Origin: Candidatus Tectimicrobiota bacterium
GTDB taxonomy: Bacteria > Tectomicrobia > Entotheonellia > Entotheonellales > Entotheonellaceae
Length of the DNA: 64,000 nt
Direction: 5' to 3'
NCBI GenBank assembly: GCA_026005175.1
Contig: BPKO01000003.1
Location: 248,001-312,000 of the forward strand
Shown here piece after piece: positions 1-64,000 of the stretch; the first letter of the stretch is position 1; every line of letters begins with the position of its first letter. The translations under genes were made by a program, and so were the position numbers. The notes under the pieces are model-generated. The model was given only the letters and a program-made list of their open reading frames with translations. It was not told where the DNA came from and made no database searches.

Positions 1-51
1 CTGCCGCTCGTAACTCAGGTGGTACTCTCCGGCAACCAGCTGCGTCACCAT
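1..51 (-). CDS. 5' end of an unidentified gene, cut by the window edge
   Basis: Only the first 17 codons are inside the window: an ATG at 51 running off the left edge. An AGAGAAGGAAGG ribosome binding site precedes it at normal distance, and it starts 20 bases after the nuoI stop, so it is the next gene of the nuoB-nuoC-nuoI operon. The visible peptide starts MVTQLVAGEYHLSYERQ. Position in the operon makes another complex I subunit such as NuoD the natural guess, but the diagnostic part of NuoD lies outside the window, so no product is assigned. Confidence 0.5.
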   Translation of the reverse strand, partial: MVTQLVAGEYHLSYERQ

Positions 52-70
52 CGGCCGTGCCTTCCTTCTC

Positions 71-607
71 TCAGTTGGCCGCTACCGCCGCTTTCTTCTT
101 GGTCTTCTTGGCGGCTTCTTCTTCCTCGAAGCGGCGCGCTTTTTCTTCGAGTTCCGGGATCTTTTCGGGCGGGATCTTGGCAAAGTGATAGATGAGGTCA
201 AAGCGGTCAGGCGCCGCGTCTTCGTAACTCGGGGTCATGTAAATGCACTCGGTAGGGCAGGGAATGGTGCACAGGTTACAGTAGCAGCACTTGGCCATGT
301 CGATGTCGAACTTGGTGACGTGAAAGCGCACTTTGTGGCCGGTGCTCGCCTCGCGCTCGTCTTCGGGGACGGCTTTGATCAAGTCGATGGTGATGCACTC
401 CACCGGACAGGCCCGCTCGCACTGCCGGCAGCCGATGCAGTCGTCGATGTTGACAAACAGCTGCATGCGGGAGTTGGGCGGCAAGGTCCAGCGCTCGTCC
501 GGGTACTGCACGGTCACCGCCGGGATGAAGAGGTGCCGCCACGTCAACCGCATGCCGACCAGGACCGTCCAGAAGGCATTCCAGATGTTGAGCAAGTATT
601 GACGCAT
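71..607 (-). CDS. nuoI: NADH-quinone oxidoreductase subunit I (first copy)
   Basis: This 178-residue ferredoxin-like subunit of complex I would carry clusters N6a and N6b on the peripheral arm. Two binding motifs are visible, CIGCRQCERACPVECI near residue 57 and CCYCNLCTIPCPTECIY near residue 107, with the amphipathic N-terminal segment (NIWNAFWTVLVGMRLTWRH) typical of NuoI. The C-terminus ends in a Glu/Lys/Ala-rich tail that is longer than usual. It follows nuoC by 15 bases. A second, clearly different nuoI lies at 41807-42304, so this genome has two NuoI types; the two are compared in the findings. The start is the first ATG and fits the family. Confidence 0.93.
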   Translation of the reverse strand: MRQYLLNIWNAFWTVLVGMRLTWRHLFIPAVTVQYPDERWTLPPNSRMQLFVNIDDCIGCRQCERACPVECITIDLIKAVPEDEREASTGHKVRFHVTKFDIDMAKCCYCNLCTIPCPTECIYMTPSYEDAAPDRFDLIYHFAKIPPEKIPELEEKARRFEEEEAAKKTKKKAAVAAN

Positions 608-622
608 CCCGTCTTCCTTGTC

Positions 623-1159
623 CTAAGGCTCCTGTTCTTGCGTGCGGTAGACCTCGAGCCCGGTCTGCGGCGGATCCCCCACGTACGGCACGCGCACGCC
701 GTGGTAGAACTCCTGTACCTGGTAGTCTTTGAGCAACGGATGGCCTTCCCAGTCGTCGGGCAGGAGGATGCGGCGCAGATCGGGGTGGTGGGCAAAGCGA
801 ATGCCAAAGAGATCGTACACCTCTCGCTCGTGCCACTCGGCGGTGCGCCAGATGTCGCAGACCGTCGGCACTTCTCCCCCCTGGCGGGGCACTTCCACTT
901 TGAGCACGATCTTGTGGCGCCGGCTCATCGAAAAGAGGTGGTATACGACTTCCAGGTGCTTGCCAGGACCATAGTCGACGCCGCTCAGGCACATGAGGAG
1001 GTCGAACTGCAGCTGCGGATCGTGCCGCAGATACTCTGCTACCTCGTGGATGGCCGCAGCGGCCACCCGCACGCTGGGATCGACGGCCTTGGCGTTGAAG
1101 CCCAGGATCTGGTCGCCAAAGCGCTCCTGCAACCGCTGGTAGATCTCTTCGGCGGTCAT
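623..1159 (-). CDS. nuoC: NADH-quinone oxidoreductase subunit C
   Basis: The 178-residue product is the 30-kDa subunit of complex I, part of the hydrophilic arm near the quinone module. The family signature is clear in the second half: EREVYDLFGI, then FAHHPDLRRILLPDDWEGHP and PLLKDY. The length is that of a stand-alone NuoC, not a NuoCD fusion. It lies 10 bases after nuoB and 15 bases before nuoI, so it is translated from the same minus-strand message. The C-terminus ends shortly after the conserved motif, without an extension. Confidence 0.94.
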   Translation of the reverse strand: MTAEEIYQRLQERFGDQILGFNAKAVDPSVRVAAAAIHEVAEYLRHDPQLQFDLLMCLSGVDYGPGKHLEVVYHLFSMSRRHKIVLKVEVPRQGGEVPTVCDIWRTAEWHEREVYDLFGIRFAHHPDLRRILLPDDWEGHPLLKDYQVQEFYHGVRVPYVGDPPQTGLEVYRTQEQEP

Positions 1160-1169
1160 CGCATTACCC

Positions 1170-2514
1170 CTAGGCCTCGCTGCCGCTTACCGGCTTGCCC
1201 GCCTTGGCGCGCATGGCGCGCGACTTGGCCCGCGCCACCAAAATCCGCTCTTCCTTCGTCAGCTCCTTAAACGGCTTGCGCAGCAGCTCCTCGGGCACCT
1301 CTGCCAGCGGGTCCACCGCCGCTTCCGCTGCCGGAGCCGCCGCCTCCGCAGGCGCCGCTTCGGCAACCGGCGCTTCCTCTTTTGCCGCCCGCGCCGGTGC
1401 GGTCTCGGCCTTGCTGGCCACCGGCACCCCCGCCTTGGCGCGCATGGCGCGCGACTTGGCCCGCGCCACCAAAATCCGCTCTTCCTTCGTCAGCTCCTTA
1501 AACGGCTTGCGCAGCAGCTCCTCGGGCACCTCTGCCAGCGGCTCCACCGCCGCTTCCGCTGCCGGAGCCGCCGCCTCCGCAGGCGCCGCTTCGGCAACCG
1601 GCGCTTCCTCTTGTGCCGCCCGCGCCGGTGCGGTCTCGGCCTTGCTGGCCACCGGCACCCCCGCCTTGGCGCGCATGGCGCGCGACTTGGCCCGCGCCAC
1701 CAAAATCCGCTCTTCTTTCGTCAGCTCCTTAAACGGCTTGCGCAGCAGCTCCTCGGGCACTTCCACGTCTTCGGCGGCGGCAGCCGGCGCTGCCACTTTC
1801 TCCGGAGCGGCTTTCTTGGGCGCCTCTTTCTTGGGAGCGGCTTTCTTGGGCGCCGCCTTGGCCGCCGCGGCCGCCGCCTTGGCCGCCAGCTGCGGCGCCG
1901 GGCGGATCAGCTTTTCCGGTTCCTTGGGGCGCACGCGGAAGGCGCCGACGCGGATCTTCTCTTGTAGCCTGAGGAACGCTTCCAGCAAGGCTTCAGGCCG
2001 CGGCGGGCACCCGGGAATGTAGACGTCCACCGGCACCACCTTGTCGACCCCTTTGAGCACGTGGTAGCCGTGCTCCCAGTACGGCCCCCCCCGAAGTGGC
2101 GCAGCAGCCCATAGAGATGACGAACTTGGGCTCGGGCATTTGCGCGTAGAGGCGCTGGATGCGGCTGGCCATTTTGATGGTGACCGTGCCAGCCACGATC
2201 ATCACATCGGCCTGGCGCGGGGTGGCACGAAACGCGCCGGCGCCGAAGCGATCCAAGTCGTAGCGCGAGGCGCCGGTGGCCATCATTTCGATGGCGCAGC
2301 AAGCCAGGCCAAACGTCATTGGCCACAGAGAGGAAAGCCGCGCCCAGTTGAAGAGTTTGAGAATCCCAAGGCGCTGCATCAGGCGCGCAATGCGGTAATG
2401 GCGCGCCCACTTGGTGAGCTCGTCAGCGCGGGACAAAAAGATCTGATTGTCCACCTTGACGCCGGGCAGCGAGCTCTGTGGCAAGGTTCCAAGGGGAGAA
2501 AGGGTCTCCACCAT
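1170..2514 (-). CDS. nuoB: NADH-quinone oxidoreductase subunit B with a repeat-bearing C-terminal extension; one-base frameshift
   Basis: NuoB binds cluster N2, the last iron-sulfur centre before quinone. The cysteines are present: the adjacent pair in [10 protein letters not shown], one in [10 protein letters not shown], and one in [10 protein letters not shown]. The reading frame breaks at a run of eight C (2085-2092, G on the coding strand). With seven, the protein reads through [10 protein letters not shown] into the conserved [15 protein letters not shown], giving about 447 residues. NuoB usually has 150-200. The surplus is an Ala/Lys/Pro-rich linker followed by two 77-residue near-identical repeats and a third repeat core, each with [18 protein letters not shown] and a basic [13 protein letters not shown] stretch. 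The start at 2514 matches NuoB N-termini. The frameshift is probably a sequence error, since nuoC and nuoI downstream are intact. Confidence 0.88.
1201..1764 (-). repeat. Tandem 231-bp repeats inside nuoB
   Basis: Two complete units, 1201-1431 and 1432-1662, differ at only a few positions (for example a single base in the segment encoding VDPLAE versus VEPLAE). A third, partial unit begins at 1663 and covers the conserved core to about 1764. The period is exactly 231 bases, or 77 codons, so the reading frame is kept. The unit encodes a charged helical core plus a Pro/Ala/Glu-rich spacer. Near identity at DNA level implies recent duplication or ongoing homogenisation by recombination. Confidence 0.9.
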
Positions 2515-2587
2515 CGTGGCTCTCCACGCCTAGTCTGGCCGTTCCGTATGCTTTGAGGACTTCGTCACCACGAAGGCACGTCACTCT

Positions 2588-2617
2588 AACATACAAGATG
2601 TGAGCCATCCCAGTCAA
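2588..2617 (-). promoter_or_regulatory. Predicted promoter of the nuoB-nuoC-nuoI operon
   Basis: On the minus strand TTGACT (2617-2612) and TATGTT (2593-2588) are separated by 18 bases. Transcription would start near 2581 and reach the nuoB ATG at 2514 after a leader of about 65 bases. It lies in the 274-base gap to the divergent folD-like gene. Confidence 0.45.
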
Positions 2618-2699
2618 CACATCCGGCGCGTTTCTGCCCCGCGGGGGGGACGACAGAGCGTGCCACACGGCCAAGGCGTTGGGCAATCCCGGTGTCCTC

Positions 2700-2728
2700 T
2701 TGACACGCCTCTGGCCCCGGGCTACCAT
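2700..2728 (+). promoter_or_regulatory. Predicted promoter of the folD-xseA-xseB-ispA unit
   Basis: TTGACA at 2700-2705 and TACCAT at 2723-2728 have a 17-base spacer, a close match to a vegetative sigma-70 promoter. It faces the folD-like gene that starts at 2789. The same -35/-10 pair recurs at 24293-24321. Confidence 0.6.
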
Positions 2729-2788
2729 CAACGGACGGAATGCACGCGGTGTGCGCCGGCAGGGTCGCTCTGTGGCAGGCACGCTTAG

Positions 2789-3740
2789 ATGAAGCAAGCG
2801 CTTTCTTCCTCCCACTCCGGAGCCGTGGCGTCAGCGGCGCCCGCGTGCAAAGCGCAGATCCTTGACGGCCGTGCCCTCGCCCGCCGGCTCATGCAGGAAC
2901 TCCACGCTGCGGTGGTTACCCTGCAGCGTGCCCATGGCTATACCCCTTATTTGGCGCTGCTCAGCGTGGGCAACGAACCGGCCTCGCTGCACTATTTGGG
3001 ACACAAGCTGCGCCAGGCACAGCGCCTCGGCATGCGCTGCGAGCTCATTACCCTCCCTGCCACCATCGCGCAGTCCGAGCTGTTGGCATACGTGGAGCGG
3101 CTCAACCGCCGCCCGGAGGTGAGCGGCATTCTGGTCCAGCTGCCGCTGCCCTCGCACCTGCATGCGGCGACGGTGCTGGCGGCGATTGCCCCCGACAAAG
3201 ACGTCGACGGCTTGCATCCGTGGAACTTAGGAAAGCTTTTCTCCCGCGGCGAGCCGCCCCTGCCCTGTCTGCCTTGGGCGGTGTGCGAGCTTTTGCGGCA
3301 GTACGGCATTGACCTCGAGGGCAAGCGGGCAGTCATCCTGGGGGACGAGCCATGGGTGAGCCGGGCGCTGGCCATGCTCCTTTTGCACGCCAGGGCCACG
3401 GTGACCGTCTGCCCCTGGGAGCACGCGGCAGCGGCCAGCCTGGCGCGCCGCGCCGAGCTGCTCATCCCCCACGGGGGGGCAACCCCGGCGGGTGACCGCA
3501 AGCTGGGTGCGCACCGGCGCGGTGGTGGTCGATGCCGGGATGAACTACGTCGAGGGGCGGGTGGTGGGCGACGTGGACACGGCGACCGTGGCGCGGGTGG
3601 CGGCAGCCCTGGCTCCCACCCCGGGCGGGGTCGGACCGCTGATTGTGACCGCCCTCCTGCACAACACCCTGGCCGCCAGCTGCCGGCAGCTGGGCCTTCC
3701 CTGGCCCTTGCCGTCTGCGCCACCGCAAGGCGGGCCCTAA
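2789..3740 (+). CDS. FolD-like methylene-THF dehydrogenase/cyclohydrolase paralogue, divergent; one-base frameshift
   Basis: FolD interconverts methylene-, methenyl- and formyl-tetrahydrofolate with NADP. The N-terminal half keeps the Y-x-x-x-K pair (HYLGHK), GILVQLPLP and PDKDVDGLHPWN. The NADP-site loop is poor: the usual G-R-S-x-I-V-G-K-P is ILGDEPWVSRA here. After codon 228 a run of seven G (3473-3479) shifts the frame. With six, the protein continues through VVVDAGMNYVEG and TPTPGGVGPL-type residues to a stop at 3740, about 316 residues. A second, more typical folD lies at 6294-7160, so this copy may be specialised or decaying. The shift may be a sequence error, since the residues after it are conserved. 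Confidence 0.75.
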
Positions 3741-3759
3741 GCGGCCGCGGAGGGGCAAC

Positions 3760-5211
3760 GTGGTGCTACCCGAGTTTGCAGACGAAAGCCCGATGCAGAT
3801 CTTCACCGTCACCCAGGTCACGCGGGAAATTAAGGATCTGCTGGAGGAAGCCTTTGCCCTGATCTGGGTGGAAGGGGAGATTTCCAACTTCCGCATCGTG
3901 CACAGCGGCCATGCCTACTTTACCCTCAAAGACGCCCACAGCCAGCTGCGGGTGGTGATGTTTCGCTCTGCGCTGCGGCAGCTGCCTTTTGTCCCCGAAG
4001 CGGGAATGCACGTGGTGGTGCGCGGGCGGCTCTCGGTGTACGAGCCGCGCGGGGAGTACCAGCTGCTGGCAGAGCTGCTCGAGCCGCGGGGCATTGGCGC
4101 CCTGCAGCTGGCTTACGAGCAGCTCAAAGAGCGGCTGTTGCAAGAGGGATTGTTCGACGAGGCCCGCAAGCGCCCCATTCCCCTGGTGCCGCAGCGCATC
4201 GGCATCGTGACGTCTCCTACCGGCGCCGCGATTCGCGACATCATCCACATCGTGCACCGCCGCCGCAGCCACGTCCACCTCTACCTTTTTCCGGTGCGGG
4301 TGCAGGGCAAAGAGGCGGCCCAGGAAATCGCCGCCGGCATCGCTGCCCTCAACGCCTTTCGCCCCAAGCTCGACGTGCTCATCGTGGGGCGCGGTGGCGG
4401 CTCCCTGGAAGACCTGTGGGCTTTCAACGAGGAAGTGGTGGCGCGCGCCATTGCCGCTTCTGAGATTCCGGTGATTTCCGCGGTGGGCCACGAAATCGAC
4501 TACACCATTGCTGACTTTGTTGCCGATTTGCGCGCCCCGACGCCGTCGGCCGCTGCCGAGCTGGTGGTCAAGAGCGAGGAAGAGCTGCGCCAGCAGCTTG
4601 CCGCCTTGCTGGCGCGCATGCACACGGTGGTCACCCACACCGTGCAGCGCGGCCGCGCCGCCCTGGAGCGGCTGCTGGCCTCGCGGCCGCTGCGCGAGCC
4701 GCAGCGCATGATTTACGCCCGCCAGCAGCAAGTGGACGATTTGCTCTTGCAGCTAGAAAAAGCCTGGCAAAACAGCTTCCAGGAACGGCTGAAGCGCCTG
4801 CGCCAGGCCACCAAAACCCTGTCGCGCCTCAACCCGCGGGTGCGCTGGCAGCGCCAGCGCGCCCACTTGCAGACGCTGCAACACCGGCTGGAGACGGCCA
4901 TGCGGGGGCGCCTTACCCTGCGCTGGGAAACCCTGAGCGGCCTCACCAGTACCCTTAACTCCCTCAGCCCGCTGGCGGTGCTGGGGCGAGGCTACAGCAT
5001 TTGCCGCGATGCCACCACCCATGGCGTGATTGCCAGTACCACCGCGGCGCTGCCCGGCCAGCGGGTAGAAGTCTTGCTTCAGGACGGAGAGCTTTTGTGT
5101 ACGGTCAACCACGTGCAGCACAAGGAAGTCAGCAATGGAGAACTTGACCTTCGAACAAGCGCTCAAGCGCCTCGAGGAGATCGTGGAAGCGCTGGAAACG
5201 GAGGACCTTGA
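3760..5211 (+). CDS. xseA: Exodeoxyribonuclease VII large subunit
   Basis: XseA with XseB degrades single-stranded DNA to short oligonucleotides. The 483-residue product has the N-terminal OB domain (IWVEGEISNF, HAYFTLKDA), then the catalytic core with GIVTSPTGAAIRDI, DVLIVGRGGGSLEDLWAFNE and SAVGHEIDYTIADFVADLRAP, a coiled-coil region, and the C-terminal LGRGYSI motif. The GTG at 3760 has a GGAGGGG site just upstream; an internal ATG at 3793 is a possible alternative. The last 26 codons overlap the start of xseB by 77 bases, more than usual, and the tail they encode (SNGELDLRTSAQ onward) is not a conserved XseA end. Confidence 0.95.
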   Translation: MVLPEFADESPMQIFTVTQVTREIKDLLEEAFALIWVEGEISNFRIVHSGHAYFTLKDAHSQLRVVMFRSALRQLPFVPEAGMHVVVRGRLSVYEPRGEYQLLAELLEPRGIGALQLAYEQLKERLLQEGLFDEARKRPIPLVPQRIGIVTSPTGAAIRDIIHIVHRRRSHVHLYLFPVRVQGKEAAQEIAAGIAALNAFRPKLDVLIVGRGGGSLEDLWAFNEEVVARAIAASEIPVISAVGHEIDYTIADFVADLRAPTPSAAAELVVKSEEELRQQLAALLARMHTVVTHTVQRGRAALERLLASRPLREPQRMIYARQQQVDDLLLQLEKAWQNSFQERLKRLRQATKTLSRLNPRVRWQRQRAHLQTLQHRLETAMRGRLTLRWETLSGLTSTLNSLSPLAVLGRGYSICRDATTHGVIASTTAALPGQRVEVLLQDGELLCTVNHVQHKEVSNGELDLRTSAQAPRGDRGSAGNGGP

Positions 5212-5401
5212 CCTCGACCGCTCGCTGCAGTACTTCGAGGAGGGGGTCCACCTGTCGCGCTACTGCAATCAGCAGCTGCAAGCGGCAGAAAAGCGCATCG
5301 ACATGCTGCTAAGCCGCGCCGACGGCAGCTTCGAGGTGCAGCCGTTCGTGCTCCGCGACGAGTCCCCGGGCAGTAACGGGGACGACGTGCCGCCGGCCTG
5401 A
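5135..5401 (+). CDS. xseB: Exodeoxyribonuclease VII small subunit
   Basis: The 88-residue product carries the XseB signature: LTFEQALKRLEEIVEALE, then LDLDRSLQYFEEG and a coiled-coil helix ending near AAEKRI. It binds the large subunit XseA, whose gene it overlaps by 77 bases, so translation is coupled. The C-terminal 25 residues are polar and unconserved. The polyprenyl synthase gene follows after 15 bases, the common xseA-xseB-ispA order. Confidence 0.95.
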   Translation: MENLTFEQALKRLEEIVEALETEDLDLDRSLQYFEEGVHLSRYCNQQLQAAEKRIDMLLSRADGSFEVQPFVLRDESPGSNGDDVPPA

Positions 5402-5416
5402 GGGAACCGCAAGGGC

Positions 5417-6310
5417 ATGGAACCGCTCGACGCCTACCTGCGCCGCCAGCGCCAGCTGGTGGAGGAGGCCCTTGACCAGTTGCTGCCAGGGACCGACTGC
5501 TACCCGCCGGTGCTCATGGAGGCCATGCGTTACAGCGTCTTTGCCGGCGGCAAGCGCCTGCGCCCCATCCTGCTGCTGGCGGCCACCGAGGCAGTGGGGG
5601 GTGAGGTCACCGCGGTGTTGCCGGCGGCGTGCGCTCTCGAATGCATCCACACTTACTCGATGATCCACGACGACCTGCCGGCGATGGACGACGACGACTA
5701 CCGCCGTGGCAAGCCGACCAACCACAAGGTCTACGGAGAAGCCATGGCCATCCTGGCCGGGGATGCCTTGCTGACGCACGCCTTTGAGCTGCTCAGTGGC
5801 CCGCCGCTCAGCGAGCGCTTCCCGGCGACGCTGCTCTTGCAAGTCGCGCACCGCATTGCCCGCGCTGCCGGCAGCTTCGGCATGATCGGCGGGCAAGTGA
5901 TGGATGTGCTTTGCGAAGGGCAGCAAGTCGATACCGCGGTGCTCGAGTACATCCACCGCCACAAAACGGCGGCCCTCATCGAGGCGGCGGTCACCGCCGG
6001 CGGCCTCCTGGGCGGCGGCACGCCGCAGGAGGTGGCGGCGCTGCAACACTACGGCCACTGCCTGGGCTGGGCTTTCCAGATCGTCGACGACCTTCTCGAC
6101 GTGGAAGGGGATGCCGCGCAGCTGGGCAAGGCCGTCGGCCGCGACGCGGCGCAGGGCAAAGTGACGTATCCCGCCTTGCTCGGCGTAGAGGCCTCGCGGC
6201 AGCGGGCGCTGTCCCTCATGCACGAAGGGGTGGCGGCTTTGGCGGCGTTTGGCCCCCGCGCCGAGCGCCTGCGGCAGCTGGCCGCCTACGTGGTTAGCCG
6301 TCAGGTCTAG
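5417..6310 (+). CDS. ispA: Polyprenyl (farnesyl/geranylgeranyl) diphosphate synthase
   Basis: This trans-prenyltransferase condenses isopentenyl diphosphate with allylic diphosphates to supply quinone side chains and undecaprenyl carriers. The first aspartate-rich motif is DDLPAMDDDDYRR near residue 84 and the second is DDLLD near residue 224. GGKRLRP lies near residue 35 as expected. The residues before the first motif (TYSMIHDDLPAM) suit a short-chain synthase of the IspA type. Length is 297 residues. It ends the xse operon and overlaps the convergent folD by 17 bases at the 3' ends. Confidence 0.92.
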   Translation: MEPLDAYLRRQRQLVEEALDQLLPGTDCYPPVLMEAMRYSVFAGGKRLRPILLLAATEAVGGEVTAVLPAACALECIHTYSMIHDDLPAMDDDDYRRGKPTNHKVYGEAMAILAGDALLTHAFELLSGPPLSERFPATLLLQVAHRIARAAGSFGMIGGQVMDVLCEGQQVDTAVLEYIHRHKTAALIEAAVTAGGLLGGGTPQEVAALQHYGHCLGWAFQIVDDLLDVEGDAAQLGKAVGRDAAQGKVTYPALLGVEASRQRALSLMHEGVAALAAFGPRAERLRQLAAYVVSRQV

Positions 6311-7160
6311 AGAGAAGGCCGAGCTGGTGCTTGTAGGCCAGCAGCGTGTTGCGTAGCAGCATGGCCACCGTCACCGGCCCCACGCCCCCGGGAACCGGGG
6401 TGAGCAGGGCCACGCGCGGCGCCACGGCTGCCGCATCCACGTCTCCCACCGTCTTGCCCTCGTGGAAGTTGATGCCCACGTCGACCACCACGCTTCCCGG
6501 CTTGACCATGTCGGCGGTCACCAGTTTGACTTTGCCAGCAGCAGAGACCAGGAGGTCGGCTTCGCGGGTGATGGCGGCCAAGTCACGCGTGTAAATGTGG
6601 CACACGGTCACCGCCGCGCCCTCGTTGAGGAGCATCAGCGCCAGCGGCTTGCCGACGATACGGCTGGCGCTGATGATGACTGCCTGCTTGCCGGCAATGG
6701 CAATATGCTGCCGGTGCAAGAACTCGACGATGCCCGCCGGGGTGCTGGGCACCAGAAACGGCTGGCGGGTAAAGAGGCGAGCCACGTTGAGGGGATGAAA
6801 GCCGTCGACGTCCTTGTCCGGAGACAAGGCCTCGATGACTTTTGTCTCGTCGATGTGCGCCGGCAGCGGCAGCTGCACGAGGATGCCGTGCACGCTGGCA
6901 TCGGCGCCCAGGTGGGCCAGGCGCGCCACGACCTCGGCTTCGGTGGTGGTCCGGGGCAGGTGGTGGACCGAAGAGACGATGCCCACTTGGTTACAGGCGC
7001 GGCTCTTGTTGCGCACGTAGACCAGCGAGGCGGGGTCGTCGCCCACCAGCACCACCGCCAGCCCCGGCGGGGGATAGCCCTGGGCGCGCAGGGCCTGCAC
7101 TTCGGCCGCCAGCTCGGCCTGGATGGCCCGTGCCAGGTCGCGTCCGATGGCCGTGCTCAC
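6294..7160 (-). CDS. folD: Methylenetetrahydrofolate dehydrogenase / cyclohydrolase
   Basis: The 288-residue bifunctional enzyme converts methylene-THF to formyl-THF and reduces NADP. It has SLVYVRNKS with the catalytic Lys, GILVQLPLPAHI, SPDKDVDGFHPLN, STPAGIVEFL and the C-terminal TPVPGGVGPVTVAML. The nucleotide loop reads ISASRIVGKPLA, where GRS of most FolD proteins is replaced by SAS. The start is a GTG at 7160. It begins only 3 bases after icd, so isocitrate dehydrogenase and FolD, both NADPH sources, are made from one message. This is the likely housekeeping copy; the other is at 2789-3740. Confidence 0.93.
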   Translation of the reverse strand: MSTAIGRDLARAIQAELAAEVQALRAQGYPPPGLAVVLVGDDPASLVYVRNKSRACNQVGIVSSVHHLPRTTTEAEVVARLAHLGADASVHGILVQLPLPAHIDETKVIEALSPDKDVDGFHPLNVARLFTRQPFLVPSTPAGIVEFLHRQHIAIAGKQAVIISASRIVGKPLALMLLNEGAAVTVCHIYTRDLAAITREADLLVSAAGKVKLVTADMVKPGSVVVDVGINFHEGKTVGDVDAAAVAPRVALLTPVPGGVGPVTVAMLLRNTLLAYKHQLGLLSRPDG

Positions 7161-7163
7161 GTC

Positions 7164-8411
7164 CTAGTCCATGTTCTCGATCACGGCGGTGCCAAACTCC
7201 GACGTCTTGAGCAGCGTCGCCCCTTCCATGAGGCGCTCGAGGTCGTACGTGACCCGCTTCTGACTGATGGTGGTCTCGATGCCCTTGATGATGAGCTGCG
7301 CGGCTTCGTCCCAGCCCAGATACTCGAACATCATGCAACCCGAGAGAATCACCGAACAGGGGTTGACGCGGTCCTGCCCGGCGTACTTGGGCGCCGTGCC
7401 GTGGGTGGCCTCAAAGAGGGCGATGTACTCGCCGATGTTGGCGCCCGGGCCCATGCCCAGGCCCCCCACCTGCGCCACCGCGGCATCCGAGAGGTAATCG
7501 CCGTTGAGGTTGGTGGTGGCAATCACGTCGTACTCGTCGGGCCGCGTCAGGATCTGCTGGAACATGTTGTCGGCAATGCGGTCCTTGAGGACGATTTTCC
7601 CTTCGGGCGGCTTGCCGCCGTACTGCCGCCACAGTTCGTCCTCGGTAATCACCTGCTCGGCGTATTCCTCCCGCGCCAGCTCGTAGCCCCAGTCCCGAAA
7701 GGCCCCTTCCGTGTACTTCATGATGTTGCCTTTGTGGACCAGGGTGACGCTGCGGCGGCCGCGGGCCAGGGCGTAGTCGATGGCTTTGCGGATGAGCCGC
7801 TTGCTGCCAAAGATGCTGATGGGCTTGACGCCGACGCCGGAGTCGGGACGCACGTCGACGCCCATCTGCTCTTTGAGAAAGTGAATCAGCTTGCGCGCTT
7901 CTTCTGAGCCCTGTGGCCACTCGATGCCGCTGTAGACGTCTTCGGTGTTTTCGCGAAAAATGACCACGTCGAGGCGCTCGGGATGGCGCACCGGGGTGGG
8001 GACGCCGCGGAACCAGCGCACCGGCCGCACGCAGGCATACAGGTCGAGAAACTGCCGTAGCGAAACGTTGAGGCTGCGAATCCCCCCGCCCACCGGCGTG
8101 GTCAGCGGTCCCTTGATGGCCACGATGTACTCGCGAATCGCCCGCAGCGTGTCCTCGGGCAGCCACTCGCCGTACTTGGCATAAGCCTTTTCCCCGGCAT
8201 AAATCTCGAACCAGTGGATGCGGCGCTTGCCGTGGTACGCCTTGTGCACTGCCGCGTCAAAGACCCGCACTGCCGCCGCCCAAATGTCCGGCCCCGTGCC
8301 GTCTCCCTCGATAAAGGGGATAATGGGGTCGTCAGGCACCTGCAGCTTGCCGTCGACGACGGTAATGGGGTGGCCCGCTTTGGGGGCCTCGAGTTTGTCA
8401 AACGCAACCAT
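7164..8411 (-). CDS. icd: NADP-dependent isocitrate dehydrogenase
   Basis: The enzyme oxidises isocitrate to 2-oxoglutarate and CO2 with reduction of NADP in the TCA cycle. The 415 residues match the bacterial homodimeric type: [13 protein letters not shown] at the N-terminus, [11 protein letters not shown] in the substrate loop with its phosphorylatable Ser, [14 protein letters not shown], and the metal-binding signature [19 protein letters not shown] near residue 300. The ATG at 8411 follows a GGAGGGGAGG site. It is the first gene of a two-gene unit with folD. Confidence 0.96.
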
Positions 8412-8644
8412 GCCTCCCCTCCTTCAGCCACTTGCATACGCCTTTTCCCGCCTCCCGGCCTCCGGTTTCCATCCCCGGGGCCTGCCACGGGGCAAGGGAG
8501 AAACCGCACGGGAGGAGCGCACACGGATGTGAACGCCGAGGACGTGCCAGGAAATGCGGAAGGCCACAGGGCACTCACCTGCGCCTGCATATGGTAGGAC
8601 ACTGCCTGCCTCAGGTCAAGGCCCGCGGGGGGCAGAAACGCCGC

Positions 8645-8674
8645 TTGTGACCGCAGGGCAAGTCGTGTTACCAT
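8645..8674 (+). promoter_or_regulatory. Predicted promoter of nadK-recN in the icd/nadK gap
   Basis: TTGTGA at 8645-8650 is followed, 17-18 bases on, by TTACCAT at 8668-8674. It faces nadK at 8718. The rest of the 306-base gap (8412-8717) between divergent icd and nadK shows no gene and no other feature I would support. Confidence 0.4.
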
Positions 8675-8717
8675 ACCCTCGCCGCTTCGTACAGACGTCG
8701 CTCAGAAGGATACGCCG

Positions 8718-9596
8718 GTGCAGCGCGTTGGGATCATTGCCAAACCGCACGCTCCCGGCCTGGCAGACCTGCTGCGCCGCCTGCTGCCCTGGCTGCGGCA
8801 GCGCCGCTTCGAGGTCTTTCTCGATGCCGAGGCGGCGGCGGCCACCGGGGTGGCGCCCGGCCATCCGCGTGCTGCCCTGCCAGCCCTGGTCGACTGGCTG
8901 CTGGTGCTGGGCGGCGACGGCACGCTGCTGAGCGCGGCCCGCCTGCTCGAAGCGCATGACGTGCCGCTGCTCGGCGTCAACCTGGGAAGCCTGGGCTTTC
9001 TCACCGAGACGGCGGTCGACGAGCTCTTTACCCGCCTGACCCGCGTCTGCGAGGGGGACTACGTCCTGCAAGAGCGCATGCGGCTCAAGGCCACCATCTG
9101 CCGCAACGGCGAGCGCCTCGAGCAGCCGGCAGTCCTCAACGACGTGGTGATCAACAAGGGCGCCCTGGCACGCATCATCACCCTGGAAACCTACGTCGAC
9201 GACCTCTACCTCACCCATTACCGGGCAGATGGTCTCATCGTTGCTACCCCTACGGGGTCGACGGCGTACGCCATGGCGGCGGGAGGGCCCATTATTCACC
9301 CGGCCATGCGCGCCTGCATCTTGAGCCCCATCTGCCCCCACACCCTGAGCCACCGCCCCCTGGTGCTGCCGGACACGGTGAAAATCGAGGTCATCCTGCA
9401 AACGCCCAACGAAGACGTGCTCGTCACCCTCGACGGGCAAGTGGGTATTCCCCTATACCATCGCGACGTGGTGGAAATCGTCAAAGCGGAAAGGCCTATA
9501 AAGCTCATTCGAACTACTAAGCGTGAACGTTACTTTCGTATTTTGCGCACCAAGCTCAAGTGGGGCGAAGCGGTGCGCACGCGGCCAGAGGACTGA
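8718..9596 (+). CDS. nadK: NAD kinase
   Basis: NadK phosphorylates NAD to NADP using ATP or polyphosphate. The 292-residue protein has the catalytic VLGGDGTLLSAARL loop near residue 60, NLGSLGFLTE near residue 92, and the nucleotide-binding ADGLIVATPTGSTAYAMAAGG near residue 170. The start is GTG, preceded by AGAAGGA. Its stop overlaps the recN start in TGATG, so the two are translationally coupled, a pairing seen in several proteobacterial groups. The C-terminal 25 residues are basic. Confidence 0.95.
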   Translation: MQRVGIIAKPHAPGLADLLRRLLPWLRQRRFEVFLDAEAAAATGVAPGHPRAALPALVDWLLVLGGDGTLLSAARLLEAHDVPLLGVNLGSLGFLTETAVDELFTRLTRVCEGDYVLQERMRLKATICRNGERLEQPAVLNDVVINKGALARIITLETYVDDLYLTHYRADGLIVATPTGSTAYAMAAGGPIIHPAMRACILSPICPHTLSHRPLVLPDTVKIEVILQTPNEDVLVTLDGQVGIPLYHRDVVEIVKAERPIKLIRTTKRERYFRILRTKLKWGEAVRTRPED

Positions 9597-11297
9597 TGCT
9601 GCTCCAGCTGCATATCCGCAACTACGCCTTGATCGACGAGCTGGTGGTCGACTTTGGCCCCGGGTTCAACGTGCTGACCGGGGAAACCGGCGCCGGCAAG
9701 TCCATGCTCATCGGTGCCCTGGGGCTGGTGCTCGGGCAGCGTGCCCCTGCCGACTTGGCGCGCGAGGAAGGCCAGCCGGTGGTCGTCGAGGCCCTCTTCG
9801 ACCTCACCGCATGCCCGCGCCTGCCGGCCCTGCTGGCCGCTTTGGGCCTGGAGGTGGAAGAACCTACCCTGGTCCTCAAGCGCCTCCTCACCAAAAGCGG
9901 CAGCCGCTGCTACATCAACACCCACCTGGCCACCGTGGGCATGTTGCAACAGGTGGGGCAGCACCTGGTCGACATCCTCGGCCAGCACCAGCACCAGGCG
10001 CTGCTGGCCAGCGAGCAGCAACTGGCCCTGCTCGATGCCTACGGTGGCCTGCAAGACGACGTCGCCGCCCTGCGCGCCGCTTACCAGGAGTACCAGGCGC
10101 TTTCGCGGGAGGCCCAGCGCCTGCAGCAAGAAGAGCAGCAGCGCTTGCAGCGCCAAGACCTGCTGCACTTTCAGCGGCGCGAGATCGACGCCGCCGCCTT
10201 GCGGCCGGGCGAAGACGAAGCGCTCGAGCAGGAGCGGCACCTGCTGGCCAATGCCGAAAAGCTCTTCGCCCTGGCGCAAGAGGCCTACGCCGCCCTTTAC
10301 GGCGAGGAGCAGGCCGCGCTCGAGAAGGCTGGCGGTGGCCCTCGAACGCCTGCGCGCCCTGGCCGCCCTCGACCCCCGCCTGCGCCCCTGGTGTGACGAG
10401 CTGCAAACGAGCTACTATACCGTCGAAGAGCTGAGCCAGCACCTGCGGCAGTACCGCGAACGCCTCGATGCCGACCCGGCGCGCCTGCAAGCGGTGGAAG
10501 AGCGCCTGGCCACCCTTGCCCGCCTCAAGCGCAAGTACGGCGCCACCCTCGCCGACATCCTCGCCTATCGCGAGGCCATCGAGCGCGAACTGCAGGAGTG
10601 GGAGCACCGCGAGGAGCGCCTGGAAGCCCTCACCGCCGCCCTCGAGCAGCAGCGCCGCACCCTCAAATCCCTGGCCGTCACCGTCTCCGACAAGCGCCGG
10701 CAAGCGGCGCTGCGGCTGCAGCAGGCGGTGCAGCAGGTGCTCCAGGAACTCAACATGGCCGGCGCCACCTTCCACATCGCCTGCACCCTGCGCCGCCACC
10801 CCCAGGGCCCGTTCGCCGTGGGCAGCGAGCGCGTGGGGCTGACCGCCGAGGGCATCGACGAGGTGACCTACCTCTTTGCCCCCAACCCCGGCCAGCCCCC
10901 CAGGCCCCTGGCCCGCATCGCCTCGGGGGGCGAGCTGTCGCGCGTCATGCTGGCCCTCAAGAGTCTGCTGGCGCAAGAGGACCAGATCCCTACCTTGGTC
11001 TTTGACGAAGTCGACGCCGGCATCGGCGGCCAGACGGCGAACATCGTCGGCGAAAAGCTCCACCGCCTGGCCCGCTCGCACCAGATCCTGTGCATCACCC
11101 ACCTGCCCCAAATCGCCAGCCACGCCGACCATCACTACCACGTCGCAAAGCAAAGCGACGGCGAACGCACCACGATTCGCGTGCGGCCGCTCGACTTTGC
11201 CGCCCGCGTGGAGGAAATCGCCCGCATGTCGGGAGGCACCCCCATCACCGAGGCAACGCGCAAGCACGCCGAAGAGCTGCTCACCCGCCACCCCTGA
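9596..11297 (+). CDS. recN: DNA repair protein RecN; one-base frameshift
   Basis: RecN is an SMC-like ATPase that acts in double-strand break repair. The first part has LTGETGAGKSMLIGAL (Walker A, near residue 30) and GQHQHQALL; the last part has the ABC signature ASGGELSRVMLALK, Walker B TLVFDEVDAGIGG and CITHLPQIASHAD, with a long coiled coil between. The frame breaks in the coiled coil at about 10327, where GAGAAGGCTGG carries one surplus base. Dropping one G gives EKLAVALERL and an uninterrupted protein of about 566 residues, normal for RecN. The shift is not in a long homopolymer. Both halves are highly conserved, so a sequence error is more likely than a dead gene. Confidence 0.9.
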
Positions 11298-11807
11298 TCA
11301 AGACGGCGTCGACCGCGGGGGAAAGGGCAGCACGCGCTCCTGCAGCATGGCCCAGCCGCGCTCAAGGGTGGTCATGCAGTCGACGGTGACCACCATTTTG
11401 CTGATTTTCCACTGGCCGTCTTGGTAGCGAAATTCCCAGTCGTAGCTGCCCCAGCCGCAGTACGATTGGCCCTCGCTCGCCTGCACCACGAACCAGTTGG
11501 CGTACCCCGTAGCGGTGCCGTCGTCGCGCACCTCGATTTGCTCGTTGGTGATAAAGCGCCGGGGATTGTGAAAGGCGCGCTGGTAGTTGCGGAAGGCCTT
11601 GAGGACCAGCGCCTTGCCCACCAGCGGGCGCGGGTTCCAGGGGTGGGTTTGCAGCACCGCGTCTTCGGTAAAAATCGCTTCCAGCTCCTGCGGCCGGTGC
11701 TCGTCAATGCCGCGCGCATAGCGGGTGATGGTGTGCCAGATCTCCTGCCGGGCTTTCAGGCGCGCAAGCTCCCGTTCAAGCGCCGCCAAGCGAGCGTCAA
11801 GGCTCAT
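11298..11807 (-). CDS. SnoaL-like (NTF2-fold) domain protein
   Basis: The 169-residue product has the features of the SnoaL-like/NTF2 cone fold: an N-terminal helix leading to RYARGIDEHRPQELEAIFTE, then a strand-rich second half with FVVQASEGQSYCGWGSYDWEF and WKISKMVV near the C-terminus. Such proteins include small dehydratases, hydrolases and isomerases of aromatic and steroid metabolism, and no specific substrate can be read here. An N-terminal coiled-coil stretch (ARLAALERELARLKARQE) suggests oligomerisation. It converges on recN with its stop adjoining the recN stop. Confidence 0.8.
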   Translation of the reverse strand: MSLDARLAALERELARLKARQEIWHTITRYARGIDEHRPQELEAIFTEDAVLQTHPWNPRPLVGKALVLKAFRNYQRAFHNPRRFITNEQIEVRDDGTATGYANWFVVQASEGQSYCGWGSYDWEFRYQDGQWKISKMVVTVDCMTTLERGWAMLQERVLPFPPRSTPS

Positions 11808-11871
11808 GCGTGCTCTCCTCAGCTAGAGAATCCCTCACACGGCATGATACTACAGGCGCGCCGGCAGCGCT

Positions 11872-12663
11872 TTAGCCCTCGGCTCCCACATGGGCGCGCA
11901 GCAGTCGCAGCACCTCGGCGTGCAGCACGCCATTGGTGGCCACAATGCCCGGGCGCAGCGTGGTGCGCTGGTTGAAGCGCAGCGGCCGCCCGTGCGGGTC
12001 GCTCACCCGGCCGCCCGCTTCGCAGACCAGTAGCGTGCCGGCACAGATGTCCCACTCGTTTTTGGGCACCAGGCTAAACGTCAGGTCGCCTTGCCCCTGG
12101 GCCACCAGAGCCAGCTTGTAGGCCACGCTGCCCACCGGCCGCAGGGTGAAGGCGCCCGCAAAGCGGTCAAACTCGCCGCGCCGTGTCTCGCTGCGGCTCG
12201 CCAGCACCACGGCGTCTTGCAAGCGGGCGGTGGTGCTGACGCGCAGCGGCGTGCCGTTGCAAAAGGCGCCGGCGCCGCGGCAGGCGGTGAACAGCTCGCG
12301 GCGCACGGGGTTGTACGTGGCAGCGACCACCGGCTGGTGGCGAAAGACGAGGGCCACGGTGACCACGAACTCGTCGATGCCTTGAATGAACTCCTTGGTG
12401 CCGTCGAGGGGGTCGACGATCCACACCCAGTCGTGGTGCAGGCGCGCCGGGTCGTCGGCCGACTCCTCCGAAAGCCAGGCGGCTTGCGGCACGGCGCGCG
12501 TGAGCGCCTGGCGCAAGAGGCGGTTGGCCGCCACGTCGGCAGTGGTCACCGGGTGGTCATCGGCTTTGTCGCGCACCTCGTACTGCGAACGATAGTACGT
12601 CAGGATGGCTTCCCCGGCCTGCTGCACCGCCGCTTTGGCGGCCGCAAGGGCGTGATCAAGCAC
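11872..12663 (-). CDS. cysQ: 3'(2'),5'-bisphosphate nucleotidase / inositol monophosphatase family
   Basis: This is a lithium-sensitive, Mg-dependent phosphatase. The metal-binding motifs are LSEESADD near residue 62, WIVDPLDGTKEFIQG near residue 84, and WDICAGTLLVCEAGG near residue 206. The KEFI extension after DPLDGT is typical of CysQ, which hydrolyses 3'-phosphoadenosine 5'-phosphate, rather than of plain inositol monophosphatases. The 263-residue length fits. The start is a GTG at 12663 with a strong AAGGAGGAACC site. No sulfur-assimilation gene lies beside it, so the assignment rests on motifs. Confidence 0.87.
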   Translation of the reverse strand: MLDHALAAAKAAVQQAGEAILTYYRSQYEVRDKADDHPVTTADVAANRLLRQALTRAVPQAAWLSEESADDPARLHHDWVWIVDPLDGTKEFIQGIDEFVVTVALVFRHQPVVAATYNPVRRELFTACRGAGAFCNGTPLRVSTTARLQDAVVLASRSETRRGEFDRFAGAFTLRPVGSVAYKLALVAQGQGDLTFSLVPKNEWDICAGTLLVCEAGGRVSDPHGRPLRFNQRTTLRPGIVATNGVLHAEVLRLLRAHVGAEG

Positions 12664-12718
12664 GGTTCCTCCTTGCTGGCCCTACGCATGAGGGCCTGCC
12701 TGTGGTAGTGTCCTATAG

Positions 12719-12735
12719 GGGCCGGTAGCCGGCCC
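12719..12735. repeat. Perfect 7-bp inverted repeat between cysQ and the tRNA-editing gene
   Basis: GGGCCGG (12719-12725) and CCGGCCC (12729-12735) flank a 3-base loop in the 158-base divergent gap, just after TATAGG. It could be a hairpin in the leader of the downstream gene or an operator; it has no U-tract. Confidence 0.3.
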
Positions 12736-12821
12736 GCTGACAAATATGGCACGGCATGGCCCGCCGCGGCAACGCCTTCGGGCACGGCCCGCGGCAGAGC
12801 CCCACGCAGGGATGCAAGACG

Positions 12822-13250
12822 ATGCGTTTTCTTAGCCTCCACGTCAACAGCTTCTGCTGTACCATCACCACCAAAGGCCGCAGCCCTATCTGCGAGCCTT
12901 ACGACGACCCGGTAACACGCGTGCAGGAGGCCCTGGTGGTGCTGGCCAGCGTCGAGCGCGGCGACGCGCGCAACCCCGAGCAAGTGGCCGTCCGTGCCGC
13001 GGCGGAAATCGCCGCCTTGGCGCGGCAGCTCAAAGTGACTACCGTGGTGCTACACCCCTTTGCCCACCTCTTTGGCGAACTCAGCTCCCCCGAGGTGGCC
13101 ATTGAGGTGCTGCGCCGCACCGAAGAGGCCCTTATCGCCCAGGGCCTGACCTGCTACCGGACGCCCTTTGGCTGGTTCAACACCTTGCAGCTCGACGCCA
13201 AAGGGCACCCTTTGTCGCGCGTGGCCCGCGTGGTGACCCCCGATGCCTAG
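12822..13250 (+). CDS. Free-standing archaeal-type threonyl-tRNA synthetase editing domain
   Basis: The 142-residue product matches, over its full length, the N-terminal editing domain of archaeal threonyl-tRNA synthetases, a D-Tyr-tRNA deacylase-like fold that removes serine from tRNA-Thr. Visible landmarks are the opening MRFLSLHVNSF, a Lys in ITTKGR, VLHPFAHLFGELSSPEVA with the family's catalytic His, and the closing TPFGWFNTLQLDAKGHPLSR. There is no aminoacylation or anticodon-binding domain, so it would act in trans. Bacterial ThrRS normally uses an unrelated N2 editing domain. The ATG at 12822 aligns with archaeal starts and has an AGGGA site; an upstream in-frame ATG at 12756 would add an unconserved leader. 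Function is inferred from family resemblance. Confidence 0.82.
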   Translation: MRFLSLHVNSFCCTITTKGRSPICEPYDDPVTRVQEALVVLASVERGDARNPEQVAVRAAAEIAALARQLKVTTVVLHPFAHLFGELSSPEVAIEVLRRTEEALIAQGLTCYRTPFGWFNTLQLDAKGHPLSRVARVVTPDA

Positions 13251-13251
13251 C

Positions 13252-13280
13252 TTGCAACCCAGGCTTGCTTTGACTAGGAT
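13252..13280 (+). promoter_or_regulatory. Predicted promoter of the acyl-CoA ligase gene
   Basis: TTGCAA at 13252-13257 and TAGGAT at 13275-13280 with a 17-base spacer sit directly after the preceding gene's stop and face the start at 13339. Confidence 0.5.
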
Positions 13281-13338
13281 AGAGCACACCCTTGCCCGCA
13301 CGGCAGGGGCTGTCCATGCGTGAGGAGGAGAGCCTGCG

Positions 13339-14940
13339 ATGCCCCAGGAGGTGAACTACACGCCTCTGACGCCGCTGAGCTTTCTGCGGCGCAGCGCCTA
13401 TGTCTATCCCGAAAAAACCGCCGTCGTCTACCGCGACCGGCACTATACTTACCGGGAGTTTCAGCAGCGGGTCAACCGCCTGGCCACCGCCTTGCAAGGG
13501 GTAGGGGTAAGCAAAGGCGACCGCGTGGCCTTCCTCTGTCCCAACATCCCGCCCATGCTGGAAGCCCACTTTGGCGTGCCGCTGGCCGGCGCTATCCTGG
13601 TGGCCATCAACATCCGCCTCTCCCCTGACGAAATCGCTTACATCCTCAACCACTCGGAAGCCAAAGTGCTGTGCGTGGACAGCGAGCTGGCCCACCTCAT
13701 CCGGCCGATTCGCCACCAGCTGCCGCACCTGCAGACGCTGGTCAACATTTTCGATACCGCGCACGAGGGGCTCGCGGGGATCGAGTACGAGGCCTTTTTG
13801 GCCAGCGGCTCGGACACGCCGCTGCCCAAGCCGGTAGAAGACGAAAACGAGCCCATCAGCATCAACTACACCAGCGGTACCACCGGCCGCCCCAAAGGGG
13901 TGATGTACACGCACCGCGGCGCCTACCTCAACGCCCTCGGCGAGGTGCTCGAGGTGGGCTTGAACCATCGCTCGACTTACCTCTGGACCCTACCCATGTT
14001 CCACTGCAACGGCTGGTGCTTTACCTGGGGGGTCACCGCGGTGGGCGCCACCCACGTCTGCCTGCGGCGGGTGGATCCAGAAGAGGTCTTCCGCCTTATC
14101 GAAGCCGAGAAGGTGTCGCACTTGTGCGGCGCCCCCACAGTGCTCATTTCCCTGGTCAACCACCCGCGGGCCAAGACGGCCAAGTTTCCCCGCAAACTCC
14201 ACGTCACCACGGCGGCGGCGCCGCCTTCGCCCACCATCATCGCCGCCATGGAGGCGCTGGGAGCAGAAATCACCCACGTCTACGGCCTCACCGAAACCTA
14301 CGGGCCGCACAGCGTCTGCGCCTGGCACGAGGCGTGGGACGACCTGCCTGCGGAAGAGCGCGCCCGCAAAAAGGCGCGCCAGGGGGTGCCTTACATCGTG
14401 GCCGAAGAGATGCGGGTGGTCGACGAGCAAATGCAGGATGTCCCCGCCGATGCGGCCACCCTGGGCGAGGTGATCATGCGCGGCAACAATGTCATGAAAG
14501 GCTACTTCAGGCAGCCCGAGGCCACCGCCGAAGCCTTCCGCGGCGGCTGGTTCCACAGCGGCGACTTGGCCGTGGTGCATCCCGACGGCTACATCGAGCT
14601 GCGCGACCGCAAGAAGGACATCATCATCAGCGGCGGCGAGAACATCTCCACCATCGAGGTGGAAAACACCATTTACCAGCACCCTGCGGTGCAAGAAGTG
14701 GCGGTGATCGCCATTCCCGACGAGAAGTGGGGCGAGGTGCCCAAGGCCTTCGTTACCCTCAAGCCCGGCATGCAGGCCACCGCCGAGGAGATTATCCAGT
14801 TCTGCCGCGAGCGCCTGGCTCACTTCAAGTGCCCCAAAGCCGTTGAGTTCGGCGAGCTGCCCAAAACCTCGACGGGCAAGATCAAGAAGTTCGAGCTGCG
14901 CGAGCGGGAGTGGCAGGGTTACGACAAGCGTATTCACTAG
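13339..14940 (+). CDS. Acyl-CoA synthetase (AMP-forming)
   Basis: The 533-residue adenylate-forming enzyme activates a carboxylic acid with ATP and joins it to CoA. The ATP loop is YTSGTTGRPKGVMYTH near residue 176; further motifs are VYGLTETYGP, the hinge region GYIELRDRKKDIIISGGENI with its Asp-Arg pair, and the C-terminal catalytic Lys in KTSTGKIKKFELRE. The sequence is closest in feel to the medium/long-chain and methylmercaptopropionate CoA ligase group; the exact acid cannot be read. A GAGGAGGAG site precedes the ATG. It opens a cluster with a peptide-type ABC importer, so it may work on an imported acid. Confidence 0.9.
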   Translation: MPQEVNYTPLTPLSFLRRSAYVYPEKTAVVYRDRHYTYREFQQRVNRLATALQGVGVSKGDRVAFLCPNIPPMLEAHFGVPLAGAILVAINIRLSPDEIAYILNHSEAKVLCVDSELAHLIRPIRHQLPHLQTLVNIFDTAHEGLAGIEYEAFLASGSDTPLPKPVEDENEPISINYTSGTTGRPKGVMYTHRGAYLNALGEVLEVGLNHRSTYLWTLPMFHCNGWCFTWGVTAVGATHVCLRRVDPEEVFRLIEAEKVSHLCGAPTVLISLVNHPRAKTAKFPRKLHVTTAAAPPSPTIIAAMEALGAEITHVYGLTETYGPHSVCAWHEAWDDLPAEERARKKARQGVPYIVAEEMRVVDEQMQDVPADAATLGEVIMRGNNVMKGYFRQPEATAEAFRGGWFHSGDLAVVHPDGYIELRDRKKDIIISGGENISTIEVENTIYQHPAVQEVAVIAIPDEKWGEVPKAFVTLKPGMQATAEEIIQFCRERLAHFKCPKAVEFGELPKTSTGKIKKFELREREWQGYDKRIH

Positions 14941-14967
14941 ACCGGCCGCGGCCGGCAGGAGGTAAGG

Positions 14968-16716
14968 ATGTTCCCCGGGCTGCGTGTTGTCCGCTTCTGG
15001 CTCTTGGTGCTGGCCTGCGCCGCAGGACTCGCCGCGCCGGCCGGCGCTCAGGAGAGTCCGGTCACCGGCGACTGGCTCATCGCCCACATTCTCAGCGATC
15101 CCGAAAGCCTCAACCCCCTCACCAGCAACGACGCCACCTCGGCCAACCTCCTGAGCTACGTCTTTGAGAGCCTGCTGCGGCGCCACCCGCAAACCCTGGA
15201 GCTGGTGCCGCACCTGGCCACGAGCCGGCCGCAGATCAGCGCTGACAAGCTGACTTACACGTTTACGTTGCGCCGTGACGCGCGCTTTCAGGACGGCACG
15301 CCGCTTACGGTGCACGACGTGCTGTTTAGTCTCAAGGCGATCAAAACCCCCTGGGTCAACGCCCCCTTCGTGCGCGTCTACTACCAGTCCCTGGTGGACG
15401 CCGAGCGCCTCGATGACGACACGATTCGCCTGGTGGCCAAGGAGCCTTACTTCCGCAACGAGGACATTCTGGGCGGCTTTTCTATCCTGCCGCGCCACTA
15501 CTACGATCCCGAGGGCCTCCTTGCCCCTTTGTCGGTGCGCGACCTCGACGCCATGTCGCCCGACGACACTTCGCCGCAGGCGGCGCGGGCGCGCCGCTTT
15601 GCCGAGGCCTTCAACACCCGCTTTGCCCGCAACCCCATGGGCAGCGGTCCTTACCGCTTCCGTGACTGGAAGACGGGGCAGGAAGTGGTGCTGGAACGCG
15701 ACCCCGACTACTGGGGCACGGGCAAGCCGGGCCTTGACCAGCCCTACCTCGACCGCCGCGTGTTTCGCGTCTTTACCAATCCTGACGCCGCCCTGGTGGC
15801 CCTCAAGGCAGGTCAGCTCGATGCCATGGGCCTTACGCCCATCCAGCACCTGCGCCAGACGCAGGGCCGCCGCTTCCGCAAGCAGTTTGCCAAGTACCTC
15901 TACTACACGCCGGGCTACACCTACATCGGCTGGAACAACGCCCATCCCATCTTCCGCGACCGGCGGGTACGCCAGGCGATGACTTACCTGACCAACCGCC
16001 AGCAGATGGTGCAGACCATCCTTTTTGGGCTGGGCAAGGTGGTGGACAGCCCCGTGTACCTCTTTCGTCCCGAGTACGACCAGACGCTTTACAGCCACCC
16101 CTACGACCCGCAAAAGGCGCGGCAGCTGCTAGGAGAGGCGGGCTGGCGGGACCGCGACGGCGACGGCCTGCTGGACAACGTCCTTGACGGCCAGCCGGTG
16201 ACGTTTCGCTTCGAGCTCAAGTTCAATGCCGGCAACGAGGTGCGCCGCAGCGTGGCCCTGGCCCTGCAAGACGAGCTCAGGAAACACGGCATCGCCGTTG
16301 AGCTGCGGCAGCTCGACTGGACCATTTTCCTCGACGACGTGCGCCACCACCGCTTCGACGCCGTAATCCTGGGCTGGGCCATGCCGCTGACCGAGCCCGA
16401 CGGCTACCAGGTCTGGCACTCCTCGCAAATCGCCAACCAGGGCTCCAACTTCATCAGCTTCCGCCACCCGCGCGTAGACGCTATTTTGGAAACCTATCGG
16501 CGCACGTTTGACCCGCAGCAGCGCATCGCCCTGTACCGCGAGTTCCAGCAGATCCTGAACCGGGAGCAGCCCTACACGTTTCTCTTCATGCGCCAGTCGA
16601 TTCTGGCGGTGGCGCGCCGCTTCCACAACGTCACCATTTACCCTGGCGGGCCGCGGCCCCTGGAGTGGTGGGTGCCCAAAGCCCTGCAGAAGTACACCAC
16701 GGTGCTGACCCCTTGA
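14968..16716 (+). CDS. ABC importer substrate-binding protein, dipeptide/oligopeptide family
   Basis: This 582-residue periplasmic protein belongs to the family-5 solute-binding proteins (DppA/OppA type). It has a signal peptide (RFWLLVLACAAGLAAPAGAQ, cleavage after residue 28 or so), then the family opening DPESLNPLTSNDATSANLL, LTYTFTLRRDARFQDGTPLT and GSGPYRFRDWKTGQEVVLER. YTYIGWNNAHPIFRDRRVRQ matches the hinge-proximal region. The two permeases follow after 4 and 2 bases. No ATPase gene is nearby, so the ATP-binding subunits must be encoded elsewhere. Ligand is unknown; peptides are the default but family members also bind nickel, haem and glutathione. Confidence 0.92.
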   Translation: MFPGLRVVRFWLLVLACAAGLAAPAGAQESPVTGDWLIAHILSDPESLNPLTSNDATSANLLSYVFESLLRRHPQTLELVPHLATSRPQISADKLTYTFTLRRDARFQDGTPLTVHDVLFSLKAIKTPWVNAPFVRVYYQSLVDAERLDDDTIRLVAKEPYFRNEDILGGFSILPRHYYDPEGLLAPLSVRDLDAMSPDDTSPQAARARRFAEAFNTRFARNPMGSGPYRFRDWKTGQEVVLERDPDYWGTGKPGLDQPYLDRRVFRVFTNPDAALVALKAGQLDAMGLTPIQHLRQTQGRRFRKQFAKYLYYTPGYTYIGWNNAHPIFRDRRVRQAMTYLTNRQQMVQTILFGLGKVVDSPVYLFRPEYDQTLYSHPYDPQKARQLLGEAGWRDRDGDGLLDNVLDGQPVTFRFELKFNAGNEVRRSVALALQDELRKHGIAVELRQLDWTIFLDDVRHHRFDAVILGWAMPLTEPDGYQVWHSSQIANQGSNFISFRHPRVDAILETYRRTFDPQQRIALYREFQQILNREQPYTFLFMRQSILAVARRFHNVTIYPGGPRPLEWWVPKALQKYTTVLTP

Positions 16717-16720
16717 GGCG

Positions 16721-17752
16721 ATGCTGACGTACCTGCTGCAACGGCTCTTGCTCCTGGTGCCGACGTTCTTTGGCATCACGGCGATTGCCTTTGCCATCAT
16801 GCACCTGGCGCCTGGGGATCCGGCCGAGCTGCGCGCCGCCGGGGGCCTGGCCGCAGCCGGCGCCGAGGGACTGTCCACCGAGGGGCGTAGCGCCGTAGAA
16901 GCGGCCCTGGCGGCGTGGCGGGCCCAGTACGGGCTCGACCGCCCCCTGCACGTCCAGTACGGGTACTGGCTGCGCAACCTGTTTGCCCTCGACTTTGGCG
17001 TCTCGTTCAAAGACAACCAGCCGGTGTGGGACAAAATCGCCGAGCGCCTGCCGGTGACCATCCAGCTCAACGCCCTCTCCATCCTCGTCGTTTACCTGGT
17101 GGCCATTCCCCTGGGCGTCTATTCGGCCACCCACCCTTACTCTTTTGGCGACCAGCTCACCACCTTTCTTGCCTTCATGCTCTTTGCCCTGCCCTCTTTC
17201 TGGCTGGGGACCCTGGCCATCGTCTTTCTCTGCGGCGGCGACTTCTGGTACCTCTTCCCGCCAGGCGGCCTCACTTCGGTCGACTACGGACCGCACTGGC
17301 CCCTGTGGCGCCGCCTTCTCGACCGCGCCTGGCACCTGGTGCTGCCGGTAACCATGCTCTCTTACGCCGGTATTGCCGGGCTGTCTCGCTTCATGCGCAG
17401 CAGCATGCTGGAGCAGCTGCGGCAGGACTTCGTGCAGACGGCGCGCGCCAAGGGGCTGCCGGAGCGCGTGGTGCTGTACAAGCACGTGCTGCGCAACTCC
17501 CTCATTCCCATCGTCACCCTGATGGCCTCGATTCTGCCGGGACTGGTCAGCGGCAGCGTCATTGTCGAGACCATTTTTTCCATTCCCGGTCTGGGCTTGC
17601 TGGGCTACGAGGCGGTGCTGGCCCGGGATTACCCCGTCCTCATGGCCGTCTTTACCATGAGCGCCTTGCTCACCCTGCTGGGCATTTTGCTTTCCGACGT
17701 GCTGCTGACCGTCGTGGACCCGCGCATCACCTTTTCGGCGCGGAGGGCGTGA
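16721..17752 (+). CDS. ABC importer permease, DppB type
   Basis: The 343-residue inner-membrane protein has the layout of DppB/OppB: an N-terminal TM helix (LLQRLLLLVPTFFGITAIAF), the MHLAPGDPAE motif, a periplasmic insertion, then five or so TM helices. The EAA-type loop that contacts the ATPase reads FVQTARAKGLPERVVLYKHVLRN-like residues around 240. It starts 4 bases after the binding protein and ends 2 bases before the next permease. The periplasmic segment at residues 40-70 is longer and more Ala/Gly-rich than in Escherichia coli DppB. Confidence 0.92.
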   Translation: MLTYLLQRLLLLVPTFFGITAIAFAIMHLAPGDPAELRAAGGLAAAGAEGLSTEGRSAVEAALAAWRAQYGLDRPLHVQYGYWLRNLFALDFGVSFKDNQPVWDKIAERLPVTIQLNALSILVVYLVAIPLGVYSATHPYSFGDQLTTFLAFMLFALPSFWLGTLAIVFLCGGDFWYLFPPGGLTSVDYGPHWPLWRRLLDRAWHLVLPVTMLSYAGIAGLSRFMRSSMLEQLRQDFVQTARAKGLPERVVLYKHVLRNSLIPIVTLMASILPGLVSGSVIVETIFSIPGLGLLGYEAVLARDYPVLMAVFTMSALLTLLGILLSDVLLTVVDPRITFSARRA

Positions 17753-17754
17753 GG

Positions 17755-18756
17755 GTGTCTCCACCGCCGCGCTACGGGCGCCGCGTCTGGCGCCGCTTCA
17801 AGCGCAACCCCCTGGCGGTGGCCGGGCTGTGGGTGGCCGTGGCGCTGGGACTGATGGCCCTGGGGGCCGACTTTCTTGCCAATGACAAGCCCTATTACTT
17901 GGTCTACCGCGGCAAGACCTTCTTTCCCATCGTGCAGGGGTACCTCCACGCCCTGGGATTGGCGGCGTGGCCGGCCGAGCTGCGGCAAGTCGACTTTACG
18001 CGGTTGCGCCCCGAGCGTGCCCTCTACCCGCCGGTTCCCTATCGGCCGCAGCAAGTCGACCTCACCGCGCCGTTTGTGCCGCCCTCGCCCGAGCACTGGC
18101 TGGGCACCGACCGGCTCGGCCGCGATGTGCTGGCCGGCATCATCCACGGCGCCCGCGTCTCGCTCTCCATCGGCTTTGTGTCCATGGGCCTGGCCACCCT
18201 CATCGGCCTCACCCTGGGGGCGCTGGCCGGCTACTTCGGCGGCTGGGTGGATTTGCTCATCTCGCGGCTCTTCGAGCTCATGCTGGCCATTCCCACGTTT
18301 TTTCTCATCATTACCGTGGCCGCGCTGGTGCGGCCCAGCATCCTCTACACCATGGCGATCATCGGCCTGACGGGCTGGGTGGGCATTGCCCGCTTCACGC
18401 GCAACGAGTTCCTGAAAGTGCGGGCCCTTGACTACGTAACGGCGGCGGTGGCCCTTGGCCTGCCCACGCGGCGCATCGTGGTGCGCCACATTCTGCCCAA
18501 CGCCCTGGCGCCGGTGCTGGTGGCCGTGGTGCTGGGCATCGCCGCCGCCATCCTCACCGAATCGGGCCTCAGCTTCCTGGGCATCGGCGTGCCGGCCGAC
18601 TTGGTCACCTGGGGCTCGATGCTCAACGAGGCACGCAGCAACAGCTTTGCTTGGTGGCTGGCGGTTTTTCCCGGCGCCGCCATTTTTCTGGCCGTGGTGG
18701 CCTACTACCTGGTGGGCGAGGGACTGCGCGACGCCCTCGACCCGCGCCTGCAGTGA
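17755..18756 (+). CDS. ABC importer permease, DppC type
   Basis: The 333-residue partner permease has the N-terminal FKRNPLAVAGLWVAVALGL helix, the HWLGTDRLGRDVLAGIIHGARVSL-type signature region near residue 115, and the EAA loop RALDYVTAAVALGLPTRRIV. The GTG at 17755, two bases after the previous stop, is in frame and gives the expected length. A stretch of about 75 residues between the first helix and GTDRLGRD is longer than in standard DppC. That feature is seen in permeases paired with binding proteins for large or unusual peptides. It closes the three-gene importer operon. Confidence 0.9.
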   Translation: MSPPPRYGRRVWRRFKRNPLAVAGLWVAVALGLMALGADFLANDKPYYLVYRGKTFFPIVQGYLHALGLAAWPAELRQVDFTRLRPERALYPPVPYRPQQVDLTAPFVPPSPEHWLGTDRLGRDVLAGIIHGARVSLSIGFVSMGLATLIGLTLGALAGYFGGWVDLLISRLFELMLAIPTFFLIITVAALVRPSILYTMAIIGLTGWVGIARFTRNEFLKVRALDYVTAAVALGLPTRRIVVRHILPNALAPVLVAVVLGIAAAILTESGLSFLGIGVPADLVTWGSMLNEARSNSFAWWLAVFPGAAIFLAVVAYYLVGEGLRDALDPRLQ

Positions 18757-18769
18757 GGCCACCCGAGGC

Positions 18770-18798
18770 TTGGCGTTTGGCCGAAAGTGCGTTATGCT
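18770..18798 (+). promoter_or_regulatory. Predicted promoter of the MaoC-like gene
   Basis: TTGGCG at 18770-18775 and TATGCT at 18793-18798 with a 17-base spacer lie between the importer operon and the ATG at 18853. Confidence 0.45.
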
Positions 18799-18852
18799 AG
18801 TCGCAGCGTGCCGGCGCTCGCTTCATCCTCAGTGCGCAGAGGAGCAACCGCG

Positions 18853-19308
18853 ATGAAGATCATCCACGGCCTGGAAGAACTCAAGCGCTACGTGGGCCAA
18901 GAAATCGGCGTTTCTAACTGGCTGGAAGTGACGCAGGAGCGCATCAACGCCTTTGCCGATGCCACCGGCGACCACCAGTGGATCCATGTTGACGTCGAAC
19001 GCGCCAAGCGTGAATCGCCCTACGGGGCCCCCATCGCCCACGGCTTTCTCACCCTGTCGCTCATCCCGCAGCTGGTGTGGGACATTTACAAAATCGAGGG
19101 GGTGAAGATGGGGGTCAACTACGGCCTCAACCGCGTGCGCTTCCCCGCTCCGGTGCCGGCCGGCAGCCGCATCCGCGCCCGCGCCAAGCTCCTCGAGCTG
19201 CAAGAGGTGGAAGGCGGCGTGCAGGCCGTCTCTCAGGTCACGGTGGAGCGGGAAGGCCACGACAAGCCGGTGTGCGTCGCCGAGACGGTGTCGCGCTGGT
19301 ACTTCTAG
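18853..19308 (+). CDS. MaoC-like (R)-specific enoyl-CoA hydratase
   Basis: This 151-residue hot-dog-fold protein belongs to the MaoC/NodN dehydratases, which hydrate enoyl-CoA to (R)-3-hydroxyacyl-CoA. The hydratase-2 motif is clear: FADATGDHQWIHVDVERAK near residue 36, with the catalytic Asp and His, followed by APIAHGFLTLSL. The C-terminal half (GVNYGLNRVRFPAPVPAGSR) also fits. An AGAGGAGC site precedes this ATG, whereas an upstream in-frame ATG at 18787 has none. It has its own promoter but lies after the acyl-CoA ligase/importer cluster, which would suit a shared role in acid catabolism. Confidence 0.93.
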   Translation: MKIIHGLEELKRYVGQEIGVSNWLEVTQERINAFADATGDHQWIHVDVERAKRESPYGAPIAHGFLTLSLIPQLVWDIYKIEGVKMGVNYGLNRVRFPAPVPAGSRIRARAKLLELQEVEGGVQAVSQVTVEREGHDKPVCVAETVSRWYF

Positions 19309-19316
19309 CGCCTGGC

Positions 19317-19348
19317 GGGGGCCCGGCAGCGGGCCCTCTCAAGTTTTG
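19317..19348 (+). terminator. Hairpin, possible terminator after the MaoC-like gene
   Basis: GGGCCCG (19319-19325) and CGGGCCC (19330-19336) form a perfect 7-bp stem with a GCAG loop. A short TTTT lies 7 bases further on. The U-tract is weak, so termination efficiency is uncertain. Confidence 0.4.
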
Positions 19349-19433
19349 CGAGGCCAGAGCCGATACGTCCCTGCTGAGGATGCAGGGAGCGCTTTTCCCA
19401 GCCCCGTCAACGTCGTCAAGCGAGGTGCAGTCC

Positions 19434-21752
19434 ATGGTGCAGCAGGACGAGGTGCGCGGCACGGAGCGCTCCAGTGCGTCGCCGCGCGGTCGCGCCGGCT
19501 CTTATGGCCGCACCGCGGCGATTGTCAACCGCATCCTGTCGGCCAAGAACCTCGACGAGCTCTTCCTCGACATCAAGGACGAGTTGCGCAGCCTCTTCGA
19601 CGTCGAACAGCTCACCCTTTACGCCGTCGACCGCGAGCGGCGCGAGCTCTACTCCCGCTTCCTCTCCGACCCCATCGAGGGCATCCAGGAGATCCGGGTG
19701 CCCATCAACGAGCACAGCGTCTCGGGCTACTGCGCCCGCTACGGCAAAGTGCTCAACATCGCCGACGCCTACGATGAAAGTGAGCTCAAGGCGATCAGCC
19801 CGCGCCTGACCTTTGACCGCTCCTGGGACGAGCGTAGCGGCTTTCGCACCCGGCAGATGCTGGCCGTGCCCATTCTCTACGAGCACAAGTACCTCATGGG
19901 CGTGCTGCTGCTGCTCAACAAGCGCAACGGCGGCCGCTTCTCCGAGGAGGAAGAGCGCTTTGCCAAGGAGATCGCCGAGACGCTGGCCATTGCCTTTCGC
20001 CAGCACTACCAGGCGACGCCGCGCCGCCCGGCGACCAAGTTCGACTACCTCCTCGAGCAAAACCTGATCACCCGCGAGGAGCTCGATGCCGCCATTGCCG
20101 AAGCCCGCCGCAAGCGGCAGGACGTGGAGACGGTGCTCATCGAGCAGTACCGCATCCCCAAGCAAGAAATCGGCCGCGCCCTGAGCGCCTTCTTTGGCTA
20201 TCCCTTTGTGGAGTTCGACGAGCGCCGCGTCATCGACCCCTCCCTGCTCAAAGGCATCAACTTCGACTACCTCAAAGCCAACTACTGGGTGCCGCTGCGG
20301 CGCGAAGGCTCCATCGTCGACATCCTCGTCGACAACCCCAAGGACCTGCAAAAAATCGAGCACATCAAGCTGCTCATGCCCGGCTGCACCCTGCGGCTGT
20401 TTGTGGGCCTGCGCAAAGACATCCTGCAGTACCTCTACAGCGCCAGCGGCCGCCACGACATGCTCGACTCCATCCAGACCATCCTCGGCGAGCTCGGCGG
20501 CGAAAGCCCGGCGGAGGACGAGGACGAGGAAAGCCTCACCGTCCACGAAGACGACAGCGCCATCGTGCGCCTGGCCAACCAGATCATCATCGACGCATAC
20601 AAGCGCGGCGCTTCCGACATCCACATCGAGCCCTACTCGGCCCGCCAGGATACCGTGATCCGCTTTCGCATCGACGGCCAGTGCCGGGAATACCAGCGCA
20701 TCCCGCCCAGCTACCGGCGGGCGCTGGTGTCGCGCATCAAAATCATGGCCCGCCTCGACATCTCCGAGCGGCGCAAGCCCCAGGACGGCAAGATCAAGTT
20801 CCGCCTGCCCACCAACCGTGACATCGAGCTGCGCGTGGCCACCATCCCTACGGCCAACGGCAATGAAGACGTGGTCATGCGCATCCTGGCGGCCAACGAG
20901 CCCATCCCCCTCGACAAGCTGGAGATGACCGAGCGCAACCTGCAGGCTTTCCGCCAGATCATCCAGCGCCCCTACGGCCTCATCCTGGTGGTGGGGCCCA
21001 CGGGGTCAGGCAAGACCACCACCCTGCACTCGGCCCTGGGCGCCATCAACACGCCGGAGCGCAAGATCTGGACCGCCGAGGACCCGGTGGAAATTACCCA
21101 GTACGGCTTGCGGCAAGTGCAGGTCAACCCGCGCATCGGCTTTACTTTTGCCGCTGCCATGCGCGCGTTCCTGCGTGCCGACCCCGATGTCATCATGGTG
21201 GGCGAGATGCGCGACCAGGAAACGGCGCACATCGGCATCGAGGCCTCGCTCACCGGCCACCTGGTCTTCAGCACCCTGCACACCAACAGCGCCGCCGAAA
21301 CGGTGACGCGCCTGCTCGATATGGGGCTTGATCCTTTCAACTTTGCCGACGCCCTGCTGGGTATCCTCGCCCAGCGCCTGGTGCGCACCCTGTGCGCGGC
21401 TTGCAAGGCCCCCTATCACCCGCCGCCCGAGGCGTTTGAGGAGCTGCGCCTGGCCTACGGGCCGGAGGACTTCGACCGCCTGGGCCTCACGTATACCCCG
21501 GAGTTCACCCTCTACCGCGCTCCCGGCTGCCGTGAGTGCAACAACACGGGGTACAAAGGCCGGGTGGCCATTCACGAGCTGCTGCTGGGCTCGCCGGAAA
21601 TCAAACGGCTCATTCAGACGCGGGCCCGCACCGCCGAGATCCTGGCGCAGGCGCGCCGCGAAGGCATGACCACCCTGATGCAGGACGGCGTCTTGAAAGT
21701 GCTGCGGGGCCTGACCGACCTCACCCAAGTGAAGGCGGTCGCCATGCAGTAA
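19434..21752 (+). CDS. GspE/PilB-type ATPase with N-terminal GAF domain
   Basis: The 772-residue protein has three modules. Residues 27-190 form a GAF domain (LFDVEQLTLYAVDRERRELY, RQMLAVPILYEHKYLMGVLL). Residues 200-345 form an MshEN-type domain of the kind that binds c-di-GMP (DYLLEQNLITREELDAAIAE). The rest is the type II secretion/type IV pilus assembly ATPase: Walker A GPTGSGKTTTLHSAL near 521, the Asp box and Walker B DPDVIMVGEMRDQETA near 583, and a zinc tetracysteine formed by CAAC and CREC. It should power polymerisation of a pilus or pseudopilus. No other pilus or secretion gene is in the window. The ATG at 19434 has a GAGGTG site; an in-frame ATG at 19380 would add 18 residues. Confidence 0.9.
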   Translation: MVQQDEVRGTERSSASPRGRAGSYGRTAAIVNRILSAKNLDELFLDIKDELRSLFDVEQLTLYAVDRERRELYSRFLSDPIEGIQEIRVPINEHSVSGYCARYGKVLNIADAYDESELKAISPRLTFDRSWDERSGFRTRQMLAVPILYEHKYLMGVLLLLNKRNGGRFSEEEERFAKEIAETLAIAFRQHYQATPRRPATKFDYLLEQNLITREELDAAIAEARRKRQDVETVLIEQYRIPKQEIGRALSAFFGYPFVEFDERRVIDPSLLKGINFDYLKANYWVPLRREGSIVDILVDNPKDLQKIEHIKLLMPGCTLRLFVGLRKDILQYLYSASGRHDMLDSIQTILGELGGESPAEDEDEESLTVHEDDSAIVRLANQIIIDAYKRGASDIHIEPYSARQDTVIRFRIDGQCREYQRIPPSYRRALVSRIKIMARLDISERRKPQDGKIKFRLPTNRDIELRVATIPTANGNEDVVMRILAANEPIPLDKLEMTERNLQAFRQIIQRPYGLILVVGPTGSGKTTTLHSALGAINTPERKIWTAEDPVEITQYGLRQVQVNPRIGFTFAAAMRAFLRADPDVIMVGEMRDQETAHIGIEASLTGHLVFSTLHTNSAAETVTRLLDMGLDPFNFADALLGILAQRLVRTLCAACKAPYHPPPEAFEELRLAYGPEDFDRLGLTYTPEFTLYRAPGCRECNNTGYKGRVAIHELLLGSPEIKRLIQTRARTAEILAQARREGMTTLMQDGVLKVLRGLTDLTQVKAVAMQ

Positions 21753-21776
21753 GCCGGCACTGCCAAGGAGCCGCGC

Positions 21777-23015
21777 ATGCAAGCAGCAAGGAACCCACGG
21801 CGCATGCGGTGGCTGCGCCTGGCCGGTAGTGTGGCGGTGGTGCTTTTCCTTCTGGGCTGCCGCGGCCAGGACTTCCCCCCCCCGCCTGCCCCGCCCCCGC
21901 CTTCGCTGCCCCAGACTGCCTGGCCGGCGTTTGCCGATGACCTCGACCGCGCTTCGCTGCAGAAGGCGCTGCAGGCCAGCCTCGCCTACCTGCAACGCCT
22001 GCCCGCCGACCGTCTCCTGCCCCTTGGCGATCGCCAGATCCCCGTGGCGCGGCTTGTCGACACGCTGGTGGCGTTCGCGCGGCTCCTGGCGCAGGCGCCC
22101 ACGCCTGCGGCGCTGGCCAAGCAGCTGCCCACCCACTTCGAGCTGGTGCAAGCGGCCGGCCACGACGGCCAGGGGGAAGTGCTGTTTACCGGCTACTACG
22201 AACCCATTCTGCCCGGAAGCCTGGTGCCCACGCCAGAGTTTACTTACCCGCTCTACGGGCGCCCTCCGGACTTGCTGCAGCTCGACCTGGGCGCTTTTCA
22301 CCCCCGCTTTGCCGGCGAGCAAATCGTGGCCCGCCTGCACGATGGCAAGCTGCTGCCTTACTTCACGCGCCGCGACATCGACGCCGGCGGCAAGCTGCGC
22401 GGCCAGGGCCTGGAGCTGGTATGGCTGCGCGATGCTGTCGATGGCTTTATCCTGCACTTGCAGGGGTCGGGCCAGATCCGCCTGCGCGACGGCCGCCATC
22501 TGCGCGTGCACTATGCAGCCTCCAACGGCCATCCCTACCGCAGCCTCGGCGAGCTGCTGCGCATCCGCGACGACTTGCCGCCCGAGGCGCTGACCCTGCA
22601 GGGCCTGCGCCGCTACTTGCGGGCCCATCCGCAAGAACAGGAACTGATCTTGCACTACAACCCACGCTACGTTTTCTTTCGCTTTGTCGACGAAGGCCCC
22701 CTGGGCAACCTGGGCATTCCCCTGGTGCCCGGGCGGTCCATCGCCCTCGACCAGCGGCTCTTCCCCCCGGCCGGCCTGGCGTTCATCGACACCCAGCAGC
22801 CGCGCCTCGATGCCCAGGGTACCGTCACCGGCTGGCAGCCGCTGCGGCGCTTTGTCTTCACCCACGACACCGGCGGCGCCATTACCGGGCCCGGGCGGGC
22901 AGACCTCTTCTGGGGGAGCGGCGAAGCGGCCGAAGCCATCGCCGGCCGCTGGCGTCAGCCAGGCCGCCTCTTTTTCCTGCTGCTTCGCCAGCCACGCACG
23001 GCCGCAAGGGGGTAA
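21777..23015 (+). CDS. mltA: Membrane-bound lytic murein transglycosylase A
   Basis: MltA cleaves the glycan strand of peptidoglycan to 1,6-anhydromuropeptides at the outer membrane. The 412-residue protein has a lipobox (FLLGC, Cys28) after a basic N-terminus, then a Pro-rich linker. The MltA domain shows VLFTGYYEPILPGS and LVWLRDAVDGFILHLQGSGQ; the C-terminal 3D domain has VFTHDTGGAITGPGRADLFW with its three Asp residues. An AAGGAGC site precedes the ATG. The small hydrolase-like gene follows after 3 bases and is probably cotranscribed. Confidence 0.93.
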   Translation: MQAARNPRRMRWLRLAGSVAVVLFLLGCRGQDFPPPPAPPPPSLPQTAWPAFADDLDRASLQKALQASLAYLQRLPADRLLPLGDRQIPVARLVDTLVAFARLLAQAPTPAALAKQLPTHFELVQAAGHDGQGEVLFTGYYEPILPGSLVPTPEFTYPLYGRPPDLLQLDLGAFHPRFAGEQIVARLHDGKLLPYFTRRDIDAGGKLRGQGLELVWLRDAVDGFILHLQGSGQIRLRDGRHLRVHYAASNGHPYRSLGELLRIRDDLPPEALTLQGLRRYLRAHPQEQELILHYNPRYVFFRFVDEGPLGNLGIPLVPGRSIALDQRLFPPAGLAFIDTQQPRLDAQGTVTGWQPLRRFVFTHDTGGAITGPGRADLFWGSGEAAEAIAGRWRQPGRLFFLLLRQPRTAARG

Positions 23016-23018
23016 GGC

Positions 23019-23609
23019 ATGCCGTCACTTCGTGTGCAGGGGCAGACCTTCTTCTATGAGACGGAAGGCGAGGGCTTTCCGCTGGTGCTGACTTCTGGCG
23101 GCCCGGAAGGTCTGGCGCTGTGGCGCCCCCTGCTGCCGCTGCTGGGCGAGCTGTGCCGTGTCGTGTGCACGGCTCCCGCGGCTTCCCCCCTACCGGTGGT
23201 GGCGCTGGAAGCGCTGCTGGAAGCGCTGGAGGTGCCGCAGGGATACCTGGGAGGACACGCGCTGGGAGCCTTGCAGGTCCTGGACTTTGCCCGTGAGCAG
23301 GCCGGGCGCATTGCAGGCCTCGTGCTCGTCAGCCCGCGCGGGCAGCGAGCCGATCTCGCTGCCGCGCTTGGCCACCCGGCGTGGCAAGCGCTGCCGGTGC
23401 CGATGCTGGTGGTTGGCGCCCCTGGGGTGCCCTCCCCCCCACCCGCCACCGGTCGCTTTTCCACGGTGCGGCGCGGGGTGGCGCTGCCGGAAGTGGCCGA
23501 CGACCCACTGCGCGAACAGCCGGCGCGGCTAGGACAGGTAATACACGACTTTTTGCTGCACTGCGAACGCCAGCGGCACCTGGTGCGCGGGGCCTCGCTG
23601 CTGCTGTAG
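23019..23609 (+). CDS. Alpha/beta-hydrolase-fold protein lacking the nucleophile Ser
   Basis: The 196-residue product follows the alpha/beta-hydrolase plan: an N-terminal strand pair (QGQTFFYETEGEGFPLVLTS), a short cap, the elbow region, GLVLVSPRG and a late MLVVGAP strand. At the elbow the expected G-x-S-x-G is GHALG, so Ala replaces the nucleophile. The chain is also short, with little left for an acid and His after the last strand. It may be a non-catalytic binding protein or a decayed enzyme. It sits 3 bases after mltA. Confidence 0.65.
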   Translation: MPSLRVQGQTFFYETEGEGFPLVLTSGGPEGLALWRPLLPLLGELCRVVCTAPAASPLPVVALEALLEALEVPQGYLGGHALGALQVLDFAREQAGRIAGLVLVSPRGQRADLAAALGHPAWQALPVPMLVVGAPGVPSPPPATGRFSTVRRGVALPEVADDPLREQPARLGQVIHDFLLHCERQRHLVRGASLLL

Positions 23610-23613
23610 GCCT

Positions 23614-23799
23614 TTACTGCGAGCGGATTGAGTAGAGGTACAATCCCAAGGCCAGGGCCCCGGCCAGGGCAAAGAGGGCCCGCATCAGGGCCGCTGCCGC
23701 GCTGGCATGGAGGTAATCGAGAAGCTGGCGCACGGCGTAAAGCAGGCAGACAGCGATGCCACTGCCGATGAGGAGGCGATGGACTTTGAGAATCGGCAC
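23614..23799 (-). CDS. Small two-helix membrane protein
   Basis: A 61-residue hypothetical protein with two hydrophobic stretches, LLIGSGIAVCLLYAVRQLL and ALMRALFALAGALALGLYLY, and a short basic tail (SIRSQ). The GTG at 23799 is preceded by CAGGAGAACGCGC, a good site at proper spacing, and by an extended -10 at 23850-23858. A TTG at 23817 would lie inside that leader. No family is recognised. It converges on the mltA-linked hydrolase gene. Confidence 0.5.
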   Translation of the reverse strand: MPILKVHRLLIGSGIAVCLLYAVRQLLDYLHASAAAALMRALFALAGALALGLYLYSIRSQ

Positions 23800-23849
23800 G
23801 CGCGTTCTCCTGTGCAAACGTCTTTGCCGTACCGGGTGCGGCTCCGTCT

Positions 23850-23858
23850 CTTATACCA
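23850..23858 (-). promoter_or_regulatory. Extended -10 promoter for the small membrane protein
   Basis: On the minus strand TGGTATAAG carries TG, one base, then TATAAG (23855-23850). It lies about 50 bases before the GTG at 23799. No -35 match is evident, as is usual for extended -10 promoters. Confidence 0.35.
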
Positions 23859-23893
23859 CGGCCGCTGCCGGCGGGAAAAGCCGATGGGCCGGC

Positions 23894-24286
23894 TTGCTCT
23901 GGGCGCTCCTTGTCCCCTTCAGCCTCTCGCTCCCCGGCGCCCTTGCCCAGCTGTCGGCGCCGCCCCCCGCTGCGGGGCCCGCCACCCCGGCGGTAGAGTC
24001 CCTGCCTGCCGCCGAGGTCCGGCAGCGCGAACAGCAGCGCTTTGCCCGCCTCGAGCGCCGCGGCGTCATCGCCCTCCGGTGGGAAGGCGGGCGCCTGCGC
24101 CTCACCATGAACCCGCTGCTGTGGCAGCGCCTGAGCCCGGCGCAGCAGCTCAACCTCTTGCGCCGCGCCCAGCTGGCCTTTGCCGCCAGCGCCGCCGTCG
24201 AGCTGGTCAGCGCCTGGAACCAGCAGGTGCTGGCTCGTCTCACTCCCGAGGGGGTGCTGGAAGTGCCTCCGGAAGCCTTCCGCTAG
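23894..24286 (+). CDS. Hypothetical secreted protein
   Basis: The open frame encodes a hydrophobic segment (LLWALLVPFSLSLPGALAQ) resembling a signal peptide with cleavage after ALA, followed by a Pro/Ala linker and a mainly helical, charged domain of about 95 residues (VRQREQQRFARLERRGVIAL, WQRLSPAQQLNLLRRAQLAF). The start is unclear: the TTG at 23894 lies right at the signal segment, while ATGs at 23756 and 23768 in the same frame would place an odd basic, Cys-containing leader in front and overlap the divergent small membrane gene. No family is recognised. Confidence 0.5.
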   Translation: MLWALLVPFSLSLPGALAQLSAPPPAAGPATPAVESLPAAEVRQREQQRFARLERRGVIALRWEGGRLRLTMNPLLWQRLSPAQQLNLLRRAQLAFAASAAVELVSAWNQQVLARLTPEGVLEVPPEAFR

Positions 24287-24292
24287 CGTCTT

Positions 24293-24321
24293 TTGACAAC
24301 TGCGCCCGCCTCGTCTACCAT
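24293..24321 (+). promoter_or_regulatory. Predicted promoter of the LLM oxidoreductase gene
   Basis: TTGACA at 24293-24298 and TACCAT at 24316-24321 with a 17-base spacer, identical in both hexamers to the promoter at 2700-2728. It starts 7 bases after the preceding stop and gives a leader of about 70 bases. Confidence 0.6.
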
Positions 24322-24397
24322 ACGCAGACAACGGGAAGCGGGGCGCCGCGCCGGCAGGTCCCGCAGGCACGTGGCTCGCGACACGGAGACCCGTACC

Positions 24398-25619
24398 ATG
24401 AAACTCTGCTGGTTCCACCTCATGCCCTACCGGTTTTTGCCCGAAGACTTCAAGGAGAAGTACCGCAGCGTCTGGGTCGACATTCCCAGCTCCCTCTACG
24501 ACGCCGAAAAAACCCACTGGCTCTATAACGAGTTCCTCGACGAGCTGGAGTTTGCCGACCAGATGGGCTTTGACGGGCTGTGCGTGAACGAGCACCACGC
24601 CGAACGCCTACGGGCTGATGCCCTCGCCCAACCTCATGGCCGCTGCCTTGAGCCGCCGCACCCGCGAGGCGGTGATCATCGTCCTTGGCAACAGCATCGC
24701 CCTCTACAACCCGCCGGTGCGCATTGCCGAAGAGTTTGCCATGCTCGACGTGATGACCGGGGGGCGCTTCATCGCCGGCTTTCCCGTAGGCACTTCCATG
24801 GACACCAACTTCGCCTACGGCCAGACGCCGGCCACCCTGCGCGAGAAGTACCGCGAGGGCCACGACCTCATCATCCAGGCCTGGACGCGCCCAGAACCCT
24901 TTGCTTTTAACGGGAAGTACACGCAGCTGCGCTACGTCAACCTCTGGCCGCGGCCGCTGCAGAAGCCCCACCCACCCATCTGGATCCCCGGCGGCGGCAG
25001 CATCGAGACTTGGGACTGGGTGCTCGACCACGACTACTGCTACTGCTACCTGAGCTATTACGGCTTCATCCGCGGCAGCAAGATCCTGCGCGGCTACTGG
25101 GAGCGCTGCGAACAACGCGGCATCGACCCCAACCCGTACCGCTCGGGGTTCTTGCAGCTGGTGGCGGTGGCCGACACCGATGCCATGGCAGAGCGCGAGT
25201 ACTATCCGCACGCCGACTACTTTTACAACAAGTGCCTGCACGTCTTTCAGGGCTTTGCCGACGCCCCCGGCTACCGCACCCCGGCCACCCTGCGCGCCGG
25301 CTTCGTGCCGCAAGTGGGAGACCGGCCCTCGGCCATGCGCCGCAGGCTCACCTGGAAGGATTTCATAGAGCAAGGCTACGTTATCGGCGGCAGCCCGGCG
25401 ACGGTACGCGAACGCCTGGCCGAGGCCATCAAGCAGCTCAACACCGGCCACCTCATGGTGCTGTGCCAGTTTGGCAGCATGCCGCCGGAGCTGGCGCGCT
25501 ACAACACCGAGCTCTTTGCCCGCGAAGTGGCCCCCTATGTCCGGCCCCTCTTCTCAGAGTGGGAAGACCGCTGGTGGCCGCACCCCCTGCCCCAGCGCGC
25601 CCAGCCGCAGGCCATTTAA
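24398..25619 (+). CDS. LLM-class flavin-dependent oxidoreductase; one-base frameshift
   Basis: Members of this luciferase-like monooxygenase class use FMN or F420 to oxidise small organic substrates. The N-terminal part from ATG 24398 has ELEFADQMGFDGLCVNEHH, then the frame breaks near 24600. Removing one base in the GCCG after the second His codon gives NEHH-x-NAYGLMPSPNLMA, the normal family sequence. The rest continues through VLGNSIALYNPPVRIAEEFA and MTGGRFIAGF. The corrected protein has about 406 residues with a TIM-barrel layout. Substrate cannot be read. The shift probably is a sequence error, since both sides are intact. It has its own promoter and is followed by a hairpin. Confidence 0.87.
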
Positions 25620-25624
25620 ATCGC

Positions 25625-25658
25625 CCGGAAGCGGCGGTCTAGCGGCCGCCGCTTCCGG
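25625..25658 (+). terminator. Strong hairpin between the LLM and cupin genes
   Basis: CCGGAAGCGGCGG (25625-25637) and CCGCCGCTTCCGG (25646-25658) form a perfect 13-bp stem with an 8-base loop. There is no U-tract after it, so it may act as a mRNA-stabilising or partial termination structure. Confidence 0.45.
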
Positions 25659-25679
25659 CTGCCCAAGAGGAGCCCTGCC

Positions 25680-26261
25680 ATGGAAAGCGAGTGTGCGTGT
25701 CGTGACTTGGCAAGCTTCATCAGCGCCATGAACGCCCTGGTGGCCCAGACCACCGACGCCCACGCCTGCGTGGCTTTTGTGCAGCGCGCCTTGCCTTCCC
25801 TGCTCACCCAGCCCCACTGCCTGGCCCCCCAGCACCTCACCCCGGCGGCGGCCTCGTACGCCCGCCACCTGGTCTACCGCCATCCCCAGGGGCGCTACGT
25901 CCTGGTGGCCATGGTGTGGCAGCCCGGCCAGGGGACGCCAATTCATGACCACGGCGGCGTGTGGTGCGTGGAAGGCGTCTACCGCGGCCGCATGCAGGTC
26001 ACCCAGTACGAGGTTACGCCGCTAGAGGCAGGGCGCGTGCGCGTCACCGCCGTGCGCACCCTCACCGCCGGGCTGGGCAACGTGGGCGCCCTCATCCCGC
26101 CGCACGAATACCACCGCATGGCCAACACCGGCGACGACACTGCCGTCACCCTCCACGTCTACGGCGCCGACCTGAAGCGCTGCCGGGTGTTTATCGAGCG
26201 CGGAGACGGCACCTACGGCGTGCAGGAGCGGGAGCTCCACTACACCACGGTGGCCGCCTGA
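25680..26261 (+). CDS. Cupin-fold cysteine dioxygenase-like protein
   Basis: The 193-residue protein has the two cupin motifs of the cysteine dioxygenase/thiol dioxygenase superfamily: GTPIHDHGGVWCVEGVYRG near residue 83, with two His ligands, and IPPHEYHRMANTGDDTAVTL near residue 140 with the third. These enzymes bind Fe(II) and oxidise thiols with O2. The family also includes poorly characterised bacterial relatives with other substrates, so cysteine is not certain. The second motif's final segment (LHVYGADLKRCRVF) fits. It follows the LLM gene after a hairpin. Confidence 0.82.
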   Translation: MESECACRDLASFISAMNALVAQTTDAHACVAFVQRALPSLLTQPHCLAPQHLTPAAASYARHLVYRHPQGRYVLVAMVWQPGQGTPIHDHGGVWCVEGVYRGRMQVTQYEVTPLEAGRVRVTAVRTLTAGLGNVGALIPPHEYHRMANTGDDTAVTLHVYGADLKRCRVFIERGDGTYGVQERELHYTTVAA

Positions 26262-26264
26262 GGA

Positions 26265-27203
26265 CTACTTGCCGGCAGGATGGGGCACCAGCAGGCGCAG
26301 CTGGCCGGCCACCTCGACCTCGTAGCGCGCCTGCACCGGGATGAGATCGCCGTCGGTCTCAAAGCCACACGGCGTCTCGGGCAGCACCTCGAGCCGCGCG
26401 GCCCGGAAGGTGGTGGTGTTGCGCGACAGGTCGTACTGCCCGGTAAGGATGACGGTAAACAGCAGCGGGTAAGCAAAGCGCGGCGCTTCGTGCACCAGCT
26501 TGACGTCAAAAAGGCCATCGTCGCTTACCGCGTCGGGGGCCATGCGCAAGATAGAACCATAGTGCGAGGTGTTGAGCAGCGCCCCGACGATGTAACGCTG
26601 CAAGGGCAAGGTGTGCTCGCGCCCGGCGCCGTCGGTGTAGCGCAAGCGCACGGGCCAGGGGGTGAAGCCGAGGTGGCGCAGAGCATCGTAGGTCCAGCCC
26701 ACCAGGGAGCGGGTTACGCGGCGGGCAATAAGGTAAGCAAAAAGGCCAAAGCTGGCGTTGATGAAGTAAAAGCGCCGGTTGATCACCCCCACGTCGAGGC
26801 GTACGGTGTGGCCCTGGCGGATGGTGAGCAGCGCTTTTTCGGCTTCCCGCTCCAGGCCAAAAGAACGCACCAGGTTGTTCCCCGTGCCGTACGGAATGAC
26901 CCCCAGGGGCACCTGCCGGTACAGGCCGCTGCGCATCAGCGCCGTGGCCACCAGGTTCACCGTGCCGTCGCCGCCCACCGCCACCACCGCCTCGACGCCG
27001 GCGCTGAGGCGCGCAAAGTCGGCGACCTCGTAGCCCGTCTCCTCCGCCGCGCTGGGCACGGTATGGGTGACGCGAATGGTGGCCGCAGGCAGGATACGGC
27101 GCGCGTCGCGCACGATCGCCGCTTCTGCTTCCGGGCGACACCGCTTGGCCTGAGGGTTGAAGACAAACAGGTAACTGGCCACGGCTTCTCTCCACCTTGC
27201 CAT
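26265..27203 (-). CDS. Diacylglycerol kinase family lipid kinase (DagK/YegS type)
   Basis: The 312-residue product belongs to the DAGK catalytic-domain family, which phosphorylates diacylglycerol, sphingosine-like lipids or related lipids with ATP. It opens with YLFVFNPQA, has the glycine-rich AVGGDGTVNLVATALM near residue 76 and LGVIPYGTGNNLVRSFGL near residue 100, and a C-terminal beta-rich domain with SDDGLFDVKLVHEA. The ATG at 27203 adds seven residues before the conserved start; a GTG just inside is an alternative. It lies divergent to the gene at 27299. The exact lipid is unknown. Confidence 0.88.
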   Translation of the reverse strand: MARWREAVASYLFVFNPQAKRCRPEAEAAIVRDARRILPAATIRVTHTVPSAAEETGYEVADFARLSAGVEAVVAVGGDGTVNLVATALMRSGLYRQVPLGVIPYGTGNNLVRSFGLEREAEKALLTIRQGHTVRLDVGVINRRFYFINASFGLFAYLIARRVTRSLVGWTYDALRHLGFTPWPVRLRYTDGAGREHTLPLQRYIVGALLNTSHYGSILRMAPDAVSDDGLFDVKLVHEAPRFAYPLLFTVILTGQYDLSRNTTTFRAARLEVLPETPCGFETDGDLIPVQARYEVEVAGQLRLLVPHPAGK

Positions 27204-27210
27204 ACCGACC

Positions 27211-27239
27211 TTGCCATGCCCTTGCGCGGGCAGTATTTA
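27211..27239 (+). promoter_or_regulatory. Predicted promoter of the secreted protein at 27299
   Basis: TTGCCA at 27211-27216 and TATTTA at 27234-27239 have a 17-base spacer, in the short gap divergent from the lipid kinase gene. Confidence 0.4.
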
Positions 27240-27298
27240 TAGCAAGCGCTTTGTCAACGTGCAACAATCCGCTTGCCAGGCGCGAGAGGGGAAACCCA

Positions 27299-27796
27299 AT
27301 GCGGCGACCCGGCACGCTCCTGCTCCTCTGGGTGCTGGGGCTGCAGACGCCGGCCGCCTGGGGACAGGAAGCGCTGCAAGCCTACTTGCAAGCTGCCGGC
27401 ACGCTGCTGGCCACCTACGTGCAAGAGCAGCAGGCCTGGAACCGCTACTTTACCCACGTGGCCCCGCAGCAAAAAGTGCGCGAGCAGATCGCCCCGCAGC
27501 AGGCCTACCGCCGCTTCCTGAGCGACGTCCTGGCGCGCTGGCGCCAGCTGCCTGTGGTTCCCTCCTGCCGGGAAACGCATACCCTCTACGAGCTGGCCCT
27601 GCTCTGCTACGGCGTGGCCGCCGACTTTCGCCTAGCCCTGCTCTACAGCCGCGCTGCCTGGCTTGCGCCCGCCGAGCTTACTTCCTTCAGCGAGGCGCGC
27701 GCCCGCCACTACACCACCCTGGGCGACGCTTACTTCAAGCAGGCCGCCGCCACCGCGCAGGCGCAGGGCTGCGTGCCTATTCCGCCCCGGCCATAA
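27299..27796 (+). CDS. Hypothetical secreted protein
   Basis: The 165-residue protein has a clear signal peptide (MRRPGTLLLLWVLGLQTPAA, cleavage before QEALQ or so) and a mature part that is mainly helical, with Tyr/Phe-rich helices (YVQEQQAWNRYFTHV, TLYELALLCYGVAADFRLAL) and two Cys near the middle that could form a disulfide. The ATG at 27299 has a GAGAGGGG site; a longer frame opening at 27197 overlaps the divergent kinase start and is not favoured. Its 3' end overlaps the convergent cytochrome b gene by 20 bases. No family is recognised. Confidence 0.6.
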   Translation: MRRPGTLLLLWVLGLQTPAAWGQEALQAYLQAAGTLLATYVQEQQAWNRYFTHVAPQQKVREQIAPQQAYRRFLSDVLARWRQLPVVPSCRETHTLYELALLCYGVAADFRLALLYSRAAWLAPAELTSFSEARARHYTTLGDAYFKQAAATAQAQGCVPIPPRP

Positions 27797-28583
27797 GGGA
27801 CCAGAGCACCAGCAGCCAGAGCAGCCAGCAGAGGGCCACCGGCAGCCATCCCAGCCAGCGCCCCAGGCGCACCAGCCACCGCGGCGGCGGCGCGGCGCGC
27901 AGGGGCGCCAGGCGCCCGCTCTGCTGCAAGCGCGCGTAGTAGCGCGCGTGCTCGCGGCGCAGGGCCGCTTCTTCCACCCGCCCGGTGAACATCGCCAGGT
28001 CGGCGGGAAACTTGCCCGGGCGCAGGTGGGCGTGGAAAAAGTGAAAGACGCTGATCACCCCCAGCGCCAGCACCGCTTCGTGGCCATGCAGGCGCAGGCT
28101 CACCGTCACCGCCCAGCCCGGCAGCCACCGCGTCACCAGCGGCGCCAGCCACACCACCAGGCCGCTGCTGCCCATCCCCACCAGGCCCAGCATCGCCGCC
28201 CAGTAGTCGAACTTCTGCCAGTACGTCCAGCGCTCGAAAGCCGGCGGCGGCGCCTGGCCCAGGAGCCAGCGCAGGTGCTGCCAGAGGTCGTGCCCGTCAC
28301 GCCGCTGCGGCAACAGCGAGTCGGGACCGCGCGGCAGCCCCGGGCGGCGCCCCAGCAGGTAAAGAAGCGTGGCAACGTGGGCCACGGCGCAGCCCCCCAG
28401 CAGCAAGGCGGCCCCGCGGTGCAGCCACCGCAGGGTGGCCACCCCGCCCAGCAGGGTGCAGAGGGTGGCCGCCCAGGGCTGGGCGCTAAAGCGCAGCGGC
28501 AGGCCGGTAAGCGCCGCTACGACAAAGCCAGTGAAGAGGGCGGCGTGCAGGCTGCGCTGCCAGCGCGAAAAGCGCCAGTACAT
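27777..28583 (-). CDS. Cytochrome b561-family membrane subunit
   Basis: The 268-residue integral membrane protein resembles the b-type subunits of formate dehydrogenase and Ni-Fe hydrogenase that pass electrons between quinone and c-type haems. It has about five TM helices, with candidate haem-ligand His residues in WQRSLHAALF, LRWLHRGAAL, RLHGHEAVLAL and VFHFFHAHLRPGKFP. The last motif before the HLRPGKFPAD loop is typical. It ends the operon of HEAT lipoprotein, cytochrome c and heptahaem cytochrome, and starts 3 bases after the heptahaem gene. The C-terminal 60 residues are Arg/Pro-rich and then form one more TM helix. A role as quinol dehydrogenase subunit is inferred. Confidence 0.8.
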   Translation of the reverse strand: MYWRFSRWQRSLHAALFTGFVVAALTGLPLRFSAQPWAATLCTLLGGVATLRWLHRGAALLLGGCAVAHVATLLYLLGRRPGLPRGPDSLLPQRRDGHDLWQHLRWLLGQAPPPAFERWTYWQKFDYWAAMLGLVGMGSSGLVVWLAPLVTRWLPGWAVTVSLRLHGHEAVLALGVISVFHFFHAHLRPGKFPADLAMFTGRVEEAALRREHARYYARLQQSGRLAPLRAAPPPRWLVRLGRWLGWLPVALCWLLWLLVLWSLMAGAE

Positions 28584-28586
28584 GCC

Positions 28587-29399
28587 TTACTCCCCGCGCC
28601 ACAGGCGCCATCCCCACAAGGCGCTGTGCAGGCCCAGAGCGGCCAGCAGCAGCCCCAGCACCGCGGTGCTGGCGCGCTGCAGCGCCGTCCACAGCGGGTA
28701 CGGGCTAGGGTTGTGCCACTGCGGGTGGGCAATGTAGCGGAAAAAGGGCGCTGCCACCCCCGGATGGCAGCGGCCACACGTCTGCGGCAGCCGCTCTGGA
28801 GCCAGGAACGAGGCAGGATGCGGCGGCGACACCACCTCGTGGTAGCCGTGGCAGTCGGCGCAAGTGGGCACGGCGGTGGTCACCGGCCCCAGCGCCGCCA
28901 GCTGGCCGTGCAGCGTCTGGCGGTAGCTCGCCAGCCACTCTTCGTGGCAGCTGCTACACAGGGCGATGCTCTGCCGCCGGTGCCAGGGATCGGCCGCCCG
29001 CGGGGTGTCGCGCCGCGAGTGCTCGCCGCGGTGGCAGTCCTTGCAGCTCGGCGGCCGCTGCTGCCGCTCGCGCATGAAGCGCAGGTGCTGGCTGCGCGCA
29101 ATCTCTGCCGCCACCCGGTCGTGGCATGAAGTCACGCAGTCCACCGGCTCCAGCTCCGGCGCGTGCATGCCGTGGACGCCTTCGAGGTCAAGGTGGCAGT
29201 CGAGGCAGGGGAAAGTGCCGTGCGCCGACTGCCGGAAGCGCGCCACGTCGACAAGCATCGACACCCGCTCGCCGCTTTCCTCGTCGATTTTCTCAAGCTT
29301 GCTGAGCTTCTCGCGCCGCGCGTGGCAGGCCAGGCACTCGCGATTTTCCTGCGCCGCGGCTGCCGCGGCAAGGAGCAAAAGCACGAGCAGCACCCTCAC
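28587..29399 (-). CDS. Membrane-anchored multihaem cytochrome c (seven motifs)
   Basis: The 270-residue protein has a signal peptide (VLLVLLLLAAAAAAQ), then seven haem-binding motifs: CLACH, CLDCH, CVTSCH (one residue longer than standard), CKDCH, CSSCH, CADCH and CGRCH. A C-terminal TM helix (ALQRASTAVLGLLLAALGLHS) anchors it in the inner membrane with the haem domain in the periplasm. It starts with GTG and overlaps the preceding cytochrome gene by 4 bases; the cytochrome b gene follows after 3 bases. A multihaem c with a partner b subunit resembles quinol-oxidising modules such as the Geobacter Cbc complexes, a comparison and not an identification. Confidence 0.87.
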   Translation of the reverse strand: MRVLLVLLLLAAAAAAQENRECLACHARREKLSKLEKIDEESGERVSMLVDVARFRQSAHGTFPCLDCHLDLEGVHGMHAPELEPVDCVTSCHDRVAAEIARSQHLRFMRERQQRPPSCKDCHRGEHSRRDTPRAADPWHRRQSIALCSSCHEEWLASYRQTLHGQLAALGPVTTAVPTCADCHGYHEVVSPPHPASFLAPERLPQTCGRCHPGVAAPFFRYIAHPQWHNPSPYPLWTALQRASTAVLGLLLAALGLHSALWGWRLWRGE

Positions 29400-30037
29400 G
29401 GCACGAGCGGTCCTCGAATGGGCACGCGCAGGCGCGCGTCAACCGCGTCGTCGTCGGCGTGGGTGATCAGCTTGTAGTACTTCACAAAGTCAAACACCTT
29501 GTCGCTGCGCGGGCATTTTTTGGGCGCCGTGCGGCTCTCCCAGTGGCAGCGCAGGCAGACGTCCTTGACGTCGAGGTTCACCCCGGGCACCACCAGCCCC
29601 TGCTGCATGGAAAGCACGCGGGCCTGCTCGGGATCGCGGTTGTAGAGGTTTTTGAGGCGCCGGCGGCGGTAGCGTTCTCCCGGGCCGTGGCAAGCCTCGC
29701 ACTGCACGTTTTCGAGGTAGGGCTTGTCGTCTTTGATGGGCAAGCCGTACGCGGTGGCGTGGCACTGCAGACACTTGGGGTTCTGGCGCTCGGCCCCTTT
29801 GAGCCGCTGCATGGCCTTGTGGTGGCCGCGCTCTTCTTCTTTCCACTTGCGGCCTTCGAGCTCCAGCAGGTGACAGTTGCAGCCCTCGATGCCCACGTAG
29901 CGAAACTTCCCGGCGTCATAGGGCACAAAGGGGTACGGCAAGGAGGTGCGGCGCGTGGCCAGCGCCTGCGGCCACAGGGAGGCCGGCAGCGCCAGCAGCG
30001 CGGCCAAAAGCCCGAGGCAGCGCCAGCGCTTAGCCAC
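29396..30037 (-). CDS. Cytochrome c554-like multihaem protein
   Basis: The 213-residue secreted protein has a signal peptide (LLAALLALPASLWPQALA), then YVGIEGCNCH, PKCLQCHATAYG, VQCEACHGPGERY and DVCLRCHWESR. The order and spacing match the cytochrome c554/c-prime family, where the first motif is normally YVGx(3)CxxCH. Here that motif is C-N-C-H, one residue short, so the first haem site is non-standard. The start is a GTG at 30037 that overlaps the HEAT gene stop (GTGGCTAA). It lies second in the four-gene redox operon. Confidence 0.82.
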   Translation of the reverse strand: MAKRWRCLGLLAALLALPASLWPQALATRRTSLPYPFVPYDAGKFRYVGIEGCNCHLLELEGRKWKEEERGHHKAMQRLKGAERQNPKCLQCHATAYGLPIKDDKPYLENVQCEACHGPGERYRRRRLKNLYNRDPEQARVLSMQQGLVVPGVNLDVKDVCLRCHWESRTAPKKCPRSDKVFDFVKYYKLITHADDDAVDARLRVPIRGPLVP

Positions 30038-30476
30038 CGCCGGCCGCCTCCAGGCGCTGCAAGGCAGTGACAATGCCCTGCCGCACCGCCGCGTCGGCTT
30101 CGCGCGGCCAGGCCTCCTGCAAGGCAGCACGCGCCTGCGCTCCTCCCAGCATGGCCAGGGCATAAGCGGCTTCCTCGCGCACCAGCGGCTCGGGGTCCTC
30201 GCGCAGGGCGCGGGCCAGCGGCGCCAGCGCCCGCCGGTCGCCAAGCCAGCCCAGCGTGGTGGCCGCTTTCTTGCGCAAATAGACGAGGGGATCGTGGTGC
30301 AGGAGGCGCACCACTTCGTCCAGCAGCGCCCGCTCCCCGCGGCGGGCCACGGCAAACAGGGCGCGACGGCGCACCTCGGGGTCGGGGCTGCGCAGCGCCG
30401 CCTTGAGCGCCTGCGGCGCCGGGGCGCAGCCGGCCAGGAAGACCAACACGAGGAGCAACAGCCCACCGCGGCGCAT
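30030..30476 (-). CDS. HEAT-repeat lipoprotein
   Basis: This 148-residue protein has a lipoprotein signal (GLLLLVLVFLAGC, Cys17) and then four or so HEAT/PBS-lyase-type helical repeats: DPEVRRRALFAVARRGERAL, YLRKKAATTLGWLGDRRAL, EPLVREEAAYALAMLGGAQA, DAAVRQGIVTALQRLEAA. Such repeats usually serve as protein-binding scaffolds. It heads the cytochrome operon and would sit in the periplasm, tethered to a membrane. The promoter's -10 box ends only about 10 bases upstream of the ATG at 30476, so the mRNA may be nearly leaderless; the ATG at 30491 would lie inside the -10 box. Confidence 0.8.
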   Translation of the reverse strand: MRRGGLLLLVLVFLAGCAPAPQALKAALRSPDPEVRRRALFAVARRGERALLDEVVRLLHHDPLVYLRKKAATTLGWLGDRRALAPLARALREDPEPLVREEAAYALAMLGGAQARAALQEAWPREADAAVRQGIVTALQRLEAAGGG

Positions 30477-30486
30477 GGCAGCAGGG

Positions 30487-30516
30487 AGCATAGCGCGCCG
30501 CGCCGCCGCGCGTCAA
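30487..30516 (-). promoter_or_regulatory. Predicted promoter of the cytochrome operon
   Basis: On the minus strand TTGACG (30516-30511) and TATGCT (30492-30487) are 18 bases apart. Transcription would begin at about 30480, a few bases before the ATG at 30476. Confidence 0.4.
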
Positions 30517-30540
30517 AAGGAAAATGGCCCCATTTCCTTT
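30515..30540. repeat. AT-rich imperfect inverted repeat
   Basis: AAAGGAAAATGG and CCATTTCCTTT form a stem of 11 pairs with one bulged A around a CC centre. The AAAATGG/CCATTT core resembles the repeat pair at 35941-36048, so it may be a degenerate relative. It overlaps the -35 box of the cytochrome operon. Confidence 0.35.
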
Positions 30541-30640
30541 GTTTTCACACGCACTTGCGCTGCCGCAGCGCCTTTGCCGAGGGACCAACGCCGCGCATCC
30601 TACGCTCGTCCTTAGTCCCTGCGCCCCACCTTGAGAAAAT

Positions 30641-30671
30641 CCTTGTCCGACAAGGGAAAAACGGGTACATA
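30641..30671 (+). promoter_or_regulatory. Predicted promoter with an overlapping palindrome, upstream of the ligand-binding protein
   Basis: CCTTGTC-C-GACAAGG (30641-30655) is a perfect 7-bp inverted repeat. It overlaps the -35 TTGTCC (30643-30648), which is followed at 17 bases by TACATA (30666-30671). A repressor bound to the palindrome would block RNA polymerase. The gene start is at 30714. Confidence 0.4.
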
Positions 30672-30713
30672 GCGTGAGGGCGCAGTCAGACAAGCCGTGT
30701 GGGGAGGGCCTCT

Positions 30714-32027
30714 ATGCCGCGCAAGGGACTGATCGGCTTGATGGTGCTGAGCTGGCTGGTGGGCGCCGCGCTGCCGGTAGCGCCGGCGCCGGGGGTCACC
30801 GACGACGCCGTCACCCTGGGCAGCACGCTCCTGCTCAGCGGCCCCCATGCCTGGTGGGGACAGGGAGTACGTCTTGGCCTGCGCACCGCATTTGAGGCGG
30901 CAAACGCCGCAGGCGGCGTGCACGGCCGCCGCCTGCGGGTGATTTTTTACGACGACCAGTTCCACCCGCCGTACGCGCGCGCCAACGTGCAGCGCCTGCT
31001 GCACCAGGACGGCGTTTTTGCCCTGGTGGCGGTAGGTGGTACCGCCACCAACGAAGCCATTTTTGAAGACGTGGTGCGGGAAGGGGTGCCCAACGTGGGG
31101 CTGATCAGCCACGCCCACCGCTTCGTCTCCCCGCCCACGCGCACCCACTTTACCCTGCAGCCTTCGTACTTCCAGCAGGCCATGGGGGCGGTGGACTACC
31201 TGGTGCAGCGCCGCGGGCTCACGCAAGGCATTGCAGTGCTTTACGAAAACAACGCCTTTGGCAAAGAAGTGCTGGCGGCGGTACAGGCGCGGCTGGCGCA
31301 GTACGGCCTGGAACTGGCGGCAGCGGCGGGCTTTGCCCGCGGCGCGTTTGACGTCCTGGCGCCGGTGCTGGCCCTCTCTCAGGCCGGGGCGCAGGCGGTG
31401 ATCCTGGCCACCGTGGCGCGCAACCTGGGGCGAATCCTGATCGAAGCGCGGGCCCTGCGCTTTTCCCCCCTGTGGGTGGGGCTGAGCAACCTGGCACGCC
31501 GCGAGGTCTCGGAGCTGGCCGACGCCAACTTCGACGCCGAGCTGGTGGTGGCCACCCCCTTCATGGACCCCGCGGCCCAGACGCCGGGAATGGTGGAATT
31601 TCGCCGCCTGCTCGCGCGCTTCTCCCCCGGCCACCTGCCCCAGGAGCCGGAGCTACACGGCTACGCCACCGGACGCGTGGTGGTGGCGGCGCTGCAGCGC
31701 GCCGGCCGCGCCCTGACGCGCCCGGGGTTCCTGGCGGCGCTAGAGACGTTGACAGACTTTGATGCGGGGACGACGCCGCCGCTGACGTTTTCGCCGACAC
31801 GCCACTACGGCTCGACGGCCATTCGCTTCATCCGCCCCTACTTGCTGCGCTGGCAGCCGGTGAGCGGCTGGCAGGAAGTGCCCGAAGAAGTGGCGCCGCT
31901 GCCCGGCCGCGTGGCCTTGCAGCGCCCTGCCCGGCCACAGCCGGCGGCGGTACAGGTGTCGCTGCCCGAGCTGCTGCGCCGGCCGCCGGACCTGCGGCCG
32001 GTGCCGCCGCCGCCTTCGGGAGACTGA
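30714..32027 (+). CDS. Periplasmic ligand-binding protein, branched-chain amino acid (LivK) family
   Basis: The 437-residue protein has a signal peptide (GLIGLMVLSWLVGAALPVAP) and the type I periplasmic-binding fold of the LivJ/LivK family: DDAVTLGSTLLLSGPHAWWG, FEAANAAGGVHGRRLRVIFY, VFALVAVGGTATNEAI, IAVLYENNAFGKEVL and AQAVILATVARNLGRILIEA. The last 55 residues are Pro-rich and unlike the family. A GGGGAGGGCC site precedes the ATG. No Liv permease or ATPase is adjacent. Its partner 17 bases downstream is a beta-propeller/dihaem cytochrome, so it may serve that protein instead of an importer. Confidence 0.85.
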   Translation: MPRKGLIGLMVLSWLVGAALPVAPAPGVTDDAVTLGSTLLLSGPHAWWGQGVRLGLRTAFEAANAAGGVHGRRLRVIFYDDQFHPPYARANVQRLLHQDGVFALVAVGGTATNEAIFEDVVREGVPNVGLISHAHRFVSPPTRTHFTLQPSYFQQAMGAVDYLVQRRGLTQGIAVLYENNAFGKEVLAAVQARLAQYGLELAAAAGFARGAFDVLAPVLALSQAGAQAVILATVARNLGRILIEARALRFSPLWVGLSNLARREVSELADANFDAELVVATPFMDPAAQTPGMVEFRRLLARFSPGHLPQEPELHGYATGRVVVAALQRAGRALTRPGFLAALETLTDFDAGTTPPLTFSPTRHYGSTAIRFIRPYLLRWQPVSGWQEVPEEVAPLPGRVALQRPARPQPAAVQVSLPELLRRPPDLRPVPPPPSGD

Positions 32028-32044
32028 GAGAAGGAGCCCTTGGG

Positions 32045-34777
32045 ATGGTGCGACGGGTGATCGTAGGCTTGCTGATCGGGACGGTGGGCTGGGCCGCCGT
32101 GGCGGCCGCTGCCTCGCAGACGGGGCTGCTGCCGGAGACCTTCGTGCAAGGAGGCAAGCGCTCCCTGCGGCCGGTGCAGGCCTTTGCCGACGGCGAACAG
32201 GGCTTTCTGTCCACTTCCGGCAAGCCCCCCACGCGCAGCCCTGACGAGAGCTTTCGCCGGATCGGCGCGCAGCCGCCGCGCAACCACCCTACCGCCCTCG
32301 CCCTCAGCGCCGACGAGCGCACCCTCTACGTTACCTTGCCGGGCAACGAAGCCGAGCCGCGCGACCTGGTGGCGGTGATCGACACCGCCAGCCGCCGCGT
32401 GCGCACTTTCCTGCGGGTGGGCTTGAGCCCTATCTGCGCCGCCTTGCATCCGGCAGGGCGCTACCTGGTGGTGTGCAACCAGTTCTCCAACTACCTGTCG
32501 GTGATCGACACCGCCACGCAGGAAGTGGTTAACGAGATCCTCGTCGGCTTTTACGTGCAGCAGGTGGTGTTCAACGCTGCCGGCACGCGTGCCTACCTCA
32601 GCAACCGGGCGCTGGACGCCGTAGAAGTGCTCGAAATCAAGGACTTGCGCGGCGATGGCAACCGCCTGCGGGCCGTCATTCCCGTGGGCTACAACCCGCG
32701 CGATATGGCCTTGTCGGCCGACGAGCAGACGCTGTACGTGGCCAACCTCACCGACCTCGACGTCTCCATCGTTGACTTGCGCCGGCAGCAGGAAGTGGGG
32801 CGCATCGACCTCAACGCGCCGCCGCGCGGCCTGGCGCGCGCCGGCCACTGGCTCTTTGTGGCCACCATGGGGGTGGGCTCCGACGGCTTCGACGACGTGC
32901 AAAACGAGATCGCCGTTATCGATACGCGCCGCAACGAGCTGGTGGCGCGCTTCACCTCGCTGCCCAACCCGCCCCTGCCGGTCATCTCCCGCTTCATTCC
33001 CGGTGGCGAGCAGGGCGCGGCGCACAATGGCGACCCCACCCTTTCGGGGCCTTTTGCCAACCTGGTGCCGCTCGTCGACGGCGCCTTGCCGCAGCACATG
33101 GTGGTGCGCGGCGACCGCCTCTTCGTGGTCATGTCGGCCTCGGACCAGCTCGAGGTCTACACCATCGACACCCAGACGCGCAACCCCAAGGAGAGCCTGC
33201 GCCCGGCCGGGGTGGTTTACACCAACGCCACCCAGACTTTTGCCCCTACGGTGTTTCCGCTGAGCATCGCCGACCGCATCGATCCGGCGGTGAACCGGCC
33301 GCACCACGTGCCCAAAGGGCTGAGCGACCGCGGCGATCCCGTCTACGGCGACGAGAACCCGGCGTTCTTTATGGGTCGCCTGCCCGAGCAGGTGGCGGTG
33401 ACGCGCGACGGCCGCCTGGCCTACGTGGCCAACCGCCTCGGCGAGGCGGTGAGCGTCCTCCGCGTGGCGCCCGGCCAGCCCCTGGCGGTGGAAGCGCTCA
33501 TCGACTTGCGCGTGCCGGGCACGCCCCACTTCCCGGCCACCCTCGCCGAGCTGGGCGAGGATTTTTACACCTCGTCGCGCATCGCCGTAGACCGCGACAT
33601 TGCCTGCCTCTCCTGCCACGACCAGGCCCACCGCGACGGCAAGCGCTGGGCCGTGCCGGCCACGCCGTCCAATGCCACCCGCCTGACCCTCTCCAACCGC
33701 AACCTGCGCGAGACCGAGCCGTTTTTCTGGTCCGGGGTGAGCTCTACCCTGGAGTTTTTCCGCGGTACGCTGCGCGCGTTTAACCCCGACAACCGCTTTG
33801 GCGGCGTGCGCCTTGACGCCTCGGGGAACGGCAAGCCGGAGTTTGCCGTCTTTTTCCGCACCGCCGGCGGCCGCAAGGTGGCCGACGCCAACCGCGACGC
33901 CATGTTCATTTTCGAGCGCACCGGCATCGGCTTTGAAGCCACGGCGCGCGCCCTGGCCGCTTTTCTCAACATCGAGCCGCGCCTGCTGCCCAACCCCTTC
34001 CTGCAGCCCGACGGCGAGCTGGCCCCCGCCGTACCCCTCATCGGCCACCCCGGCCGCGTGGGCAACGCGGTGCGCGGCGCCGAGCTCTTCGACGGCAAGG
34101 CCAAGTGCGCCCAGTGCCACAAGGGGGCGCTGTACGGCAACAACAAGGTGCTGACGCCCTACTTCGACCGCGACGGCGATGGCAAGCCGGATCCGCGCGA
34201 TCTGGACGGCGACGGCATCCTCGACGTGGTCATTCCCAACATCTTCCCCAAAGGGCTGGCGTCGGCCTACCCCGACCCCCTGACGCCGGTGGAGGCCCCT
34301 GACCCGCATACCCCAAACGACGAGCCCTTGGCGCAGCCCGAGGAAGCCACCGGGCAGTTCTACCACTCGGTGCGCAAGGAGCAGGACTTCTTTAATGACA
34401 TCGACACCGACCCGCGGATCTTTGCTTCTAACTCCTATCCCGAAAGCCCCGACACGCATCCCCACAGCCCGGTGACCGGCGAGCCGCTGTTTAACGGCGA
34501 CACCATCCTGCCGGTGAGCGCGGCGGAATTCCAGCGCCTGCTGGCGCAGGGCAAGCGGCTGCGGCCGGTAAACGTCACCAAGGGCGGCGACAGCCGCGAT
34601 TTCAACGTGCGCTCGCTGCGCGGCGTGTGGGACGCGCCACCTTACTTTCACGACGGTCGCGCCCGCACCCTGCGCGAGGTCATCACCCTCAACGTGCACG
34701 ACGCCCACGGCGTCACTTCCGGGCTCACGCCGCAGGAAATCGACGACCTGGCCGCTTTCCTGCAGAGCATCGAGTAG
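32045..34777 (+). CDS. YVTN beta-propeller fused to a dihaem cytochrome c peroxidase-like domain
   Basis: The 910-residue protein has a signal peptide (VIVGLLIGTVGWAAVAAAAS), then a propeller of YVTN-type repeats in residues 80-490 (ALALSADERTLYVTLPGN, MALSADEQTLYVANLTDLDV, VAVTRDGRLAYVANRLGEAV). The C-terminal part resembles MauG/CcpA-type dihaem proteins, with CLSCHDQAHRDGKRWAVPAT near residue 520 and CAQCHKGAL near residue 690. It also has a Ca-like Asp-rich loop (FDRDGDGKPDPRDLDGDG) and WDAPPYFHDGRARTLREV near the end. It should be periplasmic and accept or donate electrons; the substrate is unknown. It follows the LivK-type gene by 17 bases. Confidence 0.87.
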   Translation: MVRRVIVGLLIGTVGWAAVAAAASQTGLLPETFVQGGKRSLRPVQAFADGEQGFLSTSGKPPTRSPDESFRRIGAQPPRNHPTALALSADERTLYVTLPGNEAEPRDLVAVIDTASRRVRTFLRVGLSPICAALHPAGRYLVVCNQFSNYLSVIDTATQEVVNEILVGFYVQQVVFNAAGTRAYLSNRALDAVEVLEIKDLRGDGNRLRAVIPVGYNPRDMALSADEQTLYVANLTDLDVSIVDLRRQQEVGRIDLNAPPRGLARAGHWLFVATMGVGSDGFDDVQNEIAVIDTRRNELVARFTSLPNPPLPVISRFIPGGEQGAAHNGDPTLSGPFANLVPLVDGALPQHMVVRGDRLFVVMSASDQLEVYTIDTQTRNPKESLRPAGVVYTNATQTFAPTVFPLSIADRIDPAVNRPHHVPKGLSDRGDPVYGDENPAFFMGRLPEQVAVTRDGRLAYVANRLGEAVSVLRVAPGQPLAVEALIDLRVPGTPHFPATLAELGEDFYTSSRIAVDRDIACLSCHDQAHRDGKRWAVPATPSNATRLTLSNRNLRETEPFFWSGVSSTLEFFRGTLRAFNPDNRFGGVRLDASGNGKPEFAVFFRTAGGRKVADANRDAMFIFERTGIGFEATARALAAFLNIEPRLLPNPFLQPDGELAPAVPLIGHPGRVGNAVRGAELFDGKAKCAQCHKGALYGNNKVLTPYFDRDGDGKPDPRDLDGDGILDVVIPNIFPKGLASAYPDPLTPVEAPDPHTPNDEPLAQPEEATGQFYHSVRKEQDFFNDIDTDPRIFASNSYPESPDTHPHSPVTGEPLFNGDTILPVSAAEFQRLLAQGKRLRPVNVTKGGDSRDFNVRSLRGVWDAPPYFHDGRARTLREVITLNVHDAHGVTSGLTPQEIDDLAAFLQSIE

Positions 34778-34784
34778 GGGCGCC

Positions 34785-35921
34785 TCACCGCCCGCGGTCG
34801 ATGCCGTAGGGGGTGATTTCCAGGCGCTGCACGCCGTCCTGAGGTTGCAGCAACTCCACCTGCAGCACGTAGTCGCCCCGGCTGAGGTCGGTGGTGTAGC
34901 TGAGGAAGCGAAAGCCGGCTTCGGCCTCGCTGGCCGGCAGAGGCTGCTTGCCGTAGCGGTTGACCAGGCGCCGCAGGCTCTGCCAGTCGTAGATCTCGCT
35001 GCGGTCGGGGAAAAGCCCCTCGCTGGCCGAGGAGTAGCGCGCCAGGGCGTCGCGGATGTTCCGAAACGTCTTCTGGAGCTGGGCACTGGCCAGCTTGACA
35101 CTGGCGCTCTCTTTGCCGCCCAGGCCAAAGAGCTTGGCGACGCGGGTGAGCAGCGAGGGCTTTTCCTCGCCGTCGTCGCGGGCTCTGGCTTGCGGGGGCG
35201 GCGGGGCTGCCGGCGCCTGGTGCGCCTGGTTGAAACTCTGCAAGGTGGCATAGAACTGGGCATCGGCCAGCTGCCGCCCGGGGTTGGGAGAGGTGCTGGT
35301 GGGAGGCGGAGACGCCGCGGGAGAGGCCGCAGTCCCCGGCGCCGGGACGGCCGCCGCCAGGGGCTGCAAGGGCAGCTGCTGCTGCAGCTGCAAGAATTTT
35401 TCGTCGCGAACGGCGCTGATATACCAGTCGCCGGCCTCGCGCACCAGGGTGAACTCCATGCGCGACTCTTCCAGGGGGTAGTTGACTTTAGTCAGGTAGG
35501 TGTCGATGGCGTCGATGAGCTCGTAAGGCGTGGCGCCGCGCTTGGGGGCCAGGGCCCAGGTGTAAAGGTGCAGCAAATTGGGCGACTTGCGCACCACGGT
35601 GACCACTTCCTGGTTTTCTCCGGTGGGCAGAGAGCCGGCGATGGTGTAGCGAAAGGCCTCGGTGAACTTGCGGCTCAGGAAGACGTCGGCGGTGGCTGCC
35701 CCCACCCCGGCTCCGCCCGGGCCAAAGAGCCAGCTGCTAAACAGCGAGGCGCTGAGGTTGGCCCGCTCCAGGGTCAGGGCCCGCGCCTCGGCAAAACGGC
35801 CCTGCAGGTGGGCCTCGATGAACTGCTGTACCACCCTGAGCGGAGAGGTCTCCGCCCCTGCCCTCCCTGCCGCCAGCAGCCCGCCCAGCACGCTCAAGGC
35901 AAGCAGAACCCGATACCGCAT
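34785..35921 (-). CDS. Hypothetical secreted protein
   Basis: The 378-residue product starts at the ATG 35921, which has a GGAGGCG site and a signal peptide (VLLALSVLGGLLAAGRAGAE); an earlier in-frame ATG at 35975 lies inside the upstream repeat. Residues 25-180 form a domain beginning SPLRVVQQFIEAHLQGRFAEA, which has the feel of an NTF2-like or similar helix-plus-sheet domain. Residues 190-260 are a Pro/Ala/Ser-rich linker, and the C-terminal 110 residues include FRNIRDALARYSSASEG and DYVLQVELLQPQDGVQRLEI. No family is recognised. It converges on the propeller cytochrome gene 7 bases away. Confidence 0.6.
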   Translation of the reverse strand: MRYRVLLALSVLGGLLAAGRAGAETSPLRVVQQFIEAHLQGRFAEARALTLERANLSASLFSSWLFGPGGAGVGAATADVFLSRKFTEAFRYTIAGSLPTGENQEVVTVVRKSPNLLHLYTWALAPKRGATPYELIDAIDTYLTKVNYPLEESRMEFTLVREAGDWYISAVRDEKFLQLQQQLPLQPLAAAVPAPGTAASPAASPPPTSTSPNPGRQLADAQFYATLQSFNQAHQAPAAPPPPQARARDDGEEKPSLLTRVAKLFGLGGKESASVKLASAQLQKTFRNIRDALARYSSASEGLFPDRSEIYDWQSLRRLVNRYGKQPLPASEAEAGFRFLSYTTDLSRGDYVLQVELLQPQDGVQRLEITPYGIDRGR

Positions 35922-35940
35922 GCCACGCCTCCTGGACCCC

Positions 35941-36048
35941 AAAATGTACTCTGACCCCATTTTTCGAGCCGACACCTGGCTCTCTCATACCACAGGTGTC
36001 CAGAAAATGCACGGGTTTCCGGAGAAAATGGACTCTGACCCCATTTTT
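35941..36048. repeat. Pair of 24-bp direct repeats flanking a hairpin; possible remnant of a small mobile element
   Basis: The 24-base copies at 35941-35964 and 36025-36048 both contain CTCTGACCCCATTTTT and differ at a single base. Read on the minus strand they give AAAAATGGGGTCAGAG, a motif I recall from the surroundings of REP-associated (Y1-type) transposase genes in many genomes. Between them GACACCTG (35971-35978) and CAGGTGTC (35993-36000) form a perfect 8-bp hairpin. No transposase is present here. The unit fills the gap between two minus-strand genes. Confidence 0.55.
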
Positions 36049-36088
36049 GGGGTGGGGAGGCGGCGAGGGGCCGCCTCCCCGGGGTGGG

Positions 36089-37699
36089 CTAGAAGCGGCT
36101 GCGGAACTGGATCTGGGCGAGCAGCAGCGGGTCTTCGCCCTGGCAGCGCGCGCCGGTGGCGGCGTCGCAGACCACCGTGGAGGCGATGTCCTTGCTGCCC
36201 TCGGCAGGGATGTCGATGATGCCGCGCACGTTGATGTCAAAGTGCGGGCTGAGGGTCCAGATCCAGGTGAGGCCGATTTCGTGCAGCAAGGCCTCATCGA
36301 GCTCGCCGTCGGCAAAGGTGAGGCCGCGGATCGCTGCTTCTGCCTCCACCGTCTCCGTCTCCAGCATCGCCAGGTAGGCGTACCAGAGGTTGAGCTGGTG
36401 CCCTTTCAGGGGAAAGATCTTCAGCCCCACCGGAATGACCAGCGTCCCGGGGTTAGAAAGGGCATTGGTGATGTCCGCCCCGTGCCCGAGGTTCCCCAGG
36501 CGGTCGTTCCAGATGTTGTAGATAGTGTGGTAGCCAAAGGTGGCCAGCGGCGAGCGCGCCGGGCTCGGCCCCCAGTCGTTGAACACCGGCCCGTCTTGGA
36601 AGTTAAAGAAGCGGGTAAAGCCGGTGAGGCCGATGTCGTTGTGGGCAAAGTTGTTAAAGCCGTTGAGGTCGGTGTCGGTGGCGTCGTCGTCCCCCGAGCC
36701 CAGAATCAAGCCCACCACTGGCCGCACGAGGCCCAAGTTGACCTCGGCCTGGGCGATCACTCCCCAGTTAAAAATGTCGAACTCCCGCCGCGCCCCGGTA
36801 GCCGGGTCGGTCACCGCGCCGTCGGCCGAGCCCACGCCCACCATGGGCTGCAGCAAGAAGCTCACCGGGCCTACCGTGCCGGTGAGGTTGGGCATGAAGA
36901 GGAAGTAGTCGAAGTGCGAGCCGCGCAGGCCGCTGTTGCCGAAGTTGTCACGCAGCCGCTGGTACATCATGTCGAGGGCGGCGCGGAAAGGCCGGCGGTT
37001 GTAGGCAATCGTCCCCAGGTAGTAGACGTTGTCGTTGTCGTTGGTAAGGCCAAAGCGCGTCGCCTCGCCCTGGATGATCGCCGCCACCTTCAGCTCCCAC
37101 TCCTTCTGCGGCCCCAGGTTGGCCCAGAAGAAAATGCCCGGGTCGTCGTCGGCCACCACGCCGGCGGCGTCGTGGAACCACAGGTGGGCGCCCACCAGCA
37201 TGGTGATCGGCGTGCCGGGAAACTGATAGCGGATCCAGAAGCGCTCCACGTGCGGCCCGGTGTCCTCGTCGGGATCGGTGCCAGCCGGTGTGGGCTGGCC
37301 GGCGGGTGGGACGGTGCGGCCGATGCGGTCGTCGATGAGGTTGCCGTCAAAGACCGCCTCGGATTCCAGCAGCACCCGCGCCGTGAGGTTCTTCTGGTAG
37401 CGGAAGTCAACGCCAAAGCGCACCTCGGCCCAGAAGAAGTCGCCCGGGCCAAAGTGCAGCAGCGACTGGGTATTGTCAGCCAGGAAGACGGTGTCCCGAA
37501 GGTCGTCTTCAAAGTCGTAGTTGTGGGTGGTCTTGTAGCGGATGGTGTTCGTCTGAATGATGTTCATGAACACCTCGGGGCCCACCTCCACCCAGTCGCC
37601 CAGCCGCGTCACCGGCTCCGGGCGGGCTTGCGCCGCCGCCAGCGAGGCGGTGGCCAGGAGGGCGCCCCCCAGGCACAAAAAGAGCACTACACGTCTCAT
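36089..37699 (-). CDS. Outer-membrane beta-barrel (porin-like) protein
   Basis: The 536-residue protein has a signal peptide (VVLFLCLGGALLATASLAAA) and a mature part full of alternating amphipathic strands with aromatic girdles (FFWAEVRFGVDFRYQKN, HVERFWIRYQFPGTPITM, GLTWIWTLSPHFDINVRGII). It ends in QIQFRSRF with a C-terminal Phe, the outer-membrane assembly signal. Asp/Asn-rich loops (ADDDPG, GSGDDDATDTDLNG) suggest Ca binding. The barrel's specificity is unknown; members of similar families export or import hydrophobic compounds. Its promoter and a leader of more than 200 bases are described separately. It borders the redox island, so it may host electron or substrate passage, which is a guess. 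Confidence 0.85.
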   Translation of the reverse strand: MRRVVLFLCLGGALLATASLAAAQARPEPVTRLGDWVEVGPEVFMNIIQTNTIRYKTTHNYDFEDDLRDTVFLADNTQSLLHFGPGDFFWAEVRFGVDFRYQKNLTARVLLESEAVFDGNLIDDRIGRTVPPAGQPTPAGTDPDEDTGPHVERFWIRYQFPGTPITMLVGAHLWFHDAAGVVADDDPGIFFWANLGPQKEWELKVAAIIQGEATRFGLTNDNDNVYYLGTIAYNRRPFRAALDMMYQRLRDNFGNSGLRGSHFDYFLFMPNLTGTVGPVSFLLQPMVGVGSADGAVTDPATGARREFDIFNWGVIAQAEVNLGLVRPVVGLILGSGDDDATDTDLNGFNNFAHNDIGLTGFTRFFNFQDGPVFNDWGPSPARSPLATFGYHTIYNIWNDRLGNLGHGADITNALSNPGTLVIPVGLKIFPLKGHQLNLWYAYLAMLETETVEAEAAIRGLTFADGELDEALLHEIGLTWIWTLSPHFDINVRGIIDIPAEGSKDIASTVVCDAATGARCQGEDPLLLAQIQFRSRF

Positions 37700-37936
37700 G
37701 GTTCTGGCCTCCTTAAGACGTTGCTACCTCAAAAAAACGAGTCGGCAGCCCTCAAGCCGCACATAGAATTTTGCTTGCTTGTATGCCTTCTCTTGTGTTT
37801 TTCTTCACCTCCTTTCAACACGATTTCAGTCACTAATTTCAGCCACCTTTCCATCAGCGACGAGATAATCCGCATCGCTTTTCACACACATCGCCGCAAC
37901 TAACCGCCTTTTGGCAAAGGCGTTGCCGCTGCGATG
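37700..37936 (-). promoter_or_regulatory. Long AT-rich 5' leader of the barrel-protein gene
   Basis: If transcription begins near 37936, the leader is about 237 bases and is visibly richer in A/T than its surroundings. It contains a hairpin soon after the start (CGCCTTT 37905-37911 with AAAGGCG 37916-37922), and a run of seven T on the minus strand (around 37734-37740) after a weak 4-bp stem, which might act as an attenuator. An AAGGAGG site lies just before the ATG. Porin leaders are frequent small-RNA targets. No gene is seen in this stretch or in the rest of the 454-base gap. Confidence 0.45.
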
Positions 37937-37942
37937 GCGTGG

Positions 37943-37972
37943 ATTATATGCCACTCCATGCGGGGCGGTCAA
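37943..37972 (-). promoter_or_regulatory. Predicted promoter of the barrel-protein gene
   Basis: On the minus strand TTGACC (37972-37967) and TATAAT (37948-37943) are 18 bases apart, one of the best promoter matches in the window. It is divergent from the erpA promoter at 38061. Confidence 0.55.
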
Positions 37973-38060
37973 GGAAATAACCAAAATTTTGGACGCAAGT
38001 CAAGATTTTTTCGTCCGTGTCCCGCGGGGCGGCGGGCGCTGCCGCCTTTCCCTAGGCGGT

Positions 38061-38089
38061 TTGAATTTCCCCGGAGCGTGTGGTACATT
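38061..38089 (+). promoter_or_regulatory. Predicted promoter of erpA
   Basis: TTGAAT at 38061-38066 and TACATT at 38084-38089 with a 17-base spacer; TGG precedes the -10, giving an extended -10 as well. The palindrome at 38092-38110 lies over the expected start site. Confidence 0.55.
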
Positions 38090-38091
38090 GC

Positions 38092-38110
38092 CTGCAGTGC
38101 GGCACTGCAG
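38092..38110. promoter_or_regulatory. Palindromic operator candidate at the erpA start site
   Basis: CTGCAGTGC (38092-38100), one G, then GCACTGCAG (38102-38110): a perfect 9-bp inverted repeat placed just downstream of the -10 box, overlapping the predicted transcription start. That position suits a repressor site for this Fe-S biogenesis gene. The regulator is unknown; the sequence is not one I recognise. Confidence 0.5.
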
Positions 38111-38153
38111 CGGCCAGGGAAGCACGGACGCGTGAGTCAACAGGAGGAGGGTT

Positions 38154-38495
38154 ATGTCGGCAACCACGGATGTCACCACCATCGTCACCATCACCGATGC
38201 CGCCGCCGCAAAGATCAAGTCCCTGATGCCCAAAGACGCCGAATACGCCCTGCGCATGCGCGTCGTGGGCGGGGGCTGTTCGGGGCTGCAGTACCAGATG
38301 GGGCTGGAAGAGACCCCCAATCCCAACGACAAGGTCTTTGTGAGCAACGGCATCAAAGTCTTTATCGACATGAAGAGCGCCCTTTACCTTGCCGGGGCCC
38401 AGGTGGACTACGTCGAAGGGCTGATGCAGTCCGGGTTCAAAATCACCAACCCCAACGCCCGCACCACCTGCGGCTGCGGCCAGTCCTTCCGCTAA
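38154..38495 (+). CDS. erpA: Iron-sulfur cluster insertion protein, A-type (ErpA/IscA)
   Basis: The 113-residue A-type carrier delivers Fe-S clusters to apoproteins. The three conserved cysteines are present in GGGCSGLQYQMGLEE near residue 42 and TCGCGQSF at the C-terminus. The first 12 residues (ATTDVTTIVTIT) precede the usual start of the fold at DAAAAKIKSLMP. An AGGAGGAGGG site precedes the ATG. The gene stands alone with its own promoter and a strong hairpin after it, upstream of the Fe-S-rich nuo block, for which it may supply clusters. ErpA and IscA cannot be told apart with certainty by sequence reading. Confidence 0.93.
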   Translation: MSATTDVTTIVTITDAAAAKIKSLMPKDAEYALRMRVVGGGCSGLQYQMGLEETPNPNDKVFVSNGIKVFIDMKSALYLAGAQVDYVEGLMQSGFKITNPNARTTCGCGQSFR

Positions 38496-38504
38496 GCCCC
38501 GCCA

Positions 38505-38527
38505 GGCCAGGGCCGCCGGCCCTGGCC
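38505..38527 (+). terminator. Hairpin after erpA
   Basis: GGCCAGGGCC (38505-38514) and GGCCCTGGCC (38518-38527) form a perfect 10-bp stem with a 3-base loop 10 bases after the stop codon. It lacks a U-tract, as many terminators in GC-rich genomes do. Confidence 0.5.
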
Positions 38528-38667
38528 ATCTCCGCCCTGGCCTCGTCTAAATCGCGCGCAAAGTCCGAGGCCTCTTTTGCCATCCGTTACCCCTCCCTGC
38601 GCGATGGTGGTGCAGATTCTACGCGGCGCTTGGCCTCCCGGCAAGCGCGCGGCCGTGCCGGCTGCGG

Positions 38668-38697
38668 TTGACAGCCCGCAAAGCCATCGGTTAGACT
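38668..38697 (+). promoter_or_regulatory. Predicted promoter of the nuoA-nuoH-nuoG-nuoI unit
   Basis: TTGACA at 38668-38673 is followed by TTAGACT at 38691-38697, so the -10 is TTAGAC at 17 bases or TAGACT at 18. It lies between the erpA hairpin and the nuoA ATG at 38745. Confidence 0.5.
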
Positions 38698-38744
38698 AGT
38701 GCCGCTGGCTGCACGGCAAACACCGCAGCGGGGAGCGCGCCGCC

Positions 38745-39116
38745 ATGCTCGAGTTCTACAACGTCTTCTGGTTCCTCATCATCGGCCTGGTCTTCGTGCT
38801 CGTCAACCTGTGGCTCAGCAGCCTGCTGCGCCCCTCAGACCCTTACGACGTCAAGCTCACCCCCTACGAGTGCGGCGAGGAGTCGCAGGGCACGGGCTTT
38901 GTGCGCTTCAACCCTCGCTTTTACGTCATCGGCCTGATTTTCCTGCTCTTCGACATTGAAACCGTCTTCATGTTTCCCTGGGCGGTGGTGCTCAAAGGCG
39001 CCGGTCCCTTCGTGCTTATCGAGATGGTGATTTTCCTGGCCATCCTCGTGGTGGGCCTCGTCTACGCCTGGGGCAAGCGCGACCTCGAGTGGATCAAGCT
39101 GCCGACACGCTGGTAA
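38745..39116 (+). CDS. nuoA: NADH-quinone oxidoreductase subunit A
   Basis: The 123-residue membrane subunit of complex I has three TM helices and the loop that reaches the quinone cavity, DVKLTPYECGEESQGTGFVR near residue 36, with its conserved Cys. This is followed by NPRFYVIGLIFLLFDIETVF and the final helix. It starts the second complex I block in the window; nuoH follows after 12 bases. nuoB and nuoC, which usually follow nuoA, are instead about 36 kb away on the other strand. Confidence 0.95.
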   Translation: MLEFYNVFWFLIIGLVFVLVNLWLSSLLRPSDPYDVKLTPYECGEESQGTGFVRFNPRFYVIGLIFLLFDIETVFMFPWAVVLKGAGPFVLIEMVIFLAILVVGLVYAWGKRDLEWIKLPTRW

Positions 39117-39128
39117 GGAGAGAGATCC

Positions 39129-40211
39129 GTGCTCGTCGAGTGGGTGGCGTGGCTGCTGCGCACCGTGGCGGAAGCGGTTTTTCCCTTCCTCGCCTCCTGG
39201 ACCTGGATCCCCTGGTACACCATCGGCCTCATCCACGTGGCCGCCGCCGTGCTGGGGGTGATTTCGGTGATCGCCATGTTTCTTATCTGGCTCGAGCGCA
39301 AGGTCTCGGCCCACATCCAGGACCGCCTGGGGCCCATGCGCGTGGGGGGCTGGCACGGCTGGGCGCAGTCGATTGCCGACGGCATCAAGCTGCTCCTCAA
39401 GGAAGACATCATCCCGGCCATGGCCGACAAGCCGGTGTTCAAGCTGGCGCCGATGATCATTTTTGCCGCGTCGTTTATGTCTTTCGTGGTGCTGCCGTTT
39501 AGCCGCACCCTCATCGTCTCTGACCTCAACATCGGCATCCTCTACGTTTACGGCATTTCCACCATCACCGTCATCGGCATCATCGCCGCCGGCTGGGCTT
39601 CCAACAACAAGTGGTCGCTTTACGGCGCCATGCGCTCGGCGGCGCAGCTGGTGAGCTACGAGGTGCCGGTGGGCTTTTCCCTCCTTGCCGGGGTGCTCAT
39701 GGCCGGCTCGCTGAGCACGGTGGAGATTACCCTGACGCAGGCCGGGGGGATCTGGCACTGGGGCATCTGGCGCTGCTTCCCTTTTAGCTTCATCGCCGCC
39801 CTTCTCCTTTACGTCGGTGCCCTGGCCGAGACCAACCGCACGCCTTTTGACATTCCCGAGGCGGAGTCGGAGCTGGTGGCCGGCTACCACACCGAGTACA
39901 GCGGCTTTCGCTTTGCCCTCTTTTTCCTGGCCGAGTACACCAACATGTTCATTACCAGCGCCCTGGTGGTGATTCTCTTCCTGGGCGGCTTTACCGGCCC
40001 CATTCCCGTTTCGTTCGTTCCCGACTTCATCGCCGGCCCCTTCTGGTTTGTGAGCAAGACGCTCTTTCTGGTCTTTGTCATGATGTGGATCCGCTGGACG
40101 CTGCCGCGGCTGCGCGTTGACCAGCTCATGAGCACCTGCTGGAAGTACCTGATCCCGCTGTCGCTGGTCAACCTGGGCGCCATCGGCCTGTGGGTGTCGC
40201 TGCGCGGCTGA
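39129..40211 (+). CDS. nuoH: NADH-quinone oxidoreductase subunit H
   Basis: NuoH forms the quinone tunnel between the peripheral and membrane arms. The 360-residue protein has eight or so TM helices with the signatures IWLERKVSAHIQDRLGPMRV near residue 55, GIKLLLKEDIIPAMADKPVF, ALAETNRTPFDIPEAESELV near residue 235 and YHTEYSGFRFALFFLAEYT. The start is a GTG with an AAGGAGAGAG site. It lies 12 bases after nuoA and 13 before nuoG. Confidence 0.96.
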   Translation: MLVEWVAWLLRTVAEAVFPFLASWTWIPWYTIGLIHVAAAVLGVISVIAMFLIWLERKVSAHIQDRLGPMRVGGWHGWAQSIADGIKLLLKEDIIPAMADKPVFKLAPMIIFAASFMSFVVLPFSRTLIVSDLNIGILYVYGISTITVIGIIAAGWASNNKWSLYGAMRSAAQLVSYEVPVGFSLLAGVLMAGSLSTVEITLTQAGGIWHWGIWRCFPFSFIAALLLYVGALAETNRTPFDIPEAESELVAGYHTEYSGFRFALFFLAEYTNMFITSALVVILFLGGFTGPIPVSFVPDFIAGPFWFVSKTLFLVFVMMWIRWTLPRLRVDQLMSTCWKYLIPLSLVNLGAIGLWVSLRG

Positions 40212-40224
40212 GAGAAGGAACGCC

Positions 40225-41799
40225 ATGGCGAAAAAGCTGACCATCGACGGCAAGGAGATCCTGGCCCGTGACGATGCCACGATCATCGAGGCGGCGCACG
40301 AAGCGGGCATCGTCATCCCCCACTACTGCTATCACCCCAAGCTGAGCATCGCCGGCAACTGCCGCATGTGCCTGGTGGAGATCGAGGGGCGGCCCAAGCT
40401 GGAAATCAGCTGCAACACGCGCGTGGCCGACGACATGGTGGTCTACACGCAGTCGCCGCGGGTCATCGAGGGGCGCCGCGGGGTGCTGGAGTTCCTGCTC
40501 ATCAACCACCCCCTGGACTGCCCCATCTGCGACCAGGCCGGCGAGTGCGGCTTGCAAGACTACTACATGCAGTACGGGCTCTACCACAGCCGCTTCCTGG
40601 AAGCCAAAGTGCACAAGCGCAAGGTGGTGGACCTGGGGCCGGACATCGTCTTTGATGCCGAGCGCTGTATCCTGTGCACGCGCTGCGTGCGCTTTTGCCA
40701 GGAAATCACCAAGACCAACGAACTGGGCCTTTTTTACCGCGGCGACACGGTGGAAATCGATACCTTTCCCGGCAAGCGCCTCGACAACAAGTACGCCGGC
40801 AACACCGTGGACATCTGCCCGGTGGGGGCGCTGACCAGCAAGGACTTTCGCTTCAAGATCCGCGTCTGGTTCCTGCAGGAAACAAAGTCGATCTGCCCGG
40901 GCTGTGCGCGCGGCTGCAACATCTTCATCCACCACCACGACGGCCGCGTCTACCGCCTCAAGCCGCGGCGCAACGACGCCGTCAACGACACCTGGATCTG
41001 CGATGCTGGCCGCTTTGGCTACAAGGCGATCAACGAGCAGCGCCTGCTACACCCCATGCAGCGCCAGGGCGAGGCCTGGCAGCGCGTCTCCTGGGCGCAG
41101 GCGCTGGCGCAGGTAAGCGAGACCTTGCAGCGCCACGCCGGGGCGGTGGCCCTCTTGGTGGCGCCGCAGGGCACCAACGAGGACTGCTACCTCCTGGCCC
41201 GCCTGGCGCGCGAGGTGCTGAGCGCGCCGCAAGTGGTGCTTTATCCGGGCGAGCCGGGCGACGAGGACGACTTGCTGCTGCGTGCCGACAAGAACCCCAA
41301 CACGCGCGGCGCCCAGGACATGGGCCTGCCGCCGCCGGTGAGCACGGCGCAGCTGGCGTCGCTAGTGGCCGCGGTGGAGCAAGGGCAGGTGCGCGTCCTC
41401 TACGCCATCGACGTCAACTTGCAGCAGGCCTTTGGCGCCGACACCCTGGCGCGCCTGGCCGGCCACCTCGACTGCCTCGTCTTCCAAGGTGCCAACACGC
41501 TGCCGGGCTGGGAGCAGGCGCACGTGGCCCTGCCGAGCTGCACTTACGCCGAGCGTGACGGCACTTTTACCAACTTCCAGGGCCGGGTGCAGCGCTTGAA
41601 CGCGGCCTTCCGGCCGCGTGGCGAGGCCCTGCCTGCCTGGCAGATCTACCAGCGGCTGGCAAACGCCCTGGGGCAGTCCTGGGACTACCCCTCGGCCGAG
41701 GCCATTCTTGCCGACATCGCCACCCGCGTGCCGGCCTATGCGGGGCTGAGCTACGCCAAGATCGGCGATCTCGGTTGTCTTGTGGGCACGACCCCTTAG
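40225..41799 (+). CDS. nuoG: NADH-quinone oxidoreductase subunit G, short form
   Basis: NuoG carries several Fe-S clusters of the NADH module. The 524-residue protein has the 2Fe-2S ferredoxin domain (HYCYHPKLSIAGNCRMCLVE), the His-Cys ligated N5 motif within DCPICDQAGECGLQDYYMQY, then CILCTRCVRFCQEI with CPVGALTSKDFRF, and CPGCARGCNIFIHHHDGRVY, which opens the molybdopterin-oxidoreductase-like domain. That domain is shorter than in Escherichia coli (about 900 residues in total), so this is a compact NuoG. nuoI follows after 7 bases. Confidence 0.93.
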   Translation: MAKKLTIDGKEILARDDATIIEAAHEAGIVIPHYCYHPKLSIAGNCRMCLVEIEGRPKLEISCNTRVADDMVVYTQSPRVIEGRRGVLEFLLINHPLDCPICDQAGECGLQDYYMQYGLYHSRFLEAKVHKRKVVDLGPDIVFDAERCILCTRCVRFCQEITKTNELGLFYRGDTVEIDTFPGKRLDNKYAGNTVDICPVGALTSKDFRFKIRVWFLQETKSICPGCARGCNIFIHHHDGRVYRLKPRRNDAVNDTWICDAGRFGYKAINEQRLLHPMQRQGEAWQRVSWAQALAQVSETLQRHAGAVALLVAPQGTNEDCYLLARLAREVLSAPQVVLYPGEPGDEDDLLLRADKNPNTRGAQDMGLPPPVSTAQLASLVAAVEQGQVRVLYAIDVNLQQAFGADTLARLAGHLDCLVFQGANTLPGWEQAHVALPSCTYAERDGTFTNFQGRVQRLNAAFRPRGEALPAWQIYQRLANALGQSWDYPSAEAILADIATRVPAYAGLSYAKIGDLGCLVGTTP

Positions 41800-41806
41800 G
41801 AGCCTT

Positions 41807-42304
41807 ATGGAACGCCTCACCTTCTGGCAAAAGCTGTATCTGCCTGAAATTCTGCGCGGCCTGGCGGTAACCACCCGCCACTTCTTTGCCAACTTGCTGG
41901 GGCAGCGCCACACCGTGACGCAGCAGTACCCGGAGCAGCCCACGCGCGTCTCTCCTCGCTACCGCGGCCGCCACCGCCTGATGCGCAAGGAGGACGGCTC
42001 GCCGCGCTGCACCGCCTGCATGCTCTGCGCCACCGCCTGCCCGGCCCTGTGCATCCACATCGAAGCCGCCGAGCACGAGGACCCCACGGTGGAGAAGTAC
42101 CCGGCGGTGTTTACCATCGACGAGCTGCGCTGTGTCTTTTGCGGCCTGTGCGTGGAAGCCTGCCCCTGCGACGCCATCCGCATGGATACCGGCGTCTTTG
42201 CCCTGGCGGCTTACAAGCGCGAGCACTTCCTCTATCCCCGCAACCTGCTGCTTGGTGACGAGGAGCCGCGCCACATCGCCGAAGGCCGCGCGCCGCTCGA
42301 CTGA
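41807..42304 (+). CDS. nuoI: NADH-quinone oxidoreductase subunit I (second copy)
   Basis: The 165-residue subunit carries two 4Fe-4S motifs, CTACMLCATACPALCI near residue 65 and CVFCGLCVEACPCDAI near residue 105, in the classic NuoI frame (WQKLYLPEILRGLAVTTRHF at the N-terminus, HFLYPRNLLL near the end). It differs widely from the copy at 71-607 and is closer to the proteobacterial type. The ATG at 41807 has a TTAGGAG site, and an upstream in-frame ATG at 41780 lies inside nuoG. It closes the nuoA-H-G-I block; the Fe-S oxidoreductase follows after 35 bases. Confidence 0.94.
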   Translation: MERLTFWQKLYLPEILRGLAVTTRHFFANLLGQRHTVTQQYPEQPTRVSPRYRGRHRLMRKEDGSPRCTACMLCATACPALCIHIEAAEHEDPTVEKYPAVFTIDELRCVFCGLCVEACPCDAIRMDTGVFALAAYKREHFLYPRNLLLGDEEPRHIAEGRAPLD

Positions 42305-42339
42305 GCCCGGGCAGCAGACCAGCACCTGAGGGCACAACC

Positions 42340-44397
42340 ATGGAGCCAACCCGCGAGATCTACGGCAACATCGTTGGCGGTGAGTTCGTCTACCTGTTCA
42401 TGGTGGTTTCCCTGGCCATCCTGGGCTGGGCCCTCTACACGCGCCTGCGCCTGTGGCTGCAGGGGCGGCCGGAAAACCGCTTTGACGACTTGCCGCGCCG
42501 CTTGCGGGCGCTGCTCGTGCAGGGGCTGGGGCAGCATACCACGCTGCGCGAACGCGTGCCGGGCCTCCTGCACTTCCTCGTCTACTCGGGATTCCTGGTG
42601 CTGTTCATCGGGACCCTGATGATCGCAGTGCAGGAGGATCTGGGCATCGTCTTCCTGCACGGGCCGTTTTACCTCTTTTACTCGCTGACCCTTGACGTCT
42701 TCGGCCTGCTGTGCTTCCTGGGGGTGGCCGGCCTCACGTACCGGCGCTACGTCATTCGCCCTGCCGGCCTCGACAACCGCCTGGAAGACCTGGTGGTGCT
42801 GCTGTGGTTCCTGGTGGTGCTGGGCAGCGGCTTTCTGGTAGAAGGCATGCGCATTGGCGCCACCGAGCTGCGCCAGCACCCGGACTGGGCGCTCTGGTCG
42901 CCGGTGGGGGCGGCGCTGGCCCTAGTCTTTCAGGGCCTGGGGGCTTCCGAAGCGCAGTTTCTTAGCTGGCACCGCTTCTGGTGGTGGACCCACATGGTCC
43001 TCACCTTTGGCTTTCTCACCTACATCGGCTATTCCAAGCTCAACCACCTCGTCTTTTCGCCGCTCAACCTCTTCTTCCGCAAGTCGCGCCCGAAAGGGGC
43101 GCTGGCGCCCATTGCCAACCTCGACAAGGCTCTGGAGGGCGACGAGGCGGCGCTGGAGACGGTGCGCTTTGGCGCCGGCAAGCTGGCCGACTTCACCTGG
43201 AAGCAGCTGCTCGACCTTGATGCCTGCACGCGCTGCGGCCGCTGCCAGGACCACTGCCCGGCCTGGCTCAGCGGCAAGCCGCTGTCGCCCAAGTTCGTCA
43301 TTCTCGACCTGCAGCGGCACATGAGCGCCACGGCCAACGCGGTGCTCGAAGGGCACCCGGATCCTTACGGCGGCGTGGCGATGATCGGCGGTGTTATCAG
43401 CGAGGACGTGCTCTGGTCTTGCACCACCTGCCGCGCCTGCGAGGAGCACTGCCCGGTCGGCATCGAGCACGTCGACACCATCATTGACATGCGGCGCAAC
43501 CTGGTACTCGAGCAAGGGCGTATGCCCGAGACGGCCGAAGCGGCGCTGCGCTGCCTGGAGCAGCGTGGCCATCCCTGGCGCGGCACGCAGGAAACGCGTA
43601 CCGGCTGGACGGAAGGGTTGAATATCCCGCGCCTGGCCGATCACCCCGAAGCCGAGTACCTCTTCTGGGTGGGCTGCACTGGGGCGCTGGTAGACCGCAA
43701 CATCCAGGTGACGAAAGCCCTGGCCCGGGTGCTCCAGGCCGCCGGCGTCAGCTTTGCCATCCTGGGCGAGGAAGAGACCTGCACCGGCGACCCGGCCCGC
43801 CGCCTGGGCAACGAGTACCTCTTCCAGCTGCTGGCGCAGCAAAACATCGACACCCTCAAGCGCTACGGCGTGCGTAAAATCGTCACCCACTGCCCGCACT
43901 GCTTCAACACCCTGAAAAACGAGTACCCGCAGTTTGGCGGCCACTTCGAGGTCATCCACCACAGCCAGCTCCTGGCTCGCCTGGTGCAGGAGGGCAAGCT
44001 CAAACCGGCGCAGGCCAGCGCCGCGGCGGTGACGTTCCACGATGCCTGCTACTTGGGGCGGCACAACGACGTCTACGCCGAGCCGCGCCAGGTGCTGCAG
44101 GCGCTGCCGGGCCTGGAGCTGCGCGAGATGAACTGGAACCGCCAGCGCGGACTGTGCTGCGGCGCCGGCGGCGGCCACGCCTTTATGGAAGTGAACATCG
44201 GGCGGCGGGTGAACCACATCCGCACCGAGCAGGCCCTAGCCACCGGCGCCCAGGTGGTGGCCACCGCCTGCCCCTTCTGCATGCAGATGTTCGAAGATGG
44301 GGTGCGCGTCAAAGGCGCCGAAGACCAGGTACGGGTGCACGACATCGCCGAGCTGCTGGCACAGTCGCTCCCCGACGGCGGCGACAAGGCGCCCTGA
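42340..44397 (+). CDS. Membrane Fe-S oxidoreductase, likely EtfAB:quinone oxidoreductase type
   Basis: The 685-residue protein joins a NarI-like membrane domain of six or so TM helices (residues 1-245, FLVYSGFLVLFIGTLMIAV and others) to a heterodisulfide-reductase D-like part. Two 4Fe-4S motifs, CTRCGRCQDHCP near 295 and CTTCRACEEHCP near 360, are followed by two CCG domains (FWVGCTGALVDRN to CPHCFNTLKNEYP, and HDACYLGRHNDVY to LCCGAGGGHAFME). This layout is that of EtfAB:quinone oxidoreductases (EMO type) found beside etfAB, which move electrons from acyl-CoA dehydrogenases to quinone. etfAB is not in the window. Role is therefore inferred; a heterodisulfide-like reductase is the alternative. 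Confidence 0.85.
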   Translation: MEPTREIYGNIVGGEFVYLFMVVSLAILGWALYTRLRLWLQGRPENRFDDLPRRLRALLVQGLGQHTTLRERVPGLLHFLVYSGFLVLFIGTLMIAVQEDLGIVFLHGPFYLFYSLTLDVFGLLCFLGVAGLTYRRYVIRPAGLDNRLEDLVVLLWFLVVLGSGFLVEGMRIGATELRQHPDWALWSPVGAALALVFQGLGASEAQFLSWHRFWWWTHMVLTFGFLTYIGYSKLNHLVFSPLNLFFRKSRPKGALAPIANLDKALEGDEAALETVRFGAGKLADFTWKQLLDLDACTRCGRCQDHCPAWLSGKPLSPKFVILDLQRHMSATANAVLEGHPDPYGGVAMIGGVISEDVLWSCTTCRACEEHCPVGIEHVDTIIDMRRNLVLEQGRMPETAEAALRCLEQRGHPWRGTQETRTGWTEGLNIPRLADHPEAEYLFWVGCTGALVDRNIQVTKALARVLQAAGVSFAILGEEETCTGDPARRLGNEYLFQLLAQQNIDTLKRYGVRKIVTHCPHCFNTLKNEYPQFGGHFEVIHHSQLLARLVQEGKLKPAQASAAAVTFHDACYLGRHNDVYAEPRQVLQALPGLELREMNWNRQRGLCCGAGGGHAFMEVNIGRRVNHIRTEQALATGAQVVATACPFCMQMFEDGVRVKGAEDQVRVHDIAELLAQSLPDGGDKAP

Positions 44398-44406
44398 GCC
44401 GCTGGC

Positions 44407-44435
44407 TTGCCACCTGTGGTGGCCTTCCGTACAAT
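44407..44435 (+). promoter_or_regulatory. Predicted promoter of the iscS-thiD-nadD unit
   Basis: TTGCCA at 44407-44412 and TACAAT at 44430-44435 have a 17-base spacer, placed between the Fe-S oxidoreductase stop and the iscS ATG. Confidence 0.55.
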
Positions 44436-44481
44436 TGGCGCAGGAGGTCTCCTTGGCCGGTGCCACAGGAAAGGCAGTGCC

Positions 44482-45669
44482 ATGAAACGACCCATTTACC
44501 TCGACCACCACGCCACCACGCCGCTGGAGCCGGCGGTGCTGGAGGCCATGCTGCCCTACCTCACCGAGAAGTTCGGCAACGCCTCAAGCCGCACCCACGC
44601 CTACGGCTGGGAAGCAGAAGAAGCGGTGGAGACGGCGCGCGAGCAGGTGGCTGCGCTTATCCACGCCCGCCCTGAAGAAATCATCTTCACCAGCGGCGCC
44701 ACCGAGTCCGACAACCTGGCCATCAAGGGCGTGGCCTGGGCCTACCGCGACAAAGGCAACCATATTATCACCGCCACTACCGAGCACAAAGCCGTGCTCG
44801 ATACGTGCAAGGCGCTGGAGAAGCAGGGGTTCGTCGTAACTTACCTGCCTGTGGACCGCACCGGCCTGGTGGACCCCGACGACGTGCGCCGCGCCATCAC
44901 ACCGCGCACCATTCTCATCTCGATCATGTACGTGAACAGCGAGATCGGCACCATCGGCCCGGTGGCGGAAATCGGCGCCATTGCCCGCGAACATGGCGTC
45001 CTCTTCCACACCGACGCCGTGCAGGGGGTGGGCAAAATCGCCTGCGAGGTCGACGCCCTGCACGTTGACTTGCTGTCGATTTCCGGCCACAAGATCTACG
45101 GCCCCAAAGGCATCGGTGCCCTCTACGTGCGGCGGCCGCAGCGCCTGCGCCTGCAGCCGCTCATCGACGGCGGCGGCCACGAGCGCGGCCTGCGCTCGGG
45201 CACCCTGAACGTGCCCGGCATCGTCGGCCTGGGCAAGGCCTGCGAGCTGTGCCGGCAGCTGTGGCCGGAAGAGAGCGTGCGCCTGCGGCGGCTGCGGCAG
45301 CGGCTCTACGAGGGCATCACCCGCGAGCTCGACGACGTCTACCTCAACGGCCACCCCGAGCGGCGCGTGCCGGGCAACCTCAACCTCAGCTTTGCTTACG
45401 TGGAAGGCGAGGCGCTGCTGTTCAGCCTCAAGGACGTGGTGGCCCTTTCCTCGGGCTCGGCCTGCACTTCCGACTCGCACGAGCCCTCTTACGTGCTGCG
45501 CGCCATCGGCGTTGACGACACCCTGGCCCACTCGGCGATTCGCTTTGGCCTCGGGCGCCACACCACCGAGGCGGAAATCGACACGGTGATCGCCGCGGTG
45601 GTGGAGAACGTGCGCCGCCTGCGCGCCCTGGCCCCCATCGGCGACCTCAAAGCGCGGCTTGGGAGGTAG
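44482..45669 (+). CDS. iscS: Cysteine desulfurase (IscS/NifS family)
   Basis: The PLP enzyme takes sulfur from cysteine for Fe-S clusters and other thiocofactors. The 395-residue protein has [18 protein letters not shown] at the start, [14 protein letters not shown], the PLP Lys in [18 protein letters not shown] near residue 205, and the catalytic Cys loop [19 protein letters not shown] near residue 325. The loop is of the IscS/NifS type. The ATG at 44482 aligns with family starts; an in-frame ATG at 44407 overlaps the promoter. thiD follows after 5 bases. No iscU is next to it. Confidence 0.94.
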
Positions 45670-45674
45670 CGGCA

Positions 45675-46484
45675 ATGCTGGTCAAGGCGCTTACCATTGC
45701 CGGCTCCGACTCTGGCGGCGGTGCCGGCATCCAGGCCGACCTCAAGACGTTTGCCGCCCTCAACGTGTACGGCATGAGCGCCATTACCGCCATCACCGCC
45801 CAGAACACCTGCGGCGTAGAAGCGGTGCAGGCCATCGACCCGGAGGTGGTGGCGGCGCAGATCCGGGCCGTGGCCACCGACATCGGCATCGATGCCGCCA
45901 AGACGGGCATGCTCTTTTCCACCGCCATCATCCAGGCAGTGGCGCGGGCGGTGCAGGCATACAACGTCTTCCCCCTGGTGGTCGACCCGGTGATGGTGGC
46001 CACCAGCGGCGCGCGGCTGCTGCAGCCCGAAGCGGAGGCCAGCCTGCGCCAGGAGCTCTTGCCCCTGGCCACGGTGGTGACCCCAAACCTGGCGGAAACC
46101 GCGGTGCTGGTGGGGCGCCCGGTGCAGACCCTGGAAGAGATGCAGGCCGCTGCCGAAGAAATCGTGGCCAGCGGCGTGCGCGCCGTGGTGGTCAAGGGGG
46201 GGCACGCCGTGGAGCGCGCCACCGACGTCTTTTACGACGGGACGACCATGGAGCTGCTCACCGCCGAGGTGATTCCTACCCCCAACACCCACGGCACCGG
46301 CTGCACGTTCTCGGCGGCCATCTGCGCTTACCTGGCGCGGGGGGCGCCACTGCTCGAGGCGGTGCGCCAGGCCAAGGCTTACCTGACCGGTGCCCTGCGC
46401 CACTCGCTGAGCATTGGCAAAGGCAGCGGTCCGGTAGGCCACTTCTGGCACGTGACGTATCCCCCTGCTTTGCAGACAGCCTGA
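45675..46484 (+). CDS. thiD: Hydroxymethylpyrimidine (phosphate) kinase
   Basis: ThiD phosphorylates hydroxymethylpyrimidine twice for thiamine synthesis. The 269-residue ribokinase-fold protein starts KALTIAGSDSGGGAGIQADL, has GMSAITAITAQNTCGV and VVDPVMVATSGARLL, and the anion-hole motif NTHGTGCTFSAAI near residue 205. The position after iscS links it to sulfur transfer, since thiazole synthesis uses a cysteine desulfurase. The stop is 15 bases before nadD. Confidence 0.95.
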   Translation: MLVKALTIAGSDSGGGAGIQADLKTFAALNVYGMSAITAITAQNTCGVEAVQAIDPEVVAAQIRAVATDIGIDAAKTGMLFSTAIIQAVARAVQAYNVFPLVVDPVMVATSGARLLQPEAEASLRQELLPLATVVTPNLAETAVLVGRPVQTLEEMQAAAEEIVASGVRAVVVKGGHAVERATDVFYDGTTMELLTAEVIPTPNTHGTGCTFSAAICAYLARGAPLLEAVRQAKAYLTGALRHSLSIGKGSGPVGHFWHVTYPPALQTA

Positions 46485-46499
46485 GAGAGGCGGTGGCAC

Positions 46500-47180
46500 G
46501 TGCACCCGCGCACGCCAGGCCGGCCGCACTTGTGGCTGGTGCGCCACGCCCCCGCTGGCCTTCCTGCCGGAGAGCCCGGGCGCCTGGGGGTTCTGGGCGG
46601 GGCGTATAACCCCATCACGCTGGCCCACTTGGCCATGGCCGACACGGCACGGGCGGCGTTTGGCTTGCACGAGGTGCTGTTTCTCCTGCCCCAGGCGCCG
46701 CCGCACAAGCCGCTGGTAGGGGCCACCCTCGAGCAGCGGCTGGACATGATGCAGCTGGCCGTGGCGGATCGCCCTTACGCCGCCGTGGGGCTGTGCAGCC
46801 ATGGGCTGTTCATCGAGATCTACGAGGCCCTCGCCGAGGTTTATCGCCCCCTGCCCGAGGTCTTTTTCCTCACCGGCCGCGATGCCGCCGAGCGCGTCCT
46901 CACCTGGCCTTACGACGATGCGGAGGCGGCGCTGCGCCAGATGTTTACCGCCTTCCAGCTCATCGTCTGCGACCGCAACGGCGCCTTTGTGCTCCCCGAC
47001 GACCCGCGCTTGGCTCCCTACCGCCACCGCATTCACCGCTGTGTCTTGCCGCCCCCGTACCGCCACATCTCCTCTACGGCGGTGCGCGAACGCTGCCGCC
47101 AGGGGTTGCCGATTGACGATTTGGTGCCGGCGGTGGTGGCGGCGTACATCGAGCAGCACCGCCTCTACCGCAACGGGTAG
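46500..47180 (+). CDS. nadD: Nicotinate-nucleotide adenylyltransferase-like protein
   Basis: This 226-residue nucleotidylyltransferase should join nicotinate mononucleotide with ATP in NAD synthesis. After a 30-residue leader comes LGVLGGAYNPITLAHLAMAD, where the usual G-H-L of the ATP motif is A-H-L, then LPQAPPHKP and the late YRHISSTAVRERCRQGLPI, which matches the ISSTxIR motif. The start is a GTG at 46500; an internal start nearer the fold is possible. The leader and the changed motif make this a divergent member, so the gene symbol is likely but not certain. Confidence 0.82.
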   Translation: MHPRTPGRPHLWLVRHAPAGLPAGEPGRLGVLGGAYNPITLAHLAMADTARAAFGLHEVLFLLPQAPPHKPLVGATLEQRLDMMQLAVADRPYAAVGLCSHGLFIEIYEALAEVYRPLPEVFFLTGRDAAERVLTWPYDDAEAALRQMFTAFQLIVCDRNGAFVLPDDPRLAPYRHRIHRCVLPPPYRHISSTAVRERCRQGLPIDDLVPAVVAAYIEQHRLYRNG

Positions 47181-47192
47181 ACGTCCCCGCGT

Positions 47193-47201
47193 GGTATAAT
47201 C
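47193..47201 (+). promoter_or_regulatory. Extended -10 promoter of ychF
   Basis: TGGTATAAT at 47193-47201 combines TG, one base and a consensus -10. No -35 match is evident. It begins 12 bases after the nadD stop and faces the ATG at 47232. Confidence 0.5.
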
Positions 47202-47231
47202 CCGGGAGAACCCCTGCACGAGGTTCTCGCC

Positions 47232-48308
47232 ATGCAGATCGGCATTCTCGGGCTTCCGGCCAGCGGCAAGACCACCGTCTTTCGCGCCCTCACCGGCGCC
47301 GGCCAGCGGCCGCGGCGCGGCGAGCTGCAGGCCGACACGCGCATCGTGCCGGTGCCGGATGCCCGCTTGCCGGTGCTTGCCGCCATGTACCGGCCGCGCA
47401 AAGTGACGCCGGCCACCCTCGAGTTCATCGATCCCCTGGTGGAAGGGGCGCCGAGCCTGCGCCACTACGTGGACAGCCTGCTGCCGCTGCTGCGTTCCGT
47501 CGAGGCGCTGGCGCACGTGCTGCGGGCGTTCGAGGACGCCGCGGTGCCCCACCCGCTGGGTAGCGTCGACCCGCTGCGCGACGTTCGCCGCCTCAACGAG
47601 GAGCTGCTGCTCGCCGACCTGGCGGTGGTGGAAAAGCGCTGCGAGCGCCTGGCCAAAGACCTGAAGAAAACGCAGGATCGCACCCTGGCCGAGGAATACG
47701 CCTTGCTGCAGCGCTGCCGCGAGACCCTGGAAGCGGGCGAGCCGCTACGCCGCCTGGCGCTGACGGCAGCAGAAGAAAAGCGGCTGCGCGGCTTTGGCTT
47801 TCTCTCAAGCAAGCCGCAGCTGCTGGTGCTCAACCTCGACGAGGCGGCGATTCCCCGCGAGGCGGCCCTTCTGGCCGAGTTTACCGCCCGGCTGCCGGAA
47901 CCCGACGTCGAGGTCCTGCCTCTTTACGGCAAGCTCGAGCAGGAAATCGCCGAGCTGGCTCCAGAAGACGCCGCGGCCTTCCGCCGCGACCTGGGGCTAA
48001 AGGCGGCCGGCCTTGAGCGCTTCGTGCAGAAGTGCTTTTCTCTCCTGCGCCGAAGCACGTTTTTCACCGCCAACGAGAACGAAGTGCGTGCCTGGACGGT
48101 GCCCCAGGGCACTTCGGCCCTCGAGGCGGCGGGGGTCATCCACTCCGACATGGCGCGGGGCTTTATCCGCGCCGAAGTGGTGTCTTTTGACGACCTGGCC
48201 GCCTGCGGCTCACCGGCCCGGGCGCGCGAAGCCGGCAAGCTGCGCCTAGAGGGCAAAGAGTACGCGGTGCAGGACGGCGACGTGCTCTACATCCGCTTTC
48301 ACGTCTAA
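47232..48308 (+). CDS. ychF: YchF/OLA1-family P-loop protein, divergent
   Basis: The 358-residue protein has the Obg-family layout: Walker A GLPASGKTTVFRAL near residue 7, a coiled-coil insertion (LAVVEKRCERLAKDLKKTQD), LLVLNLDE at the position of the YchF NxxE motif, and a C-terminal TGS-type domain (TFFTANENEVRAWTVPQGTS, YAVQDGDVLYIRFHV). The G3 region, D-x-A-G in YchF, reads EFIDPLVEGAPS, lacking the glycine motif, and the chain lacks the typical ExxxG switch segment that follows. It may still bind ATP. It is more divergent than the housekeeping YchF, so a paralogue is possible. Confidence 0.8.
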   Translation: MQIGILGLPASGKTTVFRALTGAGQRPRRGELQADTRIVPVPDARLPVLAAMYRPRKVTPATLEFIDPLVEGAPSLRHYVDSLLPLLRSVEALAHVLRAFEDAAVPHPLGSVDPLRDVRRLNEELLLADLAVVEKRCERLAKDLKKTQDRTLAEEYALLQRCRETLEAGEPLRRLALTAAEEKRLRGFGFLSSKPQLLVLNLDEAAIPREAALLAEFTARLPEPDVEVLPLYGKLEQEIAELAPEDAAAFRRDLGLKAAGLERFVQKCFSLLRRSTFFTANENEVRAWTVPQGTSALEAAGVIHSDMARGFIRAEVVSFDDLAACGSPARAREAGKLRLEGKEYAVQDGDVLYIRFHV

Positions 48309-48420
48309 CCCGGGCCTCAGCGAACCTTTCCCTGAGATAGCCCACCTGCTGCTTTCCGGCTACCCAGAGCAGGCCAGACCCTGGACAGAGGCAAAAGGAA
48401 TGGTCTGTGGGAACAGCCGT

Positions 48421-48675
48421 TCAGCTCCAAGAGCGTGCCTGGAGGATGTCATGTTTGGTAAGCGGCTTCACGGCGGAGGCCGGCACGATGACCACCGCAA
48501 TCGTATCCCCGACCGCATTGAACACCTCTAAGACATACCCGTCTTCGCCTCCTGTCGCCGCTGTCCCGGGAAGATGCTCCACCACAACCGCAACGTCCCC
48601 CCGCCGCAAGTGATATTGAGGCAGGTCGGTAGTAAGAGCGACACGTTGATAGAGCTTGATGTTTTCTGACGTCAT
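48421..48675 (-). CDS. DUF4926-family small protein
   Basis: The 84-residue protein matches DUF4926: LYQRVALTTDLPQYHLRRGD followed by VAVVVEHLPG and EDGYVLEVFNAVGDTIAVV. It is a small SH3-like beta protein. It overlaps the stop of the DUF6883 gene by 4 bases (ATGA). In many genomes the two are paired in this order, and the pair has a toxin-antitoxin-like look, but no activity is established that I know of. Codon use is less GC-rich than the neighbours. Confidence 0.72.
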   Translation of the reverse strand: MTSENIKLYQRVALTTDLPQYHLRRGDVAVVVEHLPGTAATGGEDGYVLEVFNAVGDTIAVVIVPASAVKPLTKHDILQARSWS

Positions 48676-49007
48676 CGCTGTCTCTCCCGATCCGGGAATA
48701 AGGTGACAAAGCGTGTCTCACCGGTTGCAGCAAGGGTAATCCAAATCGTTACCACGTACAGCACGTAGCCATTGGGACCCTGCAGGGTGCCACGGACCTC
48801 ATACTTGGTCCCGTAAGGAGAGGATTCGGCGCTCGATATTTCATGTTGCTGAGCAAGCTGACGCAAGTCTCGTGCCAATGCTTCCCAGTTTGCCGAAGTA
48901 TACCCAGCGGTGGCAAGGAACCGGGACTTATCATTTTCCTCTCGAAACAGCAGGAGATAGTGAAGCAGCTTCTCAGGCGAGATAATGACCGTCTCTGGGA
49001 GCTTCAC
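48672..49007 (-). CDS. DUF6883-family protein
   Basis: The 111-residue protein matches DUF6883: KLPETVIISPEKLLHYLLLF at the start, KSRFLATAGYTSANWEALAR, then YEVRGTLQGPNGYVLYVVTI and the closing TRFVTLFPD. The start is a GTG with a weak AGAGAG site, downstream of a TATAAT box. DUF6883 domains also occur at the C-terminus of larger polymorphic-toxin-like proteins, which makes a toxin role plausible here. It is cotranscribed with the DUF4926 gene. Confidence 0.7.
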   Translation of the reverse strand: MKLPETVIISPEKLLHYLLLFREENDKSRFLATAGYTSANWEALARDLRQLAQQHEISSAESSPYGTKYEVRGTLQGPNGYVLYVVTIWITLAATGETRFVTLFPDRERQR

Positions 49008-49040
49008 GGTTCTCTCTTCTATACGGATTCGATTCGATGC

Positions 49041-49069
49041 ATTATACCTCTACAGCGCCATTGAATGAA
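49041..49069 (-). promoter_or_regulatory. Predicted promoter of the DUF6883/DUF4926 pair
   Basis: On the minus strand TATAAT (49046-49041) with a weak TTCATT (49069-49064) at 17 bases, about 34 bases before the GTG at 49007. The stretch from 49008 to 49228 holds nothing else I can support. Confidence 0.45.
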
Positions 49070-49228
49070 GGGCGAAAGGTTTTCCGCTGGGTTCTACGAT
49101 GAACGGGTGCGCTTGCACCGCTAGACGCTTGGTCAGTCTCCGAGGTGGCCGCCAGCTTGCGGCGAGGAGTATGGCGCACTGGAGTCTCTTCTCTCAAACG
49201 AAGCACCCCCGATGGCCGCTGGGAACCC

Positions 49229-50236
49229 TCAGGCGGGAAAAACACGCAGCGTGCAGTCTACGGCCGAAGGGGTGAAGACAAACGTCCCCTCGAGCAGCGC
49301 CGCCAGGGTGTCGATGACCACCGCCGCTGGCAGGGCGTCCAGCGTCAGCGGCGCCGGCGCTGGCGGGTGGAGCACGCAGGCCCGCGGGCTGCGCGGTCCC
49401 CACACCAGCGGATCGGTAGGGCCAAAGAGGGCCAGCACCGGCGTACCCACCGCGGCAGCCAGGTGGGTGATGCCGGAGTCGTGGCCCACAAACGCCTGGC
49501 AGCGGGCCAGAAGCGCAGCAAGCAGCGGCAGAGGCAGGTGGCGGGCCTGCGGCCAGCCCTCGGCGGCCAGCGCCGCCACTGCCGGCGGCTCGGCCGGGCC
49601 GCTGACCAGGAGGGCCATCAGTCCCTGGCGGCGCAGCCAGGCCAGGAGCTGCCGCCACCCTTCCAGGGGCCAGAGCTTGAATGGTCCGCCGCTGCCAGGA
49701 TGCACGGCCACCACCCCGGTGGTCGGCAGGGCGTGCGCACGCCAGAAGCGCGCTGCCGCCGCTTCGGCTTCCGGGGCCAGATAGACGCGCGGGCACCACT
49801 GCGGCGGCGGGGCCACCAGCGGCGCCAGGGGCTGGAACAAGTGCTCGGTGACATGCACCCGCGTCGCCGGCCGCGGCGTGCCGTGCACCACCGTGCCAGG
49901 GCAGTAGCGGCGCAGCGACGCTTCCAAGTCGGGTGCCGGCAGGTAAGCAACCACCAGGGTAAAACGCGCCAAGTAGGCGACAAACTCCCGGGACACCGCC
50001 GCCTGCGGGGCAAACAGCCGGTGCACGTCCCAGCGGGCCAAGTCGGTCACCTGCTGCGCGTAGCAGGGATGGCAGGCCAGCACGGCACGCTCGCTCTGCC
50101 CCAGCACCTCGATCCACGCCTGGGGAAACGCCTGGCGCAGGGCAGCCAGCACGGGAAGGGTGACGATCCAGTCGCCGATGGCGCCGCTGCGCATGAGCAG
50201 CACGCGCGGCGTGTCCTTCTCTCTATCCTCCGGCAT
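49229..50236 (-). CDS. Glycosyltransferase family 9 (heptosyltransferase-like)
   Basis: The 335-residue protein resembles lipopolysaccharide heptosyltransferases: VLLMRSGAIGDWIVTLPVLA at the N-terminus, GTPRPATRVHVTEHLFQPLA in the first domain, VAVHPGSGGPFKLWPLEGWR near residue 175 and CQAFVGHDSGITHLAAAVG, with the conserved D-S-G and GPTDPLVWGP in the second. These bind the donor nucleotide sugar. The ATG at 50236 fits the family; earlier in-frame ATGs add an unconserved leader. The sugar and acceptor are unknown, and no other LPS gene is adjacent. Confidence 0.88.
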   Translation of the reverse strand: MPEDREKDTPRVLLMRSGAIGDWIVTLPVLAALRQAFPQAWIEVLGQSERAVLACHPCYAQQVTDLARWDVHRLFAPQAAVSREFVAYLARFTLVVAYLPAPDLEASLRRYCPGTVVHGTPRPATRVHVTEHLFQPLAPLVAPPPQWCPRVYLAPEAEAAAARFWRAHALPTTGVVAVHPGSGGPFKLWPLEGWRQLLAWLRRQGLMALLVSGPAEPPAVAALAAEGWPQARHLPLPLLAALLARCQAFVGHDSGITHLAAAVGTPVLALFGPTDPLVWGPRSPRACVLHPPAPAPLTLDALPAAVVIDTLAALLEGTFVFTPSAVDCTLRVFPA

Positions 50237-50343
50237 GGCTTTTCCGTTCTCGATGCAAAACCCCTGGCAAAATCGCGGCTGAGTATAGTAGAATACACGC
50301 CACGTGTGCCAGTGACTTCCCAAGGAGGCTCAGAGGTCAGGCG

Positions 50344-50490
50344 ATGTCCGACGAGGCAAGGACGGCTGGCGTGGAAAGCGGTGAAGAGGCTGCACGCCAG
50401 TGGGAAGAGTACCTGCACGCCGAAACGGTATGGGATCACTTTCTCACCTTCTCGCTTGACGCCTTGCAGTGGACGTACAACGTACAGTGA
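50344..50490 (+). CDS. Small hypothetical protein upstream of the FmdB gene
   Basis: A 48-codon frame starts at an ATG with GAGGTC in the leader and ends at 50490. The product is acidic at first (SDEARTAGVESGEEAARQWE) and rich in Trp and Leu in its second half (ETVWDHFLTFSLDALQWTYN). It lies 48 bases before the FmdB-like start in the same direction, downstream of an A/T-rich promoter-like segment at 50283-50294. The sequence looks protein-like, yet no family is recognised. Confidence 0.4.
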   Translation: MSDEARTAGVESGEEAARQWEEYLHAETVWDHFLTFSLDALQWTYNVQ

Positions 50491-50538
50491 TAGCCCCGCA
50501 GAGCAGTGGGGCACTGCTCGAGGAGGCGAGGACAAGCG

Positions 50539-50733
50539 ATGCCGATTTTCGAGTTTCGCTGCGACGACTGTGGCACGGTCTTCGAGCGGCTGCTGTTGAG
50601 GGCGCCGGCCGAAAGCCCGCTCCGCTGCCCTTGCTGCGGCAGCAGCCGCGTCACGCGGGTCTTTTCGACGTTTTCTAGCCGCGGCACCCGCGGCACACCG
50701 GCGCCGAGTTCTGCGCCCTCTGCTTTCCGCTGA
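50539..50733 (+). CDS. FmdB-family zinc ribbon protein
   Basis: The 64-residue protein opens with PIFEFRCDDCGTVFE, then LRCPCCGSSRVTRVFSTFSS, the paired Cys knuckles of the FmdB/CxxC zinc ribbon. Such proteins are proposed regulators near amidase, formamidase and other genes, but few have known roles. A strong GAGGAGGCGAGG site precedes the ATG. The C-terminal 17 residues are Ser/Pro/Arg-rich. The desaturase gene follows after 60 bases. Confidence 0.85.
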   Translation: MPIFEFRCDDCGTVFERLLLRAPAESPLRCPCCGSSRVTRVFSTFSSRGTRGTPAPSSAPSAFR

Positions 50734-50793
50734 GCTTCCTAGACGGCGGGCTGGACGCAACCGCCTGGAGAGTACGAGCACCGGGGAGGGGAT

Positions 50794-51576
50794 ATGCACG
50801 CCTGGATCAAGGATCGCCAGAAATTCACCATCATGCTCGTCACCCTGGGGCTGTATGCGCTCACCATCGGCCTGGCGCTTGGCTTCCGCCACGCCCGCTT
50901 TGCTCCCTGGCTCGTAGTGCCCCTGAGCCTGCTACACCTCTACTTTTACGGGATCATCCACGAGCTGACGCACAACACGATTTTTGCCCGCGCGCGCACC
51001 AACACCCTGGTGGGGCATCTGCTGGCGCCGCTCAACCTGGTTTACTTCCATACGTTCAAAACCGTGCACCTGCAGCACCACCGCTTTGCCCAGGTTCCCG
51101 GCGAGGATCCCGTCTGCACCCTCACCCGTACAGGGAAGCCCTACAACCCGCTCTGGTACTTGCTGGTGTGGCCGGTGCACGCGGTACGCTGGTACCTGCG
51201 CCACATCGGGCAGCACCGTGAGCGGCGGCGCCTGCGGCGCAACTACGGGCTTTTTACTGCGGCGCTCTACGGCCTCTTTGCGCTGGGATGGCTCTTTGGC
51301 GCCCTGCCGTGGATGCTCCTTTACTGGGCCCTTCCCGTTTATATCGGCACGGTGTTCCTCATCGGCATCCGCAACCTCATCGAGCACTATGGCTGCGAGC
51401 CGGGCCGCTACCGCAGCTCGCGCACGGTGACCAACCGCTTTCTCAACGCGCTCACTTTCAACAGCTTCTATCATCTCGAGCACCATCTCTGGCCGAGCGC
51501 CTCGGTGGCGCAGCTGCGGGAGCTGCACGAGCGCAACCGCGAGCTGTACCGCGAGAAAGGGGCTTTTATCGTCTGA
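50794..51576 (+). CDS. Fatty acid desaturase family protein
   Basis: The 260-residue integral membrane di-iron protein has three His boxes: HELTHN near residue 56, HLQHHRF near residue 92 and YHLEHHLWPSAS near residue 228, with four or so TM helices between. The order fits membrane desaturases and hydroxylases, which introduce double bonds or hydroxyls with O2. Length is at the short end, like beta-carotene hydroxylase/ketolase-like members, so the substrate could be an acyl lipid or another hydrophobic compound. A GGGGAGGGG site precedes the ATG. Confidence 0.86.
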   Translation: MHAWIKDRQKFTIMLVTLGLYALTIGLALGFRHARFAPWLVVPLSLLHLYFYGIIHELTHNTIFARARTNTLVGHLLAPLNLVYFHTFKTVHLQHHRFAQVPGEDPVCTLTRTGKPYNPLWYLLVWPVHAVRWYLRHIGQHRERRRLRRNYGLFTAALYGLFALGWLFGALPWMLLYWALPVYIGTVFLIGIRNLIEHYGCEPGRYRSSRTVTNRFLNALTFNSFYHLEHHLWPSASVAQLRELHERNRELYREKGAFIV

Positions 51577-51584
51577 GCCGCGCC

Positions 51585-51875
51585 ATGGCGACCGCCTTGC
51601 CTTTCGATGCCGAGCATGTGCTGGAGGAGTGGCGTCGCCTCTACGACTGGGCCGTGCTGTCGCGGCAGCGGCTGCAGGTGGTGGAAGAAATCGGCCTCCT
51701 GGGGCAGCAGTTTTCCGGCCTCTGGAACGCCTACCGCCATACCACCCACGCCGGCAAGCGCCGCCGCCTGGAAGCAGAGCTGCGCGCGGCGCTGGCGGCG
51801 ATGCGGGCTTACTATGCGCAGCTGCCGGCGGCAGCGCGTCCGGCAGTGCACCTGCCGCCGGTGGACGGCGACTAA
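51585..51875 (+). CDS. Hypothetical helical protein
   Basis: The 96-residue product begins 8 bases after the desaturase stop and is rich in Arg, Leu and Ala with heptad-like runs (VLEEWRRLYDWAVLSRQRLQ, KRRRLEAELRAALAAMRAYY), so probably a helical bundle. No signal peptide or TM helix is seen and no family is recognised. The position suggests cotranscription with the desaturase. No good ribosome binding site is apparent beyond the upstream gene's end, so coupling to its translation is likely. Confidence 0.5.
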   Translation: MATALPFDAEHVLEEWRRLYDWAVLSRQRLQVVEEIGLLGQQFSGLWNAYRHTTHAGKRRRLEAELRAALAAMRAYYAQLPAAARPAVHLPPVDGD

Positions 51876-51910
51876 CCTCCCGCAGCAGGAAGCGCTCACC
51901 GCCCGTTCCT

Positions 51911-51939
51911 TTGACAACCCGGCAGGCAACGACTATCAT
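51911..51939 (+). promoter_or_regulatory. Predicted promoter of the SMP-30-like gene
   Basis: TTGACA at 51911-51916 and TATCAT at 51934-51939 with a 17-base spacer, about 65 bases before the ATG at 52005. A good match to consensus. Confidence 0.6.
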
Positions 51940-52004
51940 TTGGGGCGAGAGCGCGTTTCCCACAGTGGCCCATGTGACACGCGGTTCACAACCGTTGCAC
52001 GGCG

Positions 52005-53018
52005 ATGCCCACCATTAGTATTGAGCGGATCTGCCCTCAGGCCGGCGTGCCGGGCGGGCGGGTGCGGGTTGAGTGTCGTGGCCTAGACCCGCAAGCGCTC
52101 GATGCCTGTGCGCTGGTCTTTGGCACCACGCCGACGCGGCCGGTGCTGGCGACCCCTACGTTGGTGGTGGGGGTGGTTCCCGCGGAGAGCGAGGCGACCA
52201 CGGTGTGCCTCGTCCAAGACGGCCGCCGCAGCAGTGCCGTTCCCTTTGTCGTGGCCACGCCGCTGGCCGACAACCTGCACCCGGTGGCCAACCCGGCGGT
52301 GGACGCGCAGGGGGTCATTTACACCACGGTGAGCGGCACCGGCGGGCAGGAAGTGCCGGTAAGCGTCTATCGCATTTCCCCTTACGGCGAAGTCGAACCC
52401 TTTGCCTCGGGCATCATCAACGCCACCGGCCTCGCCCTGGGGCCCGATGGCGACCTCTACGTGAGCAGCCGCCATGACGGCACCGTGTACCGCATTGACG
52501 CTACCGGGACGGTGACGCCGTTTGCCGAGCAGCTGGGCTTGGCCACCGGCCTCGCCTTTGACGCCTTGGGCCGCCTCTACGTCGGCGACCGCCGCGGGGT
52601 GATTTACCAGGTCCTTGAACCCGGTACGGCGCGGGTCTTTGCGCGGCTAGAGCCCAGCGTGGCTGCGTATCACTTGGCGTTTGGCGACGACGACCTGCTT
52701 TACGTGAGCTACTCCACCCTCTGCGGCGATGACCGCATCTACCGCATTACCCCCGATGGCGAGGTGGAGGTCTACGCCAGCGGTCTGGGGCGGGCTCAGG
52801 GGCTGGCTTTCGACGCCGACCACAACCTCTACGTGGTGGCGCACTACGAGGGGCAAGGCGGCATCGTCTGCATCACCCCCGATGGCCGCATCGAGCCTGT
52901 CGTCAGCGGCGTTAATCTGGTGGGGCTGGCTTTTGGCGCCGACGGCGACCTCATCGTCGTCGATCACAGTACCGTTTACCGGCTGGCCCTTGGCGTGCGG
53001 GGTCGCCCGCTGCCCTAG
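52005..53018 (+). CDS. SMP-30/NHL-like beta-propeller protein with N-terminal IPT-type domain
   Basis: The 337-residue protein begins with an Ig-like/IPT-type domain (residues 1-85) and continues into a six-bladed propeller of the gluconolactonase/NHL type: TGLALGPDGDLYVSSRHDGT, TGLAFDALGRLYVGDRRGVI, LAFGDDDLLYVSYSTL, QGLAFDADHNLYVVAHYEGQ and VGLAFGADGDLIVVDHSTVY. No signal peptide is seen, so it should be cytoplasmic or exported by an unusual route. The metal-ligand residues of gluconolactonases are not evident, so enzyme activity is doubtful. The bifunctional nuclease gene follows after 19 bases. Confidence 0.82.
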   Translation: MPTISIERICPQAGVPGGRVRVECRGLDPQALDACALVFGTTPTRPVLATPTLVVGVVPAESEATTVCLVQDGRRSSAVPFVVATPLADNLHPVANPAVDAQGVIYTTVSGTGGQEVPVSVYRISPYGEVEPFASGIINATGLALGPDGDLYVSSRHDGTVYRIDATGTVTPFAEQLGLATGLAFDALGRLYVGDRRGVIYQVLEPGTARVFARLEPSVAAYHLAFGDDDLLYVSYSTLCGDDRIYRITPDGEVEVYASGLGRAQGLAFDADHNLYVVAHYEGQGGIVCITPDGRIEPVVSGVNLVGLAFGADGDLIVVDHSTVYRLALGVRGRPLP

Positions 53019-53037
53019 ACAGCAGGAGGAAAGGGCT

Positions 53038-53550
53038 TTGCATCGCGTCAAAATCGGCACCGTGCTGTTTGATCAGGCCAAAGGGGCGGCCATCGTCACC
53101 CTTGTCGACGAAGCCGGGCGCCGCATTTTGCCCATTTTCATCGGCCTGTGGGAGGGGATGGCGATTTTTCGCGAGCTCAACCGCGCCCCGGCGCCGCGCC
53201 CCATGCTCCACGACCTCTTCTGCCACGTGCTGCTTGGCTTTGGCGCCCGCCTGGAGAAAGTGATCGTGGACACGCTGCGCGACAACACCTTTTACGCCCG
53301 CCTCTACGTGCGGCAGCAGGACGCGGCGGTGGTCATCGACGCCCGCCCCAGTGACGCCATCGCCCTGGCGGTGAAGTGCCAGGCGCCAATTTATGTCGCC
53401 GAGGAGGTGCTGGCCGCGGCGGGGAAAGTCGAAGAGGAGCTGACCGCGGAAGAAAAGGCGCCCGAGGAGCGGCGCGAGGCGCCTTCTACCGAAGACGTGC
53501 GCGCCTGGCTGGAGAACCTGCGGCCCGAAGACTTCGCCGATCCCCACTAA
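53038..53550 (+). CDS. Bifunctional nuclease (BFN/DUF151) family protein
   Basis: The 170-residue protein has the DUF151 core: GAAIVTLVDEAGRRILPIFI, GLWEGMAIFRELN, MLHDLFCHVLLGFGARLEKV, DNTFYARLYV and VVIDARPSDAIALAVKCQAP, which carries the conserved RPSDA. Members include nucleases active on RNA and DNA. The start is taken as TTG at 53038, with an AGGAGG site 8 bases upstream; no ATG or GTG fits. The C-terminal 50 residues are acidic and may serve protein contacts. It follows the propeller gene by 19 bases. Confidence 0.9.
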   Translation: MHRVKIGTVLFDQAKGAAIVTLVDEAGRRILPIFIGLWEGMAIFRELNRAPAPRPMLHDLFCHVLLGFGARLEKVIVDTLRDNTFYARLYVRQQDAAVVIDARPSDAIALAVKCQAPIYVAEEVLAAAGKVEEELTAEEKAPEERREAPSTEDVRAWLENLRPEDFADPH

Positions 53551-53555
53551 TCCCC

Positions 53556-54896
53556 CTAGCGTCCCGCCCCCACCGCTTCGCCAAGAGGCAGCGGCCGGTG
53601 GGTGAAGCGCTTGGCCCCCGGGCCGATATAGTCGGCCACCACGTGCCCCTGTCCCACCAGCCGGTACTTGTAACTGACCAGCCCTTCCAGGCCCACCGGG
53701 CCACGGGCGTGGGTCTTGCTGGTGCTGATGCCCACTTCGGCGCCTTTGCCAAAGCGGTAGCCGTCGGCAAAGCGCGTGGAGGCGTTGTGCATCACCGTGG
53801 CCGAGTCAACGCGCTCGAGAAACTCGGCCGCCGCGGCAGCGTCTTCGGTGATGATGGTGTCGGTGTGCCGAGAGCCGTAGCGGTTGATGTGGGCAATGGC
53901 CTCTTCTAGGCTGTCGACCACACGGATGGCGATGATGAGGTCAAGGTACTCGCTTTCCCAGTCGGCTTCGGTGGCCGGAACCACCTCGGGCAGCAGGGCT
54001 CGGGTGGCCGGGCAGCCGCGCATTTCCACCCCGGCTTGGCGGTAGACGGCGGCCAGGCGGGGCAAGAACACCGGGGCGATGTCGCGGTGCACGAGGATGG
54101 TTTCAATGGCGTTGCACACCGCCGGGTACTGCACTTTGGCGTCGTAGCAGATGGCCACGGCGCGCTCAAGGTCGGCCGCGCGGTCGACATAGGCATGGCA
54201 GATGCCCTCGGCGTGGCCCAGCACCGGCACGCGCGTGTGCTCCTGGATGTAGCGCACAAAGGCGTTGCTGCCACGCGGCACAAAAAGATCGATGTACTCG
54301 TCGAGGGCCAGCAGCTCCTGCACGTCCTGGCGCGTGGTCACCAGCTGCACGGCATCGGTATAGCGCGGGTCGATGCGGGCCAGCGCGTCGCGGATGAGGC
54401 CTACCAGGGCGCGGTTGGAGGCTTCGGCTTCCGATCCCCCCTTCATGATTACCGCGTTACCGGCTTTCCAGCACAGCGAGGCGATCTGCGGCACGGCGTC
54501 GGGGCGCGACTCGAAAATGGCGCCGATGACCCCGATGGGACAGGTAACCTGGGTAAGCTCCAGGCCCGTGTCCAGCTCGATGGCCGAAAGCACTCGCCCC
54601 ACCGGATCGGGCAGGCGCGCCACGCTGCGCACGCCGGTGGCCATGTCGGCGATTTTGCTGGGGCTGAGCCGCAGGCGGTCAAGCAGCGGACGGGAAAGCT
54701 CGCCGCGCTCGACCAGGGCACTGGCGCGCGCCACGTCCTGGCGGTTGGCGGCCAGAATCGCCTCGCTCTGCGCCTCGATGGCTTCGGCCATTGCTTCCAG
54801 GGCCTGGTTTTTCACTTCGGTCGGCAGCGTAGCCAGCAGCCAGGCCACTTCCCGGGCCCGCCGGGCCACCTCGCGTACGGGAATCGGTTCCTGCAT
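53556..54896 (-). CDS. proA: Gamma-glutamyl phosphate reductase
   Basis: ProA reduces glutamyl-5-phosphate with NADPH to glutamate semialdehyde in proline synthesis. The 446-residue protein has VTCPIGVIGAIFESRPDA near residue 118, ICYDAKVQYPAVCNAIETIL with the catalytic Cys near residue 260, YGSRHTDTIITED and the C-terminal STSKTHARGPVGLEGLVSYK. The ATG at 54896 has an AAAGGAG site. The M48 lipoprotein gene lies 61 bases upstream on the same strand. No proB is seen in the window. Confidence 0.96.
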   Translation of the reverse strand: MQEPIPVREVARRAREVAWLLATLPTEVKNQALEAMAEAIEAQSEAILAANRQDVARASALVERGELSRPLLDRLRLSPSKIADMATGVRSVARLPDPVGRVLSAIELDTGLELTQVTCPIGVIGAIFESRPDAVPQIASLCWKAGNAVIMKGGSEAEASNRALVGLIRDALARIDPRYTDAVQLVTTRQDVQELLALDEYIDLFVPRGSNAFVRYIQEHTRVPVLGHAEGICHAYVDRAADLERAVAICYDAKVQYPAVCNAIETILVHRDIAPVFLPRLAAVYRQAGVEMRGCPATRALLPEVVPATEADWESEYLDLIIAIRVVDSLEEAIAHINRYGSRHTDTIITEDAAAAAEFLERVDSATVMHNASTRFADGYRFGKGAEVGISTSKTHARGPVGLEGLVSYKYRLVGQGHVVADYIGPGAKRFTHRPLPLGEAVGAGR

Positions 54897-54957
54897 CTTC
54901 TCTACTCCTTTCACGATCGCTGCCACGGGTCGTGTTCCGCCCGCTGGCCAGGCGTCC

Positions 54958-55734
54958 TTACGAAGCGGCCGGCCGGTAGTACTGCAAGGCTTCGGGCAGC
55001 CACTGCTGCAGCTGGCGCAGGCGGGTTGCCCCCGAGGGATGGGTGGAGAGAAACTCGGGGGGTTCTTTGCCCTTCTTGGCGGCCGCCATGCGCTGCCAGA
55101 AGGCGAGCGCTTCACGGGGGTCGTAGCCGGCCTTGGCCATGAGGATGAGGCCGATGTGGTCCGCTTCCGACTCCTGCTGCCGGCTAAAAGGCAGCTCCAC
55201 CCCCAAGCCGTAAGCCAGGCCAATACCGCGAATGATCGCCGGATCACCGCCGCGCAAGCCGATCTGCAAGGCGGTCAGGCCCAGCTGCGCCAGCAGGGAG
55301 TGGCTGAGGCGCTCGCCGCCGTGGCGGGCCAGCACGTGGGCAATCTCGTGGGCAAGCACCGTCGCCAGCCCCGCTTCGGTTTGGGTGTAGCGCAAAATGC
55401 CGGTATAGACCGCCACCTTGCCGCCAGGCAGAGCAAAGGCGTTGGCCACGTCTTTGTCGATAACGCGGAACTCCCAGGCAAAATCTGGACGGTTCACCAC
55501 CGCCGCCAGGCGCTGCCCCACCCGCTGCACCAGGGCGTTAAGCTGCGGATCTGTAGACACCGGCTCCTGCTTCAGGATCTGGGAAAAGGCGCTGATCCCC
55601 AGGTGGTTTTCCTGGTCCAGCGAGAGCAGAATGAGCTGTTTGCGGCCGGTAATCGGGGCTGTCTGGCAGGCTACTAGGGTGCCAAGCAAAAGCAGCACCA
55701 GCATCCCGAGCCTGCCTGCCCGCCGGGACGGCAT
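54958..55734 (-). CDS. M48-family metalloprotease lipoprotein
   Basis: The 258-residue product has a lipobox (GTLVAC, Cys23) and the M48 zinc motif ATVLAHEIAHVLARHGGER with HEIAH at residues 129-133; the third ligand Glu lies in QQESEADHIGL. LPGGKVAVYTGIL and HPSGATRLRQLQQW are also typical. It resembles LoiP/YcaL and BepA-type periplasmic proteases of envelope quality control. The ATG at 55734 has the GGAGGAACCG of the preceding codons as its site, so it is preferred over an ATG five codons earlier. It is probably an outer-membrane lipoprotein. Confidence 0.92.
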   Translation of the reverse strand: MPSRRAGRLGMLVLLLLGTLVACQTAPITGRKQLILLSLDQENHLGISAFSQILKQEPVSTDPQLNALVQRVGQRLAAVVNRPDFAWEFRVIDKDVANAFALPGGKVAVYTGILRYTQTEAGLATVLAHEIAHVLARHGGERLSHSLLAQLGLTALQIGLRGGDPAIIRGIGLAYGLGVELPFSRQQESEADHIGLILMAKAGYDPREALAFWQRMAAAKKGKEPPEFLSTHPSGATRLRQLQQWLPEALQYYRPAAS

Positions 55735-55833
55735 GGTCGGTTCCTCCATCAGAGCCCGCAGGTGCCTCGAGTATAGCCGATCTCGGGGGCGATGTGAAAG
55801 CCGGCTATCGTCCCCAGCCTGATCAGGGGGGCA

Positions 55834-56985
55834 TCAGCCGGCCTCCTCCAGCAGCGCCTGCTCCGGCGCCCGCCCCGCTTCCTGGCAGGCGGCAAGGTAG
55901 CCCGCCTTCAGGGCCCGCGCCAACCCCCCATAGGCCTGAGGGAGACGACGAGAGAAGGGAGTTAAGTGGCGAAGGCCCTCGGCAAAGGCTGTGGCGGCCT
56001 CCCCAGAGCGCCCCAGGGCGCGCAGGACGCGCCCATAAGTGCCCAGGCTCTGGGCCAGCTCCGGCAGAAAAGCCGTGGGGCGCTGCTGGACCAGCTGGCG
56101 ATAGAGGCCCACCGCCTCCTCGATGGCTCTGAGAGCTTCCTCGTGACGGCCCAGCTCGCTGAGGCAGTTGCTCAGGTTGTTCAGGCTTGCGGCCAAGCGC
56201 GGGAGGAAAGCCGCTGGGCTTTCATGCGCGAGGTCCCGATAGAGGGCGGTGGCCTTCTCCTGGTATTCCAGGGCACGCAGCAAGTCGCCCAGGCTGTGGT
56301 ACAGTTTGGCGAGTTCGAAGGCCAGGGAGGCCTGCAGGGCCCGTTGTGGGGTGCGCTGCCGAGCTTCCCGCCCCAGCATCTCCTCGTATAGCCGGATCCG
56401 CTTTCGGATCTCCTCCTCAGGGAGTCCCCGCGGGGCTTCTGCCTGCGGCCCTTCTATGGGTTCCTCTTCTTCAGGAGCCCTGATGAGCGGTCGCTCTAAT
56501 TCAAAAACCCCGCTATTGGCAGAAAAGAGGTCGGCCGCCCACACGCTGAAGGCTCTGAAGGTGGCAGGGGTGACCAAAAACAGGACGGGCACGCCAAGCC
56601 TGGCCAGGGCTTCTCGCTTCAAGTTCAAGTCTTGGAGCACGCGCTGGGCCCACCGCACCCGCTCTGCCCAGGCGCCTTGAATGGAGAGCTCGACATCGGC
56701 CAGGTCCAGGTCTTCTGCCTCCACCAGCACGACCGGCCGCGCCCCTTGCTCTAGAAGGGCCGAGAGGCGATTTTGCACCGCTTCCAGGGCCAAAGGCCTC
56801 TCGGGGGAGATCCGCACCTCAATTATCGGCCGGCTGGCAAGGAGCTCGTACAGGGCCTTTTTTTGCAAGACGCCCTCTCGGGAAGGCGAGGTCACGACGA
56901 AAAAGAGGGCTGCCCCCTCGGCCAGATCCAGGGAGGTTCCCAGCAGCTCAAGGGCTTCTACGCCCTCCCTTGCGCGCTTCGTCAT
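55834..56985 (-). CDS. TPR protein with an ATPase-like N-terminal domain
   Basis: The 383-residue protein has an N-terminal alpha/beta part (residues 15-165: GAALFFVVTSPSREGVLQKK, RPVVLVEAEDLDLADVELSI, LGVPVLFLVTPATFRAFSVW) and ends it with DLFSANSGVFELE. This resembles the N-terminal part seen on NLR-like TPR proteins of filamentous bacteria. Three TPR-type units follow in residues 215-340 (SLAFELAKLYHSLGDLLRAL, LAASLNNLSNCLSELGRHEE, LAQSLGTYGRVLRALGRSGE). It overlaps the ATPase gene by 4 bases (ATGA). Arg codons include AGG and CGA more often than in neighbouring genes. Confidence 0.72.
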   Translation of the reverse strand: MTKRAREGVEALELLGTSLDLAEGAALFFVVTSPSREGVLQKKALYELLASRPIIEVRISPERPLALEAVQNRLSALLEQGARPVVLVEAEDLDLADVELSIQGAWAERVRWAQRVLQDLNLKREALARLGVPVLFLVTPATFRAFSVWAADLFSANSGVFELERPLIRAPEEEEPIEGPQAEAPRGLPEEEIRKRIRLYEEMLGREARQRTPQRALQASLAFELAKLYHSLGDLLRALEYQEKATALYRDLAHESPAAFLPRLAASLNNLSNCLSELGRHEEALRAIEEAVGLYRQLVQQRPTAFLPELAQSLGTYGRVLRALGRSGEAATAFAEGLRHLTPFSRRLPQAYGGLARALKAGYLAACQEAGRAPEQALLEEAG

Positions 56986-58250
56986 TTCCTTGTCCTCGTG
57001 TCTGCTTCGTCCATCAGCTCCTTGACCGCGGGGTGGACGTCCCACCAGCTCTCGCCGTCGTACTCCAGCACGCTCAGGTTGTGCAGGAGTTTGTCCGCCG
57101 CTTCAGGCGGCAGCTCGTCCAGCCGACGAGTCTCCCGGAGCCGCCACAGGTGCCGGTAGTCCTCCGCCTTCAGGATGCGGCGGAAAGAGTTCCGGACCTC
57201 CCTGCGGGCTTCGGCCACATCGTCCAAGGTGACCCGCCCCTCCTTGTGGCTCTGGGCCGAGGCCACGGCCAGCCTCGCCAGGCGCAGGAGTTCCCGGATC
57301 AGGCCTCCTGAGGCCTCGATCAGGGCCTCCAGGGCTTCGGGGGCAATAAGCGCTTCGGACACCCGGCGAAGAAGGACTTGTCTGAGCATCTCCCTTCCTG
57401 GAGGGTAAGGCGTGCCGCGGCGCTCCTGCACTTTTACGTTGGGCAGGAGATAGTTGCGGTGAAACTGCTGGCGCACTTGCTGGAAGTCGGGGCTGTAGAA
57501 AAGCGGGTACGGAATGGTATAGATGATGCGACAGGCGGGGGCAACGAGGGCATTGGCCCCGTAGAGGAAGAGGTCGACGGCCCGCCGCAAGTCGTACACC
57601 TTGTCCAGGCCATCCACCACCACCAGAATGCGCCTGCCAAAGCGCTGGCGCAGGTCGGTCAGGAGGCCGTTGAGGCGGTCTAGAAGGTCGGCGAGGCCGG
57701 CCTCGGTTTTGGCCCGCACCGTTTGGCGGAACGGCTCCTCCTGGGATAGCCGAGCACCGATGCGGAGCACGCCCATGGTGACCTCCCCGCTCACCTCGCT
57801 GCGGAGCCTTTGCGACTCGTCCTGCTCCAGGAAGCGCTCTTCGTACCAGAAGCGAAGGGCCTGCGCCTTCTCGTCGTCGGCGGGGATATCTCGATTGCGC
57901 GCCTCCCGGTATCCCTCCAACCCCAGCAGGACCAGAAGGTCGGCGTAGTGCACGTCCCCCAAGTTGAGCATCTTCTCGGCGTTGAAAAAGATGGTAATGT
58001 GAGAGTCTTGGAGGGCTTCTGAGAGGCGGTGGAGTTCTGTGCTCTCGCCCGCTCCCTGCTGCCCCGAAAAGAGGGTCTTGTCGTCCTCTGAGTCATCCAG
58101 AAGGAGTTCGTCCAGAAGGCGGTCCACCCGGCTGTCGGGCGGCCGTTCCACGTAGAAAGCCTTCAGCCACTCCCCCTCCAGCGGGCGAAGCGGGTCAAGG
58201 TAGCGGTACGCCGCCTTCAGAGTCTGCGCCGGCTGAAGTTCCTCAGGCAT
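56982..58250 (-). CDS. P-loop ATPase-like protein with Lys replaced in Walker A
   Basis: The 422-residue protein resembles STAND/AAA-type regulatory ATPases. The P-loop region near residue 63 reads LFSGQQGAGESTELHRL; related proteins have G-K-S-T, so Glu (GAG for AAG) replaces the catalytic Lys. Walker B is RRILVVVDGLDKV near residue 195. A C-terminal part (SGGLIRELLRLARLAVASAQ, LLHNLSVLEYDGESWWDVHP) looks like a lid and a winged helix. The ATG at 58250 has an AGGAGG site. It is coupled to the TPR gene, and the pair may form a sensor or conflict system. Nucleotide hydrolysis is doubtful. Confidence 0.72.
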   Translation of the reverse strand: MPEELQPAQTLKAAYRYLDPLRPLEGEWLKAFYVERPPDSRVDRLLDELLLDDSEDDKTLFSGQQGAGESTELHRLSEALQDSHITIFFNAEKMLNLGDVHYADLLVLLGLEGYREARNRDIPADDEKAQALRFWYEERFLEQDESQRLRSEVSGEVTMGVLRIGARLSQEEPFRQTVRAKTEAGLADLLDRLNGLLTDLRQRFGRRILVVVDGLDKVYDLRRAVDLFLYGANALVAPACRIIYTIPYPLFYSPDFQQVRQQFHRNYLLPNVKVQERRGTPYPPGREMLRQVLLRRVSEALIAPEALEALIEASGGLIRELLRLARLAVASAQSHKEGRVTLDDVAEARREVRNSFRRILKAEDYRHLWRLRETRRLDELPPEAADKLLHNLSVLEYDGESWWDVHPAVKELMDEADTRTRK

Positions 58251-58401
58251 AGGGGTCCTCCTGACTTTATTCTCCCACGTCCTCGGGGCCGCTGTCCATC
58301 GCTGTGGCTCCCCGTTTCTCGGCCCAGGGTCGGCCAAGGGGAGCGGCCGGCGCCGGGGCAAAGGCGGCTGGGCCCTCCGCCTCCTGGGAATTAATAATCC
58401 C

Positions 58402-58430
58402 TTGACAGGCATGCCAGAGGCACCCATAAT
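58402..58430 (+). promoter_or_regulatory. Predicted promoter of gltB
   Basis: TTGACA at 58402-58407 and CATAAT at 58425-58430 with a 17-base spacer. Transcription would begin near 58437 and reach the ATG at 58554 after a leader of about 115 bases. The rest of the 303-base gap (58251-58553) shows no gene. Confidence 0.6.
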
Positions 58431-58553
58431 AAGCCAACCCTTTGTCTCGTCTGAGTGGGGCACGTCGTCAATCCAGACGGGAGGTTCCTCGACAGCCAGC
58501 CAGGGGTGTGTGGACACAGCAGGCAACGTGTGACGAAGAGGAAACGGCAGGCC

Positions 58554-61500
58554 ATGAGGCTCCTCTACTCCCCGGACCAGGAGCACGATAGCTGCGGCGT
58601 TGGCTTCGTGGCCGACGTCCACGGCGTGCGGCAGCACCGGATTCTCACCACGGCAGTGACGGCAGTGATCAACCTCACCCATCGCGGGGCGGTTTCTGCC
58701 GACGGCAAGTCGGGCGACGGCGCCGGGGTTTTGACGCAGATCCCGTACCGGCTCCTGCGCCGTGTGCTGGCGCAGCGCGGCATCACCCTGAGCCGCGACG
58801 ACGACCTGGGCGTGGGCATGATTTTCTTGCCGCGCAAGCCGGAAACCACCCGCCGCCTGTGCCAGAAAATCATCGAAGGCACCCTGGTGCGCCACGGCAT
58901 TCGCCTCCTGGGCTGGCGTGAAGTTCCCGTCGATCCCCGTGCCCTGGGCGAACGCGCCCGCCAGACGCTGCCCGACATCCAGCAAGTGCTCATGGCCCGC
59001 CCCCTGGGACTCGACGACGACGCCTACGAGCGCACCCTTTACCTGGCGCGCAAGGAAATCGAGGCCCAGATCGCCGGCGAACGCATCCACGACTGCTACA
59101 TTCCCTCTTTCTCGCACCGCACCGTGGTCTACAAGGGCATGTTCGTTGCCCCGCAGCTGCCCCGCTTTTACCTTGACCTGCAGGACTCGGACTACGAGAC
59201 GGCCCTGGCCGTCTTTCACCAGCGCTACTCCACCAACACCTTCCCCAACTGGTTTCTGGCGCAGCCTTTCCGCATGCTGGGCCACAACGGCGAGATCAAC
59301 ACCCTGCAGGCCAACCGCAACTGGATGTACGCCCGCGAGCCCGAGCTTTACTCCTCGCTATGGCGCCAGAACGTCGAGCTGCTGCGGCCGGTAATCCAGC
59401 CCGGGGGCTCAGACTCCATGAGCCTCGACAACGTGCTCGAGCTGCTGGTGATGTCGGGCCGCGACATTCGTCATGCCCTGATGATGCTCATCCCCGAGGC
59501 GTGGGAGCAGATGCCGGGCATGGACCAGCGACTGCGGGCGTTTTACGAGTTCCATGCCTGCCTTACCGAGCCCTGGGACGGCCCGGCGGCCATCGCCTTT
59601 TCGGATGGCCGCATCGTGGGCGCCGTGCTCGACCGCAATGGCTTCCGGCCGGCCCGCTACTGCATGACCGACGACGGGCTGGTGATCATGGCCTCGGAAG
59701 CCGGGGTCATCGAGGTCGACCCCGCCCGCGTGGTGCGTAAGGGACGCCTCGGGCCGGGGCAGATGATTGCCGTGGACACGGTGGCGCAGCGCTTCTTCAC
59801 CAATGCCGAGATCAAGCAGTACTTCGCCCAGCGCCAAGACTACGAGCAGTGGCTGCAGGAGCGGCTGGTGCGCCTGAGCAGCACGCCGGTGGCGACCGGC
59901 AACGGCCACTTTGCCGATGGCAAGCCGGAAGCCCTCCTTTCCCTGCAGGTGGCCTTTGGCTTTACCGAGGAAGAAGCAAAGTACGTGCTGCGCCCCATGT
60001 TCAGCGAGAAAAAAGAGCCTACGTGGTCGATGGGCGACGACACCCCGCCAGCGGTGCTCTCGACGCGGCCGCGGCTGCTCTTCAACTACTTCAAGCAGAA
60101 GTTCGCCCAGGTGACCAACCCGCCCATCGACCCGCTGCGCGAAAAGCTGGTGATGTCTCTTTACACTTACCTGGGGCCGCGGCGCAGTTTTCTTGAAGAG
60201 TCGCCGGGCCACGCCCGCCTCATCCGCCTGGCAAGCCCGGTGCTGCTCGAGCACGACATGGCCACCTTGCGCCAGCTGCCCGATTTTCCCGCCGCCACGC
60301 TGTCAACGTGCTTCCCCGTGGCGGAAGGCGCCGCGGGCCTGGAAGCGGCCCTTGACCGCCTCTGCGAGGAGGCCAGCGACGCCATCGATGCCGGCAAGGC
60401 GCTGCTCATCCTCAGCGACCGCGGCGTCGACGCGGCGCACGCCGCGGTGCCCATGCTGCTGGCGGTGGGCGCTGTCCACCACCACCTCATCCGCCAGGGC
60501 AAGCGCATGAAGGCCAGCCTGCTGGCCGAAACCGGAGAGGCCTGGGAAGTGCACCACCTGGCCTGCCTCATCGGCTACGGTGCCAGCGCCGTGCACCCCT
60601 ACCTGGCGCTGGCCACGGTGCGCCAGCTGGCGCAGGCGGAAGAGGAAGGGCTCGATCCCGAGCAGGCGGTGCTCAACTACAAGATCTCGCTCGACTACGG
60701 CCTGCGCAAGGTGATGTCGAAAATGGGCATCTCTACCGTTTCGAGCTACCACGGTGCCCAGATCTTCGAAGCGGTAGGCCTCTCCGAGGCCCTCGTAGAG
60801 CGCTGCTTTGCCGGCACCGCCTCGCGCCTGGGCGGCATTGGCCTGGCCGAGCTGGCGGCCGACGTCCTGGCGCGCCACCGCGAAGGCTTTGGTGCCCCAC
60901 CCGCCCGCCTCCCCGACACCGGCTTTTACCGCTACCGCAAAGGCGGCGAGGCGCACGCCTTTAACCCCAACGTGGTGAAGGCCCTGCACAAGGCGGTCAA
61001 AAGCGGCACTTACGAAGACTACCGCGCCTACGCGCAGCTGGTGAACGGCCGCGAGCCGCTGGCCCTGCGCGACTTGCTGCGCTTTCGCTCCGACCGCTCC
61101 CCTATTCCCGTAGAAGAAGTGGAGCCGATTGAAAGCATCGTGCGGCGCTTCTGCACCCAGGCCATGTCACTGGGAGCGCTGAGCCCGGAAGCGCACAGTA
61201 CCATCGCGCGCGCCATGAACCGCCTGGGAGCCAAGTCCAACACCGGCGAGGGCGGCGAGGACCCCGAGTGGTGGCATCCTTTCCCCAACGGCGACTCGGC
61301 GGCCTCAAAAATCAAGCAAGTGGCCTCGGGGCGCTTCGGGGTGACGCCGGAGTACCTGGTGCGCGCCGAGGAGCTGGAAATCAAAATGGCGCAGGGCTCA
61401 AAGCCCGGCGAGGGCGGACAGATCCCGGGACACAAGGTGGCGGCGCACATCGCCCGCATCCGCCGCGCCGTAGAAGGCATCCCCCTCATCTCGCCGGCGC

Positions 61501-63050
61501 CGCACCACGACATTTACTCGATCGAAGACCTGGCGCAGCTCATCTACGACTTGAAAATGGTCAACCCGCACGCCCGGGTGTGCGTCAAGCTGGTGGCCGA
61601 GGAAGGGGTGGGCACCATCGCTGCCGGAGTGGCCAAGGGCTACGCCGACGTCATCCTTATCTCCGGGTACGACGGCGGCACCGGCGCCTCGCCGCTGTCG
61701 TCGATCAAAAACGCCGGCTCTCCCTGGGAGCTGGGGCTGTCGGAGACGCAGCAGGTGCTGGTGCTCAACAACCTGCGCAGCCGCGTGCGGCTGCGTGTCG
61801 ACGGCGGCATGAAGACCGGGCGCGACGTGGTCATCGCCGCCTGCCTGGGAGCCGAAGAGTACGGCTTTGGCACCGCCGCCATGGTGGCGGTGGGCTGCGT
61901 TATGGCCCGCCAGTGCCACCTCAACACCTGCCCGGTGGGGGTGGCCACGCAGCGGCCCGACCTGCGGGCGCGCTTTCCGGGGTCGCCGGAGATGGCGGTG
62001 CGCTTCTTTACCCACGTCGCCCAGGAAGTACGGGAAATCCTGGCTTCCCTGGGCTACCGCAGCCTTGAGGAAATTATCGGCCGCACCGACTTGCTCGAGC
62101 CGGCCCCGCCCACGGCGCACACCAAGGCCTGGCAGCTCGACCTGCGGCCCATCCTGGCCCAGGCCGACCTCACCGGTACCCTGCCCCACCGCTGCCTCCA
62201 GGCACGCAACGACCGCCCCGACGAGCCGCTGGACAACCGCCTCATCGCCGAAGCGGCGCCGGCCATTGAGGAACAAAAGCCGGTGCGCCTCTTTTATCCC
62301 ATCCGCAACGTGCACCGCACGGTAGGAGCCCGCCTGGCCGGGGCCATCGCCCGCCGCTGGGGCGACCAGGGACTGCCCGAGGGCACCATCGAGCTGCACT
62401 TCGTGGGCAGCGCCGGGCAGAGTTTTGGCGCCTTCACGGTGAGAGGCATGCGCCTCATCCTGGTAGGGGAAGCCAACGATTACGTCGGCAAGGGCATGGG
62501 GGGCGGCGAGATCATCGTCAAGCCACCGCCGGAAGCACGCTTTGCCTCCCACGAGAACGTCATCATGGGCAACACGGTGCTTTACGGCGCCACGGGCGGC
62601 ACGCTGTTTGCCGCCGGCCGCGCCGGCGAGCGCTTTGCGGTGCGCAACTCGGGCGCCCTGGCGGTGGTGGAAGGCATCGGCGACCACGGCTGCGAGTACA
62701 TGACCGCCGGCTGCGTGGTCGTCCTCGGCGAAACCGGCCGCAACTTCGGCGCCGGCATGTCCAACGGCACGGCCTACGTGCTTGACGAAGCCGGCCTGTT
62801 CCCGGGGCGCATCAACCCGGAAATGATCCGCCTGGCGCGCCTGGAAGAGGCGCAGGACATCGACACCCTTTACAGCCTCATCCTGCGCCACCAGCAGGCC
62901 ACCGGCAGCCGGCGCGCCGCCGACATCCTGGCACGCTGGGAGGAGATGCTGCCGCTGTTCTGGAAGGTCATCCCGCTGCCCGCCGAGGCCATCGCCAAGA
63001 CGGTGGAAGTGGCCAAGCAGGAAGAAGCCGCCACCCCGGCCGGGCGCTAG
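58554..63050 (+). CDS. gltB: Glutamate synthase large subunit
   Basis: GltB makes glutamate from glutamine and 2-oxoglutarate, taking electrons via Fe-S and FMN from GltD or ferredoxin. The 1498-residue protein keeps all parts: a short propeptide with the N-terminal nucleophile Cys14 (DQEHDSCGVGF), the glutaminase domain, the central domain, the FMN domain (GEGGQIPGHKV, SGYDGGTGASPLSSIKNAGS), the 3Fe-4S motif CVMARQCHLNTCPVGVATQ near residue 1115 and the C-terminal GXGXG domain (GDQGLPEGTIELHFVGSAGQ). Processing at Cys14 sets the start at 58554, not the upstream ATG at 58455. No gltD follows, so the small subunit is elsewhere or ferredoxin is used. Confidence 0.96.
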   Translation: MRLLYSPDQEHDSCGVGFVADVHGVRQHRILTTAVTAVINLTHRGAVSADGKSGDGAGVLTQIPYRLLRRVLAQRGITLSRDDDLGVGMIFLPRKPETTRRLCQKIIEGTLVRHGIRLLGWREVPVDPRALGERARQTLPDIQQVLMARPLGLDDDAYERTLYLARKEIEAQIAGERIHDCYIPSFSHRTVVYKGMFVAPQLPRFYLDLQDSDYETALAVFHQRYSTNTFPNWFLAQPFRMLGHNGEINTLQANRNWMYAREPELYSSLWRQNVELLRPVIQPGGSDSMSLDNVLELLVMSGRDIRHALMMLIPEAWEQMPGMDQRLRAFYEFHACLTEPWDGPAAIAFSDGRIVGAVLDRNGFRPARYCMTDDGLVIMASEAGVIEVDPARVVRKGRLGPGQMIAVDTVAQRFFTNAEIKQYFAQRQDYEQWLQERLVRLSSTPVATGNGHFADGKPEALLSLQVAFGFTEEEAKYVLRPMFSEKKEPTWSMGDDTPPAVLSTRPRLLFNYFKQKFAQVTNPPIDPLREKLVMSLYTYLGPRRSFLEESPGHARLIRLASPVLLEHDMATLRQLPDFPAATLSTCFPVAEGAAGLEAALDRLCEEASDAIDAGKALLILSDRGVDAAHAAVPMLLAVGAVHHHLIRQGKRMKASLLAETGEAWEVHHLACLIGYGASAVHPYLALATVRQLAQAEEEGLDPEQAVLNYKISLDYGLRKVMSKMGISTVSSYHGAQIFEAVGLSEALVERCFAGTASRLGGIGLAELAADVLARHREGFGAPPARLPDTGFYRYRKGGEAHAFNPNVVKALHKAVKSGTYEDYRAYAQLVNGREPLALRDLLRFRSDRSPIPVEEVEPIESIVRRFCTQAMSLGALSPEAHSTIARAMNRLGAKSNTGEGGEDPEWWHPFPNGDSAASKIKQVASGRFGVTPEYLVRAEELEIKMAQGSKPGEGGQIPGHKVAAHIARIRRAVEGIPLISPAPHHDIYSIEDLAQLIYDLKMVNPHARVCVKLVAEEGVGTIAAGVAKGYADVILISGYDGGTGASPLSSIKNAGSPWELGLSETQQVLVLNNLRSRVRLRVDGGMKTGRDVVIAACLGAEEYGFGTAAMVAVGCVMARQCHLNTCPVGVATQRPDLRARFPGSPEMAVRFFTHVAQEVREILASLGYRSLEEIIGRTDLLEPAPPTAHTKAWQLDLRPILAQADLTGTLPHRCLQARNDRPDEPLDNRLIAEAAPAIEEQKPVRLFYPIRNVHRTVGARLAGAIARRWGDQGLPEGTIELHFVGSAGQSFGAFTVRGMRLILVGEANDYVGKGMGGGEIIVKPPPEARFASHENVIMGNTVLYGATGGTLFAAGRAGERFAVRNSGALAVVEGIGDHGCEYMTAGCVVVLGETGRNFGAGMSNGTAYVLDEAGLFPGRINPEMIRLARLEEAQDIDTLYSLILRHQQATGSRRAADILARWEEMLPLFWKVIPLPAEAIAKTVEVAKQEEAATPAGR

Positions 63051-63090
63051 CTGCCGCTCGCCCTCCCTGGCCTTACCCAGGGTAGCGGGG

Positions 63091-63096
63091 TATACT
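63091..63096 (+). promoter_or_regulatory. -10 promoter element upstream of the ketosynthase gene
   Basis: TATACT at 63091-63096 is a strong -10, but no -35 match is visible at 17 bases. It lies 41 bases after the gltB stop and about 60 bases before the ATG at 63157. Confidence 0.35.
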
Positions 63097-63156
63097 TACG
63101 TGACTTTGACCCCGGGCAGCCGCCTGGGACTCTAAAGCAAAGGAGAGAGGCGCTCG

Positions 63157-64000
63157 ATGCGGAAGGCGAAGATCCTGGCTACCGGCATGTACGTGCCCGA
63201 CTTCGTGGTCACCAACGACCTCCTGGCGCAGGTGATGGATACCAGCGACGAGTGGATCACGCAGCGCACCGGCATCAAAGAACGCCGCGTGGTCTATGAC
63301 ACTTACCGCATGCTGCAGCGGCTGGCCCAGGCGCCGGACAAGGACGCCTTCCTCAAGGAACTGTACGAGCGCGGCCTCGACGGTCACATCGATGCCACCA
63401 TGACCACCTCCGACTTGGCCCTGGCCGCCACGGAGATGGCCCTCAAGCAGGCCAACCTCACCGCCGCCGATCTCGACCTCATCATCCAGACCAGCGTGGT
63501 GCCGGATTACGCCTACCCGGGGGTGGCCTGTGTGCTGGCTGACAAGCTGGGGCTGACCTCGACGCCGACGTTCAGCATGAACCAGGGCTGTGCCGGGTTC
63601 ATTTTCGCCCTCTCCCTTGCTGACCAGTACATCAAGACAGGGACGTACAACACGGTGCTGGTGGTGGGCGCCGAGCTGCTGTCGTCGTTTTTCGAGTACA
63701 GTAACCGCGGCCGTGATATGTCGGTGCTCTTTGCCGACGGCGCCGGCGCCGCCATCTTGGTGCCGGCTGAAGAAGGCGAGCCCAGCGGGCTGATCTCCCA
63801 CCACCTGCACACCGACGGCACCCTGCTGACCAAACTCTACGGCGAGGTCTTTGGCACCACCACCTTCCCGCCGGTGGTGAAGAAAAAAATCGACGACGAC
63901 CGCGTGCGGCCGCGCATGGACGGCCGCGCCGTCTTCGTCTACGCGGTGCGCCGCTTCCGCGAGGTGATCCTGGAGTGCCTGGAGGCCAACCGCCTGCGCC
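63157..64000 (+). CDS. 3-oxoacyl-ACP synthase III (FabH)-like, 3' end outside the window
   Basis: About 281 codons are inside the window and the frame is open to its edge. FabH-type enzymes start fatty acid synthesis by condensing an acyl-CoA with malonyl-ACP. Here DEWITQRTGIKERRV is followed by MTTSDLALAATEMALKQANL, LIIQTSVVPDYAYPG and the active-site Cys in MNQGCAGFIFALSLADQYI. LFADGAGAAILV also fits. Between ERRVVYD and TTSDLA lie roughly 30 more residues than in FabH, rich in charge, which suggests a variant or a FabH-like enzyme of another pathway. The His and Asn of the active site lie beyond the edge. An AGGAGAG site precedes the ATG. Confidence 0.85.
   Translation, partial: MRKAKILATGMYVPDFVVTNDLLAQVMDTSDEWITQRTGIKERRVVYDTYRMLQRLAQAPDKDAFLKELYERGLDGHIDATMTTSDLALAATEMALKQANLTAADLDLIIQTSVVPDYAYPGVACVLADKLGLTSTPTFSMNQGCAGFIFALSLADQYIKTGTYNTVLVVGAELLSSFFEYSNRGRDMSVLFADGAGAAILVPAEEGEPSGLISHHLHTDGTLLTKLYGEVFGTTTFPPVVKKKIDDDRVRPRMDGRAVFVYAVRRFREVILECLEANRLR

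Follow-up and report, generated by a model that had tools for sequence, protein, structure and literature searches.

The DTD-like fold is represented in the literature by DTD, the editing domain of archaeal ThrRS and the animal protein ATD. A canonical ThrRS editing domain deacylates Ser-tRNA(Thr) and leaves Thr-tRNA(Thr) intact. In the editing domain of P. abyssi ThrRS, the scissile bond has four side chains close by that could participate, namely His83, Tyr120 and Lys121 and, across the dimer, Glu134; the catalytic water is positioned by Lys121, whilst Glu134 from the partner monomer holds the substrate amino group (PMC4491819). Mutation of Lys121 to Met severely compromised the P. abyssi, A. 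pernix and M. jannaschii domains, and Tyr120 and Glu134 were found to be dispensable, singly and jointly, in those of P. abyssi and A. pernix (PMC4491819). Catalysis in this domain is driven by the 2'-OH of the tRNA (PMC4491819; PMC5802732). DTD has Met rather than Lys at the position equivalent to 121 (PMC4491819), and between DTD and ATD, which share the same fold, a conserved arginine has migrated along with a change in specificity (PMC5802732). Stand-alone canonical domains have also been reported, and in some archaea these adjoin SepCysS and sulfur genes (PMC5424206).

The window analysed here is the whole 64,000-nucleotide stretch of a contig from a Candidatus Tectimicrobiota bacterium. 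The gene under study begins with an ATG at 12822, terminates with a TAG at 13248-13250 and encodes a protein of 142 amino acids (Table 1). An alternative in-frame ATG at 12756 would extend the product to 164 amino acids, though the alignment of relatives begins at 12822. Differences between the window gene and its three closest relatives (L008, L009 and L010) were mostly located at third codon positions, with NG86 estimates of dN 0.19 and dS 1.08 against L009 and dN 0.29 and dS 1.67 against L010, giving a dN/dS of approximately 0.17; dS was saturated against L008. The gene is real, free-standing and under purifying selection. Its product was the sole PF08915 match in its own assembly (G000; 3.99 Mb, 77% complete), and a promoter scan around the gene found nothing.

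Table 1. Coordinates within the window of the type-I gene and of its diagnostic motifs
Feature	Coordinates	Strand	Remarks
Stand-alone tRNA-Thr_ED-like protein (type I), 142 aa	12822..13250	+	PF08915 E 2.1e-35; fold Z 26 vs P. abyssi editing domain; purifying selection
Arg20-Ser21 codons, type-I signature	12879..12884	+	Invariant in 35/35 type-I proteins; absent from ThrRS editing domains
HPFAHL, residues 78-83	13053..13070	+	His82 = P. abyssi His83, substrate-carbonyl contact
PFGWFN, residues 115-120	13164..13181	+	Phe119, Asn120 replace P. abyssi Tyr120, Lys121
KGHPLSRVAR, residues 127-136	13200..13229	+	Arg133 replaces P. abyssi Glu134, cross-subunit residue holding substrate amino group

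The initial annotation had recognized a free-standing, 142-residue protein in a bacterial genome that matched the ThrRS editing domain from end to end, including HPFAHL and PFG...KGHPL motifs, and each of these observations was borne out. Residues 1-137 aligned to positions 1-136 of the 137 in the Pfam profile PF08915 (tRNA-Thr_ED), with an E-value of 2.1e-35 and a score of 122.3 bits relative to a cut-off of 30.2, and the two motifs are located at residues 78-83 and 115-131. PF08915 was the only domain returned by a Pfam scan of the protein, with no match to PF02580 (DTD) or any other domain. The protein also scored 75.7 bits, below the 362-bit cut-off, with the model NF011500 (Ser-tRNA(Thr) hydrolase, ThrRS-ed), of which it matched only positions 3-134 of 387, the protein itself ending at 142 amino acids. 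Among solved structures, it is closest to the ThrRS editing domains of M. jannaschii, P. abyssi and A. pernix. Nine natural sequences served as input for an AlphaFold2 model (pLDDT 93), which superimposed on the P. abyssi domain (1y2q) with a Z of 26.3 and 1.1 A over 141 residues. These three editing domains gave Z scores of 24-26, followed by DTD at 16; hence modelling retained the ThrRS editing-domain fold rather than revealing a different one, and neither sequence nor fold placed the protein closer to another enzyme family.

The residues of the amino-acid pocket, which the initial annotation had overlooked, differ from those of archaeal ThrRS. When the protein was aligned to the residues named in the published work, the positions of P. 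abyssi His83, Tyr120, Lys121 and Glu134 were found to be occupied by His82, Phe119, Asn120 and Arg133, respectively, such that the combination of Lys121 with Tyr120 and Glu134 that marks the canonical domain is not present. In an alignment of 86 complete sequences, Tyr120-Lys121-Glu134 (Y-K-E) was found in all 24 canonical domains of the ThrRS kind, whether fused or free-standing. The 62 non-canonical sequences invariably lacked Lys at 121 and carried Arg or Lys at 134; 45 of them have Asn at position 121, with Leu, His, Ser, Thr, Phe or Cys in the remainder. Within type I, the group to which the window protein belongs, this position may be Asn, His, Ser, Thr or Phe, but never Lys. All complete type-I proteins retain His83, the FG of PFG and KGHP, and have an invariant Phe84 that is rare in ThrRS domains. 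As read from these alignments, the pocket swap (no Lys121, Arg or Lys at 134) is a concerted change over many lineages.

Two further large groups of stand-alone PF08915-like proteins of approximately 136 amino acids, types II and III (L090-L116), were encountered in the phylum of G061, one of the bacterial type-I hosts. They occur in approximately 11% of 297 genomes drawn from that phylum, and likewise lack Lys121 and have Lys or Arg at 134. Free-standing proteins with the DTD-like fold and an altered pocket were present in approximately 12% of the genomes drawn from this phylum.

In a tree of 69 sequences, the Y-K-E domains formed one side of a branch with support of 100/99, and types II and III one side of another (100/100), whilst type I was separated by a branch of weak support (63/0). 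Removal of the three stretches holding the diagnostic residues recovered type I as a clade at 100/96, with the Y-K-E group disturbed by one long branch in that tree. The window protein was placed outside the Y-K-E clade of ThrRS domains. The initial annotation had presented it as an archaeal Ser-tRNA(Thr) editing domain within a bacterium, a view at odds both with its position relative to archaeal N-terminal domains and bacterial homologues in these trees and with the concerted difference of three pocket residues. Given the separate clade, a recent import of an archaeal ThrRS domain does not account for the bacterial type-I proteins. Within type I, archaeal and bacterial members were intermixed in the unrooted tree, suggesting gene transfer inside this group.

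Scanning 84,980 species, each represented by one genome, retrieved nine loci, all of which encode free-standing proteins. They came from metagenome-assembled genomes (MAGs) labelled Deltaproteobacteria (76% identity), Binatota (75%), Nitrospinota (70%) and Tectomicrobia (61%), two Chloroflexi MAGs (approximately 50%), and archaea of the Freyarchaeota (52%), Jordarchaeia (49%) and Bathyarchaeota, the copy in the latter being split by a frameshift. Type I was found in approximately nine of 119 genomes drawn from the phylum of the Freyarchaeota MAG and approximately 20 of 400 drawn Chloroflexota genomes (about 5%). Among the matches listed for 300 genomes of the phylum of the Bathyarchaeota MAG, the best were ThrRS-sized frames, and the only stand-alone match resembling type I was that of the MAG itself (G068). 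None of the three remaining genomes in the window's family encodes a type-I protein, and the distribution is therefore patchy. The possibility of a mobile or plasmid gene was rejected, as the window protein had no match in 72,556 plasmids, 50,697 phages or PHROGs. Frames of archaeal type and ThrRS size, in which a canonical Y-K-E editing domain is fused, were also observed in two genomes drawn as bacteria, namely G216, with two such matches (C1:1775727-1776149 (L089) and C1:1979586-1980002), and G015, with one on C83 (L017).

We favour, with modest confidence, the interpretation that the window protein is a candidate trans-acting aminoacyl-tRNA deacylase with a DTD-like fold and a re-specified pocket, directed at an error other than the Ser-tRNA(Thr) made by ThrRS. 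By analogy with its relatives, the protein would form a homodimer and bind A76 at the 3' end of a tRNA, and the 2'-OH of the tRNA would remain the driver of hydrolysis, as it is in DTD and in the ThrRS domain. Arg133, acting across the dimer interface, may position water or provide a local positive charge in place of Lys121, and the loss of Glu134 would remove the anchor for the substrate amino group. With this anchor lost and Arg133 substituting, plain L-Ser-tRNA(Thr) of ThrRS origin is thus probably not what the protein acts on; the putative substrate would be another small or modified aminoacyl-tRNA left uncleared by N2-containing ThrRS, AlaRS and DTD. The variability of position 121 within type I argues against a fixed role for Asn. 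The arginine that changed place between DTD and ATD sets a precedent for such a change of specificity within the fold. More tentatively, types I-III may together constitute a large, unnamed set of bacterial and archaeal proteins that proofread a tRNA error escaping ThrRS, AlaRS and DTD alike.

The best surviving alternative, which we regard as unlikely, is the milder of the two options in the initial annotation, in which the protein hydrolyses Ser-tRNA(Thr) in the ordinary way and acts in trans as a supplement to the N2 domain of bacterial ThrRS, the pocket changes being neutral. The common fold and the conservation of His83, FG and KGHP are in keeping with this, as is the deacylation of E. 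coli Ser-tRNA(Thr) by archaeal domains (PMC4491819); moreover, since two archaeal enzymes tolerate the replacement of Tyr120 and Glu134 (PMC4491819), a swap at these sites need not change specificity. However, Lys121, on which full activity depends in the P. abyssi, A. pernix and M. jannaschii domains, was found in none of the 62 non-canonical sequences, the type-I clade lies outside the canonical ThrRS domains, and the hosts already edit Thr. A PF08915 scan identified full archaeal ThrRS proteins with their own editing domain in the Freyarchaeota and Bathyarchaeota type-I hosts, and the Jordarchaeia host, judged by sequence, also has an archaeal ThrRS with a cis editing domain; Asgard hosts carry both the canonical cis domain and type I. 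In genomes such as G137, G158, G161 and G176, which encode a stand-alone type-I protein as well, frames of approximately 690-720 amino acids matched the editing-domain profile over its second half alone (58-138); these are possibly ThrRS proteins whose editing domain is reduced. Replacement of DTD by type I was rejected, with DTD present in the window's genome and in every other bacterial host tested. A 256-amino acid open frame with a tRNA_SAD match (G000:C3:86289-86417; L007) was also noted in the window's genome, and is possibly a free-standing AlaX-type editing protein.

Gene neighbourhoods were considered as a functional clue, and a conserved operon was rejected as such, with no neighbour common to the whole family and none pointing to translation. 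The window gene has a divergent CysQ/inositol-phosphatase-like gene upstream and an acyl-CoA synthetase gene downstream. Elsewhere, nrdR lies upstream of type I in five Chloroflexi, SDR genes lie beside several members and a Rid-family gene beside one, and CoA-transferase genes flank some. In two Asgard genomes, cysE (serine O-acetyltransferase), cysK (cysteine synthase) and the type-I gene follow in this order, few bases apart (L011:4210-6423 and L014:4236-6423). This arrangement echoes the published association between stand-alone domains and SepCysS and sulfur genes (PMC5424206), for which reason a serine/cysteine error is kept in consideration.

Such an error could involve mischarged tRNA(Cys), or a tRNA bearing a serine derivative such as O-acetylserine, with type I acting as the corresponding quality-control deacylase. 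In addition to the Asgard gene order, the fact that in some archaea canonical stand-alone domains lie beside SepCysS and sulfur genes, and the preference of the domain for U73, which fits tRNA(Cys), are compatible with this role (PMC5424206, PMC8762117). We nonetheless judge it quite improbable, given that the cysE-cysK neighbourhood was found in only two related archaea and in none of the bacterial members, and that the SepRS-fused examples in the literature retain the serine-recognition motif. SepCysS was present in five archaeal hosts, but gave no match over the cut-off in any of the seven bacterial type-I hosts, G000 (77% complete) included, or in the relatives searched, hence a role in the SepRS/SepCysS cysteine pathway is not supported for the bacterial hosts.

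Slightly more doubtful again is a departure from translation altogether, in which the protein hydrolyses some other adenosine-linked ester or thioester, such as an acyl-CoA or acyl-adenylate. With Arg or Lys at 134, the pocket would suit a phosphate or carboxylate and repel an alpha-ammonium group, and the acyl-CoA synthetase gene downstream in the window and the SDR or CoA-transferase genes flanking some members could be read likewise. Yet such genomes are rich in SDR and acyl-CoA genes and the neighbours vary from clade to clade, whilst the experimentally studied members of the fold, DTD, ATD and the ThrRS domain, all act on tRNA.

A further proposal of the initial annotation was that the host ThrRS lacks N2 and relies on this factor in trans. 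The thrS gene was absent from the window's own assembly, which at 77% completeness is most simply an assembly gap; infC and rplT are not adjacent to thrS in relatives, so there was no syntenic locus to inspect. The N2/SAD domain (PF07973) was identified in the ThrRS of all six other readable bacterial type-I hosts (G052 (= G064), G060, G061, G062, G065 and G067), that of G065 being read from a gene cut by a contig end. Dependence on an N2-less ThrRS, as in Crenarchaeota, is hence very hard to credit, being rejected for all readable hosts, with two members of the window's own family (G001 and G002) also encoding a SAD-containing ThrRS without PF08915, and the sole point in its favour being the thrS missing from an incomplete assembly. 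Thus, what had been claimed of family, fold, stand-alone form and bacterial genome stood, whilst the reliance on an N2-less ThrRS and the notion of a transplanted archaeal domain were not supported. Another genome of the same class (G004; 990 contigs, estimated 94% complete) also had no thrS match over the cut-off, such that thrS is missing from two of the five genomes of this small group; both absences are probably assembly gaps.

The Pfam domain PF08915 and free-standing canonical domains are already known, and the only work on bacterial stand-alone PF08915 proteins that we found in the open-access literature concerns those linked to SepRS and SepCysS. We found no description of the charge-swapped branch in that literature. 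Bacterial phyla also commonly encode the DTD-like fold as a free-standing protein, with a pocket unlike that of the archaeal ThrRS domain. If these proteins are true deacylases, many bacteria make an unrecognized class of mischarged tRNA, and if types I-III proofread an uncovered tRNA error, they represent a further bacterial use of the fold. The natural swap at Lys121 and Glu134 also puts to the test the view that editing by this fold relies on RNA and backbone rather than on side chains.

The closest described systems are the N-terminal editing domain of archaeal ThrRS (PF08915; P. abyssi 1Y2Q, M. jannaschii 4RRF) and its crenarchaeal trans form (A. pernix ThrRS-2), whose fold matches that of the window protein over its full length (Z 24-26), with approximately 36% identity and shared His83, FG of PFG, KGHP and invariant Glu45 and Asp48. 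Unlike the archaeal domain, the window protein is free-standing, without an anticodon-binding domain, has Phe, Asn and Arg in place of Tyr120, Lys121 and Glu134 together with the invariant Arg20-Ser21, and belongs to a separate clade; type-I hosts also differ from the archaeal and crenarchaeal systems in retaining another Thr-editing system. The stand-alone or SepRS-fused tRNA-Thr-ED proteins linked to SepCysS similarly place PF08915 outside ThrRS, the fused ones being bacterial, but the SepRS-fused proteins keep the serine-recognition motif and their group is tied to SepCysS/SepRS (PMC5424206; PMC8762117), whereas the bacterial type-I hosts lack SepCysS. DTD (PF02580) and ATD are stand-alone dimeric deacylases that share the overall fold (Z 12-16), but the window protein has no PF02580 match and the genomes concerned have a separate gene for DTD. 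Types II and III (136 amino acids; phylum of G061) resemble type I in being free-standing and bacterial, in the absence of Lys121 and in the basic residue at 134, and differ from it in forming their own clade and in their changed KGHP motif.
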